From assembly GCA_022614805.1 (NCBI GenBank), contig JAKEHY010000024.1, positions 1-64,000 of the forward strand: a stretch of DNA of 64,000 nt, read 5' to 3'. The position numbers and the translations under genes are program-made. The notes under the pieces are model-generated. The model had not been told where the DNA came from, ran no database searches, and saw only the letters and a list, made by a program, of their open reading frames with translations. Source of the DNA: Candidatus Zixiibacteriota bacterium. GTDB taxonomy: Bacteria > Zixibacteria > MSB-5A5 > DSPP01. Shown here piece by piece: positions 1-64,000 of this stretch (within the stretch, counting starts at the first letter, position 1; every line of letters starts with the position of its first letter).

Positions 1-48
1 CCTACCCGAAACCTTCCGGATCTGAACAGGCATCGTCGCTGTCTCCAT
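1..48 (-). CDS. 5' end of a leftward gene cut by the window edge
   Basis: Only the first 16 codons are inside the window (METATMPVQIRK...). The call rests on a strong ribosome binding site, AAGGAGG, four bases before the leftward ATG at base 48, and on an open frame to the edge. The fragment is too short to assign a family. It is divergent from the HtrA-like gene to its right, so the roughly 200 bases between them should hold both promoters; I see no convincing -35/-10 pair there. Confidence 0.45.
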   Translation of the reverse strand, partial: METATMPVQIRKVSGR

Positions 49-134
49 TTAACCTCCTTGACCAATTATACCTGTCCAAATCTTAAGTGGGGCACGGCAA
101 CCTCGCCCCTGCGGTTTTTTACCCTCCTTTAATT

Positions 135-155
135 CTTCCCCTTATTAAGGGGAAG
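135..155. repeat. intergenic palindrome, A-type hairpin
   Basis: Perfect 21-base palindrome: CTTCCCCTTA, one T, then TAAGGGGAAG. It belongs by eye to the same loose family as the CCCCTT..AAGGGG hairpins near 4341, 22386, 28488 and 30201. It has no T-run after it, so it is not a good terminator in either direction. Confidence 0.6.
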
Positions 156-250
156 AGGGAAAAAGCCGCAAATTAACTCTGCGTTGGTTTGGGAACCGGC
201 GGGAACGCCGGGGGGTTTAATCGGACGGGGTTTGAAAGAGAGGAGTGAAA

Positions 251-1288
251 ATGTCTCCAAGGTTTAAGCGGCTCGCCGTCGAATCCGTCTCGGAAAAGGA
301 AACGCAAAACGGGAAACCGGTTGTCCCTTCCGACCAGGAAGTATTTGATGCCTACTCCCGAACGGTTACGGGGGTGGCCGAGCGGGTGAGCCCTTCGGTG
401 GTCAACATCAACGTCCGCCAAGAGCGAGCCAGTCGTCGAGGGCCGCGTCAGATGGGTGGCAGCGGTTCCGGCTTCATCTTCACTCCGGATGGTTTCATTT
501 TGACCAATAGCCACGTGGTTCACGCAGCCAGCCAAATCGAGGTAATCCTCTCCGACGGACAGCGCCAAGCCGCCCAACCGGTCGGCGACGACCCGCACAC
601 CGATTTGGCGGTGATACGAATAGATGCCCCGAGTCTGGTTCCGGTCGAGTTGGGGGATTCACAGTCCATCCGGGTGGGTCAGCTCGTGGTGGCCATCGGA
701 AACCCGTACGGCTTTCAATGCACGGTGACGGCCGGGGTTGTCTCCGCCCTCGGACGTTCGCTGCGTTCCCAGTCGGGCCGGTTGATTGACAACGTCATCC
801 AGACCGATGCCGCCCTGAATCCGGGCAACTCCGGCGGGCCTTTGGTCAACTCCGGAGGCCAGGTCATTGGCGTCAACACCGCCGTGATTTTGCCGGCCCA
901 GGGAATCTGTTTTGCCATTGCCGTCAACACGGCCAAGTTCGTGGCCGGCCGGCTCATCAAAGAAGGCCGGGTGCGCCGCAGTTTTATCGGCGTGGCCGGG
1001 CAAAACGTGCCGCTGCACCGCCGGGTGGTACGCTTTTACAACCTTGCCGTGGAAACCGGGGTTTTAGTTTCCTCCGTGGAGCCGGGCAGCCCGGCCGCCC
1101 GGGGCGGGTTGGCCGAAGGGGACATCATCATTGGTTTCGACAACCAGCCGGTGGCGGGCATCGACGATTTGCACCGGCTTTTAACCGAAGAGAAAGTTGG
1201 ACTGCGGGTGAATCTTTCCCTTATCCGGCGGAACGCGCGAATGGAGCTTTTGGTGGTTCCGCAGGAACAGAAAGAAAAGCCGGCTTAA
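251..1288 (+). CDS. HtrA/DegP-like serine protease with one PDZ domain
   Basis: Trypsin-fold protease of the S1C family followed by a single PDZ domain, expected to degrade or refold damaged proteins. The triad is visible: His88 in TNSHVV, Asp118 in TDLAVI and Ser194 in GNSGGPL; the PDZ domain covers roughly residues 250-335. The ATG at 251 is chosen over the in-frame GTG at 245 because AGGAG at 241-245 is correctly spaced only for the ATG. Unlike typical DegP there is no signal peptide or membrane segment; the N-terminus is charged and polar, so a cytoplasmic location is likely. It lies just upstream of Hsp20 and Lon, forming a protein quality-control group. The family is clear; the cellular location is inferred. 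Confidence 0.93.
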   Translation: MSPRFKRLAVESVSEKETQNGKPVVPSDQEVFDAYSRTVTGVAERVSPSVVNINVRQERASRRGPRQMGGSGSGFIFTPDGFILTNSHVVHAASQIEVILSDGQRQAAQPVGDDPHTDLAVIRIDAPSLVPVELGDSQSIRVGQLVVAIGNPYGFQCTVTAGVVSALGRSLRSQSGRLIDNVIQTDAALNPGNSGGPLVNSGGQVIGVNTAVILPAQGICFAIAVNTAKFVAGRLIKEGRVRRSFIGVAGQNVPLHRRVVRFYNLAVETGVLVSSVEPGSPAARGGLAEGDIIIGFDNQPVAGIDDLHRLLTEEKVGLRVNLSLIRRNARMELLVVPQEQKEKPA

Positions 1289-1340
1289 GGGCGGGGTTCG
1301 GCTTTTCCTTCGGTCAAAATTCTTTCTTTCCACAATCAAC

Positions 1341-1369
1341 TTGCCTCCGCCCCCCGCCGATGTTAATAT
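1341..1369 (+). promoter_or_regulatory. possible extended -10 promoter for hsp20-lon
   Basis: TTGCCT, a 17-base spacer, then TAATAT preceded by TG one base upstream, which makes an extended -10. The transcription start would fall near 1376, giving a very short leader before the ATG at 1387. Each hexamer matches the sigma-70 consensus at only four of six positions. Confidence 0.35.
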
Positions 1370-1386
1370 GGGGGCAGGGACAACCT

Positions 1387-1833
1387 ATGGCGGAAGAGGA
1401 AAAGAAGGACTTTTTAAAAGATATCCAGCGGATTCAGGAGGAGATGGATTTAATCTTCGACCATTTCTACAAAATCCGCCGCTCCCCGCTTTTAACCCAC
1501 GCCCAAATCTGGCGTCCCCCCACCGACGTTTTTGAGACCGGAGAGGAAATCGTGATTTTGACAGAAATAGCCGGCATCGACCCCAAAAAGCTCACCATCC
1601 TCTATAAGGAGGGGGTTTTGACCATGAAGGGGGAGCGGTCGTCCCCCAAAATCGAGAACAGCATCGCCTGCCGGAACAAGGAAATCGTCTCCGGCCGGTT
1701 CGAGCGGAACATTCATATTCCGTACACCGTCGACAAGGAATCGGTAAAGGCCTCCTACCAGGACGGCATACTCGTGGTTCGCCTGCGCCGGCTGGGGCCG
1801 GAAGAGAAAACCACCAAAATTCCCATCGTATGA
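1387..1833 (+). CDS. hsp20: small heat shock protein, Hsp20/alpha-crystallin family
   Basis: 148-residue ATP-independent holdase that binds unfolding proteins. The alpha-crystallin domain spans about residues 40-135: it begins at the typical PPTDVFETGEE, holds IAGIDPKKLTI and GVLTMKGER, and ends with the conserved DGILVVRL. An upstream in-frame ATG at 1360 lies inside the likely promoter, so the ATG at 1387, with AGGGA six bases before it, is preferred. The stop codon overlaps a possible lon start (ATGA), so the two genes are probably translated together. Holdase next to Lon suggests a shared heat-stress role. Normal length for the family. Confidence 0.93.
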   Translation: MAEEEKKDFLKDIQRIQEEMDLIFDHFYKIRRSPLLTHAQIWRPPTDVFETGEEIVILTEIAGIDPKKLTILYKEGVLTMKGERSSPKIENSIACRNKEIVSGRFERNIHIPYTVDKESVKASYQDGILVVRLRRLGPEEKTTKIPIV

Positions 1834-4313
1834 AAACCGGGTCGGATAAAAAGGGGCAAAGCATAATGGCCAGGGAAGAAGTAAAGCTGGAAGATGAGGG
1901 ACTGAAAAAAGAGTTTGGCGGACTGCCGGTTCTGCCTACCCGGGGGGTGGTGGTTTTCCCGGCCTTTTTGACCCCCCTGATGGTCTCCGACCAGCGTTAC
2001 GCCCGGCTGATTGACGAGGCGGTGATGGCGGGGCGGGCCATCGGACTTTTTTCCCAAAAAAACGAGGAGGAGGAAACGGTCGCCCCGGACGGGATTTACA
2101 CGGTCGGCACCCTGGGGCAGGTCATCAAGATGCTGCGCTTTCCGGACGGTTCGGTCCGTTTTTTGGTGCAGGGGCTTTCCCGCATCCGGCTCAAGAAATT
2201 CGTTAAAACCGAGCCGTACTTCACAGCCGAGGTGGAGGAAATCCCCGAGCGTTTCGAAAAAACGGTCGAAGTCGAGGCCCTGGTGCGCAACATCACGGAT
2301 TCCGTCAAAAAAATCGTCGGTTTGGCCCCCTACCTTTCCGAAGAGCTGCAGATTTCCGCTTTGAACACGGAAGACCCCGGCAAACTGGCCGACTTGGTGG
2401 CCAATTCGCTCAATCTGCCGGTGGCCCAGAAACAGGAGGTCTTGGAAACCTACGACATCCGGGAGCGGCTGTTCAAGGTGCATAAAATCCTGCTCAAGGA
2501 ATCGGAGGTTTTGGAGCTTTCCCGCAAAATCCAATCCGAAGCCGCCTCCGAGATGGGAAAATCGCAGAAGGAATACATCCTGCGGGAGCAGTTGAAGGCC
2601 ATCCAGAAGGAACTGGGGGAATCGGACGAGCGCACCGCCGAGCAGGAAGAATTCACCAAAAAAATCGAGGCGGCCAAAATGCCGCCGGTGGCCTTGGAGG
2701 CGGCCCAAAAGGAGCTGGAGCGGCTTTCCAAAATGAACCCGGCCTCGGCGGAATACATCGTCTCCCGCAACTATCTGGACTGGCTGGTGGTGCTCCCCTG
2801 GAGCCGCTCGACCACCGACGTTTTAGACATCAAGCAGGCCAAAAAAATTCTGGACGAGGACCATTTCAATCTGGAAAAGGTCAAAGACCGGATTTTGGAG
2901 TTTTTGGCGGTGCGCAAGCTGAAAGAGACGCTCAAAGGGCCCATACTCTGCTTCGTCGGCCCGCCCGGCGTCGGCAAAACTTCCCTGGGGCGTTCCATCG
3001 CCCGGGCGATGGGGCGGAAGTTTTCGCGCATTTCCCTCGGAGGGATGCATGACGAGGCGGAAATTCGCGGCCACCGCCGCACCTATGTTGGCTCCCTGCC
3101 GGGGCGCATCGTTCAAGAATTGCGCCGCTCGGAGGCCAACAACCCAGTTTTTATGCTGGATGAAATCGACAAGGTGGGGCAGGATTTTCGGGGCGACCCG
3201 GCTTCCGCCCTGCTCGAGGTCTTGGACCCGGAGCAGAACAACACCTTTTCCGACCATTACCTGGACGTCCCCTTTGATTTGTCGCGGGTGCTTTTCATCA
3301 CCACCGCGAACTATCTGGACCCGATTCCGGGGGTTTTGCGCGACCGGATGGAGGTCATCGAGCTGCCGGGCTACACCGATTTGGAAAAAATCGCCATCGC
3401 CAAAAAATTTCTCATTCCGCGCGAGCTGGAAAACCACGGACTCAAGCCCGACCAGCTCGAAATCAAAGAAGAAGCCTTGAAGAGAATCGTGCGGGATTAC
3501 ACCCGCGAAGCGGGGCTGCGGAATTTAGACCGCTATTTAGCTACCCTCTGCCGCAAGGCGGCCAAAAAAGTGGCCGCCGAGGAGGAAAAGAGAATCATCG
3601 TAACCGGCGAGAATTTGTCCGACTTCCTCGGCGCCGCCCGTTACTATCCGGAGCTTTCCACCCGCACGTCGCAGATGGGGGTGGTTCCCGGCTTGGCCTG
3701 GACCCCTTCCGGCGGAGAGATTCTGTTTATCGAAGCGACCAAGATGCGCGGCAAGAAAAATCTGACTTTGACCGGCAATCTGGGGGACGTGATGCGGGAA
3801 TCGGCCCAGGCGGCCCTTTCCTACCTGCGCTCCTCGGCCAAAAAATACGGCATTCCGGAGGATTTCTTCGAGCATTTCGACATCCACCTGCACGTGCCGG
3901 AGGGGGCCATTCCCAAGGACGGCCCTTCCGCCGGCATCACGATGGTCACCGCTCTGGCTTCTCTTTTTGCGGAATTGCCGGTGAAGCCGTATTTGGCGAT
4001 GACCGGCGAAATCACGTTGCGCGGGCTGGTGCTTCCCATCGGCGGGTTGAAGGAAAAATGCATGGCGGCCCACCGGGCCGGGATTAAGACCGTGATTTTG
4101 CCGGAGCAGAACAAAAAGGATTTTGAGGATATGCCGCTGGAGATAAAAAAGGACGTCAAATTCGTATTCGTGTCCACCATCGACGAAGCGCTGGAGGAAG
4201 CCATCGATTTTCCCAAGGACAAGCCCAAAAAACTGCCTCGGGTTACCGTTTCCACCCGCAAAAACGGAAAAACCATCTCCGCCCGCGTTCCGGTCGCCGT
4301 CAAAGCGAAGTGA
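1830..4313 (+). CDS. lon: ATP-dependent protease La (Lon)
   Basis: Cytoplasmic AAA+ protease for damaged and short-lived regulatory proteins. Domains in order: LON substrate-binding domain (about 15-215), AAA+ module with Walker A GPPGVGKT at 377-384 and Walker B MLDEIDK near 441-447, then the Lon serine protease domain with the Ser700/Lys743 dyad in KDGPSAG and GGLKEK. Full length at 827 codons. The first ATG overlaps the hsp20 stop; an alternative ATG at 1866 (MAREEV) has a GGGG-type ribosome site about nine bases upstream and may be the real start. The C-terminus carries a basic tail of about 30 residues. Confidence 0.97.
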   Translation: MKTGSDKKGQSIMAREEVKLEDEGLKKEFGGLPVLPTRGVVVFPAFLTPLMVSDQRYARLIDEAVMAGRAIGLFSQKNEEEETVAPDGIYTVGTLGQVIKMLRFPDGSVRFLVQGLSRIRLKKFVKTEPYFTAEVEEIPERFEKTVEVEALVRNITDSVKKIVGLAPYLSEELQISALNTEDPGKLADLVANSLNLPVAQKQEVLETYDIRERLFKVHKILLKESEVLELSRKIQSEAASEMGKSQKEYILREQLKAIQKELGESDERTAEQEEFTKKIEAAKMPPVALEAAQKELERLSKMNPASAEYIVSRNYLDWLVVLPWSRSTTDVLDIKQAKKILDEDHFNLEKVKDRILEFLAVRKLKETLKGPILCFVGPPGVGKTSLGRSIARAMGRKFSRISLGGMHDEAEIRGHRRTYVGSLPGRIVQELRRSEANNPVFMLDEIDKVGQDFRGDPASALLEVLDPEQNNTFSDHYLDVPFDLSRVLFITTANYLDPIPGVLRDRMEVIELPGYTDLEKIAIAKKFLIPRELENHGLKPDQLEIKEEALKRIVRDYTREAGLRNLDRYLATLCRKAAKKVAAEEEKRIIVTGENLSDFLGAARYYPELSTRTSQMGVVPGLAWTPSGGEILFIEATKMRGKKNLTLTGNLGDVMRESAQAALSYLRSSAKKYGIPEDFFEHFDIHLHVPEGAIPKDGPSAGITMVTALASLFAELPVKPYLAMTGEITLRGLVLPIGGLKEKCMAAHRAGIKTVILPEQNKKDFEDMPLEIKKDVKFVFVSTIDEALEEAIDFPKDKPKKLPRVTVSTRKNGKTISARVPVAVKAK

Positions 4314-4340
4314 GGTGCTTCTCAAACCGTCTCTACATTT

Positions 4341-4359
4341 CCTCCCTTTGTAGGGGAGG
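4341..4359. repeat. A-type hairpin repeat between lon and the lipoprotein gene
   Basis: CCTCCC TTTGTA(G) GGGAGG hairpin. Same general form as the other A-type hairpins in the window, but without the accompanying B hairpin. No T-run follows directly, so it is a poor terminator. Confidence 0.45.
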
Positions 4360-4421
4360 ACCAAGGTGGAGTTAAAATTCCCGCTCAACGCTTCTCCTTT
4401 TTTACCGATATAACTAATAGA

Positions 4422-5207
4422 ATGCGGAAACTTATCCTAAGCGCACCGGGGTTGGCTATCCTCATTTTTTTGACTCTTGCCGGCTGCAACTCCCGCGGCG
4501 GTGGCAGCACCGGCCCGGGGGACAACGCCCCCTTCAAAATACACGGTATTTTCGCGCGGGATGCCAATTTGACCAACGACAGGGATAAGGCCTATTTTGA
4601 ATTAACCCGCAACGACACCCTTTTCAATCTGGCTGCCTTTACGCTTGATACTTTCAAGGTGGATACGACCATTTTTACCACCTATTACCGCCAATCCCCG
4701 CCCAACTTTCTGCGTCCGGCACAGAACCATGTCATACATTTAGTCTATTCCCCAAACACCCTAGATCTCACGACCTCACTTTTTATGCCGGACTCTTTCT
4801 TTATTTCTTCAATTACAGGGATTAATCCGGATCATACAAATCCAGGGGGCACGCAGCAGGCCAACGTAAACTGGACTGCTTCGGCTAACGCGACAGGCTA
4901 CATTGTGGCTGTCGTTCATGACAGCGCCGCACTATCGAGTCAAATCGACACGAGTTTCTTTCCCGATTTTGCCACTTCCACAAGCATACCGCTGGCTGCT
5001 TACCGGGATGCGAACAATCAATTGAGAACCGGTCTTTATAGAATCTACTTGGTTGCCTTCCGTGGCGGACTTTTGCCTTTTTCCGGACAATCTTTTCCCC
5101 TGCCTCCCAATTATTCCGTTGCGGACACGAATTACTCTTTGACCGTTGCAGGGAGGATAGTTTCAGCGTTTGTAGCCAAGTACGACACAATCCGTGTTCT
5201 TCCGTAA
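4422..5207 (+). CDS. lipoprotein of unknown function
   Basis: 261 residues with a clear lipoprotein signal: MRKL, a hydrophobic stretch, then the lipobox LAGC with Cys22, followed by a flexible Gly/Ser linker. It should be anchored in a membrane on the outer face. The mature part is Thr/Asn/Asp-rich. A stretch around residues 147-165 (VNWTASANATGYIVAV) resembles a fibronectin type III-like strand pattern, suggesting a beta-sandwich. I do not recognise the family. It is preceded by a hairpin repeat and has no strong ribosome site. It stands alone between lon and the E1 gene. Confidence 0.75.
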   Translation: MRKLILSAPGLAILIFLTLAGCNSRGGGSTGPGDNAPFKIHGIFARDANLTNDRDKAYFELTRNDTLFNLAAFTLDTFKVDTTIFTTYYRQSPPNFLRPAQNHVIHLVYSPNTLDLTTSLFMPDSFFISSITGINPDHTNPGGTQQANVNWTASANATGYIVAVVHDSAALSSQIDTSFFPDFATSTSIPLAAYRDANNQLRTGLYRIYLVAFRGGLLPFSGQSFPLPPNYSVADTNYSLTVAGRIVSAFVAKYDTIRVLP

Positions 5208-5360
5208 CACCCTACCTAAGTAATCCAATTGTTTTTGCTGTAAGCTTCATTTCAACGACCTCCCCGTTTCAAATTCCCCTACTTTTTTTCCCTCAAAATT
5301 TTATATCTTACCCCAAGAGGGCAAATTATGCAGGTAGCGACAGCGTAGAAAGTAGAGGAT

Positions 5361-7484
5361 ATGGCGACGGCAAAGCAGACAATCGGGAAAACAGTGGCCG
5401 GGTGGCCGGCGGAGAAATTGTTGGAAATCTATCGGCTGATGTATCTGTCCCGCCGGCTGGACGACAAGGAAATCACCCTAAAAAAGCAGAACAAAATATT
5501 TTTCCAAATCTCCGGCGCCGGGCACGAAGCGATTCTGGTCGCCGCCGGGCTGGCCTTGCGCCCCGGCTATGACTGGTTTTATCCCTACTACCGCGACCGG
5601 GGGCTGGTTCTTGCGCTCGGAATGACCCCCACCGAGGTCTTGATGGAGGCCACCGGCTCCGCCGCCGACCCGAACTCCGGCGGACGGCAGATGCCCTGCC
5701 ACTGGGGACATAAAAAGCTGAACATCGTCAACCAATCCTCGCCCACCGGAACGCAGTTTCTGCAGGCGGTCGGCTGCGCCAAAGCCACCCGCTACTACGC
5801 CGAAGTTTTGGGAGCGGAAGATAGGCCCTCCAATTTCCATCCGGACGAAATCACCTATGTTTCCGGCGGGGACGGCGCCACTTCCGAAGGGGAATTCTGG
5901 GAGGCGCTCAACTATGCCTGCCTTTACCGGTTGCCGGTGCTGTTTCTAATCGAGGACAACGACTATGCCATCTCCGTCCCGAAAGAGTTTCAGACGGCCG
6001 GCGGCTCGATTTCCAAGTTAGTCGCCAACTTCCCCTCCCTTTTCATCAAAGAAGTGGACGGCTGCGACCCATTGAAAAGCTACGAGGCGATTAAGGAGGC
6101 GGAGCGCCATCTCCGCGAAGGGCGCGGCCCGGCTCTGGTGCACGCCCACGTCATCCGCCCTTATTCCCATTCGCTGTCGGACGTGCAGGCGGACTACCGC
6201 GCCCCCAAGGAAATTCAGGAGGAAAACGCCCGCGACCCGATTTTGACCTTCGCCAACTTTTTGGTCAAAGAAAAAGTGCTGACCGAAGCGGAGCTGGCCC
6301 AGCTGAAAGAGGAAGTGGATGCCGAAATCGACCAGGCGGCGGATGAGGCGCTTGCCTCCCCCCAACCGGCGCCGGAAACGGCCGAGCTGTATGTCTATTC
6401 TCCCGATATCGACCCGACTTCAAAAGAGTTCGAATCGGAGCCGAAATTCAAAGAGGGAACGCAGCCGCTGACGCTGGTCGCCGCCATCAACACCTGCCTG
6501 AAAGAGGAGATGGCCCGCAACAAAAAAGTTCTGATTTACGGCGAAGACGTGGCCGACTGCTCCCGTGCTGAAAGTCTTAACCTCGTCCCCGGCAAGGGAG
6601 GGGTTTTCAAAGTAACCATCGGGCTGCAAAAAGCGTTCGGCGAAGGGCGGGCCTTCAATTCTCCCCTGGCGGAAGCCACCATCGTCGGCACGGCCGTGGG
6701 AATGGCCACGCGCGGGCTGAAGCCGGTCGTTGAAATTCAATTCTTCGACTACATCTGGCCGGCGATGATGCAGATGGTTAACGAATGGTCGAAAATGCGC
6801 TGGCGCTCCAACAACGCCAATTCCTCCCCGGCCATCATCCGGGTTCCTTTCGGCGGCTATTTGCACGGCGGCTCGGTGTACCATTCCCAATCGGGCGAGT
6901 CGATTTTCGCCCACATCCCCGGCATCCGCATCCTTTTTCCGTCCAATGCGCTCGATGCCAAGGGGCTTTTGCGCACCGCCATCCGCACGGACGACCCGGT
7001 TCTGTTTTTGGAGCACAAGCATCTCTACCGACAGCCCTACAACCGCACCCCTGACCCCGGACCGGATTTCACCATCCCTTTCGGCCGCGCCCGAATCACC
7101 AAGCCGGGGAAAAACGTCACTTTGATTACCTACGGCGCTTTGGTTTACCGCTCCGAGCAGGCGGCGGCGGAAGCGCTGGAGCGCGGCATCGAAGTGGAGG
7201 TCATCGATTTGCGCACGATTATGCCCTACGACTGGGAAGCCATCGCTGCCTCGGTGAAAAAGACCGGCAAGGTGGTGGTGGCGCACGAGGATGTTTTGAC
7301 CTGCGGCTTTGGCGCCGAAATCGCCGCCCGGATTGCGCAAGAGCTTTTCGACTATCTGGACGCCCCTGTCACCCGCGTCGGCGCGCTGGACACCCCCGTC
7401 GGCTACGCCCCCTTCTTGGAAGAAGCGATTTTGCCCAGCCCAAAGAAGGTGCTGAAGGCGATTTTGGACGTGGCGGAATATTAA
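5361..7484 (+). CDS. 2-oxoacid dehydrogenase E1, alpha and beta subunits fused
   Basis: Thiamine-diphosphate enzyme that decarboxylates a 2-oxoacid and passes the acyl group to E2 lipoate. The first 345 or so residues are E1-alpha with the cofactor motif from G170-D-G to E198-D-N200; residues from about 365 on are E1-beta ([23 protein letters not shown], the [10 protein letters not shown] region). Branched-chain oxoacids or pyruvate are both possible substrates; the fused layout is common for the branched-chain type in FCB bacteria. The ribosome site AGAGGA precedes the ATG. Just upstream, at 5328-5348, is a six-codon in-frame mini-ORF (MQVATA, stop TAG) with its own AGAGGG site. No E2 or E3 gene lies in the window. 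Confidence 0.93.
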
Positions 7485-7486
7485 AG

Positions 7487-8107
7487 ATGGCTACTGAAGA
7501 AGATCAAAAACTAATTGAAGGGATTCTCTCCGCAAAGGAGCCGCTCAACAAAGGCATTTGTTGGGAAGAATGGGATGAACGTGAAAATGCGATTGACTCT
7601 TTGGAACAAGTTGCAGAATATCTAGATGAAAAATATGTGAATCGTCGGTTAAAACGCGTCTCAATTGCGCTTGATCATGCTTTTTATTCATTCACTATTT
7701 GTGCTATAAAGGGGACAAACTACGAACAAGTTCTTAAAGATAAAGGTAGCGATTTAATAGGTTTTTGGACGTCTTTAGAGCGGCTCGAAGCTCAGCCGGG
7801 AAGATTCGTGTTTAGTGTGCCTGTAGTTATTACCGATGAGCAAAAGAAATATATAGGAATTATTCATAATTTCGCGAACGATTTCAAACATTTTGTCCCG
7901 ATGAGTTATCTCATCAAGTTAGAAAAGTTTCCAGAAGCAGTTAACAGCGTCATTCAGGTAATCAAGTCAATTTATAGCTCCGGAGACTTTCCCGTTTATC
8001 ATCTTTCAACTGAACAAAAAGTAAGGGTTCAATCGATTTTTGATAAAATAGCCTCTTCTACACTCAGATGGAAAGAGCAAATTGGGGCAGTTTCGAAACT
8101 TGCCTAA
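7487..8107 (+). CDS. hypothetical protein, AT-rich accessory gene
   Basis: 206 residues, no recognised family, no signal peptide or membrane segment. Mostly helical in appearance and rich in Lys, Glu, Ile and Phe. It starts two bases after the E1 stop with only a weak ribosome site, so it is probably read from the E1 transcript. Base composition and codon choice change abruptly here (frequent AAA, ATT, TTA, GAA) compared with the GC-rich genes on both sides, and return to normal after 8937, suggesting recent transfer. The following nuclease gene, with the same composition, suggests that the two travel together, possibly as a defence pair. Confidence 0.75.
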   Translation: MATEEDQKLIEGILSAKEPLNKGICWEEWDERENAIDSLEQVAEYLDEKYVNRRLKRVSIALDHAFYSFTICAIKGTNYEQVLKDKGSDLIGFWTSLERLEAQPGRFVFSVPVVITDEQKKYIGIIHNFANDFKHFVPMSYLIKLEKFPEAVNSVIQVIKSIYSSGDFPVYHLSTEQKVRVQSIFDKIASSTLRWKEQIGAVSKLA

Positions 8108-8145
8108 GCCACTATAGCGCAAAACATAAACAGCGAGATGATCTA

Positions 8146-8937
8146 ATGAGAAGACCAGAATACCAAAATTTTGGGCTTTCACCGAACCGTTCAGAGGAGA
8201 TTCGGAGAACGGTATCACTTTTTGTAGGAAAGAAGGAAACTTTAATCGGTATACAAAAATCTCTCAAATATATATTGCTGACACTACTTTTAGTTTATGC
8301 GGCTTCTTTTCTATGGAACACTTCGGATAATTTCGTTAGTCGCACGAAAATTTTTATAGCGTTGGCGATTGTACCGTTTGTAGTTTATTCGGCTCTTCAT
8401 TTTATTCTCCCGCGCCAACTTGAAAAGTATAACCCTGAGAATGTTCCCGGCTATAAAGAACTGAAAGCTTTTGAAGTCGAAGTTAAGAAGTATGACCAAG
8501 AGCAAAGAAGATATGAAGAGGAGCAAAGGAGACTCGAATTAGAAAAAAGAGAGTTAGCGGAGTTAAAAAGAAAACGGTTTTGGCTCGAGCAAGATGGTTA
8601 TACCTTCGAAAAAAACATTGCTAAAGTTTTCGAACGGTTAGGGCATAAGGTTCGACTTACCAAAAGTTCTGGAGATGAGGGAGTTGATATTTTTGTAGAT
8701 GATGACAAAATAGTCCAATGCAAAGCAACCAGGTCACAAATTGCACCTGCAATTGTAAGAGATTTGTACGGAACTATGCGTGACAAAAAGGCAAAAAAGG
8801 GTATAATAGTGTCGACCGGTGGATTTTCCTCCGGGTGCTATGGATTTGTTGCTAGACATAAAAACATTCAACTGTGGGATTTGAATAAACTGCTTGAAGT
8901 AGCCGGAAAATTGGGCGTAGGATATAAAGATAATTAA
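8146..8937 (+). CDS. membrane-anchored Mrr-like restriction endonuclease
   Basis: 263 residues. Two hydrophobic segments (about 30-50 and 63-83) are followed by a charged coiled coil rich in EEQRR/ELEKRE (about 120-145) and a C-terminal Mrr-type PD-(D/E)xK nuclease domain. Its motif is visible as GDEGVDIFVDD and the core IVQCKA, the usual D...QxK signature. Such nucleases cut foreign or modified DNA (type IV-like). The ATG at 8146 is preferred because an in-frame upstream ATG at 8068 lies inside the preceding gene and adds no plausible sequence. The AT-rich composition matches its upstream neighbour. The nuclease fold is convincing; the target and biological role are inferred. Confidence 0.85.
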   Translation: MRRPEYQNFGLSPNRSEEIRRTVSLFVGKKETLIGIQKSLKYILLTLLLVYAASFLWNTSDNFVSRTKIFIALAIVPFVVYSALHFILPRQLEKYNPENVPGYKELKAFEVEVKKYDQEQRRYEEEQRRLELEKRELAELKRKRFWLEQDGYTFEKNIAKVFERLGHKVRLTKSSGDEGVDIFVDDDKIVQCKATRSQIAPAIVRDLYGTMRDKKAKKGIIVSTGGFSSGCYGFVARHKNIQLWDLNKLLEVAGKLGVGYKDN

Positions 8938-9053
8938 GACATATCATTAGATTTCGAAGAGCTAGGCATACCTCGTTCCTACCTTTCTCCCTATCCCATA
9001 GCTGCAAAATACCCCTTGCCGTTTGAGCGGCTTCCGATTTCTTTGAAGGGACT

Positions 9054-11546
9054 ATGCAAGCCGTAATAATGGCCGGGGGGTTTGGCACCCGCTTGCGGCC
9101 GCTCACCGCCAACCGCCCCAAGCCGATGGTGCCGGTGGGCGGGGTGCCCTTGATGGAACAGGTCGTCCGGCTTTTGAAAAAGCATGGCTTTACCGAGGCC
9201 GTGGCTTTGGTTTTCTATCAGGCGGAGCAAATCAAGGAATATTTCAAGGACGGCAAGCGCTTTGGGCTGAAAATGACCTACCAACTGGCGGAAGCGGACT
9301 ACGGCACGGCCGGGAGCGTCAAAAACGCTGCGGCGTTAATCAAAGGAGACTTTCTGGTCATCTCCGCCGACGTTTTGACCGACATCGATTTGACGGCGGC
9401 GGTGAAGTTTCACCGCGAAAAGGAGGCATCCGCCACGATTGTGCTCTCCCGGCAGGAAAACCCGCTCTCCTACGGCATCGTTCTGACCGATGAGGCGGGG
9501 AAAATCACCCGCTTTCTGGAAAAACCCTCCTGGGGGCAGGTTTTTTCCGACACCGTGAACACCGGCATTTACGTTTTGGACCGCGAGGTGTTGGAAAAAA
9601 TTCCGGACCAGCAGGAATTCGACTTCAGCCAGAATCTCTTCCCAAAAATGCTGACCGAAAAAGCGCCCCTCTTCGGCTATGTAGCCAAAGGATATTGGAA
9701 GGACGTCGGCAACATTGACGAGTACTTCAAAGCGCATAGTGACCTGTTGGCTGGCAAAGTTGAGATAGAAATGGCGGGAGATAAATCTAAAAAAGGAAAT
9801 CTCTGGATTGGGGAGGGGGTGAAACTGGATGAAAGTGCCCAAACCGAGGGGACGGTCTGCATCGGCGCCAAAAGCAAAATCGGCCCGAAGGTTTTTTTGA
9901 AAAACTCGATTCTCTCCCCCGGTGTGGCAATTGAAGATGAAGCCCGAATTGAGAACTCGATAATCTGGGAAAAAGCCGAAATCGGCAAAAAATCGAAAAT
10001 CACCGGCGCCATCGTCGGGGCGGAGGTAAAAGTGGGGGAAGAAGCCGAAGTGGAGCAGGGGGTTTTGATTTCGGATGAAGCCCAAATCGGCGCCGGCGCG
10101 CGTATTTCCCCCAACGTCAAAATCTGGCCCGGAAAAAAAGTGGAGGAAAAGGCGGTGGTCACCGCCAATCTGGTCTGGGGAGAAAAGTGGAACCGGGAGC
10201 TTTTCACCGATTCCAAGGTGACCGGGCTGGCGAATCTGGAAATCACACCGGAATTCGTGGTCAAGCTGGGGGCCGCTTTCGGCGCATTGTTGGGAAAAAA
10301 TTCCACCGTCATCACCAGCCGGGACGCTTCGCCGGTTTCGCGGATGATTAACCGCGCCGGGATATGCGGGTTGCTCTCCGCCGGGGCCAACGTGGAGGAT
10401 TTGCGCCAGATGCCGATTCCCATCGTCCGCTTTCTGCTCAAAGCGGGCAAGGAGCGGGGGGGAATTTTCGTCCGCCACGCCCTCGCCGATTTGAAATCGA
10501 CTGACATCGTTTTTTTCGACCAGGGGGGAATGGATTTGCCGGCTGCCAAAGTGAAATCGGTGGAGCGGCTCTTTTTCAGGGAGGATTTTCCCCGGGCGGA
10601 ATGGAGCGAGGTGGGGCATCTCGATTTTCCCGTTCGGGTTCTGGAGGCCTACCGGCAGGAATTTTTGTCGCATTTGGATTTGGAGGCGATAAAAAAAGCC
10701 CGCTTCAAGGTAGTCATCGACTACTCCTATGGCTCCGGCTCGGAGGTCTTTCCCTCTCTTTTCGGCAGCTTGGGAATTGAAACCGTCTCGCTCAATTCCT
10801 ACCCGGACGTCACCAAATTTTCGCCAACCGAGGAGGCCAAGGCCAAGGCCTTGGCCCAGCTTTCCTCCATCGTCCGCTCGGTGGAGGCCGATTTAGGGCT
10901 TTTGGTTGACCCCGGCGCGGAACGAATCGACCTGGTTGACTCGAACGGAGGGCAAATTGACCCGGACCGGTTGCTTTTGATTGTTACCGAAGTTTTTCTG
11001 GCGAGCAAGAAAGCTCCAAAAATTGCCGTGCCGGTGGTCGCCTCGATGGAAGCCGAGGAAATCGCCCAAAAGCATAGCGCGGATGTCGTCCGGGTCGGAA
11101 ATGACCACCTTTCGATGATGAAAGCGGCACGTGAGAATTCGGTCGGGCTGGTGGGGGGCACCAAGGGAGGGTTCATTTTTCCCGAATTTCAGGTCGGGGC
11201 GGATTCGATGTTCGCCGCCGCCAAAATTCTGGAGCTTCTGGCCAAAAGGGGCAAAAGCCTCGCTGAACTGGCCCGGCAAATCGACCACTATCATCTTCTT
11301 TTCGACCGCGTTCCCTGTGCCTGGGGTAAAAAGGGGAAAGTGATGCGGAAATTGATGAGTCACTCGGAAAAATCGGAACGCCAGCTTATCGACGGTGTGC
11401 GGATTTTGGGTGACGGCTTTTGGATTCTGGGCGCTCCCGACCGGCGGGAGGCCTATTTTAACCTTTTTGTGGAGGCGCGGGAGGAAAAGAAGGCCAAAAA
11501 ATTGCTGGATGAATACAAAAAATTAGTCGAGGAATGGCAGAAATGA
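9054..11546 (+). CDS. fused mannose-1-phosphate guanylyltransferase-like / phosphomannomutase-like protein
   Basis: 830 residues in three parts. An N-terminal sugar nucleotidyltransferase carries [13 protein letters not shown] and [10 protein letters not shown] (residues 6-32) and [14 protein letters not shown] left-handed beta-helix with isoleucine-patch hexapeptides follows (about 250-370). The rest is a phosphohexomutase module with the phosphoserine loop [11 protein letters not shown]. The metal-binding loop, normally DGDxDR, reads [11 protein letters not shown], so mutase activity is uncertain; this variant occurs in this fusion family as far as I recall. Expected role is making NDP-sugar for surface polysaccharide. 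AAGGGA precedes the ATG. It overlaps cstA by four bases. Confidence 0.9.
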
Positions 11547-13351
11547 ACGCGTTGCCTTTCGTCATCGGCGCTTTGTGCGTGATGGCCATCGCCTATCGAT
11601 TTTATTCCGCTTTCATCGCCGCCAAGGTTCTGGCCCTCGACCCCAACCGCATTACTCCGGCCCATACCCTAAACGATGGGCACAACTATTACCCAACAAA
11701 TAAATGGGTGCTTTTCGGCCACCACTTCGCCGCCATCTCCGGCGCCGGGCCTTTGATTGGCCCCGTTTTGGCGGCCCAGTTCGGCTTTCTCCCCGGTTTT
11801 TTGTGGCTTTTAATCGGAGTTGTTTTAGGCGGGGCGGTGCAGGATTTTGTCATCCTCGCTGCTTCGATTCGAAGAAGCGGCCGCTCACTCGCGGAGATTG
11901 CCCGCACCGAAATTTCGCCGGTCTCCGGCCTCATTGCCGCTATAGCCATCCTTTTCATCGTCATCATTGCGCTGGCGGGTCTCGGTCTGGCGGTCGTCAA
12001 CGCTTTGCGCGAAAGCTCGTGGGGGGCTTTCACCATCGCGATGTCGATTCCGCTGGCGCTTTTCGTCGGACTGTGGATTTACCGCATCCGTCCCGGAAGA
12101 ATCGTAGAGGGGAGTTTGATTGGGGTTGCCGGCCTGTTTCTTGCCGTGATTATCGGGCGCTGGATTCCGGGGTCGGCTCTGGCCCCTTATTTCACTTTTG
12201 ACAAGGCTGAATTAACGTTTCTGATGGCCGCCTACGGCTTTATCGCCTCGGTTTTGCCGGTCTGGGTGCTGCTCTGTCCGCGCGACTATCTTTCGAGCTA
12301 TCTCAAAATCGGCACCATCGCCTTTCTGGCCATCGGCATAATCATCGTCGCCCCCACCCTGCATATGCCTGCCTTTTCGGAGTTCGTAGGCGGTGGCGGG
12401 CCGATTATTCCGGGGAAGCTGTATCCTTTCGTTTTCATCACCATCGCCTGCGGGGCGATTTCCGGCTTCCATTCGCTGGTTTCCTCCGGCACCACGCCGA
12501 AGATGATAAACAAGGAAACGGAGGCCCGGATGATTGGCTACGGGGCGATGCTGATGGAGGGGTTCGTCGGCATCACCTCCCTCGTTGCCGCCTCGGCCCT
12601 CTTTCCGGCCGATTATTTTGCCATCAACGTCCCCGCGGAAAAATTTGGCACGCTGGGAATGGACCCGGTCAATCTCTCCACCCTGTCGGAACAGGTCGGC
12701 GAAAACGTGGCCGGGCGGCCCGGCGGGGCGGTTTCCCTGGCGGTTGGTATGGCCCAGATTTTTTCCTCCATCCCGGGAATGCGGGGGTTAATGTCGTACT
12801 GGTATCACTTCGCCATAATGTTCGAGGCGCTTTTCATTTTGACCACCATCGACACGGGGACGAGAGTCGCCCGCTTTATTATGCAGGAGCTTTTCGGCAA
12901 GGTTTACCGGCCGTTTGCCCGGACCGACTGGTGGCCGGGGGCGATACTCACCAGCCTGTTGGTCGTCTGCGGCTGGGGATATTTCATCCACGCCGGCACC
13001 ATTTCCACCATCTGGCCGATGTTCGGGATTGCCAACCAGCTTCTGGCCGCCATCGCCCTCTGCGTCGGCACCACCGTGATTATCAACTCCGGCAAGGGCC
13101 GTTACGCCTGGATTACGCTTTTGCCTCTTTCGTTTGTCGCCACCACCACCAGCTTTGCCGGCATCCGCTCAATTTTTGACAACTTTTTGCCTCTGGCTCA
13201 AAAGCCGGGGTTTGCTTTTCAGGGGTATTTGAACGCCGGTTTGACCGCCATTATGATTGCCTCGGTGGTCGTCATTTTCTTCGATTCGCTGCGCCGCTGG
13301 GTCAAGCCCCTGAAGTCGGAACTTGCCTATGCCCCGGCGACGAGCAAATAA
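11543..13351 (+). CDS. cstA: carbon starvation protein A, peptide/pyruvate transporter family
   Basis: Polytopic inner-membrane transporter of about 602 residues with many hydrophobic segments. Family hallmarks near the N-terminus: [19 protein letters not shown], then [17 protein letters not shown] and GGAVQDF. Members import pyruvate or peptides, often during carbon limitation. The start at 11543 forms an ATGA overlap with the preceding stop and has AGGA nine bases upstream; an earlier ATG at 11534 is possible. Slightly shorter than enterobacterial CstA (about 700), in line with the shorter CstA forms. Confidence 0.95.
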
Positions 13352-13395
13352 AAATTCCTGATTTAGCTCGACTATTTTGCCGATAATTTAGAAAG

Positions 13396-14544
13396 ATGAG
13401 CAAATTCTTGAAGAAGCTTTCAGCCGCTTTATTCTTTGGCATTTTGGCAGCGCCTCCCTCCGCTTTTTGCCAGGTCGATACCGCTTGGGTGCGCTACTAC
13501 AACGGGCCGGGCGACAAATCGGATGAAATGAGAGGGCTCGCTGTGGATGATAGCGGAAATGTAATTATTACCGGTTACAGCGGGACTGGATCGCCGTTCG
13601 GAGATCTCGTCACGATTAAGTACGATCGGAACGGCAACCAACTTTGGCTTCAAAATTACAATAGTGCAGTAAACACCGGGGATTATCCTGCTCTTTTTGC
13701 CATTGATAAAAAAGGGAATGTGTATGTAACGGGCGGATCATCGGCAGGAAATGATTGCTTGACGATCAAGTACGATTCCAACGGAAATCAGGTTTGGACA
13801 GCCCGCTATAACGGGCCCATAAATGGGGTGGACATTGGCTTAGGGGTCACGGTTGACGAAAGCGGGAATGTCTATGTTGCCGGGATCAGTCAGGGAGCCG
13901 TAAGAAATTGTTACTTCTACTCCGGCTTATACTATGATTTCGTGACACTAAAATACGACTCCAATGGAAACCAGCTTTGGGCTACCCGGTATGCTCCTCC
14001 GGGGGGGGATGATTATTGGAATCGCGCACATTTAATTGCAGTTGATTCATTTGGCAACATTTACGTCGGCGGATATAGTGAACATTGCCAAGGACCAACA
14101 GAATGGATAACCATCAAGTACGATTCGACCGGCGCGCAACTTTGGGTGCGATCCGATATCAAACAACCATGGAGTACTGCTGCCGGTGCTCCCGTCGACC
14201 TAAAATTGGATGCCAGCGGATATGTTTACCTGACTGGAGGAAGTCAGCAGGATAGCACAGCATATCGCAACTATACAACCGTTAAATATGACTTCCAAGG
14301 TAATATACTGTGGGCCGCCCGTTTTAACGGAAGCGCCAACAGCGATGATTATGCCACCGCCATGGCATTGGATTCACAGAACAATATTTACGTCACCGGC
14401 TTTAGTTATAGCGGAGCGGCAAACCGTGATGATATAGTTACCATCAAATACGATTCAGACGGAAATGAGCTTTGGGCACGGAGTTACAACGGGCCGGGGA
14501 GTGGATTGGATAGAGGTTTTGATATATTCCTGGATACCGCGTGA
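13396..14544 (+). CDS. SBBP-repeat secreted protein, N-terminal part, ended by an in-frame TGA
   Basis: Secreted beta-propeller-like protein: signal peptide (about 1-25, cleavage near AFC-QVD) and then repeats of the SBBP type, each with a D..GN(V/I)YVTG strand and a TIKYDSNGNQLW strand. I count six complete copies of the first motif before a TGA at 14542-14544. The frame continues directly after that TGA into two more repeats and a dockerin. In the repeat alignment the TGA occupies the glycine of D-x-x-G-N, so a GGA to TGA change explains it. The product is therefore truncated, or the gene is a recent pseudogene, or the read carries an error. Confidence 0.85.
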   Translation: MSKFLKKLSAALFFGILAAPPSAFCQVDTAWVRYYNGPGDKSDEMRGLAVDDSGNVIITGYSGTGSPFGDLVTIKYDRNGNQLWLQNYNSAVNTGDYPALFAIDKKGNVYVTGGSSAGNDCLTIKYDSNGNQVWTARYNGPINGVDIGLGVTVDESGNVYVAGISQGAVRNCYFYSGLYYDFVTLKYDSNGNQLWATRYAPPGGDDYWNRAHLIAVDSFGNIYVGGYSEHCQGPTEWITIKYDSTGAQLWVRSDIKQPWSTAAGAPVDLKLDASGYVYLTGGSQQDSTAYRNYTTVKYDFQGNILWAARFNGSANSDDYATAMALDSQNNIYVTGFSYSGAANRDDIVTIKYDSDGNELWARSYNGPGSGLDRGFDIFLDTA

Positions 14545-14970
14545 AATATCTACGTGGCCGGAGTAAGCTTTGGAAACGACTCAACTTACAATTATGTGAT
14601 CTTAAAATACGATTCGAACGGTAATATCCTTTGGGAAAAGCGGTATGGGGGGCCAGTTTTTTACTACGCATTTCCAAAAATTTCAGTTGACCGGAACGGC
14701 AACGTATACCTTGCAGGTAGTGATATCAAAAACCAGTCGGATTTCGTGACCATCAAATATTCTCCCCTTCCCGCTTTAAAAGGCGATTTGAACTTGGACG
14801 GTGTTTTGACGATGGCGGATGTGGTTTTGATGCTCAATTTGGTTTTTAACGGCGAACTGCCCCCGGCGGCGCCAACGGCCGCGGATTTGAACTGCAACGG
14901 TTCGTTGTCGGCGGCTGACGTGGTAACCCTGCTTTATATGCTTTACGCCTCCGCTTCCCCGCCCTGCTAA
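14545..14970 (+). CDS. C-terminal part of the SBBP protein with type I dockerin
   Basis: Same frame as the preceding part, with no codon lost. It begins NIYVAGVSF, completes the interrupted repeat, holds another (DRNGNVYLAG), then ends in a type I dockerin pair: GDLNLDGVLTMADVV and ADLNCNGSLSAADVV. Each is a calcium-binding loop followed by a helix. Dockerins bind cohesins on scaffolds or surfaces; no cohesin is seen in the window. No start codon with a ribosome site is visible here (the first GTG is within a strand), so independent translation is unlikely. Without readthrough the attachment module is lost. Confidence 0.7.
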   Translation, partial: NIYVAGVSFGNDSTYNYVILKYDSNGNILWEKRYGGPVFYYAFPKISVDRNGNVYLAGSDIKNQSDFVTIKYSPLPALKGDLNLDGVLTMADVVLMLNLVFNGELPPAAPTAADLNCNGSLSAADVVTLLYMLYASASPPC

Positions 14971-14978
14971 AAAAGAAA

Positions 14979-15006
14979 GGGGCCCGCTTGAGGACGGGCC
15001 CCTTTT
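14979..15006 (+). terminator. intrinsic terminator after the SBBP-dockerin gene
   Basis: GGGGCCCG, eight-base loop, CGGGCCCC, then TTTT. Nine bases after the stop codon, preceded by an A-rich run, so it could also act on leftward transcripts arriving from the umuC side. Confidence 0.85.
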
Positions 15007-15021
15007 GTTAGCGCTCACCGG

Positions 15022-15081
15022 TCCCTCGGTTATCCTCGGGATAAAGAGGCGAGCTGCTCATCGAACAGAGCTTCACAGCTC
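15022..15081. other. possible structured RNA element, unassigned
   Basis: Read leftward (as the umuC transcript would be), GAGCT-GUGA-AGCUC forms a five-pair hairpin with a GNRA loop (15068-15081), and 15022-15041 forms UCCC-GA-GG-AUAA-CC-GA-GGGA, a helix with tandem G-A mismatches. These are typical RNA-structure motifs, packed in 60 bases downstream of umuC. I do not match them to a named riboswitch or ncRNA. It may only be part of a 3' UTR. Confidence 0.25.
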
Positions 15082-15131
15082 GGTATTATTTATATCGGCA
15101 AAAGGTTTTTTAGTTTTTAACTTTTTTTTAC

Positions 15132-15188
15132 TTAAGCCGAATAGGGCAGAAGCACAAAGAGTGCCAGAAGCCAGCTGATTTTTTTCAT
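15132..15188 (-). CDS. possible 18-residue hydrophobic peptide after umuC
   Basis: A leftward ATG opens an 18-codon frame, MKKISWLLALFVLLPYSA, ending TAA. It looks like a complete signal peptide or tiny membrane peptide: two lysines, a hydrophobic core and a small-residue end. The ribosome site is weak (AGGAAACGAGAG some distance upstream). It may be a real small protein or a leftover 5' end of a lost secreted-protein gene. Confidence 0.25.
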   Translation of the reverse strand: MKKISWLLALFVLLPYSA

Positions 15189-15212
15189 CTTGGGTCTTTC
15201 TCTCGTTTCCTT

Positions 15213-16553
15213 TCAGGCAATCGTTTTAGCCTCCAAAAGCTCGTTCCAGCGGGTGGTGCAGCGCGGGGAACGGCGGCTCGATTTCATCCGCCAGCTTTGC
15301 AGCAGGCCGGCGGCGGCAAAACGCAGGGCGCCGGAGCCAAGCCGGGCGTTTACTTCGTCCAGTGCCTGCATCAGTTTTCCAGCGCTCCCGCGGTTTTTGC
15401 CGTCAAAAATGTCGGTTTGCACTTCTTCCGTAGGAACCAACCCGGAAAACACAACCCCCGCTTTTTTGAACCGGCCGTCCGCAAAAAAGATTTTTTCGGC
15501 TTCCCGCAGGGCATACCGTATCAGCTCCGGCGTGCTGTCGGTGGCCACCGGCAACTCGACGGTCGAGGAATGCGTTCGGGCCTGTTCGCTGTGGGGGCGG
15601 GTTATGCAAAAGACCGTCAGATGCTTTGCGGAAAGCCGGTCTTCGCGCAACGTTTCGGCCGCCTGGCTGGTGAATTCCGCCACCGCCTCCTTCAGTTCAT
15701 TCAGTTTTTCGACGGCCCGGCCGAAGGAGCGGGAGCAGAGGACACTTTTGCGGGGGGAGCGAACCATTTCCAGAGGCAGACAGGAGATGCCGCGCAGTTC
15801 AAGGAGAATGCGCTGCCCGACTATCCCCATCCGCTTCAAAATCCATTGGTCATCCGCTTGCCGAAGCTTGTGGGCGGTCTCTATCCCCCAGCTTTTCAGC
15901 CGCCTTTCGCCGCTGGGGCCGATGCCCCAGATTTCTCCCACCTCTATTTGGGCCAGCCGTTCCTCCGGGTCGGGAAGGGCCGACCAATCCATCACCCCTT
16001 TCAGTTCGGGTCGCTTTTTGGCCTGTTTATTGGCCAGCTTGGCCAAAGTTTTGGTGGGGGCGATGCCAATCGATATCGGAATGCCGGTCCACTTTTTGAC
16101 CGTGGCGACGATTTGGCGGGCGTAGTCGGAAAGGCCGGCCCGCTCAAAGCCGGAAAGGTTCAAAAAGACTTCGTCAATCGAATAGATTTCCCGTTCCGGC
16201 GTGAATTGCGCCAGCGTATGGATGACCCGCCGGGACATATCGCCGTAAAGGGTAAAATTGGCGGAGTAGACCCGGACGTTCGCTTGTTCAATCAAATCCC
16301 GCACCTCAAAAAACGGGACGGCCATTTTGATGCCCAGCGCTTTGGCCTCGTTGGAGCGGGAGATGATGCAGCCGTCGTTGTTGGAAAGGACAACGACCGG
16401 CACTCCCTCCAGGTTGGGATTAAAAACCCGCTCGCAGGAGACGTAGAAGTTGTTGCAGTCAACCAGGGCGAAGATGGTTTTGTTTGAAGCCACATCCGAA
16501 ACCGGCTGCCCGCCACAGGCCGGTTTTTCCCGGTCACAAAGTATGGATGACAT
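15213..16553 (-). CDS. umuC: Y-family translesion DNA polymerase, UmuC type
   Basis: 446-residue polymerase V catalytic subunit that copies past DNA lesions. The palm carries the metal-binding residues in ALVDCNNFYVSCE and YSIDEVFL; the little finger follows, and the end SGALRFAAAGLLQSW...TTRWNELL matches UmuC closely. A beta-clamp motif QTDIF sits where E. coli has QLNLF. All catalytic features look intact. The N-terminus has about 25 extra residues compared with E. coli UmuC and overlaps umuD by 20 bases; a GTG near residue 21 is an alternative start. Co-transcribed with umuD and a radical SAM gene. Confidence 0.95.
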   Translation of the reverse strand: MSSILCDREKPACGGQPVSDVASNKTIFALVDCNNFYVSCERVFNPNLEGVPVVVLSNNDGCIISRSNEAKALGIKMAVPFFEVRDLIEQANVRVYSANFTLYGDMSRRVIHTLAQFTPEREIYSIDEVFLNLSGFERAGLSDYARQIVATVKKWTGIPISIGIAPTKTLAKLANKQAKKRPELKGVMDWSALPDPEERLAQIEVGEIWGIGPSGERRLKSWGIETAHKLRQADDQWILKRMGIVGQRILLELRGISCLPLEMVRSPRKSVLCSRSFGRAVEKLNELKEAVAEFTSQAAETLREDRLSAKHLTVFCITRPHSEQARTHSSTVELPVATDSTPELIRYALREAEKIFFADGRFKKAGVVFSGLVPTEEVQTDIFDGKNRGSAGKLMQALDEVNARLGSGALRFAAAGLLQSWRMKSSRRSPRCTTRWNELLEAKTIA

Positions 16554-16950
16554 AGGTTACCACGCCCCAGATTTCTATGCTCTCCGGTTTGCCTGACGGG
16601 CCGTTCTGCGAAAGAAGGGAGGGAGTCCTTTTTTTCAGCCGGTCAAAGTAGCCGACGACAAACTCCCCTTCCACCACGGCGATGACCACCCGGCCGGGGG
16701 CGGGCTCGAGCGAGCGGTCAACAATGAGCAGGTCGCCGTGGTGGATGCCGGCTTCCAACAGGGCATCCCCTTTGGCCCACAGGAAAAAAGTGGCGGCCGG
16801 GTGTTTTACCAGATGGGCGTTCAGGTTCAAAACCTTTTCGGCAAACGGCTCGGCGGGGGAGGGAAAGCCGACCGCGGCCGGAGTCTGTTCGGAGGCGTCG
16901 GCGCCGGCCCGGACGGGAGGCTGGTTGAACATTGGAATGTAGGGCGCCAT
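16534..16950 (-). CDS. umuD: UmuD homologue lacking cleavage site and catalytic dyad
   Basis: 138 residues aligning along UmuD: VGFPSPAEPF, the core KHPAATFF, HHGDLLIVDRS and EIWGVVTYV. E. coli UmuD needs Cys24-Gly25 as the cleavage site, Ser60 as nucleophile and Lys97 as base. Here the positions read Val27-Gly28, Ala63 (KGDALLEAG instead of GDSMIDGG; codon at 16762-16764) and Gly100 (GEFVVGYF instead of GEFTVKKL; codon at 16651-16653). So self-cleavage should be impossible while the fold and probably the dimer/UmuC interface remain. The frame is uninterrupted, so this looks like selected loss rather than decay. It sits one base downstream of the radical SAM stop. Confidence 0.9.
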   Translation of the reverse strand: MAPYIPMFNQPPVRAGADASEQTPAAVGFPSPAEPFAEKVLNLNAHLVKHPAATFFLWAKGDALLEAGIHHGDLLIVDRSLEPAPGRVVIAVVEGEFVVGYFDRLKKRTPSLLSQNGPSGKPESIEIWGVVTYVIHTL

Positions 16951-16951
16951 T

Positions 16952-18253
16952 TTAGCGAAAAGCCCCCGGAGAAACGGCCCCGGCGATGGGGTAACGGGAA
17001 ATCAAAGAAAGCTGCTCTCCCGGTTTGCGCTGGCGAAAATAGGTCTCCCGCCTTTCTTCCCGCGTCTGGCCGTAAAAGATGCCGCCTATGGTTACGAATT
17101 CCTTGGTCTGACGTACTCGCACCCCCAGTTTGGCTAAATCTTCGGGCTTGAAAATCGTCCCCTCCCGGCGGGCGGTTAAAATCCGCCGGGCGGAGACCGG
17201 GCCGACGCCGGGGACGGTCAGAAGCTGTTCATACGAGGCGGTTTTGATTTCGATGGGAAAGAACTCCGGGTGTAAAATCGCCCGGTGGAGCTTGGGGTCC
17301 AACTCCAAAGACAAATTGCCGTCTTTTTCGAGCGGGATTTCGTTCACGGAAAGCTTGTAGATTCGCAACAAGTGCTCTGCCTGATAGAGCCGGTAGCCGC
17401 GCGTGAAAGGGGTGGGTGCCAGATTCTCAAACGGCGTGTCGGACATCGGCGCAAAAGTGGAAAAATGGGCGTGGTGCAAAAAACCGTCCCCCTCCAATTG
17501 GGAGACGAGGGAGAGGATTTCTTTATCCCTCTCCCTCCCCGGGCCGACCATAAACTGGGTGGTCACGCCGGCGGGGACCAGCTTTTTTCCTTCCAGTTTT
17601 CCGGCCTTCCAGAGTTCCCCTGCCTTTTGAATGGAGGGGAGAATGACTTTGGAAAGCGACTTTTCCGGCGCGATTTCGGAAAGGGCGGCGTCCGAAGGGG
17701 CTTCGCAGTTTAAGGAGATGCGCGAGGCCAGCCGGGCGGCCTGGACAATCTGCTCCGGCTCGGCCCCGGGGAGGATTTTTAAATGAATGTAGCCGCTGAA
17801 GCGGTAGCGCTTGCGCAAAATTTCCAACGTGGCCAAAAGCTTGTCCATCATCGAAACGGGTGAACCGGGGATGCCGGAGGTCAAAAACAGTCCGTCGGTG
17901 TATCCCTTCTTATGGGCGGCGTAAAAAACGGAGGCCAGTTCTTCCGGCTGAAAGATGGTCCGGCGCAACTTGCGGCCGCAACGGGTGGCGCAATAGCGGC
18001 ATTTCAAGCTGCAGGCGTTGGTCTGCATCACCCGCATCAGGTTAAAAGTTCGCCCGTGCGCCCCCGCCAATTGCATAATTCCGGGCAGGGCGGCTTTCTT
18101 GGCCGTTTTTGGCTCGACCCCCGTGAGCCCATTTTGGACCTCTTGGGTTGCCTGGCGGATGGGGATTGTCTGCCTCGGACGGCCCTCCGCATCCGAAGGG
18201 TTTATGGTATCGCCAAGGATATTAAGCTTATCAAGAAGACCTAATCTGCGCAT
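16952..18253 (-). CDS. radical SAM protein, putative DNA modification/repair (rSAM_link_UDG type)
   Basis: 433 residues. The 4Fe-4S cluster motif CSLKCRYC (Cys81, Cys85, Cys88) is followed by another Cys (ATRCGRK), as in the radical SAM family usually found next to uracil-DNA-glycosylase-like genes. The barrel includes TSGIPGSPVSMMDKLL and YIHLKILPGAEPEQ; the C-terminus has a helix-hairpin-helix (LLTVPGVGPVSARRIL, about 350-365), a DNA-binding element. No glycosylase partner is here; the gene heads an operon with umuD and umuC instead. The reaction is unknown; a role in processing damaged bases or DNA is inferred from the HhH and the context. Confidence 0.88.
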   Translation of the reverse strand: MRRLGLLDKLNILGDTINPSDAEGRPRQTIPIRQATQEVQNGLTGVEPKTAKKAALPGIMQLAGAHGRTFNLMRVMQTNACSLKCRYCATRCGRKLRRTIFQPEELASVFYAAHKKGYTDGLFLTSGIPGSPVSMMDKLLATLEILRKRYRFSGYIHLKILPGAEPEQIVQAARLASRISLNCEAPSDAALSEIAPEKSLSKVILPSIQKAGELWKAGKLEGKKLVPAGVTTQFMVGPGRERDKEILSLVSQLEGDGFLHHAHFSTFAPMSDTPFENLAPTPFTRGYRLYQAEHLLRIYKLSVNEIPLEKDGNLSLELDPKLHRAILHPEFFPIEIKTASYEQLLTVPGVGPVSARRILTARREGTIFKPEDLAKLGVRVRQTKEFVTIGGIFYGQTREERRETYFRQRKPGEQLSLISRYPIAGAVSPGAFR

Positions 18254-18276
18254 GTAACCTGTTGTTCTTCAATCTG

Positions 18277-18400
18277 TTTTATCATATTATTCACACTCAT
18301 ATAATACTATTTTATCATATTATACGTTTATGTAGTATAAAAGTCAAGTATTTTTTTAGAATTTTTTATTAGCTATTGCTTTTTTATATACGTATAATAT
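18277..18400. promoter_or_regulatory. operator region between the mutasome operon and its S24 repressor
   Basis: AT-rich stretch with ordered repeats. TTTTATCATATTAT occurs twice (18277-18290 and 18310-18323), starts 33 bases apart, about three helical turns. ATATTATACGT (18317-18327) recurs inverted as ACGTATAATAT (18390-18400). TTATAC-N9-GTATAA (18320-18340) and TATACGTATA (18387-18396) are palindromes. Such dyads fit a dimeric XRE/S24 repressor controlling both divergent units. The exact -35/-10 pairs are hard to separate from the repeats. Confidence 0.6.
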
Positions 18401-18423
18401 ATTGTGGGAAGTCAAATGGGATA

Positions 18424-18439
18424 CCCCGACAGGTCGGGG
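18424..18439. repeat. hairpin repeat before the repressor gene
   Basis: CCCCGAC-AG-GTCGGGG, seven perfect pairs, followed by CTACCC. It resembles the intergenic hairpin class ending in CTAC elsewhere in the window. It lies in the 5' leader of the repressor gene and could affect its translation. Confidence 0.45.
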
Positions 18440-18476
18440 CTACCCTTGAAGATGGAACTAAAGAGAGGTGAGAAAA

Positions 18477-19154
18477 ATGGAGATAGGTGAAAGAATCAAA
18501 GCGCTACGGACGGCCAAGGGGCTGACGCTTTATCAGCTGGCCCGGCGGACCGGTCTGCAGTACACCGCCTTGAAAAAAATCGAAGAAGGGCAAACCGACC
18601 CGCGGGCGGATACGGTGGTGAAAATCGCCAGGGGAATTGGGGTGGAACCCTCCCGATTTTTCACGGATGATTCGGCCGTGCGGCCGCCGGTGGTTTTGAA
18701 CATCGTCCCGCCGGAGCGGGGGGCGCGCAGCTTCCAGCCGAAGTTTTTGGCTACCCTGCCCCTTTTTGCGGACGCCGCTTCGCTCGGAGGTGGCCGCGAA
18801 ATCAACGAGCTGGATATCGAGTCATTTTTGGTGGTGCCCAAAGACCAGCTCCCCAACGAGGAGAACTGCTATTGCATCAAGGTGGTCGGCGATTCGATGA
18901 CGCCGGTTTTTTCCTCCGGCGATATTGTGGCCATTGATTTTTCCCAGAAGGACCCGGCCCTCTTGGAAGGGGCCTATGTCGCCTGCCGGCTGGGGGAGGC
19001 CGAAGTGACGGTCAAACAGCTAAAAAACAAGCCGAACCACTTCCACTTGAAAGCGGTCAACCCGGATTGGGAAGACGCCAACGGCCCGCTTTTGGCGCCG
19101 AAAAAAGACGGCGTCATCCTCGGCAAAGTGGTGTGGCAGTGGAGGAAGTTTTAA
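18477..19154 (+). CDS. XRE-family HTH transcriptional repressor with S24 (LexA-like) peptidase domain
   Basis: 225 residues: an XRE helix-turn-helix (about 4-60, YQLARRTGLQYTALKKIEEG) and a C-terminal S24 autopeptidase fold. Unlike the UmuD opposite, both catalytic residues are kept: Ser140 in VVGDSMTPVF and Lys180 in VTVKQL. No plain Ala-Gly or Cys-Gly cleavage site stands out in the linker (a SLGGG sequence is the nearest). The ATG at 18477 is chosen because AGAGGTGA lies seven or so bases upstream; a GTG at 18468 overlaps that site. Divergent to the mutasome operon across a repeat-rich operator region, so it most likely represses both and is released by RecA-type damage signalling. Confidence 0.9.
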   Translation: MEIGERIKALRTAKGLTLYQLARRTGLQYTALKKIEEGQTDPRADTVVKIARGIGVEPSRFFTDDSAVRPPVVLNIVPPERGARSFQPKFLATLPLFADAASLGGGREINELDIESFLVVPKDQLPNEENCYCIKVVGDSMTPVFSSGDIVAIDFSQKDPALLEGAYVACRLGEAEVTVKQLKNKPNHFHLKAVNPDWEDANGPLLAPKKDGVILGKVVWQWRKF

Positions 19155-19181
19155 TCTTTTTGTTGCGCGAAACCCGGTTTG

Positions 19182-19964
19182 CTACTCTTTGTACTTCATA
19201 TCCGGCGGTTTCCACTCGTCTTTGATGCGGGAGCGAAACCGGATCTCTTTTTGGGCGATGCGGGCGACTTGGCCGGATTTGAAAAGCCGATAGATTTCCC
19301 GCCCAATGCCAAAGGCGATGTAGCCAGCGCAAATCGGAAAGATGGTCAGGCGCGGCTCGACGATGACCAGAATGGAAGAGGCGAAAATCGTCAGCCATTT
19401 CACCCGGTCGGACAAGGTGCGGAAGCCGCGCGGCTTGCCTTCATATTCAACGGTGGAAACCATCAAAGCGGAAAAGACCACCATCATCGTAATCACCAGC
19501 TCGGTGGAGCGCAGCTCCCCCCAAATCTGGTAGCAGAAGATGGTATAGGCGGCCAGAGTCGAACCGGCCATCGGAATCGGCAGGCCGGTGAAATAGCGTT
19601 TTTCCTCCGATTTCACCTGCACATTGAAGCGGGCTAAACGAAAAGCGCCGCACATCACGTAGATAAAACCGATGACGAACCCCCATTTGCCAAATTCGAA
19701 AAGCTTGAAGGAATAGAAAATCAGAGCCGGGGCCAGGCCAAAGGACATCAGGTCGGCCAGCGAGTCCAGCTCGATGCCGATTTTGGAGGAGGCCTTGGAG
19801 ATGCGGGCGACGGTGCCGTCCAGGCCGTCCAAAAAAGCGGCCACAAGAACGAACCAGGCGGCCTGCAGGGCTTCGCCGTCGAAGGCGGACAAGACTGCAA
19901 GGAAACCGAAAAGCAGGTTCCCCATCGTGAAAACGCCGGGAAAAATGGGGCGGATATTGGCCAT
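19182..19964 (-). CDS. pssA: CDP-diacylglycerol-serine O-phosphatidyltransferase
   Basis: 260-residue integral membrane enzyme joining CDP-diacylglycerol and serine to give phosphatidylserine. The CDP-alcohol phosphotransferase signature is complete: D-x2-DG-x2-AR-x8-G-x3-D-x3-D, seen from DGLDGTVAR to ELDSLAD (about residues 46-71). Several hydrophobic segments follow. It begins directly after the psd stop, and the two enzymes act in sequence to make phosphatidylethanolamine, so they form an operon. Normal length for the Gram-positive/FCB-type PssA. Confidence 0.95.
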   Translation of the reverse strand: MANIRPIFPGVFTMGNLLFGFLAVLSAFDGEALQAAWFVLVAAFLDGLDGTVARISKASSKIGIELDSLADLMSFGLAPALIFYSFKLFEFGKWGFVIGFIYVMCGAFRLARFNVQVKSEEKRYFTGLPIPMAGSTLAAYTIFCYQIWGELRSTELVITMMVVFSALMVSTVEYEGKPRGFRTLSDRVKWLTIFASSILVIVEPRLTIFPICAGYIAFGIGREIYRLFKSGQVARIAQKEIRFRSRIKDEWKPPDMKYKE

Positions 19965-20654
19965 TTATTTTTTTGCCCTCATTGGAGTTTTGGCTTCAGG
20001 CTTCACTGTCGATGTTTTGGCGACTGCCAATATAGTTTCTCCTCCCGTTACTTTATCGCCTTTTTGAACTTTCAACTTCAGCCCCTCCGGTAGAAAAATA
20101 TCGACCCGCGAGCCGAAGCGAATCATACCGAATCTCTCTCCGGCCCGCACCTCCTGTCCCAGTTTCAACCGGCAGACAATCCGGCGGGCCAGAATGCCGG
20201 CGATTTGCTTGAAAAGAATTTTTCCATTCGGAGTCGTAATCCCAATGGCGGCCTGCTCGTTGTCGGTCGAGGCCTTATCCTCAAATGCGGCCATAAACTT
20301 GCCCGGAAAGTAAGAGAGATAGTCCACCTTACCGGAGGCGGGAATGCGGTTTACGTGCACATCCAACGGCGAAAGAAAAATGGAGATTTTTTGGGCCTGG
20401 CTTTTCAAGAAAAGCAGTTCGGAGACGGCTTCGACGCCGACGACTTTTCCATCGGCGGGAGAGAGAATCAACTTCTCGCCGGACGGAATTTTTCGTTCCG
20501 GGTCGCGGAAGAAGTAGGCAAAAAAGAGGGTCAGAAATAAAAGAAGAAAGCTCAACAGCCACAGCCAGGGGCGGCCGGCTTTGAAAGCGGCGGCGAAGGA
20601 TAGAACCGCCAACGTCGCAAACGGAAAAACGAAGGGCCAGCCATCCTTGGCCAT
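19965..20654 (-). CDS. psd: phosphatidylserine decarboxylase, short archaeal-type
   Basis: 229 residues; removes CO2 from phosphatidylserine to give phosphatidylethanolamine. Two N-terminal hydrophobic stretches (about 8-50) precede the catalytic part with LSPADGKVVGVE, FLSPLDVHVNRIPASG and the self-processing Gly-Ser in RFGSRVDIFLP, where the chain is cut to make the pyruvoyl group. Length fits the short class. Stop and pssA start are adjacent. The C-terminal tail after about residue 215 is Lys/Thr-rich and variable. Confidence 0.94.
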   Translation of the reverse strand: MAKDGWPFVFPFATLAVLSFAAAFKAGRPWLWLLSFLLLFLTLFFAYFFRDPERKIPSGEKLILSPADGKVVGVEAVSELLFLKSQAQKISIFLSPLDVHVNRIPASGKVDYLSYFPGKFMAAFEDKASTDNEQAAIGITTPNGKILFKQIAGILARRIVCRLKLGQEVRAGERFGMIRFGSRVDIFLPEGLKLKVQKGDKVTGGETILAVAKTSTVKPEAKTPMRAKK

Positions 20655-20655
20655 T

Positions 20656-21306
20656 TCAAATCTGCTTCTTTCCCTTCTCCCAGTCGGCCAAGAAAGTCTT
20701 CAAACCGACGTCGGTCAAAGGATGGCGGAAAATCTGGTCGAAAACTTTGAACGGCATCGTGGCCACGTCGGCCCCCAGCATCGCCGCATCGACCAAATGC
20801 AGGGGATGGCGGACGGAGGCGACCAGAACCTGCGTTTTGTATTCGTACTGGTCGAAAATGGTGATGATTTCCTCCACCAGCTGCAGTCCCTCGTGGGAAA
20901 CGTCATCCAGCCGGCCGACAAAGGGGGAAACGTAGGAGGCGCCGGTCTTGGCGGCCAACAACGCCTGCAAAGGGGAAAAAATCAGGGTGACGTTGGTTTT
21001 GATTCCCAGCGAGGTGAACTTGCCGACCGCTTTGACGCCGTCTTTCAACAGCGGCACCTTGACAACGATGTTGTCGGCCATCTTGGCCAGCTCGGTCCCC
21101 TCCTTTATCATCCCCTCGTATTCGGTGGCCACCACTTCGGCGGAGACAGGGCCTTTGACCAACCCGCAAATCTCTTTCAAGATTCCCCGGAAGTTGGATT
21201 TCTCCTTGGCCACGAGGCTGGGGTTGGTGGTGACGCCGTCCAAAACGCCGATGTCGTTTATCACTTTGATTTCGTCCACGCTGGCGGTATCCAGAAAAAG
21301 CTTCAT
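20656..21306 (-). CDS. transaldolase-like / fructose-6-phosphate aldolase (TalC/FSA family)
   Basis: 216-residue class I aldolase subunit. Seen: [14 protein letters not shown] at the start, [13 protein letters not shown], the Schiff-base lysine Lys83 in NIVVKVPLL, and [11 protein letters not shown]. The short form acts either as transaldolase in the pentose phosphate pathway or as fructose-6-phosphate aldolase; sequence by eye does not separate these. AAAGGAG lies upstream of the ATG. Placed in the same leftward run as truA (upstream) and psd-pssA (downstream), probably one transcript. Confidence 0.93.
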
Positions 21307-21324
21307 CTTTGCTCCTTTATGAAG

Positions 21325-22050
21325 TTAATACTCCACGCGCATTAAAAAAAGTCCGGATGGGGGCACCAACGGGCCCCCTTTTTTCCCCTCCGGGTTTTGC
21401 AACAGCTTTTGAAACTCTTCCAAACTTAAAAAGCCGCGGGCCACTTCTACCATCGAACCAACCAGCATCCGCACCATCCCGCGCAGGAAGCGGCTGGCGG
21501 TGACGTCAAAATAAAGGAAATTCCCCTCCTTTTTCCAGCCGGCTTCAAAGATGATGGCTTCCCGTTTGTCCCGTTCCTCTTCCGAACAAAAAGCCGAGAA
21601 CTCTTGCTGCCCCTGCAAAAGCGCGGCACAGCTTTCCAAGAGGGAAAAATCGAGGTCGTGGAAAACCGGCCAGCAGTAGTTTCTCCACAAGGCAATCGGG
21701 CCGAGATGGATACGATACTGATAGGTACGGCTTTTGGCGGCAAAGCGGGCATTGAAGTTGGATTCCACTTCGGCCACCTCGCGCACCACGACATCCTCCG
21801 GCAGAATCGAGTTCAGGGCCTTTGTCCAGTTGATGCCGTTGGGGGACTGGGCGGTGTCGAAATGGGCCACTTGGCCCCGGGCGTGGGCACCGGCGTCCGT
21901 TCTTCCGGCGCCGGTAACGCGGATTTCCTCCTGCAGGATTGTTTGCAAGGCTTTTTCGATTTCTCCCTGGACGGTGCGTTCCACCGGCTGCAACTGCCAG
22001 CCGGCAAAGGCGGTTCCGTCATATTCGATTATCATCTTGAACTTGGGCAC
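21325..22050 (-). CDS. truA: tRNA pseudouridine synthase A
   Basis: 241 residues; converts uridines 38-40 of tRNA anticodon arms to pseudouridine. The catalytic Asp52 sits in the conserved GAGRTDAGAHARGQ. Other family marks are YDGTAFAGWQ near the start and a FLRGMVRMLVG segment near the C-terminus. The likely start is a GTG (MPKFKMIIEYDG); an ATG five codons inside is possible and neither has a clear ribosome site. Normal length. Confidence 0.95.
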   Translation of the reverse strand: MPKFKMIIEYDGTAFAGWQLQPVERTVQGEIEKALQTILQEEIRVTGAGRTDAGAHARGQVAHFDTAQSPNGINWTKALNSILPEDVVVREVAEVESNFNARFAAKSRTYQYRIHLGPIALWRNYCWPVFHDLDFSLLESCAALLQGQQEFSAFCSEEERDKREAIIFEAGWKKEGNFLYFDVTASRFLRGMVRMLVGSMVEVARGFLSLEEFQKLLQNPEGKKGGPLVPPSGLFLMRVEY

Positions 22051-22287
22051 ACGGTTAAAATATCGAGAATGGCCAAGGGGAAGTCAATTGAATTAAAACA
22101 TTGGCGATTGATTCATTGAATCATTTAATCATTGGAGACAATACCTGCAAGGGAATCGGTAGCAAACTTGGCAAAAAAGAGGGGGATTTGGTTACTGTTT
22201 TGTCAAAAAAAGAAAAAAACCTCCATACAAGAACAGGGACTATTCGTCAAGAATCAGTAATCGGTAAAATGCCGTATTAATTCAATC

Positions 22288-22385
22288 GTGTCTTTGTCGG
22301 AAAAGACAAAGTATGCCCTGTATAATTTGATGGAGCTTGCGAATCGATACGATTTTGCGGGAGAAAATGCACCTCCTGCGGCCCT
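22288..22385 (+). pseudogene. 5' remnant of a Rrf2-like regulator gene
   Basis: Inside a 400-base gap between truA and polX. A GTG opens MSLSEKTKYALYNLMELANRYD, the N-terminal helix typical of Rrf2-family regulators (usual form: M-x-LS-x-K-x-x-YAL-x-x-L-x-x-LA). After about 32 codons the likeness ends exactly where the composite hairpin repeat begins, and no helix-turn-helix or cysteine cluster follows. No ribosome site is visible. Interpreted as a truncated gene, cut off at the repeat. The remainder of the gap (22051-22287) is AT-richer and shows nothing else I can assign. Confidence 0.45.
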
Positions 22386-22443
22386 TGTCCCCTTCGTAAG
22401 GGGGACAATAAAGGCGGGCAGGCACGGGGATCTGCCCCTACAA
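22386..22443. repeat. composite A-B palindromic repeat, copy 1
   Basis: A hairpin TGTCCCCTT-CG-TAAGGGGGACA, then a short spacer and a B hairpin GGGCAG...CTGCCC ending in the shared tail CCCCTACAA. The same order and tail occur at 28488-28543 and 30201-30250. Confidence 0.7.
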
Positions 22444-22458
22444 AAAATTGTCACGAAT

Positions 22459-24189
22459 TTATTTCTTCAGCAGTTTCAAAAATGCTTCCAACGGACGGGT
22501 GTTGACAACGTCCGATTTTTGGGCCCAGCCGCGGCGGGCCTGGGCGATGCCGTACTCGAGAAAATCGAGATGGGGAATGGAATGGGCGTCCGTATCAATT
22601 GCGAGCTTGACCCCGGCGGCAACACATTTGCGGATGTATTCGTCTTTCAAATCCAGCCGGTCGGGCATTGCGTCGATTTCCAGAACGGCGCCGGTTTCCT
22701 TGGCGGCTTTGATAATGGCGTCCATATCCAAATCGTAGGCTTCCCTCTTCCCTATCAGGCGGCCGGTGGGATGGAACAAAATATCGACATTGGGATTTTT
22801 TATCGCCCGGATGATTCTTCTGGTCTGCTCTTCCCGCGGCAGGTCAAAATGGGAATGGACGGCCACGCCGACCACGTCCAGTTGGGATAGAGTTTCATCG
22901 TCCAAATCGAGCGAGCCGTCTTTCAGAATATCACACTCCGTCCCTTTGAGAATTTTTAATTTCGGACCGATTTTTTTTTGCACCTGGTCGATTTCGGCCC
23001 ATTGCTTGCGGATTTTTTTCTCATCCAGGCCGCCGGTCATTGCCAGCCGCTTGGTGTGGTCGGTGATGGCGATGTATTTGTGCCTGCGCTGGATGGCGGC
23101 CTGGGCGTATGCTTCAATCGAATCGGCGCCGTCGGTCCAGTCGGTCTGGATTTGCAAATCTCCCAGGAGGTCGCCGTAGCCGATGAGTTTGGGGAGTTTG
23201 TGTTTTTTGGCCGCTTTGATTTCCCCGGTGTTTTCGCGCATTTCCGGCTCGATGTAATCCATACCCAAAGCGGCGTAGAGCTCTTCCTCCGTCTTTCCGG
23301 CAATCTGTTTGTTACCCTTGAAAAGACCGTATTCGTTCAGCTTCCACCCTTTGGCCATCGCCATTTCCCGCAGGGTGACGTTGTGGTCCTTGGAGCCGGT
23401 GAAGTAGTTCAGGGCGGCGCCGTACGATTCCGCCGGAACGACCCGCAAATCAACATCGAGACCGGATTCCAGCTTGACCGCCGACTTGGTCTCCCCGTGG
23501 GCGGAAATGTGCACCACCTCCGGCATCGAAACGAAGAAATCCATCACCGGCTTGGGCTTTTTGGAGACGACCAGAACGTCCAAATCGCCGATGGTTTCCT
23601 TGCGGCGGCGGAGCGACCCGGCCAGAGCTATCCGTTCGACTTCCTTCAGTTCACCGAGCCGCTTTTCAATCAGCCGCGCTTTGGGCAAAACCGCTCCCAA
23701 TAGGAGCCGCCCGGTTGCTTTTTTCAGAAAGTCAAGCCCCTTCAGAATGTTTTCTTCCGATTTGGCACCGAAGTGCTCCAGTTTGGCGATTTTTCCGGCC
23801 CGGGCCGCTTTTTCCAAATCGGCTATGGTCTTGATGCCCAATTCCTCGTACAGTTTTTTAATCGACTTCGGCCCCAGCCCCTCGATTTTACGCAGCCCGG
23901 AGAGGTCAACCGGGACTTTTTTCTTCAGTTCGTCGTAATATTTGAGACGGCCGGTTTGGAGCAGCTCTTCGATTTTTTTGGCGATGGAGGCGCCGATGCC
24001 GGGGATTCCTTCAAGCGCTTTCAGCCCGCCGGCTTCGTAGATTTCGGAAACCCCTTTATCCAGCTCCCCCACCGCCTGGGCCGCTTTTTCGTAGGCGCGG
24101 GGTTTGAAGGGAATCCCTTCCATTTCGAGGTATTCGCCGATTTCGGCTAAAAGACGGGATGTTTCCTGATTCGAAATTCTTTTTACCAT
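22459..24189 (-). CDS. polX: DNA polymerase X family protein with PHP domain (PolX)
   Basis: 576-residue repair polymerase for gap filling. Order: helix-hairpin-helix region (GIPGIGASIAKKIEELL, LRKIEGLGPKSIKKLYEEL), Pol X nucleotidyltransferase core with the catalytic aspartates in GSLRRRKETIGDLDVLV and DVDLRVV, then a C-terminal PHP domain (from about 340) normally carrying 3'-5' exonuclease/phosphoesterase activity. Most PHP ligands remain (ITDHTKR, GTECDI, AVHSHF, DTDAHS), but motif I, usually HxH, reads Gln346-Ile-Gln348. The polymerase part looks active; the nuclease part may be impaired or altered. Standalone leftward gene. Confidence 0.94.
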   Translation of the reverse strand: MVKRISNQETSRLLAEIGEYLEMEGIPFKPRAYEKAAQAVGELDKGVSEIYEAGGLKALEGIPGIGASIAKKIEELLQTGRLKYYDELKKKVPVDLSGLRKIEGLGPKSIKKLYEELGIKTIADLEKAARAGKIAKLEHFGAKSEENILKGLDFLKKATGRLLLGAVLPKARLIEKRLGELKEVERIALAGSLRRRKETIGDLDVLVVSKKPKPVMDFFVSMPEVVHISAHGETKSAVKLESGLDVDLRVVPAESYGAALNYFTGSKDHNVTLREMAMAKGWKLNEYGLFKGNKQIAGKTEEELYAALGMDYIEPEMRENTGEIKAAKKHKLPKLIGYGDLLGDLQIQTDWTDGADSIEAYAQAAIQRRHKYIAITDHTKRLAMTGGLDEKKIRKQWAEIDQVQKKIGPKLKILKGTECDILKDGSLDLDDETLSQLDVVGVAVHSHFDLPREEQTRRIIRAIKNPNVDILFHPTGRLIGKREAYDLDMDAIIKAAKETGAVLEIDAMPDRLDLKDEYIRKCVAAGVKLAIDTDAHSIPHLDFLEYGIAQARRGWAQKSDVVNTRPLEAFLKLLKK

Positions 24190-24273
24190 TGACTGAATTA
24201 TAATACGGCGGAGGGAGATTGCGCCACAAGCCGCGCTTCCCCTCCTTTTTTGAGGTTAGAATGGAATGCGTTT

Positions 24274-24295
24274 CCCAGGGGCGGAGGCCCCTGGG
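24274..24295. repeat. GC-rich inverted repeat between polX and the Rieske gene
   Basis: CCCAGGGGC-GGAG-GCCCCTGGG, nine perfect pairs with a four-base loop, followed by CTAAG. It lies 20 bases past the Rieske stop. No T-run follows on the transcribed strand, so it is an intergenic hairpin repeat more than a classical terminator. Confidence 0.5.
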
Positions 24296-24314
24296 CTAAG
24301 CATTGGAAGGAAAT

Positions 24315-25436
24315 TCAGGTTTTCGACGTTTTTTCGGCGCCTGAATCGGGGTCGTCGTCCAAATACTCTGCCAGGAGCCGGTGAAACTGGTGCACGCCCA
24401 CTTCCCGCGTGGGGGAAAACCGGCCCGCCGGGTAGTATCTGGACTGCAGGCCGTTGTGCACCCCCTCCACGACGAACTCATCCTCCCGTTCCACCTTGTC
24501 CAGCATCGCGCCGGCGCCGCTTCCTAATTTCGATTCATCATACACGTAGGAGACGAAGGAGACTTTGGTGCGGTTTGGACTCAACGGCCGCACGAGGTTC
24601 ACCGACAGTCCCCAGGGATAGAAATTGAACATCATATTCGGAAAAAGCCAAAAGTAGTAGGCGGCGACGTGCCGGCCGTGGTCGATGTGCCCGGCCGGCA
24701 GCTCGAACACCTCGCTTTGGTCCGCATATCCAATCTGCAAATTGAGATGCTCATACGCCACCGTGGTGTATTGGCCGTAATCGACGACTTTGTTCAAGTC
24801 GGCATGGACGAAGGGGATGTGAAACCCTTCGAGATAATTGTCACAGTAGAGGGCCCAGTGGCAGTTGACGAGGTAATCCTTGCTTAAACTGTCGCTGCGT
24901 CTGAACTGATGCAGCGGAAGAAAACCGACCCGCTCGTTCATAATGCTGAAGACTTCGGTTACGTCAAAACGGGGCTCCAGACCGACAAACAGGTGCGGCC
25001 CCCATTGGGCGAAATGAAACGGACGCAGGTCGTCGGATGGGCGGGGGAAATTTTCGGCCGTTTTGAACTCGGGCATTGATTTGAACTTTCCGTCCAGGTC
25101 AAATGAGCGGCCGTGGTAGCCGCAGACCAGGGTTTTCGGTTTCCCCGGATTCTGGACGATGATGTTGCCCCGGTGCGTGCAGACATTTGTCAGGCAGCGA
25201 CCCACCCCTTCCCGGTCCCGGGTTAGCACCATCGGCTCGGAGAGGAATTTATCCAAGAGCACGAAAGGATAGACAGTATTTCCGGGAGGGAGAAGGCTGT
25301 CGTCGCCGACCCACTGCCAGGTTTTGGCGAACACGCGCTCTTTCAGTTCCTCAAAGACAGCGGGGTCCCGGTAGAAGGAGGCCGGCAGCGTTTCCGCTTT
25401 TTTTATGTCCGGGTCTATGCTGTAGCGCCGTTGCAT
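24315..25436 (-). CDS. Rieske-type aromatic-ring-hydroxylating/quaternary-amine oxygenase alpha subunit
   Basis: 373 residues. The N-terminal Rieske 2Fe-2S domain has C86-T-H88-RG and C105-GYH108-GR with the usual spacing; the catalytic domain has the mononuclear iron ligands in EGFHIPFVH. The overall form is like choline monooxygenase and related amine N-demethylases. These oxygenases need a separate reductase, which is not in the window. It starts one base after the permease stop, so the two form an operon; a substrate imported by the permease, perhaps an amino acid derivative or betaine-like compound, is inferred. Confidence 0.9.
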   Translation of the reverse strand: MQRRYSIDPDIKKAETLPASFYRDPAVFEELKERVFAKTWQWVGDDSLLPPGNTVYPFVLLDKFLSEPMVLTRDREGVGRCLTNVCTHRGNIIVQNPGKPKTLVCGYHGRSFDLDGKFKSMPEFKTAENFPRPSDDLRPFHFAQWGPHLFVGLEPRFDVTEVFSIMNERVGFLPLHQFRRSDSLSKDYLVNCHWALYCDNYLEGFHIPFVHADLNKVVDYGQYTTVAYEHLNLQIGYADQSEVFELPAGHIDHGRHVAAYYFWLFPNMMFNFYPWGLSVNLVRPLSPNRTKVSFVSYVYDESKLGSGAGAMLDKVEREDEFVVEGVHNGLQSRYYPAGRFSPTREVGVHQFHRLLAEYLDDDPDSGAEKTSKT

Positions 25437-25437
25437 A

Positions 25438-26793
25438 TCAACCGGACCGTTTCGCCGCTTCGCCGGAAGGCCCCGGGTCGGCCATTTTCATCCAGACGTA
25501 GAAGGGAATCCCGGCCACGAGAAGAATGAACCCCCAGAACACGACCTCTTGGCCGCTCCCCACCATAACCCAGAGGGAAAAACCGAACGCCAGGCTGGCG
25601 AGTGTGAGTTTCCCGCCCAGCTCGCCCTCCCTCAACTTGGCCGACTGTAGCACATAGCTCGCCGCCGAAAAAAAATAGGGGGTCAAGACCGAAAGCGTGG
25701 AGAGGGTTATCATAAAAGTGAAGGCGTCGACCAATGTTTTTGAGTAGTTCAAGGCCAAAAGCACCGAGGCCAGGATGCTCGAAATAACTATCCCCAAGGC
25801 GGGGGAGCCGTTTCGATTGAGCCGGCCGAAAACTTTCGGAAAGAGTTTGTCGCGGGCGGCGGACATCGGAATCTGTCCCTGTATCAGTATCCATCCGTTC
25901 AAGGCGCCGAAAGTCGAGATTACCGCTCCGGCTGCAATCACGTACTGGGCGGAAGCTCCCCAGAAGACCGCCGCCGCATCGGCAAACGGGGCGTTTGACT
26001 TCGCCAGTGTTTCCCCCGGAAGCAGGCCCATTACCGCCACCGAGCCGAGCAAATATACGAAGACGGCGACTACGGTGCCGGCGATGGTCGATTTTCTAAT
26101 CGTCACCGCGGCATCCTTGATTTTGGAGCCCGGTATGGTGGCGCTCTCCATTCCGAGGAAGGCAAAGAAGGTCAGCATCACGGTCGTCGTCAAAACGGAA
26201 AGGTTCGCCCCCCCGCTCGTGTTGAAAGCCGGAAAGTTATCGAGCTTCATATAGAAAATTCCCACGCCCCCAATCAGGAGGAGCGGAACGAGCTTCAAGA
26301 TAGTGGTAATTAGTTGAACGGAGCCGACCGTCCGGATTTTTTTCGAATTCGTCCAGGTAAGAAGCCAGATGACGGACAAGCCGGTGAAAATTGCAGCCAG
26401 CGGGCTTTTTGAAAGGATGGGAATGAAAACGGTAAGGTAACTCACCAAAGCGACGACAATGGCGGCGTTCGTGCACCAGATGGAAATCCAGTAGCTCCAG
26501 GCGACCAAGTAGGCGGGGAATTCCCCCAGACTGATTTTCGTGTAGGCGTACGGTCCCCCGGTGGTCCGGGGAGCCAGACGGCCCAGTTCCCCAAATACAA
26601 GCGCCATCAGGATGGCGCCAACCGCGGAGCAAAGCCAGGCCAAAAGGCTGATTCCGCCGTAGGCGGCCAGAGTTGCGGGCAAAAGGAATATGCCGGAGCC
26701 GATGATATTCCCCACGACAAGCGCGGTGCTCGACCAAAACCCCAATTTCGATTGGTGGTCTGGCTCCGATTGGAGGTCAACTTTTGGGTCCAC
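25438..26793 (-). CDS. APC-family amino acid permease, AdiC/PotE-like
   Basis: 451-residue inner-membrane transporter with about twelve hydrophobic segments. The N-terminal helix carries the APC substrate-binding signature NIIGSGIFLLPATLA, close to AdiC (GSGVFLLPANLA). Other shared features are TTGGPYAYTK, FAFLGMESATIPG and GALNGWILIQGQ. The family exchanges or imports amino acids and polyamines. Upstream gene of a two-gene unit with a Rieske oxygenase, which suggests uptake of that enzyme's substrate. The exact solute is unknown. Confidence 0.92.
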   Translation of the reverse strand: MDPKVDLQSEPDHQSKLGFWSSTALVVGNIIGSGIFLLPATLAAYGGISLLAWLCSAVGAILMALVFGELGRLAPRTTGGPYAYTKISLGEFPAYLVAWSYWISIWCTNAAIVVALVSYLTVFIPILSKSPLAAIFTGLSVIWLLTWTNSKKIRTVGSVQLITTILKLVPLLLIGGVGIFYMKLDNFPAFNTSGGANLSVLTTTVMLTFFAFLGMESATIPGSKIKDAAVTIRKSTIAGTVVAVFVYLLGSVAVMGLLPGETLAKSNAPFADAAAVFWGASAQYVIAAGAVISTFGALNGWILIQGQIPMSAARDKLFPKVFGRLNRNGSPALGIVISSILASVLLALNYSKTLVDAFTFMITLSTLSVLTPYFFSAASYVLQSAKLREGELGGKLTLASLAFGFSLWVMVGSGQEVVFWGFILLVAGIPFYVWMKMADPGPSGEAAKRSG

Positions 26794-26837
26794 GCCCGGC
26801 TAACTTACGAAATTTCAGTCAAATTCCGAACACCTGC

Positions 26838-28382
26838 CTACATCCACAAGTTTCTATCCAGGGTGCGATACTGAATCGCCTCGGATAGATGGGATTCCTT
26901 GACGTCGGGGCTGGCTTCCAAATCGGCAATGGTGCGGGCCACTTTTAGGATACGGTCGTAAGCGCGAGCGGAGAGTCCGAGCTTGGACATCGCCGCTCGA
27001 AGCAGTTCCTGACCGGCCGACGTTATCGAGCAGTATTTTTTCAAATGCCGAGTTTGCATATGGGCGTTGGCGAAGATTTTTTTCTCCTTGGCAAACCGCT
27101 CGGTCTGAAGCCTCCGGGCGGCGCTCACCCGTTCCCGGATTTTGGAAGAGGGTTCGGCTCCATCGGGAGTGGAAAGTTCTTTGAACTTCACCGCCGGCAC
27201 TTCGATGTGGATATCGATTCGGTCCAGAAGGGGGCCGGAGATTTTGGAGACGTAGCGCTGGATTTCCGCCGGGGAACAATGACACCGGCCCGAAGGGTCG
27301 CCGAAAAATCCACAGGGGCAGGGGTTCATTGCCGAAACCAGTTGAAATTGGGAGGGATAGGTCAAAGAAATTTTGGCGCGGGAGATGGTCACCCGGCCGT
27401 CCTCCATCGGCTGGCGCAAAACTTCTAACACATCTTTTTTGAACTCCGGCATTTCGTCCAAAAACAGAACGCCGTGGTGCGCCAACGAAACTTCCCCCGG
27501 CCGGGGGACCGTCCCGCCGCCGATTAGCCCGGCGTCCGAAATGGTGTGATGCGGGCTGCGGAAGGGGCGGGTGGCCAGAAGCGGAACGCCGGGCTCCAGC
27601 TGGCCGGCGACGGAATGAATTTTGGTGGTTTCCAAAGCCTCCTCAATGGTCAAAGGGGGCAGAATGGTCGGCAGCCGGCGGGAGAGCATCGTTTTGCCCG
27701 AGCCGGGAGGGCCGATTAAGAGAATGTTATGCGAACCGGCCGCCGCCACCTCGAGGGAACGTTTGACCGCCTCCTGCCCTTTCACTTCCGAAAAGTCGAG
27801 GGGATAATCAAGCGCTTTTTCGAAAACCGAATGGATATCCAGACTGAAGGGCTCGAGGACCTGCTCCCCTTCCAGAAAACCGGCCGCCTCCCGCAGGGAG
27901 GAAATCGGATAAACCGGCAGGCCGGTGGCCATCGCCGCCTCGGCGGCGTTTTCTTTCGGCACCAAAAGGACTTTGTTGTCGTTTTGCTTCAGGGCCAAAG
28001 CAATCGGCAGAACCCCAGGGATGGGTCGCACGCTGCCGTCCAGCGAAAGCTCCCCCACCATCACCACTTCCGAAAAATCCTCCCGCCCCAGCTGCCCGGT
28101 GGCGGCGAGGATGCCCACGGCCATCGGCAAATCGAAGGCGCTCCCCTCTTTTTTGATATCCGCCGGGGCCAGATTGATGGTCACTTTTTGGCGGGGGAAG
28201 GAGTAGCCGGAATTTTTTACGGCGGAGGCGACCCTTTCTTTGGCTTCCCGCACGGCTCCTTCCGGCAGGCCGACGGTGGCGAAGGCGGGAAGCCCGCTGG
28301 TGATGTCGGCTTCCACTTCCACCAGGTAGGCTTCGATGCCCAAAAGGGAGGAGGAATAAACCTTGGCCAGTCGGTTTCTCAT
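26838..28382 (-). CDS. comM: YifB/ComM family Mg-chelatase-like AAA+ ATPase
   Basis: 514 residues. N-terminal Lon-protease-like S5 fold ([13 protein letters not shown]-type start, [15 protein letters not shown]), AAA+ core with Walker [13 protein letters not shown] and Walker [12 protein letters not shown], and the conserved [11 protein letters not shown] cysteine motif plus a C-terminal Mg-chelatase region ([21 protein letters not shown]). ComM is a hexameric helicase that drives branch migration of incoming DNA during natural transformation. The ATG ([11 protein letters not shown]) is preferred over an in-frame TTG eight codons upstream. No other competence gene is in the window. Confidence 0.94.
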
Positions 28383-28487
28383 AGGCAAACAAGGTAATGA
28401 GGCCAAAAGGGACTGTCAAACAGGTTTTGACCCTTCCCCCAATAAGAATAGGGATTAGTGATTAGTGAAAACCAATACACCCCTATG

Positions 28488-28543
28488 GTCCCCCTTAAAT
28501 ACAGGGGGACAGGATTGGGCGGGTTTGAAACCCGCCCCTACAA
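28488..28543. repeat. composite A-B palindromic repeat, copy 2
   Basis: A hairpin GTCCCCC...GGGGGAC (28488-28510) followed by a B hairpin GGGCGGGTTT-G-AAACCCGCCC (28517-28537) and tail CCTACAA. It is the most symmetric copy in the window. It lies in the 330-base gap between comM and the head-repeat gene, upstream of that gene's likely promoter. Confidence 0.75.
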
Positions 28544-28571
28544 GAACAAAGGACATCGCTTAGAAATTGGC

Positions 28572-28599
28572 TTGACGGAGCCAAAGCGGGGCTTATCTT
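28572..28599 (+). promoter_or_regulatory. likely sigma-70 promoter for the head-repeat protein
   Basis: TTGACG (five of six to consensus), 16-base spacer, TATCTT (four of six). It lies about 115 bases before the ATG, giving a moderately long leader. Confidence 0.45.
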
Positions 28600-28714
28600 A
28601 AAATAAAGTTCTGGATGAAACGGCGGCGGTTTCGTGGGGGAAACCGGCGCCCTCGCCCACCTTCCAGAAATGAAACTGGTGAAAATACAACCATATCAAA
28701 AAAGGAGCTGTGCA

Positions 28715-30184
28715 ATGAAACGCTTCAAGGTGCTTTGGGGAGTATTTGTTCTATTGGCCTCATCAACCGCTGGAGCACTTTTTCCGAGCGGAGTTGAGGG
28801 AGCCATTCCCAGATTAATCAATTTTCAAGGAGTTTTGCGGGATGGCAGCGGCAATCCAGTGGCGGACGGGTCGTATTCGGTAACTTTCAAAATCTACGAC
28901 GCTCCGACTGTCGGGACCGTGCTCTGGACGGAAACTCAACCGGTAACCACGCTCGGCGGCTCGTTCAATGTTCTTCTGGGAGCCACTAACGCCGTGCCGG
29001 ATTCTGCGTTCAATGGAGCCAACCGCTATTTGGGAATCGCGGTAGCTTCCGACCCGGAAATGTCGCCGAGGTTTCAACTCGTTTCGGTCGGCTACGCCTT
29101 CCGCGTCAATTCGGTGGATGGGGCTTTGGGAGGAACCATTAGTGGAGACATTAATATCATGGGAAAAGCTACAATTGGTTCCGGGAACAGCAACGCTGGT
29201 TCATTTGCATTTGTCGCGGGTACGAGGAACACTGTAACCGGAGCTGGTTCCACTATAGGCGGAGGAGACACTAATACAGTGACTCGCGATGGTGCCACCA
29301 TAGGCGGCGGGAAAGCAAACGTAATAAGCGGCCAAGCTGCTACGATTGCCGGAGGTCATTCTAATATCGCAAGTGGAGAAAGATCAACAATAGGTGGTGG
29401 GGGTTTTAACCGAGCCCGTGGGCATCTCTCTGTGGTTAGTGGCGGTGGCGATATCTATTCTATTGCTGATTCTAATTCAGCGCTCGGAGATTATTCTGCT
29501 GTTGGAGGCGGGAAAGGTAACATCGCAGAGGGGTTTGGCGCAAAAGTCGGGGGCGGTTCCATCAACAAGGCCACCGGAGGTTTTTCATTTGTGGGAGGGG
29601 GAATTAACAATTTGGCCAATGGCTCGCAGGCCACTATCGGCGGGGGGCAAACCAATATCGCCAGCGCCCCTTTTGCAACCGTTCCCGGAGGATGTGGAAA
29701 CCAAGCCGGCGGTAGTTTTACAACCGTGGGTGGCGGATTCAACAATGGAGCTGGAAATTTTTATTCCACCGTCGCCGGGGGGGACCAGGACACCGCCACC
29801 GGAAACTGGTCGGCCATTCCGGGCGGACAATTCAACAAAGCCGCCGGAAGCTATTCTTTTGCCGCCGGGCGGAGGGCCAAGGCGCTGCACCATGGTTCCT
29901 TTGTCTGGGCGGACAGCACGGACGCCGATTTTTCTTCGACGGCCCCCAACCAGTTTATAATTCGGGCTTCGGGAGGGTTTGGAATTGGAACGGCGAACCC
30001 GCAAGGGGCTTTGGATATGAGCAACGCCAACGGCGCTTTCATCGCCCCCCGAATGACCAATAACCAGAGAAATGCAATGACGCCCATCGACGGGATGGTT
30101 ATTTACAACACGGAGACCCGGCAATTCAATTTTTGCGAAGACGGCCATTGGGTGACGAAGCAATCAAAGAGGGCGGACCGGTAG
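28715..30184 (+). CDS. secreted head-repeat (YadA-like) surface or fibre protein
   Basis: 489 residues. Signal peptide (MKRFKVLWGVFVLLASSTAGA), then a domain starting IPRLINFQGVLRDGSGNPV that is common at the start of secreted FCB proteins, then from about 155 to 385 roughly a dozen repeats of the trimeric-adhesin head type, each like STIGGGxxNxASG. The end (GIGTANPQGALDM, GMVIYNTETRQFNF) resembles phage tail-fibre tips. No YadA membrane anchor or sorting domain is visible, so how it is held at the cell is unclear. The ATG is fixed by AGGAG ten bases upstream, excluding a longer frame from 28634. Confidence 0.85.
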   Translation: MKRFKVLWGVFVLLASSTAGALFPSGVEGAIPRLINFQGVLRDGSGNPVADGSYSVTFKIYDAPTVGTVLWTETQPVTTLGGSFNVLLGATNAVPDSAFNGANRYLGIAVASDPEMSPRFQLVSVGYAFRVNSVDGALGGTISGDINIMGKATIGSGNSNAGSFAFVAGTRNTVTGAGSTIGGGDTNTVTRDGATIGGGKANVISGQAATIAGGHSNIASGERSTIGGGGFNRARGHLSVVSGGGDIYSIADSNSALGDYSAVGGGKGNIAEGFGAKVGGGSINKATGGFSFVGGGINNLANGSQATIGGGQTNIASAPFATVPGGCGNQAGGSFTTVGGGFNNGAGNFYSTVAGGDQDTATGNWSAIPGGQFNKAAGSYSFAAGRRAKALHHGSFVWADSTDADFSSTAPNQFIIRASGGFGIGTANPQGALDMSNANGAFIAPRMTNNQRNAMTPIDGMVIYNTETRQFNFCEDGHWVTKQSKRADR

Positions 30185-30200
30185 AACCTCACCCCTAACC

Positions 30201-30250
30201 CCTCTCCTTACGAAGGAGAGGGAGGGCACAACAGTGTTGTGCCCCTACAA
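30201..30250. repeat. composite A-B palindromic repeat, copy 3
   Basis: A hairpin CCTCTCCTT-ACG-AAGGAGAGG (30201-30221), then B hairpin GGGCACAAC-AGT-GTTGTGCCC (30224-30244) and tail CCTACAA. The arm sequences differ from copies 1 and 2 but compensate, so pairing is kept. Confidence 0.7.
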
Positions 30251-30268
30251 AAGAACGGAAATAAATAA

Positions 30269-30319
30269 GGGGCAACCATCCCTCGACTCCGCTCGGGACA
30301 GGCGGGGAGTTGCCCCTAC
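30269..30319. repeat. B-type hairpin repeat, copy 4
   Basis: GGGGCAAC...GTTGCCCC outer stem with an inner CCTCGA..CTCGGG pairing, tail CCCTAC. It follows copy 3 by 18 bases and ends just before the amidohydrolase stop, so the two repeats fill the gap between convergent genes. Confidence 0.6.
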
Positions 30320-30322
30320 GAG

Positions 30323-31687
30323 TTATTTTGTTTCTTCCCCTTCCCCGGCGCGCATCAGACCGTTGGTGGGGGCTTTCTGTTCATACTTGGCCTTGTACTT
30401 CTCGTACAACTGCGTATGGCGGGAAGTCAAATCGACTTTCTTCCCCTGAATGAATTCCAGCTCCACGTTGGAGGTGATTTCCAAGGGGTCGCCGGTGGTA
30501 ACGATTAGAGTGGCATCCTTGCCGACCTCGAGAGAACCAATCCGGTCGGCCACGCCGAAAATTTCCGCCGGGAAAAGGGTGACGGTCTTCAAGGCGGCCT
30601 CTTTCGGCAGGCCATAGGCCGCCGCCATTGCGGCGTGGTAGGGCAGGTTGCGCTCGTTGGAGGCCCAGCCGCCGCCGTAAATGGCAAACTTCACCCCGGC
30701 TTCATATAGCTTTCCCGGCAAAGCATACGGCAAATCGTAATCTTCATAACGGCGGAAAGGGGTGCGCAGGGTGCCGCCGACCAGTACCGGAATGTTTTTG
30801 GCTTTCAAAAGTTCCGCCGCCCGCCAGGCATCGTAGCCGCCGCCGATGATAATTTTGATTTTTTCCTCCTCCGCCCAGGCCACGGCGGCCTGAATCTGCT
30901 GGAGATTTCCGGCCATCACCAAAACCGGCAGTTTTCCTTCAAAAACCGGAATCATCGCCTCCCAGCGCATATCGGTGGGAAGGTTTTTTCCGTTTAGAGC
31001 GGCCGCTTTTTTGGCCGTCCAGTAGGCGCGGGCATCCTTGAAGGCCTGGTGCAATTCCTTGAGGTTGCGCTCCCGGTTTTTCTTCTGCTCCTCTTCGGAT
31101 TCGGTCACCCACCAGCCCCGCTGGGGAGTCATTTGCGGCCAGTTGACCAGAAGGGCCGCTGGAGCTTGGAAAGTCATCTCTTCCCAAGTCCAGCCATCCA
31201 GATTGATGACGGCGGCGGTGCCGGAGATGATGCCTCCCTCCGGAGAGGTTATAGCGGTGGTCACTCCGTTGGCCCGGGCGACCGGAATCAGCTCCGATTC
31301 CGGATTGATGGCCACCTCGGCCCGGACGTTGGGGTTGATGCGGCCTGTTTCGGTGACATCCTTGGTGGCCCGAACTTCCTCGATTTCGGTAAGCCCCAAA
31401 TTGGTAAAAGCGTCGAAAAGCCCGGGATAGATGTGCTTCCCGGCGACGTCGATAACTTCCGTCCCGGCGGGCAGCGAAACGCCCCGACCGATGGCGGTGA
31501 TTTTTCCCTTATCGAAAAGAATTGCCGCACCAGCGAGTTCCCCGCCAGTGACGGTATGAACGGTGCCGCCGACCAAGGCAACCGGCCGGCTTTGGGGGGG
31601 AGCGGGACGCTGGTCAAAGCCCCAAACAGATACTGCCAAAATGAACCCGAGTATCATCCCCACTCCAAATCCAAATATCTTTTTCAT
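30323..31687 (-). CDS. amidohydrolase-family protein with degenerate metal site
   Basis: 454 residues with a signal peptide or N-terminal anchor (MKKIFGFGVGMILGFILAV). Amidohydrolase fold: N-terminal small beta domain with VALVGGTVHTVTGG, then IYPGLFDAFTNLG where active members have a GLID-x-H-x-H. The two histidines are absent, so hydrolase activity is doubtful. The end (ADRIGSLEVGKDATLIV) is typical of the family. The ATG overlaps the stop of the larger upstream relative (ATGA) and has GGAGGAG five bases before it. It may act as a partner subunit of the larger protein; that is inference. Confidence 0.88.
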   Translation of the reverse strand: MKKIFGFGVGMILGFILAVSVWGFDQRPAPPQSRPVALVGGTVHTVTGGELAGAAILFDKGKITAIGRGVSLPAGTEVIDVAGKHIYPGLFDAFTNLGLTEIEEVRATKDVTETGRINPNVRAEVAINPESELIPVARANGVTTAITSPEGGIISGTAAVINLDGWTWEEMTFQAPAALLVNWPQMTPQRGWWVTESEEEQKKNRERNLKELHQAFKDARAYWTAKKAAALNGKNLPTDMRWEAMIPVFEGKLPVLVMAGNLQQIQAAVAWAEEEKIKIIIGGGYDAWRAAELLKAKNIPVLVGGTLRTPFRRYEDYDLPYALPGKLYEAGVKFAIYGGGWASNERNLPYHAAMAAAYGLPKEAALKTVTLFPAEIFGVADRIGSLEVGKDATLIVTTGDPLEITSNVELEFIQGKKVDLTSRHTQLYEKYKAKYEQKAPTNGLMRAGEGEETK

Positions 31688-34600
31688 GGGTGCTCCTCCC
31701 CATCCATACAATTGTGCACTTCCTCATCTCCGGGCCGTTTCCAGCCCCCCTGTTCGCCGGAGCCCTCCTTGCCCGATTTTTTCTCCGCCAGAATTTTTTG
31801 AATCAGAACAGCCCGTTCGCGAGTGATTTCGTCTACCATCTTCTTGTCCTCTTCCCGGTCGAAATATTTCCGCCCGTCAATCCAGGTCTCTTCGCAAGAT
31901 GAATAGGTGGAAAGCGGGTCGCCGCTCCAGAGGACAAAGTCGGCGTCCTTCCCCGGCTCCAGCGAGCCGACCCGATTGTCAATGCGCAACTGCTTGGCCG
32001 GGTTCAAGGTCACGAATTTAAGCGCCTCATCCGGCGGGACGCCGCCGTATTTGACCGCCTTGGCGGCTTCGAGGTTCAGCCGGCGGGCGAGCTCGTCCGA
32101 ATCGGAGTTGAAGGAAACCACCACCCCGGCGTTGTGCATCAACGTTCCGTTGTAGGGGATGGCGTCGTACACCTCGAATTTGTAGGCCCACCAGTCGGAA
32201 AAAGCGGAAGCCCCGATTCCCATTTCCGCCATCACGTCCGCCACCTTGTACCCTTCCAGAACGTGCTGGAAAGCGCCGATGGTGAAGCCGAAATCGGAGG
32301 CAACCCGCATAAGCATCAAAATTTCATCCTGCCGGTAGGAGTGGGAATGCACGAGCCGTTTGTGCCGCAGAATTTCGGATATGGCTTCCAATTCCAAATC
32401 CCGGCGGGGGGGTAGTCTATTTTTATTTTTGGCCCAGTCGGCCCAGTCCTTCTGGTAATCCAGGCCGGCTTTGAAGGCATCCCGGATGATTTGTTCCACC
32501 CCCATCCGGGTTTGCGGGTAGCGAGTGGTGTATCGATCCCCCCAGTTGGACTGCTTGGGATTTTCGCCGAGGGCAAATTTAATGGACGGGATCGCCCCTT
32601 CGAACTTCATTTCCTCCGGGCCGGCCCCCCAGCGGAGCTTGATAACCTGGTTTTGTCCGCCTATGGCGTTGGCCGAGCCGTGGAGGGCGTGGAGAACGGT
32701 CAAACCGCCGGCCAACTGGCGGTAGATGGAAATGTCGTCCGGGTCCAAAACGTCGCCGATGCGCACTTCCGCGGTTATGGTTTGTCCCGATTCGTTGACG
32801 TTTCCGGTAATGGCAGTATGGGAATGGCAGTCAATCAGGCCGGGGGTCAGATGCTTGCCCGCGGCGTTTATGACCACGGCGCCAGCCGGCGCGGAAAGAT
32901 TTTTTCCGACGCGGACGATTTTGCCCCGGCGCACCAGAAGGTCACCGGCCGCGACGGTGCCCTGCGGCCCGGAGGTCCAGATGGTGGCGCCCTTGACCAA
33001 AAGATTTTCCGGCTGCTCCGGCAGCTTTGTTCTTCCGAATTCGGCATATGGATAAACCGGCGGAAAGGAGGCCATCTCCGGCTTGGTTTTTTGGGAGGTA
33101 TCCGGTTCTGGAGTAAAGGGAGCAATCCTTCTGCCCTTCCAAGTAAACGTTACACCATCCGCCAACTCACCGGTGCCCAAAATTTCATCGGCGGAAACGT
33201 TGCCGCCCATTCGAACCACCCCTTTGAAGCCGACCGAGTCGCCGGTAAACGAGAAAGTCAACCGCTTGCCGGAAAGGGTGACCTTGGAAAGCTTGGCTTC
33301 TTTTTTGATTTTGAAATTTCCTTCCGGCCCTTCTGCTTCCCCTTTCAAATCGAGCAGAACCGAATCCCCCGGTTTGGGGTCGGCGGATAACTTAAGCTCC
33401 CATTTGCCGCGCACGTCCACCAAGGGGTCCGGTTTGATTTCGTAGCGCCGGCCATCCACCCAGGTCTCTTTTATTTTGGTCTTTTCGGCAAACAAATCCC
33501 CGTCGGTTACGACCAGATTGGCGATTTTACCGGCGGACAAACTCCCCAGCTTGTCTTCCACACCGAACAACCGGGCCGGGGTGGCGGTCAAGGCGGCCAG
33601 GGCCTCCTCTTTGGACAGCCCCCGTTCGACCGCCTTTCGCACGTTCTTCAAAAAATTAGCGGGGTCTTTTAACGTTGCCGATGTGAAAGCGAATGGAATT
33701 TTCGCCTCCGCCAGCCGCTTGGGAGCCTCCCGCGCTTCGTCCCAGAGGCGCAGCTCCCGTAAGGTCACCTCCACCGCCTCGTCCGGATTTTCAACCGAGG
33801 GGGGGTCGGGGAAGTTGACCGGCAGAATCACCGGCAGGCCGGTGGCCCGGACGGCATCCAAGCGGAGATGCTCCGAACCGCTGCCGCGAATGATTAAGGG
33901 CAACGTAAACTCCAGACCGATTTTGGCGGCCCGCAGGAAATCCAGTTCATCCCCCGCTTCGATGACGTAGGCGCCGACGGGCTGGTTTAAAGCCTCCAGA
34001 GCCTCATTGACTTCCGGCCGTTCCAGTCTCGGATTGCGGCTCCAAGCCGCCTGCGCCTTTTGGTACCAGTCGGCATCCAAAAGGGTCTGGCGGACCAAGG
34101 CGATGGCTCCCATCAACGAATTGGGATAATCATCCCCCATTGAGTTGGTCTGCAAGGAGATATGCTGGGCTACGGCTGGTTTGACGATTAAATCGTTCGG
34201 CTTCCCTTCTCCCAGGTTGATTAAAGACGAGGTTCCCTTGAAAATCCCTTTGGCCGGCACGGAAAGAACGGCTGTGATTCCCTGTTCCCGCAGTTTTTCC
34301 GCCGCTTCGCCGTCCGGAGAGAACAATTTATCCGCTTTCTGATGAGATAGAACGTTGGGGTTCCAGTAGCGGGGCCCGCGTGGCTCTTCTTGAGGCTGCG
34401 GTTGCCCCTGCCGTCCCGGCCCTGGGCCGCCGGCGCTTCGCTTGGGTGGTTTGGGCAACCCCCAGTCGGTGTAGGAATCGATGAGCCCGGGATAAATGGT
34501 TTTGCCGGACATATCCAGGACAGTCGCATCAGCGGGAACGGCCGCATTGGCGCCAACCACCTCAATGATACCTTCGCGGATGACCACCGTCCCTTTTTCA

Positions 34601-34764
34601 ATAGTCCGGCCTGGCGACAAGACTAGCCGGGCATTGGTCAAAGCAAAAACCTGCGGGGTGTTTTCCCGCAGCCCTTCCGGCGGGGTGGTTTTTGGTTCCG
34701 CCCGGAGGGACGAAAAAACGCATAAAAGAAAAACAAAAAAGCTCCCCCAAACGCTGCGCACCAT
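31684..34764 (-). CDS. double amidohydrolase-domain exported protein
   Basis: 1026 residues with signal peptide (MVRSVWGSFFVFLLCVFSSLRA). Two amidohydrolase modules: the first (about 40-430) reads IYPGLIDSYTDWG and lacks the metal-binding HxH; a beta-rich insert of about 130 residues follows; the second (from about 590) has LTPGLIDCHSHT, HSHSYR and SDSDELARR, so it can bind metal. Fused and tandem forms like this occur in FCB bacteria as peptidase or imidazolonepropionase-like enzymes; the substrate is unknown. The ATG at 34764 is chosen for AAAGGAG six bases upstream, against a much longer open frame from 34956. Confidence 0.88.
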   Translation of the reverse strand: MVRSVWGSFFVFLLCVFSSLRAEPKTTPPEGLRENTPQVFALTNARLVLSPGRTIEKGTVVIREGIIEVVGANAAVPADATVLDMSGKTIYPGLIDSYTDWGLPKPPKRSAGGPGPGRQGQPQPQEEPRGPRYWNPNVLSHQKADKLFSPDGEAAEKLREQGITAVLSVPAKGIFKGTSSLINLGEGKPNDLIVKPAVAQHISLQTNSMGDDYPNSLMGAIALVRQTLLDADWYQKAQAAWSRNPRLERPEVNEALEALNQPVGAYVIEAGDELDFLRAAKIGLEFTLPLIIRGSGSEHLRLDAVRATGLPVILPVNFPDPPSVENPDEAVEVTLRELRLWDEAREAPKRLAEAKIPFAFTSATLKDPANFLKNVRKAVERGLSKEEALAALTATPARLFGVEDKLGSLSAGKIANLVVTDGDLFAEKTKIKETWVDGRRYEIKPDPLVDVRGKWELKLSADPKPGDSVLLDLKGEAEGPEGNFKIKKEAKLSKVTLSGKRLTFSFTGDSVGFKGVVRMGGNVSADEILGTGELADGVTFTWKGRRIAPFTPEPDTSQKTKPEMASFPPVYPYAEFGRTKLPEQPENLLVKGATIWTSGPQGTVAAGDLLVRRGKIVRVGKNLSAPAGAVVINAAGKHLTPGLIDCHSHTAITGNVNESGQTITAEVRIGDVLDPDDISIYRQLAGGLTVLHALHGSANAIGGQNQVIKLRWGAGPEEMKFEGAIPSIKFALGENPKQSNWGDRYTTRYPQTRMGVEQIIRDAFKAGLDYQKDWADWAKNKNRLPPRRDLELEAISEILRHKRLVHSHSYRQDEILMLMRVASDFGFTIGAFQHVLEGYKVADVMAEMGIGASAFSDWWAYKFEVYDAIPYNGTLMHNAGVVVSFNSDSDELARRLNLEAAKAVKYGGVPPDEALKFVTLNPAKQLRIDNRVGSLEPGKDADFVLWSGDPLSTYSSCEETWIDGRKYFDREEDKKMVDEITRERAVLIQKILAEKKSGKEGSGEQGGWKRPGDEEVHNCMDGEEHP

Positions 34765-35123
34765 AACGGCTCCTTTCATATCCTTATGAGACGAAAACTG
34801 TCTGCGGCAAGTTACGCATTTTTTCACCGTCTGCGTGACGGAGACACGTTTCACAACCAACTGAACTCCAACCCCGTTTTTTCGTACCCGCTTCCACCCC
34901 GAAACATCGGAGTGAAAACGGAAATTACGGGTTTCTCTCCTTTTTATCAACAACAAATTTCCTCAAGATAATTTCCCATAAATAAGGGCTTGGGTCTTGC
35001 CGTCAAACGGCGGAAAGGTTTATATTCTTTTTTATGTTGTCATTTTATCTTAGAGCAGGGGTCAATATCATATATTTATGGAAGTTATCACAGACCGTTC
35101 GCAGCCGAATTGGTCAACATTGA

Positions 35124-35132
35124 TGTTATAAT
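35124..35132 (+). promoter_or_regulatory. perfect extended -10 element upstream of tetR
   Basis: TGTTATAAT matches the extended -10 consensus TGnTATAAT exactly; no good -35 is present, which such promoters can lack. It lies in the 508-base gap between the amidohydrolase and tetR genes. That gap is AT-rich, and beyond this element and the palindrome at 35218 I see nothing to assign in it. Confidence 0.4.
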
Positions 35133-35217
35133 ACAAGCCATTTATTACCAATAGGATATGCATTTATGAAAAATTTTCTTGCTTTTTATGAAACTTATTT
35201 TATATTCAAGCGTATTA

Positions 35218-35238
35218 ACTGACTGACGGTCAGTCAGT
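35218..35238. promoter_or_regulatory. TetR operator, 21-base palindrome
   Basis: ACTGACTGAC-G-GTCAGTCAGT, a perfect palindrome about a single centre base, 34 bases before the tetR ATG. A possible promoter (TTGCTT, 16 bases, TATATT at 35201-35206) ends 11 bases before it, so bound repressor would block initiation. The GACTGAC-n-GTCAGTC form is a usual AcrR/TetR-type operator. Confidence 0.8.
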
Positions 35239-35272
35239 CGTTAAAGAGGGCCGCCAACCAAGGGAGAACAAA

Positions 35273-35956
35273 ATGGGTACAGCCGAACGAAAAGAAAGAG
35301 AAAAGTTACACCGAAAAGAGGAAATTATAGACGCCGCCGAAAAGGTGTTTTTTGACAAGGGGCTGGCAATGGCTACGATGGATGAAATCGCCGAACGGGC
35401 CGAGTTGTCCAAAGGAACGCTTTACCTCTACTATAAAAGCAAGGAAGATTTGTACATGGCCGTCATCTGCCGCGGCCATCAGATACTTTTGAAAATGTTC
35501 CAGCAAGCCGCCGCCACGGGCGAGCCGACCATCAAGCTTTTGCAAAACATCGGCGAGGCCTACTTTGCCTTCTATAAACGGCACCACGATTATTTTCGGA
35601 TGTTTTCCTTTTCCGAAAACAGCCAATTGCAGTCCCAGGTTTCGGAGGAGATGCGAATGACCTGCGCGGAATCGGGGCAGTGCATCGGCGGGGTGGTTCA
35701 GGCCGTGATTCAACAGGGCAAGGAGGACGGCACGTACCGGCCGGAGGTGAGTCCTTTGGAAATGTCCTTCGTGCTCTGGGCCCACTGCCGGGGGGTGATG
35801 GAGTTAATCGACCACATTAAGAGCGTCCCGTCGGATGGGATAAAGCGGGCGTGCAGCGAAGTCGACTTTGACAAACTGTACCGGAAATCGACCGCCATGC
35901 TGGTCTATGCCATGCTGACCGAAGAGGCGCGAAAAAATTTCAAGCTGGAACTGTAA
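35273..35956 (+). CDS. TetR/AcrR family repressor of the efflux operon
   Basis: 227 residues. The N-terminal TetR helix-turn-helix is typical: RKEEIIDAAEKVFFDKG, then TMDEIAERAELSKGTLYLYYKSKEDLY (about 17-60, in two parts). The C-terminal helical part should bind the inducing compound. First gene of the unit tetR-tolC-acrA-acrB, with AGGGAG before the ATG. The palindrome just upstream indicates autoregulation and control of the pump. Ligand unknown. Confidence 0.95.
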   Translation: MGTAERKEREKLHRKEEIIDAAEKVFFDKGLAMATMDEIAERAELSKGTLYLYYKSKEDLYMAVICRGHQILLKMFQQAAATGEPTIKLLQNIGEAYFAFYKRHHDYFRMFSFSENSQLQSQVSEEMRMTCAESGQCIGGVVQAVIQQGKEDGTYRPEVSPLEMSFVLWAHCRGVMELIDHIKSVPSDGIKRACSEVDFDKLYRKSTAMLVYAMLTEEARKNFKLEL

Positions 35957-36005
35957 AACCGGGGACAATAAATCGTCATATGGGATGGGGCAAAAGGAGC
36001 AGGTC

Positions 36006-37565
36006 TTGGTAAAGGGAAATATTTTATTGCGTAGGGCAGGGGTTTTAAGCGTGGTTCTTCTATTAAAAATCGGGACCGCTGCGTCCGCGCAGGAGCTTTT
36101 GGAAAACGATCCGGACAGCGCTTTGGCTTTAACTCTCTCGCAGTTTGAGGGAAGCTTTATCACCCTACAAGATGCCAAAAGCGAAGCCATGAAATATGCC
36201 ACCTCGGTGCAGGAGGCCAAAGCGGCTCTGAAAGCCGCCGCCGGCGCTCATCGGAAAGAAAAAGGGGCCTTCGACCCGGAACTTTTCGCCGAAGGAGAAA
36301 AATCGAAAGTCCGCCAGCCGACCGCCTCTCGCTTCGCCGGCGCCACCGTTTTGGAAAATGAACAGGTCACCGGCTCGGCGGGCTTGCGTCTGAAATCGCC
36401 CATCGGAACTAAACTCGAGGTGTCATTGAATACCGCCAAGATAGAAACCAATGATACTTTTGCTGTGTTAAACCCGCGACATAACAATTTCGGCAAAGTG
36501 GAAATCAGCCAGCCGCTCCTCTCCGGTTTCGGCCCGGGGGCGGCGGCCGACTTGAGCTCCGCCCGCCGGGAATTGGAAGCGGCCCGCGCCCGCTACGCCG
36601 ATGCCGTATTGTCCCTTAATGCGGAAGTGGAGCAAACCTACTGGGATTTGTACGCCGCCGAGCGGGATTTGGCGGTGCAGATTTTGATACGGGACCGGGC
36701 CGCCGCTTTTTTGAGGGAAACCGAACTGAAGGCCGCCGTCGGGCGCGTCGGCCCGAACCAGGTCGCGAACGCCCGGGTCTTTTTGGCCGAGCAGGAGCAG
36801 GCGGTTCTGGATAGAGAAGAAAGCTTGGACAAAATTTCCGACGAGCTGGCAACCCTTTTGGGCCGGCGGGCCGCTTCGATGCGCTACCGCCCCTCCGACC
36901 AGCCGCCGTCCGATTTTCCGGTGGAAGACCCGGACAGTTTGGTGGAAAGAGCAGTGGAAGAGAACCGCAACCTAAAAGTGGCCGAAAAAAACTGGGCCGC
37001 CGCCCGCGCGCTGGCCAAGGGGGCGGGTTGGAATGCCCTGCCTAAACTGGATCTGTATGGTATCTTGGGAGCCCCCGGCCTTTCCGGCAGCGATAGCTTG
37101 GGCGGTCCTTTTAACGGTAATGCCGACCGGGCCTGGACGCAGGTTTTTCAACGGGATTATCCAACTTGGAACGTCGGTTTTCGCTTCTCGCTTCCCATCG
37201 GTCTTCGTTCCGGATTGGGTGAACGCCAGCGCTTGAGAGGAGAAGCGGAGCAGGCTTACCTGCGTTACGTCGCCGCCCGGCGGAGCTTGGAGGAAAATGT
37301 GCGCGCCAGCCACCGGGAACTGTTGCACGCCAAAAAACGGCTGGAGGCGGCCCGAAGCGGCGTGGAGGCCTCCGCCGAGCAAGTGCGGATAGGAATGTTG
37401 GAATATCAGGTCGGCCGAACGACTGCTTTTGAACTCGTCCGTCTCTCCGCCGATTTGGCCACGGCTCAGCAGCGATACAGTCAGGCTTTGGTTCGCGCGG
37501 CCAAGGCGGCGGCGGAATTGAAAAAGCTTACAACAAGCGAAATTGAAACTCGAAACCAAAATTAA
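36006..37565 (+). CDS. TolC-family outer membrane efflux protein
   Basis: About 519 residues: signal peptide ending GTAASAQ, then two outer-membrane-efflux repeats, each a long helical hairpin with a beta strand (ITLQDAKSEAMKYATSVQEAK, and LVERAVEENRNLKVAEKNW). It should form the trimeric exit duct for the pump encoded downstream. The TTG at 36006 is the likely start because AGGAG lies six bases before it; an ATG at 35985 is in frame but has no ribosome site. Coding overlap with neighbours is absent; the next gene starts ten bases after the stop. Confidence 0.9.
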   Translation: MVKGNILLRRAGVLSVVLLLKIGTAASAQELLENDPDSALALTLSQFEGSFITLQDAKSEAMKYATSVQEAKAALKAAAGAHRKEKGAFDPELFAEGEKSKVRQPTASRFAGATVLENEQVTGSAGLRLKSPIGTKLEVSLNTAKIETNDTFAVLNPRHNNFGKVEISQPLLSGFGPGAAADLSSARRELEAARARYADAVLSLNAEVEQTYWDLYAAERDLAVQILIRDRAAAFLRETELKAAVGRVGPNQVANARVFLAEQEQAVLDREESLDKISDELATLLGRRAASMRYRPSDQPPSDFPVEDPDSLVERAVEENRNLKVAEKNWAAARALAKGAGWNALPKLDLYGILGAPGLSGSDSLGGPFNGNADRAWTQVFQRDYPTWNVGFRFSLPIGLRSGLGERQRLRGEAEQAYLRYVAARRSLEENVRASHRELLHAKKRLEAARSGVEASAEQVRIGMLEYQVGRTTAFELVRLSADLATAQQRYSQALVRAAKAAAELKKLTTSEIETRNQN

Positions 37566-37574
37566 GAGGGCCAA

Positions 37575-38696
37575 ATGAAAACGAACAATCGTTGGGGAGT
37601 GGACGTGGGCTGGGTGATCGCTTTGGTTTTGATACTCCTGCTTGTGGCCGGTTGCGCCAAAAACTCCGGCGGCGGTTTCGCCCCGCCCCCGATGCCGGTG
37701 GAAGTCGCCACCGTGACCTCCGGGACGGTGGCCGACAAATTCGAAGCAGTCGGCACGTTGGAAGCGCTTGAAGCCATCACGGTGGTCTCCCAAATCGATG
37801 CTCTGGCTATGCAGGTTCCCTTCGAAGAGGGACGCTACATTGAAAAGGGGCAGCTAATCGCCCGGCTGGACGACGAGCAGTTGAAGGCCGAGGAAGCCCG
37901 GGCCGAGGCCCTGCGCGACCAAAGGAAAATCAGCTACGACCGGGTGAAATCGATCGTGGAGCAGAAAGCCGGCGCGCCGCAGGATTTGGACGACGCCGCC
38001 GCAGCCCTGAAAATGGCGGAGGCGGAGCTGGCTTTAATCCGCGCCCGGCTGGCCAAGACCAAAATCACCGCCCCCTTTTCCGGGCTGGTGGGGGCACGAA
38101 GGGTTTCCCCGGGGGCTTTTGTGCGCACCGGCGAGGCGATTACCGAGCTGGCCCAGATTGACGAACTGCGAATTATTTTTTACGCTCCGGAACGCTATCT
38201 GGCCGACTTGAAAGCCGGCGCTTCCGTGGTGGTCTCCACCCCCGCTTTTCCCGGCTATTCCCTCAAGGGGAGAGTGAGCGTGGTGGAGCCGGTGGTCAAC
38301 CCGGAAACCCGCTCGGTCAAAATTTTGGCCCGGGTGGCCAATCCGGCCCGGAAGTTCCGCCCCGGAATGTCGGCCAACGTCTCGGCCGTTTTGAGCGAGC
38401 GAAAAAACGCTTTGCTCGTGCCGGACGAAGCGATTTTCGCCGAGGGAAACAAAAATTTGGTTTACGTCATTCAGCCGGACAGCTCGGTGGCCCCTACTCC
38501 GGTCATTTTGGGAACCCGGCTGCCGGACGCGGTGGAAGTGTTGAGCGGGCTTTCGGCCGGAGCTCAAGTCGTTAAAGCCGGACACCAGAAACTTTTTCCG
38601 GGGGCTAAGGTTTTCCCCGTGCCTGATTCAGGCGCGCCCCCGCCGGGCCGTTCAGGCTCTGACGAGCTTTCAGGCTTGAAGAGAGGCAAATCATGA
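37575..38696 (+). CDS. RND efflux periplasmic adaptor (AcrA/MexA family), lipoprotein
   Basis: 373 residues. Hydrophobic signal then lipobox LVAGC, so it is lipid-anchored. Next comes the adaptor order: barrel-sandwich/lipoyl halves (VVSQIDALAMQVPFEEGRYI and ITAPFSGLVGARRVSPGAFV) around a short helical hairpin, then beta-barrel and membrane-proximal domains (RKFRPGMSANVSAVL). It links the inner pump to the TolC-like duct. AGAGGGCCAAATG gives the ribosome site. The stop overlaps the pump start by four bases. Confidence 0.95.
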   Translation: MKTNNRWGVDVGWVIALVLILLLVAGCAKNSGGGFAPPPMPVEVATVTSGTVADKFEAVGTLEALEAITVVSQIDALAMQVPFEEGRYIEKGQLIARLDDEQLKAEEARAEALRDQRKISYDRVKSIVEQKAGAPQDLDDAAAALKMAEAELALIRARLAKTKITAPFSGLVGARRVSPGAFVRTGEAITELAQIDELRIIFYAPERYLADLKAGASVVVSTPAFPGYSLKGRVSVVEPVVNPETRSVKILARVANPARKFRPGMSANVSAVLSERKNALLVPDEAIFAEGNKNLVYVIQPDSSVAPTPVILGTRLPDAVEVLSGLSAGAQVVKAGHQKLFPGAKVFPVPDSGAPPPGRSGSDELSGLKRGKS

Positions 38697-41600
38697 GGCT
38701 AAGCGAAATATCCATCCAGCGCCCGGTCTTCGCCTCGGTGATGAGCCTGGTCATTCTTCTTTTCGGGGCCCTTTCCTTCATCCGGATGCCGGTGCGGGAG
38801 TACCCGGACATCGACCCACCGGTGGTTTCCATAACCACCTTTTACCGGGGCGCGAGTCCCAGCGTGGTGGAGACCGAAATCACCGACATTCTGGAAGAGC
38901 AGCTCTCCACCCTCGAAGGGGTGAAACAGCTCAAATCCTCGAGCGTGGAGCAGGGCTCGGTCATCTCCGTGGAGTTCGAACTCTCCCGGGACGTGGACGA
39001 GGCCGCCAACGACGTCCGCGACCGGGTCACCCGCATCCGTGGCGAGCTGCCGGAGGCGGCAGACGACCCCATCATCGAAAAATTGGACGTCAACGCCCAG
39101 CCCTTTTTGTGGCTTGCTCTCGCCAGCGAACGCCACTCCGATTTGGAAGTTTCGGAAATAGCCGACCGGATTTTGAAGGAGCGGCTGCAACGCCTTCCCG
39201 GCGTCGGCTCGGTCTTCATCGGCGGGGAGCGCCGCTATGCCATGCGCGTCTGGCTGGATGCCCAGCGTATGGCCGCTTTCGGACTGACCACGCAGGACGT
39301 CGAAACCGCCATCCGCCGGGCCAACGCCGAGATTCCGGGCGGCCGGGTGGAGGGGGTCGGCCGGGAGTTTGCCGTCCGCACCCTCGGCAATCTGACCACC
39401 GCGGACGAGTTTTCCAACATCATCGTCAAGCAGGACGGGGACCGGCGGGTTCACCTGGGGCAGGTGGCGGAGGTAAAACTGGGGGCCGAGGATGAAAGGA
39501 CCTTCGTGCGTTTCAACCGCCACCCGGCGGTGGGGGTGGGAATCGGCAAGCAGACCAAGGCCTCCACCGTGGAGGTTTCCAAGACCGTGGTGGCGGCCCT
39601 GCCGGAGCTGGCGAAAACCCTGCCGGACGGAATGACGCTCACCGTGGCCTACAACGCCGCCGACTTCATCCAGGAATCGATAAACGAGGTGCGCGAGACC
39701 TTGCTAATCGCTTTTTTTCTTGTGGTTCTGGTGATTTTGGTCTTTTTGAAAAGTTTCCGCGCCACCTTGATTCCGACTTTGGCCATCCCGGTTTCTATTT
39801 TGGGCAGCTTCGCCGTCGGCTACTTTCTGGGATTTACCTTGAACATTCTCACCCTTTTGGCTTTGGTTTTGGCCATAGGCTTGGTGGTGGATGACGCCAT
39901 CGTGGTTTTGGAAAACGTCTATCGCCATATGCAGTTGGGGAAGGACAGGCGAAAGGCGGCCTTCGACGCTTCCAAGGAGATCGGCTTCGCGGTTCTGGCC
40001 ATCACCATCGCTTTGGTGGCGGTCTTCGTGCCGCTTTCCTTTTTGACCGGCAACGTCGGGCGGCTTTTCCGGGAATTTGGAATCTCGGTCGCGGCCGCCG
40101 TTCTAATTTCCGGCTTCACCGCCTTGACTTTGACGCCGATGCTCACCTCCCGAATCTTGAAGCCGCTCTACGGCGGAGGCGGCAACCGCTTTTCCCGGGC
40201 TTTCGACGCCTTCTTCGCCCGGCTGGACGCCACCTACGCCCGGATTCTGGAAAAATCCCTGAAGAACCGCTGGAAGGTCATCATCGGCGCAGCGGCTTTG
40301 GTTTTGGTCTCTTTGACTTTGTTTAGAATTCTCCCTTCCGAACTCGTGCCGGTGGAGGACCGCGGCATCGCCTTCGGGGTGACCATCGCGCCGGAAGGGG
40401 CGACCTTGGAGTATTCCGACCGCTATATGCGCCAGGTGGAGGATATTTTGATGAAGCTCCCCGAGCGGGAGGGGCTTTTCACCGCGGTCGGGCTGGGCTT
40501 TGCCGGGCCGGGGCGCGTCACCAACGGCGTTTTGTTTTTGCGCTTGAAAGCCCGCGGGGAGCGCGACCGATCCCAGCAGGAAATCGTGCAAAGCCTCTTC
40601 CCGCAGTTGATGTCGATTCCGGGCATTCTGGCCTTCGTCATCAATCCCCCCAGTTTGGGGGCCGATTTCACTTCCAGCCCGGTGGAGTATGTCTTGCAGG
40701 GGGACACTTATGAGGAGCTGCAGCAATCGGTCGGGATTATGATGGGGAAAGTGCAGCAGTTGGGATATCTGTACAACGTCGACACCGATTTGCGCCTGAA
40801 CAAACCGCAGCTGGACATCAAAATCGACCGGGAGCGGGCCGCCGGGCTGGGAGTCTCGGTGACCGACATCGGCGCGACGTTGGAAACCTTTTTGGGCGGC
40901 CGGGTGGTCACCAACTTCAAGCGGGCCGCCAAGCAGTACGACGTCATCACCCAGCTGAAACCCTCCGACCGGGCCACGCCCCAAACGGTGGAAGACCTCT
41001 ACATCCGCTCCAGCGGCGGGTTGGTGCAGTTGGCCAACGTGGTGCAAATCAAGGAAACCGTGGCTCCCAAGGAGTTGAACCATTTCAACCGAGTCCGCTC
41101 CGCCACCATCACCGCCAGCCTGCTCCCCGGCGTCAGCTTGGGAAAGGCCTTGGATGATTTTGACCAAATCCGGGAAAACGACCTGCCGGCCGGCATCAAG
41201 CGGGAGCTTTCCGGCCAGTCGCGGGAATTCCGGGAATCGAGCACGGCTTTGTACTTCGTCTTTTTTATGGCGGTGGTTTTCATCTACCTTGTTTTGGCGG
41301 CCCAGTTCGAAAGCTTCATTCATCCTTTGACTATTTTGCTCTCCGTGCCGCTCGCCCTGGTCGGGGCTTTGATCTCCCTTTTCGTTTTCCGGCAGAGCTT
41401 GAACATCTATTCCCAGATTGGGCTCGTGATGTTAATCGGGCTGGTGACTAAAAACTCCATTCTTATTGTGGAGTTCGCCAATCAGCTTCGGGAGCGCGGG
41501 GTGGCGCTCTTTGACGCCGTGGCGCAAGCCTCCCGCACCCGGCTCCGGCCGATTTTGATGACCTCCTTGACCGTGGTCTTCGGCGTTTTGCCGATAGCCA

Positions 41601-41866
41601 TCGGCTTGGGGGCCGGCGGCGAGGCCCGCCGTCCGCTTGGGATTTCGGTCGTCGGCGGAATGCTCTTTTCGACCTTCCTGACTCTGGTTCTGGTGCCGGT
41701 GGTTTACACGCTGATGGCCCGCTTTACCAAACAGGAGGAGACGGCGCACGAAGCAGCGGGAGCCGCTCCCAACGGAGCCGAGGGAGGCGACGGCAAAGAA
41801 CCGGCTCGGGAAGAAATTCCTTTGGGCGTCCCCGCCACCGCACGCGGGGCTTTGCCGAGCGAATAA
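38693..41866 (+). CDS. RND multidrug efflux permease (AcrB/HAE1 family)
   Basis: 1057 residues: N-terminal membrane helix, large periplasmic loop, six helices, second loop, six helices. The proton relay aspartates Asp400-Asp401 in LVVDDAIVVLENVY correspond to AcrB Asp407-Asp408. ISIQRPVFASVMSLVI at the start and REYPDIDPPVVSI are family signatures. It exports drugs, dyes or other hydrophobic compounds using the proton gradient. Last gene of the tetR-led operon, closed by a terminator 15 bases later. The C-terminal tail of about 50 residues is Ala/Gly/Glu-rich and non-conserved. Confidence 0.97.
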   Translation: MRLSEISIQRPVFASVMSLVILLFGALSFIRMPVREYPDIDPPVVSITTFYRGASPSVVETEITDILEEQLSTLEGVKQLKSSSVEQGSVISVEFELSRDVDEAANDVRDRVTRIRGELPEAADDPIIEKLDVNAQPFLWLALASERHSDLEVSEIADRILKERLQRLPGVGSVFIGGERRYAMRVWLDAQRMAAFGLTTQDVETAIRRANAEIPGGRVEGVGREFAVRTLGNLTTADEFSNIIVKQDGDRRVHLGQVAEVKLGAEDERTFVRFNRHPAVGVGIGKQTKASTVEVSKTVVAALPELAKTLPDGMTLTVAYNAADFIQESINEVRETLLIAFFLVVLVILVFLKSFRATLIPTLAIPVSILGSFAVGYFLGFTLNILTLLALVLAIGLVVDDAIVVLENVYRHMQLGKDRRKAAFDASKEIGFAVLAITIALVAVFVPLSFLTGNVGRLFREFGISVAAAVLISGFTALTLTPMLTSRILKPLYGGGGNRFSRAFDAFFARLDATYARILEKSLKNRWKVIIGAAALVLVSLTLFRILPSELVPVEDRGIAFGVTIAPEGATLEYSDRYMRQVEDILMKLPEREGLFTAVGLGFAGPGRVTNGVLFLRLKARGERDRSQQEIVQSLFPQLMSIPGILAFVINPPSLGADFTSSPVEYVLQGDTYEELQQSVGIMMGKVQQLGYLYNVDTDLRLNKPQLDIKIDRERAAGLGVSVTDIGATLETFLGGRVVTNFKRAAKQYDVITQLKPSDRATPQTVEDLYIRSSGGLVQLANVVQIKETVAPKELNHFNRVRSATITASLLPGVSLGKALDDFDQIRENDLPAGIKRELSGQSREFRESSTALYFVFFMAVVFIYLVLAAQFESFIHPLTILLSVPLALVGALISLFVFRQSLNIYSQIGLVMLIGLVTKNSILIVEFANQLRERGVALFDAVAQASRTRLRPILMTSLTVVFGVLPIAIGLGAGGEARRPLGISVVGGMLFSTFLTLVLVPVVYTLMARFTKQEETAHEAAGAAPNGAEGGDGKEPAREEIPLGVPATARGALPSE

Positions 41867-41881
41867 TCTTTCTTTCACCCC

Positions 41882-41927
41882 GAGGGCGAACCTATTTTGA
41901 GCCTCCCGAGTTCGCCCTCTTTTTTTT
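41882..41927 (+). terminator. intrinsic terminator of the efflux operon
   Basis: GAGGGCGAAC, 18-base loop, GTTCGCCCTC, followed by a run of eight T. Ten perfect pairs make it a strong rightward terminator. Confidence 0.9.
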
Positions 41928-42059
41928 ATTTGGGGTGAAACCTACCCCACAGCCTCCGGACGAAAATTTACCGGTTGATAAAGGGTTGAAAAAATCGTTA
42001 ATTTAAGTTTTATTCACTCGTTGCCGGTGAGTGACGAACCGGATAGGGATTGGCAGCAC

Positions 42060-42136
42060 GGGGTCGTAGTTCAGTTGGTTAGAACGCCTGCCTGTCACGC
42101 AGGAGGTCGCGAGTTCGAGTCTCGTCGGCCCCGCCA
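42060..42136 (+). tRNA. tRNA-Asp (GTC)
   Basis: 77 bases with encoded CCA. The acceptor arm GGGGTCG pairs with CGGCCCC (one T-G pair); the anticodon stem CCTGC/GCAGG frames the loop CTGTCAC with anticodon GTC at 42095-42097; the T arm has GTTCGAGTC. D arm AGTTCAGTTGGTTAGAAC is standard. The preceding bases have TTGAAA near 41986 with a weak TTTATT 17 bases on, a possible promoter. Single tRNA, not part of a cluster. Confidence 0.98.
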
Positions 42137-42184
42137 TTTTTGAGCGAGAATAAAATCTTTTCCCCGAGCTGGGCGAAAATTAAA

Positions 42185-42475
42185 CTACAAACTGGAAGGT
42201 GTGGCCTTTTCAGTCGGCGGCATTGAAGCCGGCGCTTCCGGCTCTTTCTTTTTGTCCTTGATGATGATGGCTATCGGGATGATGACGCAGTAGCCCAGAA
42301 CCAGCAAAATCGGCGCAAAGACGGTATCGCCGGTGCCGAGGAAGATAAAGCCGGCAATGATGGCCAGAAGCCCCACGGCGAACAGGATGTAGTTCCGTTT
42401 CCCGAAAATCGGGCCGGTTTCGGCCTTTATTTTCGGGGCCGGTTTGCCTTTAACGACTGGTTTGGGCTGCGCCAT
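42185..42475 (-). CDS. small two-helix membrane protein, DUF3098-like
   Basis: 96 residues. Basic Pro/Lys-rich N-terminus, then GKRNYILFAVGLLAIIAGF and a second helix APILLVLGYCVIIPIAIII, and a charged tail. The NY-x-L...G...I-x-x-GF and LAPI-type second helix match the DUF3098 pattern of FCB bacteria. Function unknown. Directly downstream of the tRNA on the opposite strand. Confidence 0.75.
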   Translation of the reverse strand: MAQPKPVVKGKPAPKIKAETGPIFGKRNYILFAVGLLAIIAGFIFLGTGDTVFAPILLVLGYCVIIPIAIIIKDKKKEPEAPASMPPTEKATPSSL

Positions 42476-42534
42476 TTCTATCCTCCGTGAAGATTACCTT
42501 TTATCGTTCCAAAATCAAGCCGAAAACGATTGCA

Positions 42535-42861
42535 TCAGGAATCCCGGTCGAGGGCTTTGAATTCGCCGGTTACCTCGATGACCACCGGATACCCTTCCAA
42601 CGATTTGGGCACCCCCTTTTCTATTTCGGCTGTTTTCGCGGTTACAAACACCTTGATGCAGGGTTTGCCGTCCGCTTCTCCAATGGCCGTCCCGACCACG
42701 CCGGGGATGGACATCAAATGCTCGGTATGCTCTTCCTGCACCTGCTCTATGGTTTTACCAGTCATTTTGCTTTCCTTCGGGCTTTGGGCATCGTTTACGT
42801 CGGCGCATCCGGCCAGTGTGGCCAAGCCCAGCCCAAGAAACACGCTTGAAAACAACTTCAT
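42535..42861 (-). CDS. lipoprotein sharing the N-terminal domain of the neighbouring protease
   Basis: 108 residues: short signal and lipobox LAGC, then one small domain with EHLMSIPGVVGTAIG, KPCIKVFV and VVIEVTGEFKAL. The same pattern (DRLMAIEGVVGTATG, KPVVKVYA, VEVEVTGKFYAL) forms residues 62-120 of the protease gene upstream. So this is a stand-alone copy of the protease's N-terminal domain. It could serve as an inhibitor or folding aid in the manner of a free propeptide; that is inference. The ATG is preferred over a GTG two codons earlier because AAGGAAG is spaced for it. Confidence 0.8.
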   Translation of the reverse strand: MKLFSSVFLGLGLATLAGCADVNDAQSPKESKMTGKTIEQVQEEHTEHLMSIPGVVGTAIGEADGKPCIKVFVTAKTAEIEKGVPKSLEGYPVVIEVTGEFKALDRDS

Positions 42862-42892
42862 ATCCACTTCCTTTTACAATTAACCGCAGAGA

Positions 42893-42933
42893 AAAGAAAA
42901 AAACAAGCGGGAATCCTTTCAGATTCCCGCTTG
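42893..42933 (-). terminator. intrinsic terminator of the protease gene
   Basis: Read leftward: CAAGCGGGAATC, six-base loop, GATTCCCGCTTG, then a T-rich run. Twelve perfect pairs. It separates the protease from the following lipoprotein gene, so the latter needs its own promoter or readthrough. Confidence 0.85.
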
Positions 42934-42950
42934 CGAAACGCGAAAAGAAA

Positions 42951-43994
42951 CTACTGGCTGCAGATGGTCAGATTTCCCATCTGGGAAGTGCTCAACACTT
43001 CGTTGATCGGATTCAGAACGGTGGTGGTGCTGCTGCCGGCATACAAAAGCCCCACCGGGTTGTTGTTGGCGTCGTTGGTCACCACCAAGGAGCCGGAATC
43101 GCCGGAGCGGGAGATACTGGTCGTGACTATCTGCCCCGTGAAACGGGCCGTGCCGGCGGAGTACCCCACGTTGACGGTGGCGTTGATGGCCGTCACGGTG
43201 CCGGTCGAGAGCGAGGAGGTCCGCCCCACTTTCTTAACGGATTGACCCACAAAGGCCGCCACGGTAGTAGAACTGGGGAAGCCGTAATAGTTAGGCAGAG
43301 TGGCGCAGGTAATATCGGTGGTGGAATAGAGGGCTATGGCGGCATCCACCCGATTGTTGGCCGAGGTGGAAAACACGATGGGCACGAACGCGGACAGGTC
43401 GGCCACCTTATTGGCGGCAATGTGAGCGCACTTCGGTTTGCTGTCATAGCGCCCGGGCTGAACGATGTCCTCCCCGATGGAAGCGGCGTTTTGCCTGGCC
43501 AGAACATGGTTATTGCTCAAAATGTATTTCTGGCCACCTTTTTCCACCACGCAGCCGATGGTACCGGCTGAACACTCATTGTCGTTGCCGACCGAAACCC
43601 CGATCGGCACCGGGCGGTACCGCTTGGTCAAGGCGAGGGCGTAGAACTTCCCTGTAACTTCCACCTCGACCGGTATGCCGTCCACGGTCGAAGGAATGCC
43701 GGCCACGCCCTGCCGTTCGGCATACACTTTCACCACCGGTTTGCCTTCTGCCGAAAGGCCGGTGGCCGTGCCGACCACCCCTTCGATGGCCATCAACCGG
43801 TCGGTGTGACGGTTTTGAACCTCCATCACTTTGTTTAGACCAACGGCCGACAAAGCCACCGGCTGTTGCTGCGGAGCGGTAGAGGCCGGCTGCTTTTCGC
43901 TGCAGCTCACCCAGAATAAAGCTGAAGCCAAAAGCACCACCACGGCCAGGTATCCCCATCTTCGGGCTGGCCCAAACAGATACTTGTGCATCAA
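42951..43994 (-). CDS. secreted trypsin-fold serine protease (Nal1-like)
   Basis: 347 residues with an N-terminal hydrophobic signal ending WVSC (weak lipobox). A small N-terminal domain (about 55-125) is followed by a chymotrypsin-like domain opening with RPVPIGVSVGN. The triad is visible: His163 in LSNNHVLA, Asp217 in RVDAAIAL and Ser300 in RSGDSGSLVV. The arrangement matches the plant/bacterial Nal1-like protease family. Substrate unknown. A shorter lipoprotein sharing its N-terminal domain lies downstream beyond a terminator. A GTG/ATG choice at the start (MMHK) is not resolved. Confidence 0.88.
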   Translation of the reverse strand: MMHKYLFGPARRWGYLAVVVLLASALFWVSCSEKQPASTAPQQQPVALSAVGLNKVMEVQNRHTDRLMAIEGVVGTATGLSAEGKPVVKVYAERQGVAGIPSTVDGIPVEVEVTGKFYALALTKRYRPVPIGVSVGNDNECSAGTIGCVVEKGGQKYILSNNHVLARQNAASIGEDIVQPGRYDSKPKCAHIAANKVADLSAFVPIVFSTSANNRVDAAIALYSTTDITCATLPNYYGFPSSTTVAAFVGQSVKKVGRTSSLSTGTVTAINATVNVGYSAGTARFTGQIVTTSISRSGDSGSLVVTNDANNNPVGLLYAGSSTTTVLNPINEVLSTSQMGNLTICSQ

Positions 43995-44206
43995 GCACCT
44001 CCCTTTGGTTTAGGGTTATGGTTTTTGTTGACCGCCGAGAAAGATAAACCGCCTCCTTCAGGGCTACCTATGACGTATGACATATTTTTTTACGTAACGA
44101 ACAAAAATAAGTTTCAGCCCAAAAAAGTCAAGCTAATTGTTCTTGCCCATTTTGTTGGAATCCGGATACCTTTTTGTTATTTATTGCTGATTGAAAGGAG
44201 GAAAAA

Positions 44207-44644
44207 ATGTTGAAAGAATTCAAGGCCTTTGCAATGCAGGGAAACGTTATGGATATGGCCGTCGGCATCATCATCGGCGCCGCCTTCGGCAAAATCGTAA
44301 GCTCTCTGGTGGGGGAGGTTTTGATGCCCCCTTTGGGGCTTCTAATCGGCAACGTCGATTTTTCCAACCTGTACTTCAACCTGTCGGGGCAAAGCTTTGC
44401 TTCTTTGACGGAGGCGAAAGCGGCCGGGGCGCCGGTTGTAAGCTACGGCCTTTTTTTCAACACCGTGATTGACTTCATCGTCGTGGCTTTCGTGATATTT
44501 CTTTTGGTCAAACAGATAAACCGGCTGAAAACCGGACCCACCCCGGCGGCGCCGAATACCAAGGATTGTCCCTACTGCCTTTCCACCATTCCCCTCAAAG
44601 CCAGTCGCTGTGCATATTGCACGGCGGATTTGAAAACGGCTTGA
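44207..44644 (+). CDS. mscL: large-conductance mechanosensitive channel with zinc-ribbon tail
   Basis: 145 residues. Pressure-relief channel opening on osmotic downshift. Characteristic start [29 protein letters not shown], read here in parts: the S1 helix, TM1, a periplasmic loop and TM2 ([18 protein letters not shown]). After TM2 comes an extra tail with DCPYCLSTI and RCAYCTADL, two CxxC knuckles forming a zinc ribbon, absent from E. coli MscL. AAAGGAGG lies before the ATG. A weak promoter (TTGTTG, 17 bases, TGTTAT at 44175-44180) precedes it. Confidence 0.96.
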
Positions 44645-44657
44645 CGCCAAAAGAAAA

Positions 44658-44682
44658 GGGCGTCCGCAAGGACGCCCTTTTT
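44658..44682. terminator. bidirectional terminator between mscL and the OmpA-like gene
   Basis: GGGCGTCC-GCAA-GGACGCCC followed by TTTTT, with A residues before it. A stable GNRA-type loop. Serves mscL rightward and probably the convergent gene leftward. Confidence 0.9.
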
Positions 44683-44698
44683 ATTTCCGCTTCAGAGC

Positions 44699-46255
44699 CT
44701 ACTGCACTCTCTTTAACTCCACCCGGCGGTTTTGGGCCCGGCCGGACACCGTCTTGTTGTCCGCTATCGGGGTGGTTTCGCCGTATCCCTTGACGAACAG
44801 GTTTTCCGCCTTTACGCCCTTTTCCACCAGGTAGTTCCGGACGGCGGTCGCCCGCTGCTCGGAAAGATTCAGGTTATGGGCGTCAGAGCCGGTGGCGTCG
44901 GTATGCCCGCCGACTTCCACCTTCACCTCCGGATGGGCCATCAGGCTGATGGCCACCTCGTCCAGAACCGTTTTGGAAGCATCGAGGAGGACCGCCTTGC
45001 CGGTTTGGAAATTAACCCCTTTCAAAACCAGCGGCTTTTCGGGAGTCGGAATGTATTCGACCTTCGGCAACACGCAGCCGACCGCATTCACTTCGCTTCC
45101 CGCCGGCGTGTTCGGGCACTGGTCGACTCCGTCACAAACGCCGTCGCCGTCTGAATCCGTCTGGCAACCGGAAGCATCCACGGTGCAGCCTCTGGGGGTA
45201 TCCGCGCATTTATCCAGCCCGTCGCAAACCCCGTCGCCGTCGGCATCGGTCGGGCAACCGGCGGCGTCCACCGTGCATCCCTTGGGGGTGTTGTCGCACT
45301 TGTCCGTTCCATCCGAAACGCCGTCTCCATCAGAATCGGTCGGGCATCCCTTGCTGTCCACTTTGACCCCTTTGGGGGAATTGGCGCAGGCATCGATGCC
45401 GTCGCAGACCCCGTCGCCGTCCGAATCAACCGGACAACCGTCGGCATCCACCCGGCAGCCAACCCTCGTGCCGGGGCATTTATCCTTTTTGTCGGAAACG
45501 CCGTCCAAGTCCTCGTCCCCGACCTTGCCGCCAAAGTAGAAGGAAAAGCCGGTGTACACTTCCGCCGTGAGCTTCGGCAAATCCAGTTCGTTGGCTCCCG
45601 TGCCAACTATATCCTTGTCATCCTTGAAATCGGTCAGAAAGTGGGAAAGGTAGCGCGCGCGCCCTCCCAGCTCCCAGGAGAAATTCTCACTGATGAAATA
45701 TTCCACTCCGAGCCCCAGCATTCCATACAACTCCTGATCTTTCAGTTCATACGGATTGCCGGCCTTGTCGGTGTCGGGGACACCTGTGCCGTTCAAGAGG
45801 GAGGTGTCGGACATCAGGGTGTTCCCGTCCTTGTCCCTCCACTTCCACAAGTAAATCCCGGCCCCGATGGAAACATAGGGGGAAAGCTTTTTCTCCGGCA
45901 TAAAGTGGTACTCGGCCAAAAGCCCGCCGCTGAAGGCACGCTGCTGGGGCCCGTCGGCGAGATTGTCAAAAGTAAAGCCGGCCCCGTCCGCGAACTTAGA
46001 AGTATCCGCCAGCCAGTTCATCCGGCCGGTTCCTTCCACGCCGACCACCCAGTTTTTGGTAAGTCCGTACTTCAGGCTGGCGTCCACCACCCCGCCAATC
46101 GTCCAGTAGTCGGAATGGTCGGTCAGCCCCAGCTTGTAGCCCCCTCCATGGACGGATAAGCCCATCTTTCCCTTCAAGTCCACGCCGAAGGCGGCGGTGG
46201 AAACGAAAGAAAGAAAAACGAGAGCCAAAAGTGATGTCAAAACGGTTCTTTTCAT
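44699..46255 (-). CDS. OmpA-family outer membrane protein with thrombospondin type 3 repeats
   Basis: 518 residues: signal peptide (ending STAAFG), an eight-stranded OmpA-like beta barrel (about 25-255), then about five calcium-binding TSP3 repeats of the form DSDGDGVCDGxDxCxxTPxG (about 260-400), and a C-terminal OmpA/MotB domain with GHTDATGSDAHNLNLSEQRA and GYGETTPIADN that grips peptidoglycan. It links the outer membrane to the wall. The start is set by AGGAGGAGAG immediately before the ATG; the longer frame from 46288 is not used. Confidence 0.95.
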   Translation of the reverse strand: MKRTVLTSLLALVFLSFVSTAAFGVDLKGKMGLSVHGGGYKLGLTDHSDYWTIGGVVDASLKYGLTKNWVVGVEGTGRMNWLADTSKFADGAGFTFDNLADGPQQRAFSGGLLAEYHFMPEKKLSPYVSIGAGIYLWKWRDKDGNTLMSDTSLLNGTGVPDTDKAGNPYELKDQELYGMLGLGVEYFISENFSWELGGRARYLSHFLTDFKDDKDIVGTGANELDLPKLTAEVYTGFSFYFGGKVGDEDLDGVSDKKDKCPGTRVGCRVDADGCPVDSDGDGVCDGIDACANSPKGVKVDSKGCPTDSDGDGVSDGTDKCDNTPKGCTVDAAGCPTDADGDGVCDGLDKCADTPRGCTVDASGCQTDSDGDGVCDGVDQCPNTPAGSEVNAVGCVLPKVEYIPTPEKPLVLKGVNFQTGKAVLLDASKTVLDEVAISLMAHPEVKVEVGGHTDATGSDAHNLNLSEQRATAVRNYLVEKGVKAENLFVKGYGETTPIADNKTVSGRAQNRRVELKRVQ

Positions 46256-46373
46256 CTCTCCTCCTTTTCTCCTATTGTTCTCGTCCAAGATAGGGGGAAA
46301 TAATCGCCCCCCCGCCGCCGCTTGTCAAGGGAATTTTTAGCTCCGCCGACTTTTTTTGGCGCAGGGGCGGGTA

Positions 46374-46402
46374 TTGGAAAAGGGAGTTGAAAGGTGTATA
46401 TT
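46374..46402 (+). promoter_or_regulatory. likely promoter of pdxS-pdxT
   Basis: TTGGAA, 17-base spacer, TATATT (five of six to the -10 consensus). About 40 bases before the pdxS ATG. No regulator-binding palindrome is apparent. Confidence 0.5.
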
Positions 46403-46442
46403 CCGATTTTGAAGGGAATCGCGTAGAAAAGAGAGAGAAAAG

Positions 46443-47321
46443 ATGACCAAAGAAGAAGCCTGGAAAGTCAAAGTCGGCCTGGCGGAAATGCTGAAAGGCG
46501 GCGTGATTATGGACGTCACCACGGCCGAGCAGGCCAAAGTGGCCGAAGAGGCGGGCGCCTGCGCCGTGATGGCTTTGGAGCGGGTCCCGGCCGACATCCG
46601 CAAGGAAGGGGGGGTCGCGCGGATGGCCGACCCCAAAATCATCGAGGAAATTCAGGCAGCCGTCACCATTCCGGTGATGGCCAAATGCCGTATCGGGCAT
46701 TTTGCCGAAGCCCAGGTATTGGAAGCTCTGGAAGTGGATTACATCGACGAAAGCGAGGTTTTGACCCCCGCCGACGAGAAAAACCACATCGAAAAACACC
46801 AGTTCAAGGTTCCCTTCGTTTGCGGCGCCCGCAATCTGGGAGAGGCTTTGCGCAGAATCGGCGAAGGGGCGGCCTTGATACGCACCAAAGGGGAGGCCGG
46901 CTCCGGCAACATCGTGGAGGCGGTGCGCCATATCCGCGACGTCATCGGCGCCATCAAGCGCTTGACCACGCTCGGCGATGAGGAGTTAATGGCGGAGACG
47001 AAGAATCTGGGCGCGCCGTATGAGCTGGTGCGTGAAGTGGCCAAAACCGGCAAGCTGCCGGTCCCCAACTTTGCCGCTGGCGGAGTGGCCACCCCGGCCG
47101 ATGCCGCTTTGGTGATGCAGCTTGGAGCCGAAGCGGTCTTCGTCGGCTCCGGCATCTTCAAATCGGAGGACCCGGCCAAACGGGCCAAAGCCATCGTGGT
47201 TGCCACCACGCATTTCAAGGACCCCAAAAAAGTGGCCGAGGCTTGCAAGGGGCTGGGGGAGCCGATGAAGGGGCTGGACATCAAGCTGATTCCCGAAAAT
47301 CAGTTGCTCCAGATTCGATGA
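46443..47321 (+). CDS. pdxS: pyridoxal 5'-phosphate synthase subunit PdxS
   Basis: 292 residues, the synthase barrel of the deoxyxylulose-independent vitamin B6 pathway. It joins ribose 5-phosphate, glyceraldehyde 3-phosphate and ammonia supplied by PdxT. Asp24 (VIMDVTTAE) and Lys81 ([14 protein letters not shown]) are the active-site residues at the usual positions; [20 protein letters not shown] is the family signature. Its stop overlaps the pdxT start (ATGA), so the two subunits are translationally coupled. AGAGAAAAG precedes the ATG. Confidence 0.98.
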
Positions 47322-47932
47322 GAGTCTCCGAAGGAAACCCGGTCGGGATTTTGTCCCTGCAGGGGGATTTTGAAAAGCACCGGCAGGCGCTGGCTGAAAT
47401 AAACAGCCCATCCAAAGAAGTTCGCACGGTGGAAGATTTGACTCCCTGTTCGGCCTTGATTATCCCCGGCGGGGAATCCACTACGATGCGCAAGTTGATG
47501 GCGGCCGAAGAGCTTGATTCCGCCGTCAAAAAATTCGCCGAAAGTCGGCCAATTATGGGAACCTGCGCCGGGATGATTTTGCTTTCCTCCAAGGTTGAGG
47601 ACTCGACAGTCGAACCATTGAAGCTGATAGATATGACTGTCCGGCGCAATGCTTATGGAAGGCAGATTCATTCCTTCATCGACACCGGGCGGGTGCCGAT
47701 GTGGGAGGATAACTCAAAACTCGAAATGGTTTTCATCCGCGCCCCACAGGTCGTTTCGTACGGGCCGGCGGTGATACCTTTGGCCACACTGGGAGAGGAA
47801 GTGGTTATGGTCCGTTCCGGGAAAATTCTGGTACTGGCCTTTCATCCGGAACTCGCGGCCGACCGGCGGGTGCACCGATTCTTTGTGGAGGAGTTTATCG
47901 AGGAACGGAAAGGTATTCCGGTAGCGCTCTAA
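47318..47932 (+). CDS. pdxT: pyridoxal 5'-phosphate synthase glutaminase subunit PdxT
   Basis: 204 residues; class I glutaminase that feeds ammonia to PdxS. Visible: [12 protein letters not shown] at the start, [11 protein letters not shown], the nucleophile Cys83 in GTCAGMIL, and the His-Glu pair in LAFHPEL. The ATG overlapping the pdxS stop gives a typical PdxT N-terminus (M-x-V-G-x-L-x-LQG), so a longer frame from 47243 is rejected. Confidence 0.97.
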
Positions 47933-47990
47933 TTTCGCCAACCGGAGAAAAAAGTGTATAGGACGCAAGAAAAAAGAAAGGGAGGGTAAG

Positions 47991-48659
47991 ATGCCCAGAA
48001 AAGCTAAAAAGAAACCGAAAAAAACCGCCCGGAAAAAAATGACCCGCGCCAGGAGGCCGAAGAAAGTAAGGGCCAAAGCCAAAAAAACGGTAAAAAGGGC
48101 CAAGCGGGTTGTCAAAAGAGTCAAAAAGGCCGCTCCCCGGCGGACCCCAGCCCCCAAGCCGATGGCGGTTCCCACCCCTCCGACCGAACCGACTCCGGTT
48201 TTGATGGAGGGGATGCGGGCGCCCGATTTCCGGCTGAAGGCCTATCCGGACGGGGAGTATGCCCTGTCCGATTTCCGCGGCAAAAAAGTGGTGCTCTATT
48301 TTTATCCCAAAGACGACACCCCCGGCTGCACGATGGAGGCCTGTTCCTTTCGGGATACCAAATCGGAATGGGAAGGAGCCGGCGCAACCGTCCTGGGAGT
48401 ATCCAACGACGACTGGTCTTCCCACCAGAACTTTGCCCAGAAGTACAACCTGAACTTCACCCTTCTTTCCGACCCGGACGCCTCTGTTTCCAAAAGCTAC
48501 GGCGTGTACAAGGAAAAGAATATGTACGGCAAGAAGCTCTGGGGGATTGAGCGCACCACCTTCATCATCGACCCGGAGGGGAAAATCGCCAAAATCTTCC
48601 CCCGGGTGCAGGTGGACGGCCACTCATCCGAGGTTCTGGAAACGCTGCGCAGGATATAG
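47991..48659 (+). CDS. bcp: peroxiredoxin (BCP/PrxQ type) with histone-like basic N-terminal tail
   Basis: 222 residues. Residues about 75-222 are a standard thioredoxin-fold peroxidase: MRAPDFRLKAY, FYPKDDTPGCTMEACSFRD with peroxidatic Cys113 and resolving Cys118, and the C-terminal HSSEVLETL. It reduces peroxides using thioredoxin. The first 50 residues are almost only Lys, Arg, Ala and Val (MPRKAKKKPKKTARKK..., VKRAKRVVKRVKKA), like histone H1 or HC1-type nucleoid proteins, followed by a Pro/Thr linker. Such a tail should bind DNA or RNA. GGGAGGGTAAG fixes the start before the tail, so it is translated. Confidence 0.93.
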   Translation: MPRKAKKKPKKTARKKMTRARRPKKVRAKAKKTVKRAKRVVKRVKKAAPRRTPAPKPMAVPTPPTEPTPVLMEGMRAPDFRLKAYPDGEYALSDFRGKKVVLYFYPKDDTPGCTMEACSFRDTKSEWEGAGATVLGVSNDDWSSHQNFAQKYNLNFTLLSDPDASVSKSYGVYKEKNMYGKKLWGIERTTFIIDPEGKIAKIFPRVQVDGHSSEVLETLRRI

Positions 48660-48678
48660 TTCACATTACCAACAAAAA

Positions 48679-48705
48679 AGCCCCCGCAGCAAGGGGGCTT
48701 TTTTT
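48679..48705. terminator. bidirectional terminator after bcp
   Basis: AGCCCCC, seven-base loop, GGGGGCT, then TTTTTT, with AAAAAA before. Works for bcp and for the convergent secreted-protein genes. Confidence 0.9.
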
Positions 48706-48720
48706 GTTGGCTTTTTTCTC

Positions 48721-49248
48721 TTACTTTTTCTCCGGCCCGGTAAAGAAAATTTCCAGTTCAGCCAGCCCGCCGCTGGCTAAGGTGCGAAGTTGAAGGCTCG
48801 ACATTGAAGCATTCTCTGGATAAACGAGTATTCCAAAATTGGGGAGTTCTCCTTGTTGCCACGCCCTAACGATGCGGGTGATGCGCACCTGACCAAGTCC
48901 GCTCTTCGACCCTATTCGTCCAAAATTGATATGAAGCGGAGAGGCGGCTGACTCGGAAAGGTTGGACAGCCGAACCCCGTTTGTCCAGGGTACCAGCATA
49001 GGCCGTACCAACAGACCAAGAGCTTCGCGGGAGGTATCGGCTTGAACCTGGAACCGAAGGTAGGCCATATCAATTCTTGCGTCTTGCAGAGCAGCCGGCA
49101 GGTCAAATTTGAAGAGCAAACCCGGCCGGTCGGCATCTCCTACTTTGTCCACCGAACCGGTGATTGTAGTGCTCACATTAAGGTCGGCTGCCCAAGCATT
49201 GGAAATGAGCAGCAACCCAATCAGAATCCCCAGGATTAGCTTTTTCAT
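48721..49248 (-). CDS. small exported beta-rich protein, DNRLRE-like
   Basis: 175 residues. Signal peptide MKKLILGILIGLLLISNAWA. The mature part is beta-rich: LLFKFDLPAAL, ARIDMAYLRFQV and a QVRITRIVRAWQQGELPNFG segment recall the DNRLRE domain of secreted proteins (strand pattern with a tryptophan-bearing helix). GGGAGGAGAAA lies before the ATG; the longer frame from 49368 is dismissed. Last gene of a leftward run with two larger secreted proteins. Confidence 0.75.
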   Translation of the reverse strand: MKKLILGILIGLLLISNAWAADLNVSTTITGSVDKVGDADRPGLLFKFDLPAALQDARIDMAYLRFQVQADTSREALGLLVRPMLVPWTNGVRLSNLSESAASPLHINFGRIGSKSGLGQVRITRIVRAWQQGELPNFGILVYPENASMSSLQLRTLASGGLAELEIFFTGPEKK

Positions 49249-49259
49249 TTTCTCCTCCC

Positions 49260-52200
49260 TCACTTTAAGAAGAGCATTCGTTTGACTTCCCGAAAGCTGG
49301 ACGTTTCTAATTTGTAGAAGTAAATCCCGCTTGAAACGGGGCTGCCCCGGGAATCCGTTCCGTCCCATATGACGGTATGAACGCCAGCTGGCTTCTCGTC
49401 ATCCACAAGAATTCTGACTTTTTGCCCCAGAATGTTGTAAATCGCCAGCGTAATTTTTTCGGCTTGGGGCAAAGAGAGGCTGATTGTCGTGGTCGGATTA
49501 AACGGATTGGGATAGTTTTGGTTCAGCGAAAAATGGTTAGGCAGGGCAGGCGGCCCTTCAAATTCATCTCCGACTGCCAGCTTTGCCGGAGGGCTGGCAA
49601 GATAGGGAACATATGCAACAGGGCCTGTGAAGCTTGCCGAACCTCCCCAATAGTTGTTCTTCGCATAAACGGAATCAGTAGTCGTATTGTAATTTCCAAC
49701 AGAGTATGATTTCCATCCTCGGAGAATGGAGTTATTACCAGGGTCCGGCGAAGCGCGGCCTAAATCGAGTCTTGGTGCGGCCGTTACCTTTACGAGCGGA
49801 ATGGTGCTGGAATAACCGGAGTAGGAAACGGTCGAGTTGCGAACTATGGCCGAGTCCGCACCCAAAGATAGAACGGCCACGTTGTCGGGCGGGTCCTCCG
49901 GCAAGGGACCCGAAGGTGCATATATTTTCAGCCTCGAGTTCAATACCTTGAGCCGGGCGTGGGCACTCACAGCCGCCAGATTGAACTGCCCGCTGTCCAG
50001 GTTGTTCTCGAAAGTCAAAAATTGGGTGGCCCCACCCACCGTCCCTTCGGCCTGCAAACCGACATCCGAATTATAGAGGGTTCCGATTATCCTACTGTTG
50101 GCAATACGCCCGAATGACCCAATCGTGTAAATGCCGATGGCATTGCTTTTGAAGTAGCAGCTCTCGATGACCGCGCTGGCGGGGTCGAAGCAGACCCCCA
50201 TATTCGTGTTGTTTTGAAAGGTGTCCTGCACGATATACACGTTGCTGTTTCGGGCTTGGATGCCAAACATAAAGTTCTTCTCGAAGAAACAGCCCCGCAC
50301 GGTATCGTAGGCCGTGTCTTGAAAATCAATTCCCACGTAGGCGTTTTTAACCCGGCAGTTGGTGAACTTAGCCGAACCAAAAACTCGAATTCCAAACCAG
50401 TCCTGGGTGCCCGGAGTCACTGAAGATGAAGCAAATTTTACAGGATCAGTCGTAGCACCCTGACCTTCCATAGTGCCGTTGACAATAAACTCGCACTTAT
50501 TGATATCCGCGCCGGAGTGAAGGGTATCCCTGTTAGCCAGCAAGATGACCTGAGCCTGTGGTTGCAAAATCTTGAGTTTTTTCCCTGACGGAATAGTCAC
50601 ATCGCCATCGACCGTTATCTTTCCCTGCCATGTTACGTGATTGACTGTGCCGTGAATATAGGTAGACGCGGGGACTATTTTGAAAAGTTTCCCCTCGCCC
50701 GGATTTAAGCGGGTAGTAAGCGGCGCTCCAGTGCCAACATTACCTGTCAGCACGGTATCACCAGAAAAGATATCTATAACGTAGCTATGGCCGGTTTTGT
50801 TCAGCCAAGCCGTTACATCCTGCGTCTCGGTGGAAAGCACCCGCCGGTTAACCAGCATAAAATAATCGGTGTTCACACTGTCCTTGAAAAAACCTGCCTC
50901 AACGTAGGGAGTGGAAAACTGTGCACTCTTGAGAGAATCCAAGTAGCGGATTGCACTGTTTGCAATTTTAGCGGTGTCCCAAGTCAAATCCAAAAGAACC
51001 GGGCCGATTTTATCCAAGAGTGAATCAGCGTGTCGCACGGCATACCACTTATAGTTTGGGACAAACCTTGGATTAGTCGGATGAAAGTTCCAGTCAACCA
51101 AGCCATGAAGTGCTGGGTAACTGGAGGCCGGGAATGCGCCCGTAACTTCCCCCATACTATCTGGGGGAATTTCTTTAATCAATCGCACCAGCGGTGACCT
51201 GTGGTATACAGTTGTGTAAGTGAAATACCCAATCCCCTTCGCTCCGTGAGTCAAAGCCAAAAAAACTTGCACATAGATTTCCGGGCGTTGAGGGTCGCGG
51301 AATCCTATGGGATTGCCCAGAGTATCAAATTGCCCCACTGCCTGAATCATGGGATAGAACGGCAAGCTTTGTTGAGCAACCGTTTGACGGGCCTTGATAA
51401 GGCTGGGCAAAAAAATAGTATCTATCGCATGCTGAACATTATGTGTAGCTGAAGATGAAGAATCATAGCCATTAGCAAAAGGATAAACAAAATAATCCAA
51501 CTGGGGTGCCTGAATCTCGGAAAGATATGAACTCCATATATGACTATTGTTGGAGCCAATTTCTGAGGTTGTTTTTCCGCGCGGCCCAATAACCGAAGAA
51601 AAACCCTCGAAATATTTTTGGGTGCGAAACATACTCGCCCACAGTTCGTCAGCGGGATACCATCGCAAAAGCCTTGCCGTGTCAATCGAGTTGTAATACG
51701 CCGTAAAGGCATTGCTCACCGCCGTTGGACTTAAACCAAAGAGCGTTTTCGCGTCGAAATCTCTAAAATCGATTCGGTCCACATAAAGGTCAATGTTTCC
51801 CTGCCAAAAAACCTGTAATTGTACAAATCCATAATCGGAAGCTGAGACGGCTCCCGCAAAGCCGGAAATTTCAACTTCTTGATATTGGTCACGAACCGGA
51901 AAGTTGCTTAACCTTAACAAGGTAGTTGCGACTGTTTGCAAATCATAGCCAATCCGTATGGACAAGCTGCAAACAGGCGTACTGTCCGGCAAACTGGTAT
52001 TAGGAACTTTTAAGCGGAATTTTGCATAATAGGTTTTAAACCGTGGACGCCTTGCACAGCTTTTCACGCAGCCGAAGGGGCCGGCTATCAAATAGCCCGG
52101 GGAATGAGAGCCTGCTATTCCAATCCTTGCGTTTTTTTGTTGTTCATCACCTCCGAGAGCACCTGCATCCTGAATTTCTACGCCTGTTGTCGGAGTAAAG

Positions 52201-52574
52201 TAGTACCCAACAGCATCAAGTCGAGCCGGGTCATTTTCTTCCGCCTCAAAAAACACGCTGTTGCCTATCCGGGTAACTGGCCATCCGTTGACGGTAAGCG
52301 ACTCGTTGTTGTAGTATTGAAAAGCGGAAGCGAGCGGGCTGGTAGTACTATTCAGCAAACCGACGATAATGTTCACGCCGGAGCTTTCCATTTGCCCGTA
52401 GTACGTCAATGCTTGACTCGCCTTGTCCGTGTTTCTCAAATATAAATACGGCTCCAAAAAGGAAATTTTGGGGAATTTCTTGGGCCCTGCGGCATAAAGC
52501 CAGGAAGGTAAGCCGAATATAAATATGGTTGCCATCAACAAGCGTGCGCGAATGCTTATCCGATTCGTTTTCAC
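49260..52574 (-). CDS. large secreted beta-helix protein with T9SS-type C-terminal domain
   Basis: 1104 residues with a signal peptide (about 1-28). The N-terminal two-thirds contains a jelly-roll-like part and a possible glycosidase-like region (HGAKGIGYFTYTT, about 420-450). From about 650 to 960 are right-handed beta-helix coils (FKNCRVKNAYVGIDFQD-type rungs, NSNVYIVQDTFQNNTNMG). The end, FSLNQNYPNPFNPTTTISL to KRMLFLK, is the FlgD-like/T9SS type A sorting domain of FCB bacteria. GTG start with GGAGGG before it. Substrate unknown. Base composition is a little lower in GC than the housekeeping genes nearby. Confidence 0.88.
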   Translation of the reverse strand: MKTNRISIRARLLMATIFIFGLPSWLYAAGPKKFPKISFLEPYLYLRNTDKASQALTYYGQMESSGVNIIVGLLNSTTSPLASAFQYYNNESLTVNGWPVTRIGNSVFFEAEENDPARLDAVGYYFTPTTGVEIQDAGALGGDEQQKNARIGIAGSHSPGYLIAGPFGCVKSCARRPRFKTYYAKFRLKVPNTSLPDSTPVCSLSIRIGYDLQTVATTLLRLSNFPVRDQYQEVEISGFAGAVSASDYGFVQLQVFWQGNIDLYVDRIDFRDFDAKTLFGLSPTAVSNAFTAYYNSIDTARLLRWYPADELWASMFRTQKYFEGFSSVIGPRGKTTSEIGSNNSHIWSSYLSEIQAPQLDYFVYPFANGYDSSSSATHNVQHAIDTIFLPSLIKARQTVAQQSLPFYPMIQAVGQFDTLGNPIGFRDPQRPEIYVQVFLALTHGAKGIGYFTYTTVYHRSPLVRLIKEIPPDSMGEVTGAFPASSYPALHGLVDWNFHPTNPRFVPNYKWYAVRHADSLLDKIGPVLLDLTWDTAKIANSAIRYLDSLKSAQFSTPYVEAGFFKDSVNTDYFMLVNRRVLSTETQDVTAWLNKTGHSYVIDIFSGDTVLTGNVGTGAPLTTRLNPGEGKLFKIVPASTYIHGTVNHVTWQGKITVDGDVTIPSGKKLKILQPQAQVILLANRDTLHSGADINKCEFIVNGTMEGQGATTDPVKFASSSVTPGTQDWFGIRVFGSAKFTNCRVKNAYVGIDFQDTAYDTVRGCFFEKNFMFGIQARNSNVYIVQDTFQNNTNMGVCFDPASAVIESCYFKSNAIGIYTIGSFGRIANSRIIGTLYNSDVGLQAEGTVGGATQFLTFENNLDSGQFNLAAVSAHARLKVLNSRLKIYAPSGPLPEDPPDNVAVLSLGADSAIVRNSTVSYSGYSSTIPLVKVTAAPRLDLGRASPDPGNNSILRGWKSYSVGNYNTTTDSVYAKNNYWGGSASFTGPVAYVPYLASPPAKLAVGDEFEGPPALPNHFSLNQNYPNPFNPTTTISLSLPQAEKITLAIYNILGQKVRILVDDEKPAGVHTVIWDGTDSRGSPVSSGIYFYKLETSSFREVKRMLFLK

Positions 52575-52600
52575 TTTACCCTCCGCTGTTTTTAAAAAGG

Positions 52601-54235
52601 TTAGCGAATAATAACCATCTTCTTCACTTGCGCTTCCGTGCCAACACTAAGTTTATATAGATAAATTCCCGATGGCACCAATTTGCCATTTCCATCCTTT
52701 CCATCCCACACCGCCTTGCGTTCTCCTCCTTTGGCTCTTTCTTCAACGAGTGTCCTGATTTTCTGACCCAATAAATTGTAGATTTCTAAACGCAAACTTT
52801 CCGTTCTTGCCGCTGATTTAAGCTTAAAACCAATTGCAGTGGACGAGGAAAAAGGATTGGGACTGTTTTGAAAGAGTTCGAAGGTACGCGGAATTGGAGA
52901 GCCGCCTCCGTCTTCAACGCCGGTCTGGACGGCCGTGTTACCGGCAAACATAAAAACCTCGTGGAAGTTACCCGGTATCCGGTCGGCCAAGAACATAAAC
53001 TCCTCGGCTCCGTCACCGTTTATGTCTCCTATGAAACCGACGGCGCTGCCGATGTTTTCTAATGCGTGTGGAGGGAGGTCCTGGTCGGTTATGACTGCAT
53101 CGGCCACGGTGTCAAAACGCGGCCCCCCCAAATAAAACAGCACACCTCCAAAGCCGAGGGGGGGCGGATAGGTCGTAAAACCATTCATTAAGTCCAGAAA
53201 GCCGTCACCATTTACATCGCCAACGTCTATTCCACCTCCCGTTATTTGATATCTGGGCTGCCAATTTATACTTGGAGGGCCCGAATATATGTTTGAAGGC
53301 CCGCTAACAGCGAGCTCGGGCCAAAAGTCGCCGTTTAAATCGCCTAAGAATTTTACCGTAATTCCGAAATATATAGAATCGAGACGGGAAGTATTGAGAG
53401 TTGGGGGATTTATCACAAAATCTGGAATGGTATCAAGGGTAAAATTTGGCCCCCCCAGATATATTTGTACCAAGCCAAATATTGAATCTTGGAATTCAAA
53501 AGCCGCCCGCTTGCCAACAAAAATATCAGCATAACCGTCATTATTCAAATCGCCAGCGTCCATGCCTGTCAACTCCCTCAGGGCTGAAGGAGAAAGCGGC
53601 GGAGTCGATACTTTCCAACTTGGCAGACTGTCAACGCCGCCTGATTTTCCGTTGAACAGGTACACGGCATTACCGGAATCTCGGTGGAGATATAACAGCA
53701 GGACATCTTTAAAACTATCACCGTTTACGTCCACGTTCGAAACAATCTCCGCACGGTCACTACCACTTGGACTTGACGGAATCGGAAAAGGCAATAAGCG
53801 ATTGGGAATTGTATCAATCCCGGTTGAGGTCCCCCAGTAAACGGTTACTTGGTTGGGTAAATAGGGGCAGGGGGAGGGCGAAGGTGTAGAAAGAAAATCG
53901 GTGTAACCATCTCCATTCAAATCCCCTGCCTGTACAAAACTGGTGAAATCACCCCCGGGGGTAAGCTCATAAATCGGAATCGTATCTAAAACACTACCTC
54001 CTCTGAAAACTTGCTGCTTCCCGCAGAGAGAGGATTGGCTTACCAAACGGTATGTATAATCCCCAAAACTATCCCCGTTTATTTTTCCTATGGATTTGAA
54101 ATCGAAAGCAATAAAGTCGCTGTCCGGCACAAATATGCGCAGGGGCGAAAAGGGGTTGTTTTGGGCGAAAACGACCCTGGAAAGAAGCAACACCACCCCT
54201 GTGGTAAGAAACGACCGGAGTTTCCCGACCTTCAT
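52601..54235 (-). CDS. secreted FG-GAP (VCBS) repeat protein with T9SS-type C-terminal domain
   Basis: 544 residues. Signal peptide (SFLTTGVVLLLSRVVFAQ). The body is an integrin-like propeller: repeats with calcium loops such as DLNGDGYTDFLS, DVNGDSFKDVLLL, DLNNDGYADIFVG, DLNGDFWPELAV, DVNGDGFLDLMNG and DINGDGAEEFMFL, six or seven blades. It ends with ELFQNSPNPFSSSTAIGF...YKLSVG, a sorting/adhesion domain close to that of the next gene. Likely first gene of the 54235-48721 secreted-protein run. Ligand unknown. Confidence 0.92.
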   Translation of the reverse strand: MKVGKLRSFLTTGVVLLLSRVVFAQNNPFSPLRIFVPDSDFIAFDFKSIGKINGDSFGDYTYRLVSQSSLCGKQQVFRGGSVLDTIPIYELTPGGDFTSFVQAGDLNGDGYTDFLSTPSPSPCPYLPNQVTVYWGTSTGIDTIPNRLLPFPIPSSPSGSDRAEIVSNVDVNGDSFKDVLLLYLHRDSGNAVYLFNGKSGGVDSLPSWKVSTPPLSPSALRELTGMDAGDLNNDGYADIFVGKRAAFEFQDSIFGLVQIYLGGPNFTLDTIPDFVINPPTLNTSRLDSIYFGITVKFLGDLNGDFWPELAVSGPSNIYSGPPSINWQPRYQITGGGIDVGDVNGDGFLDLMNGFTTYPPPLGFGGVLFYLGGPRFDTVADAVITDQDLPPHALENIGSAVGFIGDINGDGAEEFMFLADRIPGNFHEVFMFAGNTAVQTGVEDGGGSPIPRTFELFQNSPNPFSSSTAIGFKLKSAARTESLRLEIYNLLGQKIRTLVEERAKGGERKAVWDGKDGNGKLVPSGIYLYKLSVGTEAQVKKMVIIR

Positions 54236-54350
54236 AATTGAACCTCTACCGGAAAGATGGGGTGTAAAGAAGGGTTGTCAAGGCGAAATCCTAACCGAAA
54301 GCAAAAAAGCCCCATAAAGTTCACAAGGGCTTCGTTCAAAAAGTCCGACT

Positions 54351-54797
54351 TTACTTCTTCTTCGGTTTTTCGACTAATTCTTCGGCCAGCGAAAGCGCCA
54401 CGCCGGAAAGCATAACCTCCACCCCCAACTTGGTAAAATCGCCGGAGATGACTTCCCGGTTGACGTTGGCGTAAAGCGAGCAGGCGGCCACCCGCTCGAC
54501 GACGAGGCCGGAAAGCCGCCCGCCGGCTTCGCCGACGAAGGTCACTTCCCCCAATTCCTCGCTGGTGACGAATCCGGAAACGTGGTGCAGCTGCAGGTGG
54601 GCCGTCGGCGTATAGACCACCACCATCGCTCCCTTATCACCTCCCAGAGTTGTGTCGGGATAAATTTCCAAAGAAAGGGAGCGGCGGGAGGCGGCATCGG
54701 CGACTTTTAAATAATACTTGTCGGCCTGCTTTTCCACCTCGGCCGCTTTCAACACCCGGCCGATTTCGTGGATTTTATCCGCCGAAAAAACCGCCAT
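54351..54797 (-). CDS. hypothetical cytoplasmic protein
   Basis: 148 residues, no signal or membrane helix, no family recognised. Starts MAVFSADKIHEIGRVLKAAE and is mostly beta with charged helices; LHHVSGFVTSEELGEVTFVGEAGG is conserved in style but unknown to me. The C-terminus ends in KPKKK. It starts one base from the tatA stop, so it is co-transcribed with tatA and may be a functional partner; that is inference. Good codon usage supports a real gene. Confidence 0.75.
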   Translation of the reverse strand: MAVFSADKIHEIGRVLKAAEVEKQADKYYLKVADAASRRSLSLEIYPDTTLGGDKGAMVVVYTPTAHLQLHHVSGFVTSEELGEVTFVGEAGGRLSGLVVERVAACSLYANVNREVISGDFTKLGVEVMLSGVALSLAEELVEKPKKK

Positions 54798-54988
54798 CAG
54801 CCGCCGGGGTTTATTTTTTTGGACTCATCCGGATTCAACGCTTCCTCCCCTTCCCGCACGGCCCGTTTGAACTCGTGGATGCCGCGTCCCAGCCCGCGCG
54901 CCAGCTCCGGAATCTTTTTGGCGCCGAAGAGCAAAAGAAGCACCAACAGTATTAGAATTATCTCTTGGGCGCCGAAATTTCCAAACAT
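54797..54988 (-). CDS. tatA: Sec-independent protein translocase subunit TatA/E
   Basis: 63 residues. One N-terminal membrane helix (EIILILLVLLLLFGAKKIPELARGLG) then an amphipathic helix (HEFKRAVREGEEAL). The FGAKKIPELARGLG motif is diagnostic. TatA oligomers form the passage for folded proteins exported with TatBC; neither tatB nor tatC is in the window. AAGGAGG-type site before the ATG. Confidence 0.96.
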   Translation of the reverse strand: MFGNFGAQEIILILLVLLLLFGAKKIPELARGLGRGIHEFKRAVREGEEALNPDESKKINPGG

Positions 54989-55046
54989 ACGTCCTCCTTA
55001 CTGCCTCAGTTCAATAAAAACTATCGAACTCTTTCCGTCAAGCCGC

Positions 55047-55313
55047 CTACAGGTACCACCAGCGGAAATAGACGAACACCAGCACCACCATTAAAAGCGA
55101 TACAAAATTCAAGGTTACCAAAAGCCCGATGGTGAAAGTGAAAGTGTAGAGGTGCAAAGTCGTCGGTTCAAAGCCGATTTCCACCGAGCGGGAAAAAAGG
55201 GTTTTGGCGGCCCCGTCCGGCAGAAAGGAGCCGATGATTTCCCCCAAAAGACCGCCCAAAATCGCCCCCAAAAGCAAAGCCACCGTCAAAAGCCAGGCCT
55301 GCGGTTTTCTCAT
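55047..55313 (-). CDS. DUF4321 small membrane protein
   Basis: 88 residues with two hydrophobic segments: WLLTVALLLGAILGGLLGE near the start and IGLLVTLNFVSLLMVVLVF at the end. A middle stretch with EIGFEPTTLHLYTFTF matches the DUF4321 pattern. Function unknown. Lies between purQ and tatA in the same leftward set. Confidence 0.85.
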   Translation of the reverse strand: MRKPQAWLLTVALLLGAILGGLLGEIIGSFLPDGAAKTLFSRSVEIGFEPTTLHLYTFTFTIGLLVTLNFVSLLMVVLVFVYFRWWYL

Positions 55314-55349
55314 CTGCCTCCCGTCTTGAACTCAATCATTATCGAAAAT

Positions 55350-56054
55350 TTACGCCACCACAAGCCCGGCAAAGCGGGCCACCATCGAAAAGAAAATACC
55401 GGCCCCGTCGGCGCTCCCCAAAATCGCCTCCGCCGCCCGGTCGGGATGGGGCATCAACCCCATCACGTTGCCGGAGGAGTTGACGATGCCGGCGATGTTG
55501 TTCAAAGAGCCGTTCGGGTTGGCGGCTTCGGTGACGTTTCCCTCCCGGTCGCAATAGCGGAACAGAACCTGCCCGCCCGCTTCGAGCTTTTTGATTTCTT
55601 CCGGGGTGTTGTAGTAGCAGCCGTCGCCGTGGGCCGCCAGCATTTTCAAAACCTGGTCTTTCCGGTAGGCGTTGGTGAAGGGGGTATCGTTTTTCTCCAC
55701 GCGGAGATAAACCGGGCGGTGGAGGAAGCGCAAAGACCGGTTGCGCAAAAGCGCTCCCGGCAAAAGCCCCGCTTCGCACAGAATCTGGAAGCCGTTGCAG
55801 ATGCCGATAACGAGGCCCCCCCGCATCGCAAAATCCACGACCTCCCGCATAATCGGGGAAAAGCGGGCGATGGCGCCGGTGCGTAAATAGTCGCCGTGGG
55901 CGAACCCGCCGGGGAGGATGATGACATCGCAGTTGTCGAAATGATGTTCCTTGTGCCACAAATAGACCGCCGGCTGCCGGACCACATCTTGTACGACGTG
56001 GTAGCAGTCGTAGTCGCAGTTGGAGCCGGGAAATGTGACCACGCCGAACTTCAA
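55350..56054 (-). CDS. purQ: phosphoribosylformylglycinamidine synthase subunit PurQ
   Basis: 234 residues; the glutaminase of the PurSLQ complex in purine synthesis. [16 protein letters not shown] is the standard start, Cys86 in GICNGFQIL is the nucleophile, and [12 protein letters not shown] gives the His/Glu pair. The start codon is TTG, forming TTGA with the purS stop, so the subunits are coupled. purL is not in the window. Confidence 0.97.
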
Positions 56055-56305
56055 TTCTTAACCCCGTCTTCAAGTTCAACCCGGAATTCTTCGATGACCG
56101 GGTTGGCCAAGAGCCGGCGGGCCATTTCCCGCAGTTTTTCCTCCGCTTCCTTTGGATTTTCCGTTTCCAGTTCGAGTTCAAACACCCGTCCGGAGCGGAC
56201 GGCGCCGACCTCCCTGTACCCCAGGTTCAAAAGCGCTTTTTGGATGGTGGCCCCCTCCGGGTCCAAAACCCCCGCTTTCTTTTTGACAAAAACCTTCCCT
56301 TTCAC
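56051..56305 (-). CDS. purS: phosphoribosylformylglycinamidine synthase subunit PurS
   Basis: 84 residues, the small bridging subunit. Signature parts: [21 protein letters not shown] (in two overlapping parts), [14 protein letters not shown] and EEFRVELED. The proper start is a GTG giving M-K-G-K-V-F-V; the longer frame to 56491 adds unconserved sequence. No good ribosome site is present. First gene of purS-purQ. Confidence 0.9.
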
Positions 56306-56505
56306 ACGCTCATAATAAGAAAACCGCGCCTCTTTGCCAACCCTAAAAATTTTCCCCAAACGCCAACAATTTTCGACTTCTTCCGTAAGATTAGGTAGTT
56401 GACATAAATTGGCCGCCCCGTCCCCACCGGGAGGCCGAATGGCGGGTAACCCCGAGTATCCGGGTTTTTTGGTGTTTTGAACCTGAAACAAGGGAGGGTT
56501 TGCGT

Positions 56506-56940
56506 ATGAGTTGGGCGAAAGCCGTTTTGACGACAGTCGGATTGTTGTTGTTCACCTCCACGGCCCGGGGGGACACCGATACGGTCTTGGTGCGAGATTT
56601 CAATTTCTTTCCGGCCTCTTTGACCATCAGGCCCGGCGACAAGGTGGTGTGGAAATTCATCCAGGCGTGCTGCATTGACCACACCGTCACCCGCACCGCT
56701 TCCCCGATGAGCTGGAATTCCGGCTCGCTGGCCGTCGGTGAAACGTTTGAGCTGGTGTTCCCAACGGCGGGGACTTTCGCCTATCACTGTATCCCCCATC
56801 AGGCGATAGGGATGACCGGTTCCATTACAGTCGAACCGATTCGGGCTTCCACCCTCGGCTGGCTGGGGCTTTTTTTGCTGGCGGCCTCTTTAACCGCGGC
56901 CGGCATCTATGTTTTGGGGTACAAACGCCAGAGCGCCTGA
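56506..56940 (+). CDS. membrane-anchored type 1 copper protein (plastocyanin-like cupredoxin)
   Basis: 144 residues: signal peptide (about 1-22), a cupredoxin domain and a C-terminal membrane helix (TLGWLGLFLLAASLTAAGIYVL). Copper ligands are visible as His59 (CIDHTV), Cys95, His98 and Met103 (FAYHCIPHQAIGM). It should carry electrons at the outer face of the inner membrane. AGGGAGG sits eight bases before the ATG. Divergent from purS. Partners unknown. Confidence 0.92.
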   Translation: MSWAKAVLTTVGLLLFTSTARGDTDTVLVRDFNFFPASLTIRPGDKVVWKFIQACCIDHTVTRTASPMSWNSGSLAVGETFELVFPTAGTFAYHCIPHQAIGMTGSITVEPIRASTLGWLGLFLLAASLTAAGIYVLGYKRQSA

Positions 56941-56960
56941 TTTGTTCAAGGCACCAACAA

Positions 56961-56988
56961 AAAAGCCCCGCCAAAGCGGGGCTTTTTT
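56961..56988. terminator. bidirectional terminator between the cupredoxin and the PPIase
   Basis: AAGCCCCGC-CAAA-GCGGGGCTT followed by TTTT, with AAAA before. Serves both convergent genes. Confidence 0.9.
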
Positions 56989-57013
56989 GTTTTAAAAGGG
57001 CAAGTTTTTTAGT

Positions 57014-58309
57014 CTAATACCTCACATCCACATACGTTTTTTTCTTCAGCTCCGCCACCCAGTCGGCCACCAACCGTTCGGTTTTTTTGCGGCGGGCCAT
57101 CTCCTTGATGGTGTCCCAGTCTTCCTCGAGGCTCAAGGTGTGGGGGGCCTTCTGGTCGGCCAAATGGAGGATGTAATACCCTCCCGGAGCGGCCAGCGGG
57201 CCGCGGTACTCCCCCACTTTCATACTATCCACGGACGGCTGTAAGAGCGGATTGATACCACCCATTTCAAACCAGCCCAAATCCCCGCCCGATTTTTTCG
57301 ATTCCTCGTCGGCGGAATAGGCTTTCGCCAGCTCCGCAAACGAGGCTCCGGATTTGAGGCGGGCAACGAGCGAATCGGCCAATCGGGCCACCCGCTGGCT
57401 GTCCGTTTTGGAGGGATGCAGACCGAAGAGAACGTGCTGGGTATGCACCTTGCGCCCGTCGTTGGCCAAAACCTTAATCAAGTGAAAGCCGAAAACCGTT
57501 TTTACCGGGCCGACCAGCTCCCCCGTTTTGGCGCCAAAGGCGGCCCGCTCAAATTCCGGCACCAGTTCCCCCCGCCCATAGCTGCCGATGTCCCCCCCCC
57601 GCTCGGCGGAAGGGTCTTCCGAATAGCGTCGGGCCGCTTCGCCGAAGTCCAGGCCGGTCTTTATCTCTGCCAAAACGGCATCGGCTTTGGCCTGCAAGGA
57701 ATCGAGCGTGGCCGGTGCCGGTTCCACCGGCAAAAGAATCTGGAAAAGCCGCACCTGTTTGGGGGATTCCGGCAAGGAGTCTTTATAGTCCGAATAAAAT
57801 TTTCGCACTTCGAAATCGGCCACGGTGACTTTGGCCAACCGGGAGGCAATCAGCCGCTGCTTTAGCAGTTCCCCCCGCACCGTTTCCCGATAACGCTTCA
57901 AAAGCTCCCGTTCCGTCAGTCCCTCGCGAGCCAGCTGGGCGGCAAAGGCAGCCGGGGAGGCGAACTGGCTTTTCACCCGCGCCAGCTGCTCTTCCGCCGC
58001 CGCGCTCACTTCCGCCGGGGTCACCTTCAAGTTGCTGTCCTGCGCCGCTTGCTGCAAAAGCAACTGGTCGGTCACCATTTGGTCCAAAAGTTTTTTCTGC
58101 AGAGCCGCCACCCCGGCCGAATCGGAAGGGGGGGTACCACTCTGGGCCAGATACATCTGGGTCTGCAAGTTCAGTTCGGAAAAGGTGATGACCTCCTTCC
58201 CCACGACCGCCGCCACTTTGTCCACCAAGAGGGTGTCTTGGGCCAAAAGTAAGGGGGCTGTCCAAAAAAGGAACGCCCAAACAAACCGGATGGCTCGTCG
58301 GAAAAGCAT
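57014..58309 (-). CDS. SurA-like periplasmic peptidyl-prolyl isomerase
   Basis: 431 residues: signal peptide (ending PLLLAQ), SurA N-terminal chaperone region (DTLLVDKVAAVVGKEVITFSELN in overlap of two parts), then two parvulin domains (about 175-270 with GGDIGSYGRGELVPEFE; about 280-375 with GGDLGWFEMGGI). It should help outer-membrane proteins fold. One base separates it from the upstream PPIase lipoprotein. The C-terminal helix (LVADWVAELKKKTYVDVRY) ends as in SurA. Confidence 0.92.
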   Translation of the reverse strand: MLFRRAIRFVWAFLFWTAPLLLAQDTLLVDKVAAVVGKEVITFSELNLQTQMYLAQSGTPPSDSAGVAALQKKLLDQMVTDQLLLQQAAQDSNLKVTPAEVSAAAEEQLARVKSQFASPAAFAAQLAREGLTERELLKRYRETVRGELLKQRLIASRLAKVTVADFEVRKFYSDYKDSLPESPKQVRLFQILLPVEPAPATLDSLQAKADAVLAEIKTGLDFGEAARRYSEDPSAERGGDIGSYGRGELVPEFERAAFGAKTGELVGPVKTVFGFHLIKVLANDGRKVHTQHVLFGLHPSKTDSQRVARLADSLVARLKSGASFAELAKAYSADEESKKSGGDLGWFEMGGINPLLQPSVDSMKVGEYRGPLAAPGGYYILHLADQKAPHTLSLEEDWDTIKEMARRKKTERLVADWVAELKKKTYVDVRY

Positions 58310-58310
58310 T

Positions 58311-60074
58311 TTAGCTGGTCCCCTCCTTCGCTTGCTCCCGCCATTCTTTCAGCTTGGCGTAGTAGACCGGGTCCACCGTTTTTTGCAAAACTTCCGGATA
58401 AACCGCCACCGGGGTTTTTTTCTTCTGCCCGGCCGTCCAGACGGCGAAGGCGGAATCGGCCGCCCTCATCCAGAGCCTTTGCCAAAGCCCCTCTTTGACC
58501 TCGCCAAAACTCTGCTTGCGGGCGGGCCGTTTGGCCTCGAGGTAAATAAGGGAAAAACTTCCATCCGCCAACTCAATCGGCCCGGCGATTTGGCCTTTCT
58601 TCATTTTGGCGGCGGCGGCAAAAAGCTCCGGGAACTGGTGCTGTTCCACCCACCCCAACTCACCGTTCAGGGGGCGGAGGTGGGTCCGGGCCGTGAATCT
58701 GGAAGCGGCCGCCAAGAGTTGACCCTTGTCCCGAACCCCTTTTTTAAGGGAGTCGATTTCCTCCCGGCTGGGGCGGTTGATTTCGAAAAGATGGAGGGCC
58801 GCGGGCACAAGAAATTCTTCCGAGTGGGTGCCGAAGTAGGACCGAACCGCGGGGGAATCGATCCGAACCGAGGACAGAAGCCGGGCTTTTAAGAGCAGGG
58901 CCATTCGCCCTTCCACCGCCCCTTTGAATAGCTTCAAAAACTCGGGGTCTTTGTCCAGCCCTTTGGAGAGGGCCGCATTCACCATCGCTTCCTGGAAGAC
59001 CAGTTGAAACAAACGGGCTTTGGTTTCCTCGGTGGTGTCCAAGACCAGGCGGTCCATCGGCCGGCTTCCCTGAAGGGTTTGCAGGTACTGCCCGGCGGTG
59101 ACGGCCCCTCCCTTGAAAGTAAGCAACGGCATATCCCGCTGGGCCGATGAGAGCATGTCGGTCTGAAGATAGATGGAATAACGTTCCGGCCGACCGGGTT
59201 CGACAACTTTTGAAAGCTCTTTTTGCATGAGGTTGACGAAGCGGGCCGTGGAATCGACGATGCGGAAGTTCAGGTTTTTTCGGATTTCCACCACCAAATT
59301 GGCGGCCCGGTCCGCCTCCCGGGAGGGCTCTAACAGTTTGCGCAATTCCGGCTCGAACAGCCGGAGGTCCGGCAGCTGGGCCGGCCGCTGTTCGTAGCAT
59401 TGTAAAAGGAGCCAGCCTTCCGGCATCCGGAAAGGTCCGGCCAAATCCCCCGGCTTCATCTCCACCCCCCTCGCAAACAAGGGTTCGGGCAGCTTGCGGC
59501 TCCATCCGTACCAGCCGATGTCACCCCCTTTGGGAGCGGAAAGCGGGTCTTTCGAATGGAGCAGGGCCAAGCTGTCAAAGCGGGCCCCCCTGCGCAAGAA
59601 GGACAAGAGGCTGTCGGCCAACTTCCCGTCGAAGGTCAGAATTTGCTTGAAGCACCGGTCGGTTCGAAAGGCGCGGTAGTAGCGCAAAACCTCGGCATTG
59701 GTCAGCCGGACCTTGTCCCGTGCCTCGCGAAAGTAGAGGACGTCCAGCAAAAAAAGGGGGCGTTCCGACTCCGCAAAGGCCCGAATTAAACTGTCCTGAT
59801 CCAGCTTCTGACGGTAGGCCTCCTGGACCAGAAGCCGGGTTTCCACGAGGCTATCCAAAAGCCGCATCTTTTCTGCCAGTTCCTCTTCGGCCGAGGGAAA
59901 AAGAAGCCTTTGCCGCTCCAATATTTCGGTTATTTCCCCCGCCAAAATCTTTTCTTCCCCCACCGCGGCCACCGGCGGCGATTCACTCGCTTTTTTTGAA
60001 CAACCAAAACCCCACACGGCCGCTGAAAGCAGTGCCAGACCGGTTAAAAAGGGGCGGCCCCGGCGTTTTCTCAT
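58311..60074 (-). CDS. PpiC-type isomerase lipoprotein
   Basis: 587 residues. Signal with lipobox-like VWGFGC, then a SurA-like N-terminal helix set and two parvulin units (about 150-245 with GGDIGWYGWSRKLPEPLF, and about 440-535 with NGELGWVEQHQFPELFA). A folding factor for exported proteins, probably working with the SurA-like protein downstream. The ATG before RKRRG is chosen by AAAGGA spacing; a longer frame overlaps mfd and is rejected. Confidence 0.88.
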   Translation of the reverse strand: MRKRRGRPFLTGLALLSAAVWGFGCSKKASESPPVAAVGEEKILAGEITEILERQRLLFPSAEEELAEKMRLLDSLVETRLLVQEAYRQKLDQDSLIRAFAESERPLFLLDVLYFREARDKVRLTNAEVLRYYRAFRTDRCFKQILTFDGKLADSLLSFLRRGARFDSLALLHSKDPLSAPKGGDIGWYGWSRKLPEPLFARGVEMKPGDLAGPFRMPEGWLLLQCYEQRPAQLPDLRLFEPELRKLLEPSREADRAANLVVEIRKNLNFRIVDSTARFVNLMQKELSKVVEPGRPERYSIYLQTDMLSSAQRDMPLLTFKGGAVTAGQYLQTLQGSRPMDRLVLDTTEETKARLFQLVFQEAMVNAALSKGLDKDPEFLKLFKGAVEGRMALLLKARLLSSVRIDSPAVRSYFGTHSEEFLVPAALHLFEINRPSREEIDSLKKGVRDKGQLLAAASRFTARTHLRPLNGELGWVEQHQFPELFAAAAKMKKGQIAGPIELADGSFSLIYLEAKRPARKQSFGEVKEGLWQRLWMRAADSAFAVWTAGQKKKTPVAVYPEVLQKTVDPVYYAKLKEWREQAKEGTS

Positions 60075-60088
60075 CTCCATCCTTTCGA

Positions 60089-63000
60089 TTATATGCTTGA
60101 AAGCAGTTTTCGGGCTTCCTCCAAAAGCTCGCCCCCCGTACAGGCGGAACACCCCACCCGCAGGGCCAATCCCGGCGCAAAGGCGAACTCGATGGCGTCC
60201 GGCAGCCGCATCCGCAGCTCCTCGATGCTTTTGCGGGTGGCCGGAAATTCGGATGTAAAGACCGCCTCCAGCCGCCCGCCGGAGGCTTTCAACTCCCCGA
60301 TTTTCTTCTCTTCGGCCAGGAGTTTCAGTTCCACCATTTTTAGAAGCTCCTCCCCCTTCGGCGGCGGCGGCCCGAAGCGGTCCTCCAGTTCCAAGCGAAA
60401 ATCCTCCAGCCCGGCTCTGTTTTTCAATTCCGAAAGCCGCTTGTACACCTCAATCCGGTCGGCCGGGGAGGCAACATAATCTTCCGGCAGGCCGGGGACA
60501 ATCGGAAACGACAGTTTGACCTCCGGCCGGATGGCGTGCGCCTCTCCTTTAAGCCGGGCGACCGCCTCCTCCAAAAGCTCGCAATATAAATCAAAACCGA
60601 CCTCTTCGATAAAGCCGTGCTGCTGGGCCCCCAACAGATTGCCGGCCCCCCGGATTTCCAAATCCCGCATCGCCAGGTAAAACCCGGAGCCGAGCTCGGT
60701 GAACTCGGCAATAGCCTTGAGCCTTTTTTTGGCCGTGTCCGTGAGGGAACTCCAGGGAGGAGTGAAAAAATAGGCGAACGCCTTTTCGGAACTGCGGCCG
60801 ACCCGGCCCCGCAGCTGGTAAAGCTGGGCCAGGCCGAAACGGTCTGCCCGGTTGACGATTAAGGTGTTAACCGAGGGGATGTCTAGGCCGGACTCGATGA
60901 TGGAGGTGGACAAAAGCAAATCGAACTTGCGCACCAGAAAATCGACCATCACCCGCTCCAAGGTCTCTTCCGAAAGCTGCCCGTGAGCCACCCCCAGTTT
61001 CAGCCCCGGAATCAGATCCAGCAAGTAATTTTTCATCCCCTCGATGGTCTCCACCCGGTTGTGGACGAAGAACACTTGCCCCCCCCGCTCCAGCTCGAAC
61101 AAAACCGCGTCCCGGACGGCCTCATCGGAGAAGGGAAGAATCTCGGTCTGAATCGGAAGCCGCCCGCGCGGCGGTGTGGAGATGACCGAAAGGTCGCGCG
61201 CCCCGGAGAGCGAAAGCTGCAGGGTGCGGGGAATCGGTGTGGCGGAAAGGGTCAAAACATCCACCGTTTCCTTCATTTTTTTCAGCTTCTCTTTTTGAAC
61301 AACTCCAAAACGGTGCTCCTCGTCGATGACCAAAAGCCCCGGGTCTTTGAAAGCGACGTCCTTGGCCAAAAGCCGGTGGGTGCCGATGACGATGTCCACC
61401 GTTCCTTTTTTCAACTCCGCCACCACTTTTTTCTGTTCTTTGGCCGGGCGGAAACGGGAAAGCAGCTCAATCCGCACCGGGAAAGGCAAAAGCCGCTCGC
61501 CGAAGGTCAAATAATGCTGCAGCGCGAGAATGGTGGTGGGGACCAGAACCGCCGCCTGCTTGCCGTCCGCCACCGCTTTGAGCGAAGCCCGCACCGCCAC
61601 TTCGGTTTTGCCAAATCCGACGTCTCCCAAAACCAGCCGGTCCATCGGAGCGGCAAACTCCATATCCCGACGAACTGCCTCGATGGCTTCATTCTGGTCG
61701 GGCGTTTCGTCGTAGGGGAAACTGGTCTCCAATTCCCGCATCCAGGAGGAATCGACTGAAAAGGGGTGCCCCGGCCGGGATTTGCGGGCGGCGTAGAGCG
61801 CCACCAGCTCGCCGGCCATCTCCGCCAGCGCCTTTTGAACCTTCTCCTTGGCCCGTTCCCAGCTTTTGGTTCCCAGCCGGGTTAAAGCCGGCTCCCCCTC
61901 CTTGCCGGCGTACTTTTGCACCCGTCGGAACTGCTCAATGGGAACGTAGAGCTTGTCCCCTCCGGCGTAGGCCAAATGCAGGCAGTCGGTTTTCTCTCCC
62001 TCGACGGTAACGCTCGCAAGCCCCGCGAAACGCCCCACTCCGTAATCGACGTGAACGACAAAATCCCCCGGGGTCAGTGAGGTGTAGGAGGCCAAAGCGA
62101 TTCCTTCGCGGGCTTTCCGCCTCGGGCGGGTCCGCAATTTCCGGCCGAAAAGCTCGTGCCCGGTAAAAACGGCAAATCCGGCATCCGGATATATGAATCC
62201 TTCTGCAAAGCGCCCCACCCCCGTTGCCAGGGGCATTCGCTCCTCTTCCAAAAGGGAACCGATGCGGTTTTTTTCCTCCTCCGTTTCGCAAAAAAGGAAG
62301 GGGCGAATCCCCCGCTCGGAAAGGGTGGAAACTTCCTTGGCCCAGACGGAGAGGTTGCGCCCCAGCCCAGGCAGGGGGGCACTGGCGAAGATGATGCGGT
62401 TCGGTCCGGAAAGACCGACCGATGGGAATATCAGTCCGGACCGGGAACGCAGGCCATCCCAGGTCTTTTCGGCCCGGGTTAAAATCTCTTTCCCCGAAGC
62501 GCCAAAGATTTTCTCCCACTCCGACTGATTGTAGGCTCCCTTTTCCAGCCATTCCCTCTTGCGGGCTTCCAGTTCCTCGTTTTCCACCCAGGCCACCGCC
62601 GAAAGGTCGGGCGAAAGGTACTCTTCCAGACCTCCCATTGATGTCCCCAGAAACGGAGCCAGATATTCGAGGGCCGGGAAACGGTTGGAAAGCTCCTTCT
62701 CCCCGAAAAAGGGGGCCGCAAAATCTTCCGGCAGGGATTTCAAGGTGCGGGTCACCTGCTCGGTGTCGACTAAGACCTCCTGGTTCGGAAGCAGCGTGAA
62801 ACTTTCTAATTTCTCCTTGGAGCGCTGGTCCAAAACCGAAAACGCCCGCAGCGATTCCACCCGGTCGCCGAAAAACTCGACCCGCACCGGGGCGGAGGCG
62901 ACCGGCGGGAATAAATCGACGATGCCTCCCCGCACAGAATAATCGGCCGGTTCCTGGGTCAAAGGCACGCGATGGTAGCCCAGCTTCTCGAGGGTGGCCA

Positions 63001-63502
63001 TCAATTTTTCCGGCCCCAACTCCTGACCAATTCTGACATCGAAGCGGTTTTTCACAAGAAGAGGTTTGGGCATAGTCGGCTCCAGGAGGGTCTGGGTAAC
63101 CGTTACAACGATGGCGTTTGGATTATCGGTGAGGTGCGACAAAACGGCAATCCGCTGTCCGGAAATATCCTCCAGCACCCGGTGCGGATAGAAAGGCTCG
63201 ATGCCAAAGGAGGGAAAATAGAGGATGATTTCATCCGGCAGGAGGGTGGTCAAATCCTGCTGAAGCGCCAGGGCCTGTTCTTCTTTGGGCACAACCGCCA
63301 GCCGCAAGCCGCCCCGATTTTGAAAAGCGGCGGCCAAGAGGAAAGAACGGGCCGAGCCGGAAAGCCCCACCGGAAACGCCTCCCGCCCCTCCTCGAGCCG
63401 GGCCAACACGACCTGGGCGGGACGGGTTTGACGAAAAGCCTCCAGCAGCCGTTCTATTCGTCGGCCTTCCCTCATCAAAACCGGCGGGGCCATCTCGGGC
63501 AT
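60089..63502 (-). CDS. mfd: transcription-repair coupling factor
   Basis: 1137 residues. Removes stalled RNA polymerase at lesions and recruits UvrA. Domains: UvrB-like N-terminus (D1-D3), RNA polymerase interaction domain (GDFVVHVDYGVGRFAGL near 480), RecG-like helicase with Walker A DVGFGKTEVA, motif DEEHRFGV and QLRGRVGRS, and the TRCF C-terminal D7 domain. Full length. Head of a leftward operon with the two isomerases. Confidence 0.97.
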   Translation of the reverse strand: MPEMAPPVLMREGRRIERLLEAFRQTRPAQVVLARLEEGREAFPVGLSGSARSFLLAAAFQNRGGLRLAVVPKEEQALALQQDLTTLLPDEIILYFPSFGIEPFYPHRVLEDISGQRIAVLSHLTDNPNAIVVTVTQTLLEPTMPKPLLVKNRFDVRIGQELGPEKLMATLEKLGYHRVPLTQEPADYSVRGGIVDLFPPVASAPVRVEFFGDRVESLRAFSVLDQRSKEKLESFTLLPNQEVLVDTEQVTRTLKSLPEDFAAPFFGEKELSNRFPALEYLAPFLGTSMGGLEEYLSPDLSAVAWVENEELEARKREWLEKGAYNQSEWEKIFGASGKEILTRAEKTWDGLRSRSGLIFPSVGLSGPNRIIFASAPLPGLGRNLSVWAKEVSTLSERGIRPFLFCETEEEKNRIGSLLEEERMPLATGVGRFAEGFIYPDAGFAVFTGHELFGRKLRTRPRRKAREGIALASYTSLTPGDFVVHVDYGVGRFAGLASVTVEGEKTDCLHLAYAGGDKLYVPIEQFRRVQKYAGKEGEPALTRLGTKSWERAKEKVQKALAEMAGELVALYAARKSRPGHPFSVDSSWMRELETSFPYDETPDQNEAIEAVRRDMEFAAPMDRLVLGDVGFGKTEVAVRASLKAVADGKQAAVLVPTTILALQHYLTFGERLLPFPVRIELLSRFRPAKEQKKVVAELKKGTVDIVIGTHRLLAKDVAFKDPGLLVIDEEHRFGVVQKEKLKKMKETVDVLTLSATPIPRTLQLSLSGARDLSVISTPPRGRLPIQTEILPFSDEAVRDAVLFELERGGQVFFVHNRVETIEGMKNYLLDLIPGLKLGVAHGQLSEETLERVMVDFLVRKFDLLLSTSIIESGLDIPSVNTLIVNRADRFGLAQLYQLRGRVGRSSEKAFAYFFTPPWSSLTDTAKKRLKAIAEFTELGSGFYLAMRDLEIRGAGNLLGAQQHGFIEEVGFDLYCELLEEAVARLKGEAHAIRPEVKLSFPIVPGLPEDYVASPADRIEVYKRLSELKNRAGLEDFRLELEDRFGPPPPKGEELLKMVELKLLAEEKKIGELKASGGRLEAVFTSEFPATRKSIEELRMRLPDAIEFAFAPGLALRVGCSACTGGELLEEARKLLSSI

Positions 63503-63530
63503 AATTTTTCTTTTCCGGCAACACCAAAAC

Positions 63531-63566
63531 CCCGCCTTCGTCTGAAACCAGTAGGAAGAAGGCGGG
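63531..63566. repeat. inverted repeat upstream of mfd
   Basis: CCCGCCTTC...GAAGGCGGG, nine perfect pairs, with an 18-base loop. It lies between divergent genes, with no T-run next to it. Function unknown. Confidence 0.5.
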
Positions 63567-63670
63567 TTGCCAGCCGCAAAGAACCGAATCTAACTAAAAC
63601 CGGCCGTTTCTACAAGAGGCGGAAAACCCGGATAAAGGTGGCAAAAGGCCGGGAGGTGTGGTAAATTGGG

Positions 63671-64000
63671 ATGATGAAGAAAAAAAACTGGACGGGTGCG
63701 GTTTTTTTGACGGTTCTTCTGGCCACTTTGGGCCTTGCCAAAACGAGCAAGAAAACCGAAACCCCAAACCCGATTTCCCGTATGATTGCCGCTTTGGGGG
63801 GGGACAAATTCTTAAATCTATCCGCTTTTCAGCTCTCCGGCCGTGGGTTTTTGGTTGGCAAAAACCCGGTCAAAATAGATTTCGCCCAGCGGGGGGGGAA
63901 AATGCGCTCCCAGATAGAGACGAACTTTTGGAGCTCCACCGAAGTTTTCGACGGGGTCTCCGGCTGGCGCCGCTTCGGCGCCGAAAAACCGTTCAAGCTT
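63671..64000 (+). CDS. 5' part of an exported protein gene running off the window
   Basis: The first 110 codons are open to the edge. It starts MMKKKNWTGAVFLTVLLATLGLA, a signal peptide, then KTSKKTETPNPIS, MIAALGGDKFLNLSAFQLSGRG (in parts). The region GGDKFLNL...L-x-GRG recalls the start of outer-membrane lipoprotein-sorting (LolA/LolB-like or DUF4292-like) domains, but this is tentative. No strong ribosome site; either of two adjacent ATGs may serve. Divergent from mfd. Confidence 0.7.
   Translation, partial: MMKKKNWTGAVFLTVLLATLGLAKTSKKTETPNPISRMIAALGGDKFLNLSAFQLSGRGFLVGKNPVKIDFAQRGGKMRSQIETNFWSSTEVFDGVSGWRRFGAEKPFKL

What the first reader, a model, noticed from the sequence alone, without database searches (positions are those of the whole stretch)
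16534..16950. UmuD homologue has lost cleavage-site Cys, catalytic Ser and catalytic Lys
Seen: the alignment to E. coli UmuD is colinear, and the three positions needed for self-cleavage (Cys24, Ser60, Lys97) are Val27, Ala63 and Gly100. The frame is intact and the rest of the fold is kept. Known: E. coli UmuD needs RecA-stimulated cleavage to activate UmuC. Inference: here UmuD cannot be cleaved, so it is either constitutively active or a structural cofactor, and control is moved elsewhere.
Basis: partly seen in the sequence, partly recalled or inferred. Interest (0 to 1): 0.8.

Follow-up and report, generated by a model that had tools for sequence, protein, structure and literature searches.

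The report
Natural UmuD that cannot cut itself
This bacterium carries a DNA-damage polymerase subunit (UmuD) that has lost the built-in protease normally needed to switch it on, and the same loss is seen in several other lineages, so mutation-prone DNA copying is probably controlled another way there.

Summary
On the minus strand, 16534-16950 encodes an intact 138-aa UmuD next to umuC, with Val27, Ala63 and Gly100 where E. coli has Cys24, Ser60 and Lys97. It is not decay or an assembly error: the sister species keeps V-G and Ala (Gln at the Lys site) at 76% identity, with dN/dS about 0.22. Among 159 distinct UmuDs, 131 keep Ser and Lys. The 27 true exceptions lie in the window's phylum or in one cyanobacteria-side order, with differing substitutions. 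The losses hit the cleavage cleft and the arm-docking motif; the GFPSPA segment (which enters UmuC) and the WGVV tail are kept. I read it as a UmuD'-like Pol V subunit freed from RecA-stimulated self-cleavage; this is inferred, with no biochemistry. Both genomes of the genus lack a detectable LexA and carry a genus-specific XRE-S24 regulator divergent from the rSAM-umuD-umuC operon. An operator-like 15-16-mer occurs exactly twice per genome, at these divergent promoters, so control has probably moved to a private transcriptional switch. I found no published description in open-access papers.

The parts
16534..16950 (-). umuD homologue without the Ser-Lys dyad (138 aa)
16870..16872 (-). Val27 codon GTC at the position of E. 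coli Cys24 (cleavage site P1)
16762..16764 (-). Ala63 codon GCC at the position of E. coli Ser60
16651..16653 (-). Gly100 codon GGC at the position of E. coli Lys97 (Gln in the sister species)
15213..16553 (-). umuC, 446 aa, overlaps umuD by 20 bp; Y-family acidic residues (LVDCN, YSIDE) and C-terminal DUF4113 present
16952..18253 (-). radical SAM protein of TIGR03916 type, first gene of the operon, stop one base before the umuD start
18477..19154 (+). XRE-S24 regulator with Ser (GDSM) and Lys (VKQL) kept but Leu-Gly at the probable cleavage site; divergent from the operon; found only in this genus within the phylum sample
18319..18347 (-). sigma-70-like promoter of the operon (TTGACT, 17 nt, TATAAT)
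18317..18331 (.). operator-like site 1, ATATTATACGTTTAT, over the operon -10
18386..18400 (.). operator-like site 2, same 15-mer inverted, in the xre promoter region; the only other copy in the genome at up to one mismatch

Best explanation
The protein is the UmuD subunit of a Pol V-type polymerase that has become a pseudoprotease. It cannot cut off its own N-terminal arm. It most likely works directly as the UmuD'-like partner of UmuC: the arm no longer docks in the cleft, the GFPSPA segment still enters UmuC, and the dimer and tail segments are kept. In place of RecA-stimulated cleavage of UmuD, activity is probably set by transcription of the rSAM-umuD-umuC operon, through the divergent XRE-S24 regulator acting on two private operators. 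Shown: the residue losses, their conservation and recurrence, the operon order, no detectable LexA in this genus, and the paired sites. Inferred: the UmuD'-like activity, and XRE-S24 as the repressor of the operon.
For: Three residues lost. Sister species has the same loss at 76% identity, dN/dS 0.22, equal to umuC at 0.21. Positions lost in the dyad-less proteins of this phylum include 24, 60, 61, 63, 95, 97, 99, 111, 114 and 117; positions kept include 25-30, 40-41, 50-52, 70, 75-76, 88, 92 and 128-131. A P-L/L-F docking motif lies at the E. coli L17/F18 register in 96 of 124 Ser+Lys UmuDs and 1 of 26 others. Arms are about 10 residues in most of the cyanobacteria-side losses. In E. coli the arm variant T14A L17A F18A is considered a UmuD' mimic and the 18-residue arm deletion partly mimics UmuD' without cleavage (PMC5342242). 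In the Pol V model the UmuD' N-terminus inserts into UmuC (PMC12926913). Only two S24 proteins, no LexA, in either genome of the genus; RecA present. Paired 15- and 16-bp sites, one in each divergent promoter region, in each of two genomes, absent elsewhere in those genomes and in 0 of 300 local shuffles.
Against: No biochemistry. In the window the arm is still 27 residues long, and full-length E. coli UmuD S60A strongly reduces mutagenesis (PMC3901139, PMC5342242), so activity does not follow from loss of cleavage. XRE-S24 has Leu, not Ala/Cys/Thr/Ser, at its probable P1, so RecA-stimulated cleavage of that regulator is doubtful. The operator-like sequences differ between the two species and partly coincide with -10 elements. 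Another protease could trim the arm.
Confidence: 0.6

Rival explanations
1. The uncleavable UmuD is a permanent brake or fidelity factor: it holds UmuC and other replication partners in the non-mutagenic, checkpoint-like state that full-length E. coli UmuD imposes.
For: E. coli UmuD S60A greatly lowers UV mutagenesis and sensitises cells (PMC3901139; PMC5342242). The window arm keeps 27 residues and a P-M-F motif.
Against: The docking register of the arm is broken (about 13 extra residues between PMF and G28). In the parallel cyanobacteria-side group the arm has shrunk to about 10 residues, which fits a UmuD'-like state better than a brake.
Confidence: 0.2
2. The arm is removed by another protease, or the dimer is cut in trans, so a UmuD' form still arises.
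For: Trans cleavage of E. coli UmuD S60A by an active partner is known (PMC5342242). Another S24 dyad exists in the cell: XRE-S24 keeps Ser and Lys.
Against: The only other S24 protein in the genome is XRE-S24. Val at the cleavage site is nearly absent among Ser+Lys UmuDs. No ATG, GTG or TTG start lies near G28 to give UmuD' directly (sequence; sister).
Confidence: 0.12
3. Plain decay of a gene no longer under selection.
For: The Lys position varies (Gly, Gln) and the C-terminal loop is variable.
Against: Frame intact in two species, in-frame indels only, dN/dS about 0.22, equal to that of umuC, and the operon is kept.
Confidence: 0.04
4. The arginine-bearing relatives (Lys97 to Arg with Ser kept) are slow but active proteases, so the recurrent-loss story is smaller than it looks.
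For: I recall, without a test here, that Arg in place of the LexA Lys keeps some slow cleavage. 11 of the 27 relatives are of this Ser+Arg type.
Against: Does not apply to the window protein, which lacks both residues. The cyanobacteria-side order also contains members that have lost Ser too, and nearly all lack the arm motif.
Confidence: 0.3

Closest known systems
E. coli UmuD / UmuD' (Pol V subunit; PDB 1UMU, 1AY9, 1I4V, 8GMT)
   Same: Family, gene order umuD-umuC, GFPSPA segment, WGVV-type tail; best sequence and fold match
   Different: No Ser-Lys dyad, Val-Gly instead of Cys-Gly, altered 98-126 segment, stretched arm
Engineered uncleavable E. coli UmuD variants (S60A; T14A L17A F18A, a UmuD' mimic; 18-residue arm deletion)
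   Same: Cannot self-cleave; arm docking weakened in the latter two
   Different: Laboratory mutants; here the state is natural, conserved in a genus and seen in several lineages
Acinetobacter UmuDAb with LexA absent
   Same: A LexA-less genus in which control of umuDC rests on an S24-type protein other than LexA
   Different: There UmuD became the cleavable repressor; here UmuD lost cleavage and a separate XRE-S24 protein sits next door
YqjX/YolD partners of Gram-positive UmuC-like polymerases
   Same: Small Pol Y subunit whose N-terminal arm is modelled to enter the polymerase (PMC12926913), with no self-cleavage step known to me
   Different: Unrelated by sequence; the present protein is a true UmuD homologue

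Membership tests
UmuD (Pol V subunit) | S24-like fold with UmuD-specific profile | tested here: met
   Pfam PF00717 2.8e-16; NCBIfam PRK10276.1 111 bits, cut-off 110; fold match to UmuD'
UmuD (Pol V subunit) | operon with umuC | tested here: met
   umuC overlaps umuD by 20 bp; 1.5e-115 to the UmuC model though below its cut-off (386.5 of 431 bits)
UmuD (Pol V subunit) | Ser-Lys dyad and A/C-G cleavage site (autoproteolysis) | tested here: not met
   Ala63, Gly100, Val27. It is therefore filed as a UmuD homologue, not as an autoproteolytic UmuD
UmuD (Pol V subunit) | binds and activates UmuC as a dimer | not testable with these tools
   conserved segments only
HumD family (UmuD'-like, phage P1) | HumD profile above its cut-off | tested here: not met
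   68 bits against cut-off 120
LexA/UmuDAb-type repressor | N-terminal DNA-binding domain | tested here: not met
   27-residue arm; no HTH hit in Pfam
RecA-cleavable XRE-S24 repressor (neighbour gene) | HTH + S24 with Ser-Lys and a small P1 residue before Gly | tested here: inconclusive
   HTH_3 and Peptidase_S24 met, GDSM and VKQL present, but ASLG gives Leu at the probable P1, in both species

The most novel reading that the evidence does not exclude
UmuD has repeatedly lost RecA-stimulated self-cleavage in bacterial evolution and become a constitutive UmuD'-like Pol V subunit, with the arm losing its docking motif or shrinking; in this genus the RecA/LexA circuit over umuDC has been replaced by a two-operator private XRE-S24 switch.
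Probability: 0.45. Interest if true: 0.75.

Novelty: new variant of a known kind. Interest (0 to 1): 0.62.

Why it matters
Self-cleavage of UmuD is taught as the step that licenses Pol V. Natural UmuDs without it, kept under selection next to UmuC, give a direct way to test whether cleavage is needed for function or is only one form of timing, and which parts of UmuD serve UmuC rather than proteolysis. They also warn against annotating every UmuD as an 'autoproteolytic subunit' (the NCBIfam model names this one so).

Tried and rejected
Plus-strand reading of the interval has a stop and no sense. Viral contigs with the single protein: no relative; with an alignment of the uncleavable set: 67 loci, whose UmuDs aligned keep Ser and Lys apart from one fragment, so the uncleavable form is not obviously phage-borne. 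Genomes of the phylum of G133 (planctomycete side): 30 loci fetched, the UmuDs among them with Ser and Lys. Loss of UmuD cleavage as a simple consequence of LexA loss: rejected as general, since G051 and G035 carry both a LexA and a UmuD without a full dyad. A first, narrower motif test (hydrophobic-Phe only) gave 41 of 124 against 0 of 26 and was replaced by the P-L/L-F test; the motif was chosen after seeing the sequences and the rows are related, so its Fisher p (9e-13) is descriptive only. Literature searches for UmuD pseudoproteases or natural uncleavable UmuD found none, in open-access papers only.

Full report
What was checked. The interval 16534-16950 was translated on both strands. 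The plus strand holds a stop and no sensible protein; the minus strand gives an intact 138-aa protein matching Peptidase_S24 and the Pol V autoproteolytic subunit model at 111 bits, cut-off 110. Codons GTC, GCC and GGC encode Val27, Ala63 and Gly100, aligned to E. coli Cys24, Ser60 and Lys97.

Context. The genes run rSAM (TIGR03916 type), umuD, umuC on the minus strand. umuD starts one base after the rSAM stop, and umuC overlaps umuD by 20 bp. UmuC keeps the Y-family acidic residues visible in its sequence and a DUF4113 tail. An XRE-S24 regulator (18477-19154, plus strand) is divergent from the operon. The genome (G000, 2.56 Mb, 93% complete) has only these two Peptidase_S24 proteins, so no LexA was found, while RecA is present. 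The sister species (G001, 99% complete) likewise has only two. The next genome of the order, G002, has a LexA-like protein.

Not decay. In G001 the protein is 75.5% identical and again V-G, Ala and a non-Lys residue (Gln). Nei-Gojobori dN/dS is 0.22 for umuD and 0.21 for umuC (two sequences only, dS about 0.7). Indels are in frame.

Survey. From genome and viral collections 159 distinct UmuD sequences were aligned. 131 have Ser and Lys. Of the remaining 28, one is a fragment (L195b). The other 27 lie in the window's phylum (9: window, G001, G051, G113, G094, G095, G035, and Ser+Arg with V-G in G092 and G065) or in one cyanobacteria-side order reached through L056 (18). Substitutions at Ser are Ala, Gly, Asp, His; at Lys they are Arg, Gly, Gln, His and Ala. 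G035 keeps a Ser but has lost Lys and the GFPSP segment. V-G occurs in five of these 27 and in only one other row, a distant viral one. On a tree built without the arm and without columns 60 and 97, the Ser+Lys state needs 5 changes (bootstrap 5-6), but well-supported branches alone force only 1. One clade for all 27 is marginally rejected (p-AU 0.043, with the group named after the sequences were seen). Repeated loss is therefore likely, not proven; the mixed substitutions and the two distant groups support it.

What was lost and kept. Comparing seven dyad-less proteins of this phylum with the intact set, the lost positions cluster at the cleft: 24, 60, 61, 63, 95, 97, 99, 111, 114, 117. The kept ones are the GFPSPA segment, 40-41, 50-52, 70, 75-76, 88, 92 and the WGVV tail. 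The published Pol V model places the UmuD' N-terminus inside UmuC (PMC12926913), so retention of GFPSPA fits service to UmuC rather than cleavage; that link is my inference. A P-L/L-F motif at the E. coli L17/F18 register is present in 96 of 124 intact rows and 1 of 26 others. In the cyanobacteria-side group many arms are only 9-10 residues long. In the window the arm is 27 residues, but its P-M-F is about 13 residues further from the cleavage position than in E. coli. E. coli work shows that arm release can make an uncleavable UmuD behave like UmuD' (T14A L17A F18A; 18-residue deletion, partly), whereas full-length S60A greatly reduces mutagenesis (PMC5342242, PMC3901139).

Control. Within the phylum sample, XRE-S24 was found only in G000 and G001 (94% identical). 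A 15-mer (ATATTATACGTTTAT) occurs at 18317-18331 and inverted at 18386-18400, one in each divergent promoter region, and nowhere else in the genome at up to one mismatch. The sister species has its own pair of 16-mers, again exactly two genome-wide. Neither pair arises in 300 local dinucleotide shuffles. The sites overlap -10 elements, and the two species' sequences differ. This suggests a private repressor of xre and the umuDC operon. Whether RecA controls it is open: its dyad is present but Leu precedes Gly at the likely cleavage site.

Structure. AlphaFold2 gives a confident core with unconfident arm and 108-120; Foldseek's best PDB matches are UmuD' and UmuD. This confirms the family, not the function.

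Verdict. A natural pseudoprotease UmuD, most likely a constitutive UmuD'-like subunit of UmuC, with transcriptional control by a neighbouring regulator. New variant of a known kind. The strongest rival is a permanent brake on UmuC.

Noticed in passing
window 16952-18253: Radical SAM protein of the TIGR03916 type leads the umuDC operon; the TIGR03915 protein that I recall as its usual partner was not found in the genome.
   Followed up: partly
window 18477-19154: Genus-specific XRE-S24 regulator with intact dyad but Leu-Gly at the likely cleavage site, in both species.
   Followed up: partly
G000 and G001 genomes: No LexA found in either genome of the genus although RecA is present in G000.
   Followed up: partly
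L130 1929-2297 (similar in L142, L144, L146, L148, L149, L152): Viral contigs carry, divergent from an intact umuDC pair, a second small UmuD-like protein that seems to lack the Ser and Lys.
   Followed up: partly
L126 1498-1842: A UmuD that may start directly at M-A-F-P-S-P, that is, encoded in the UmuD' form, with Ser and Lys kept.
   Followed up: no
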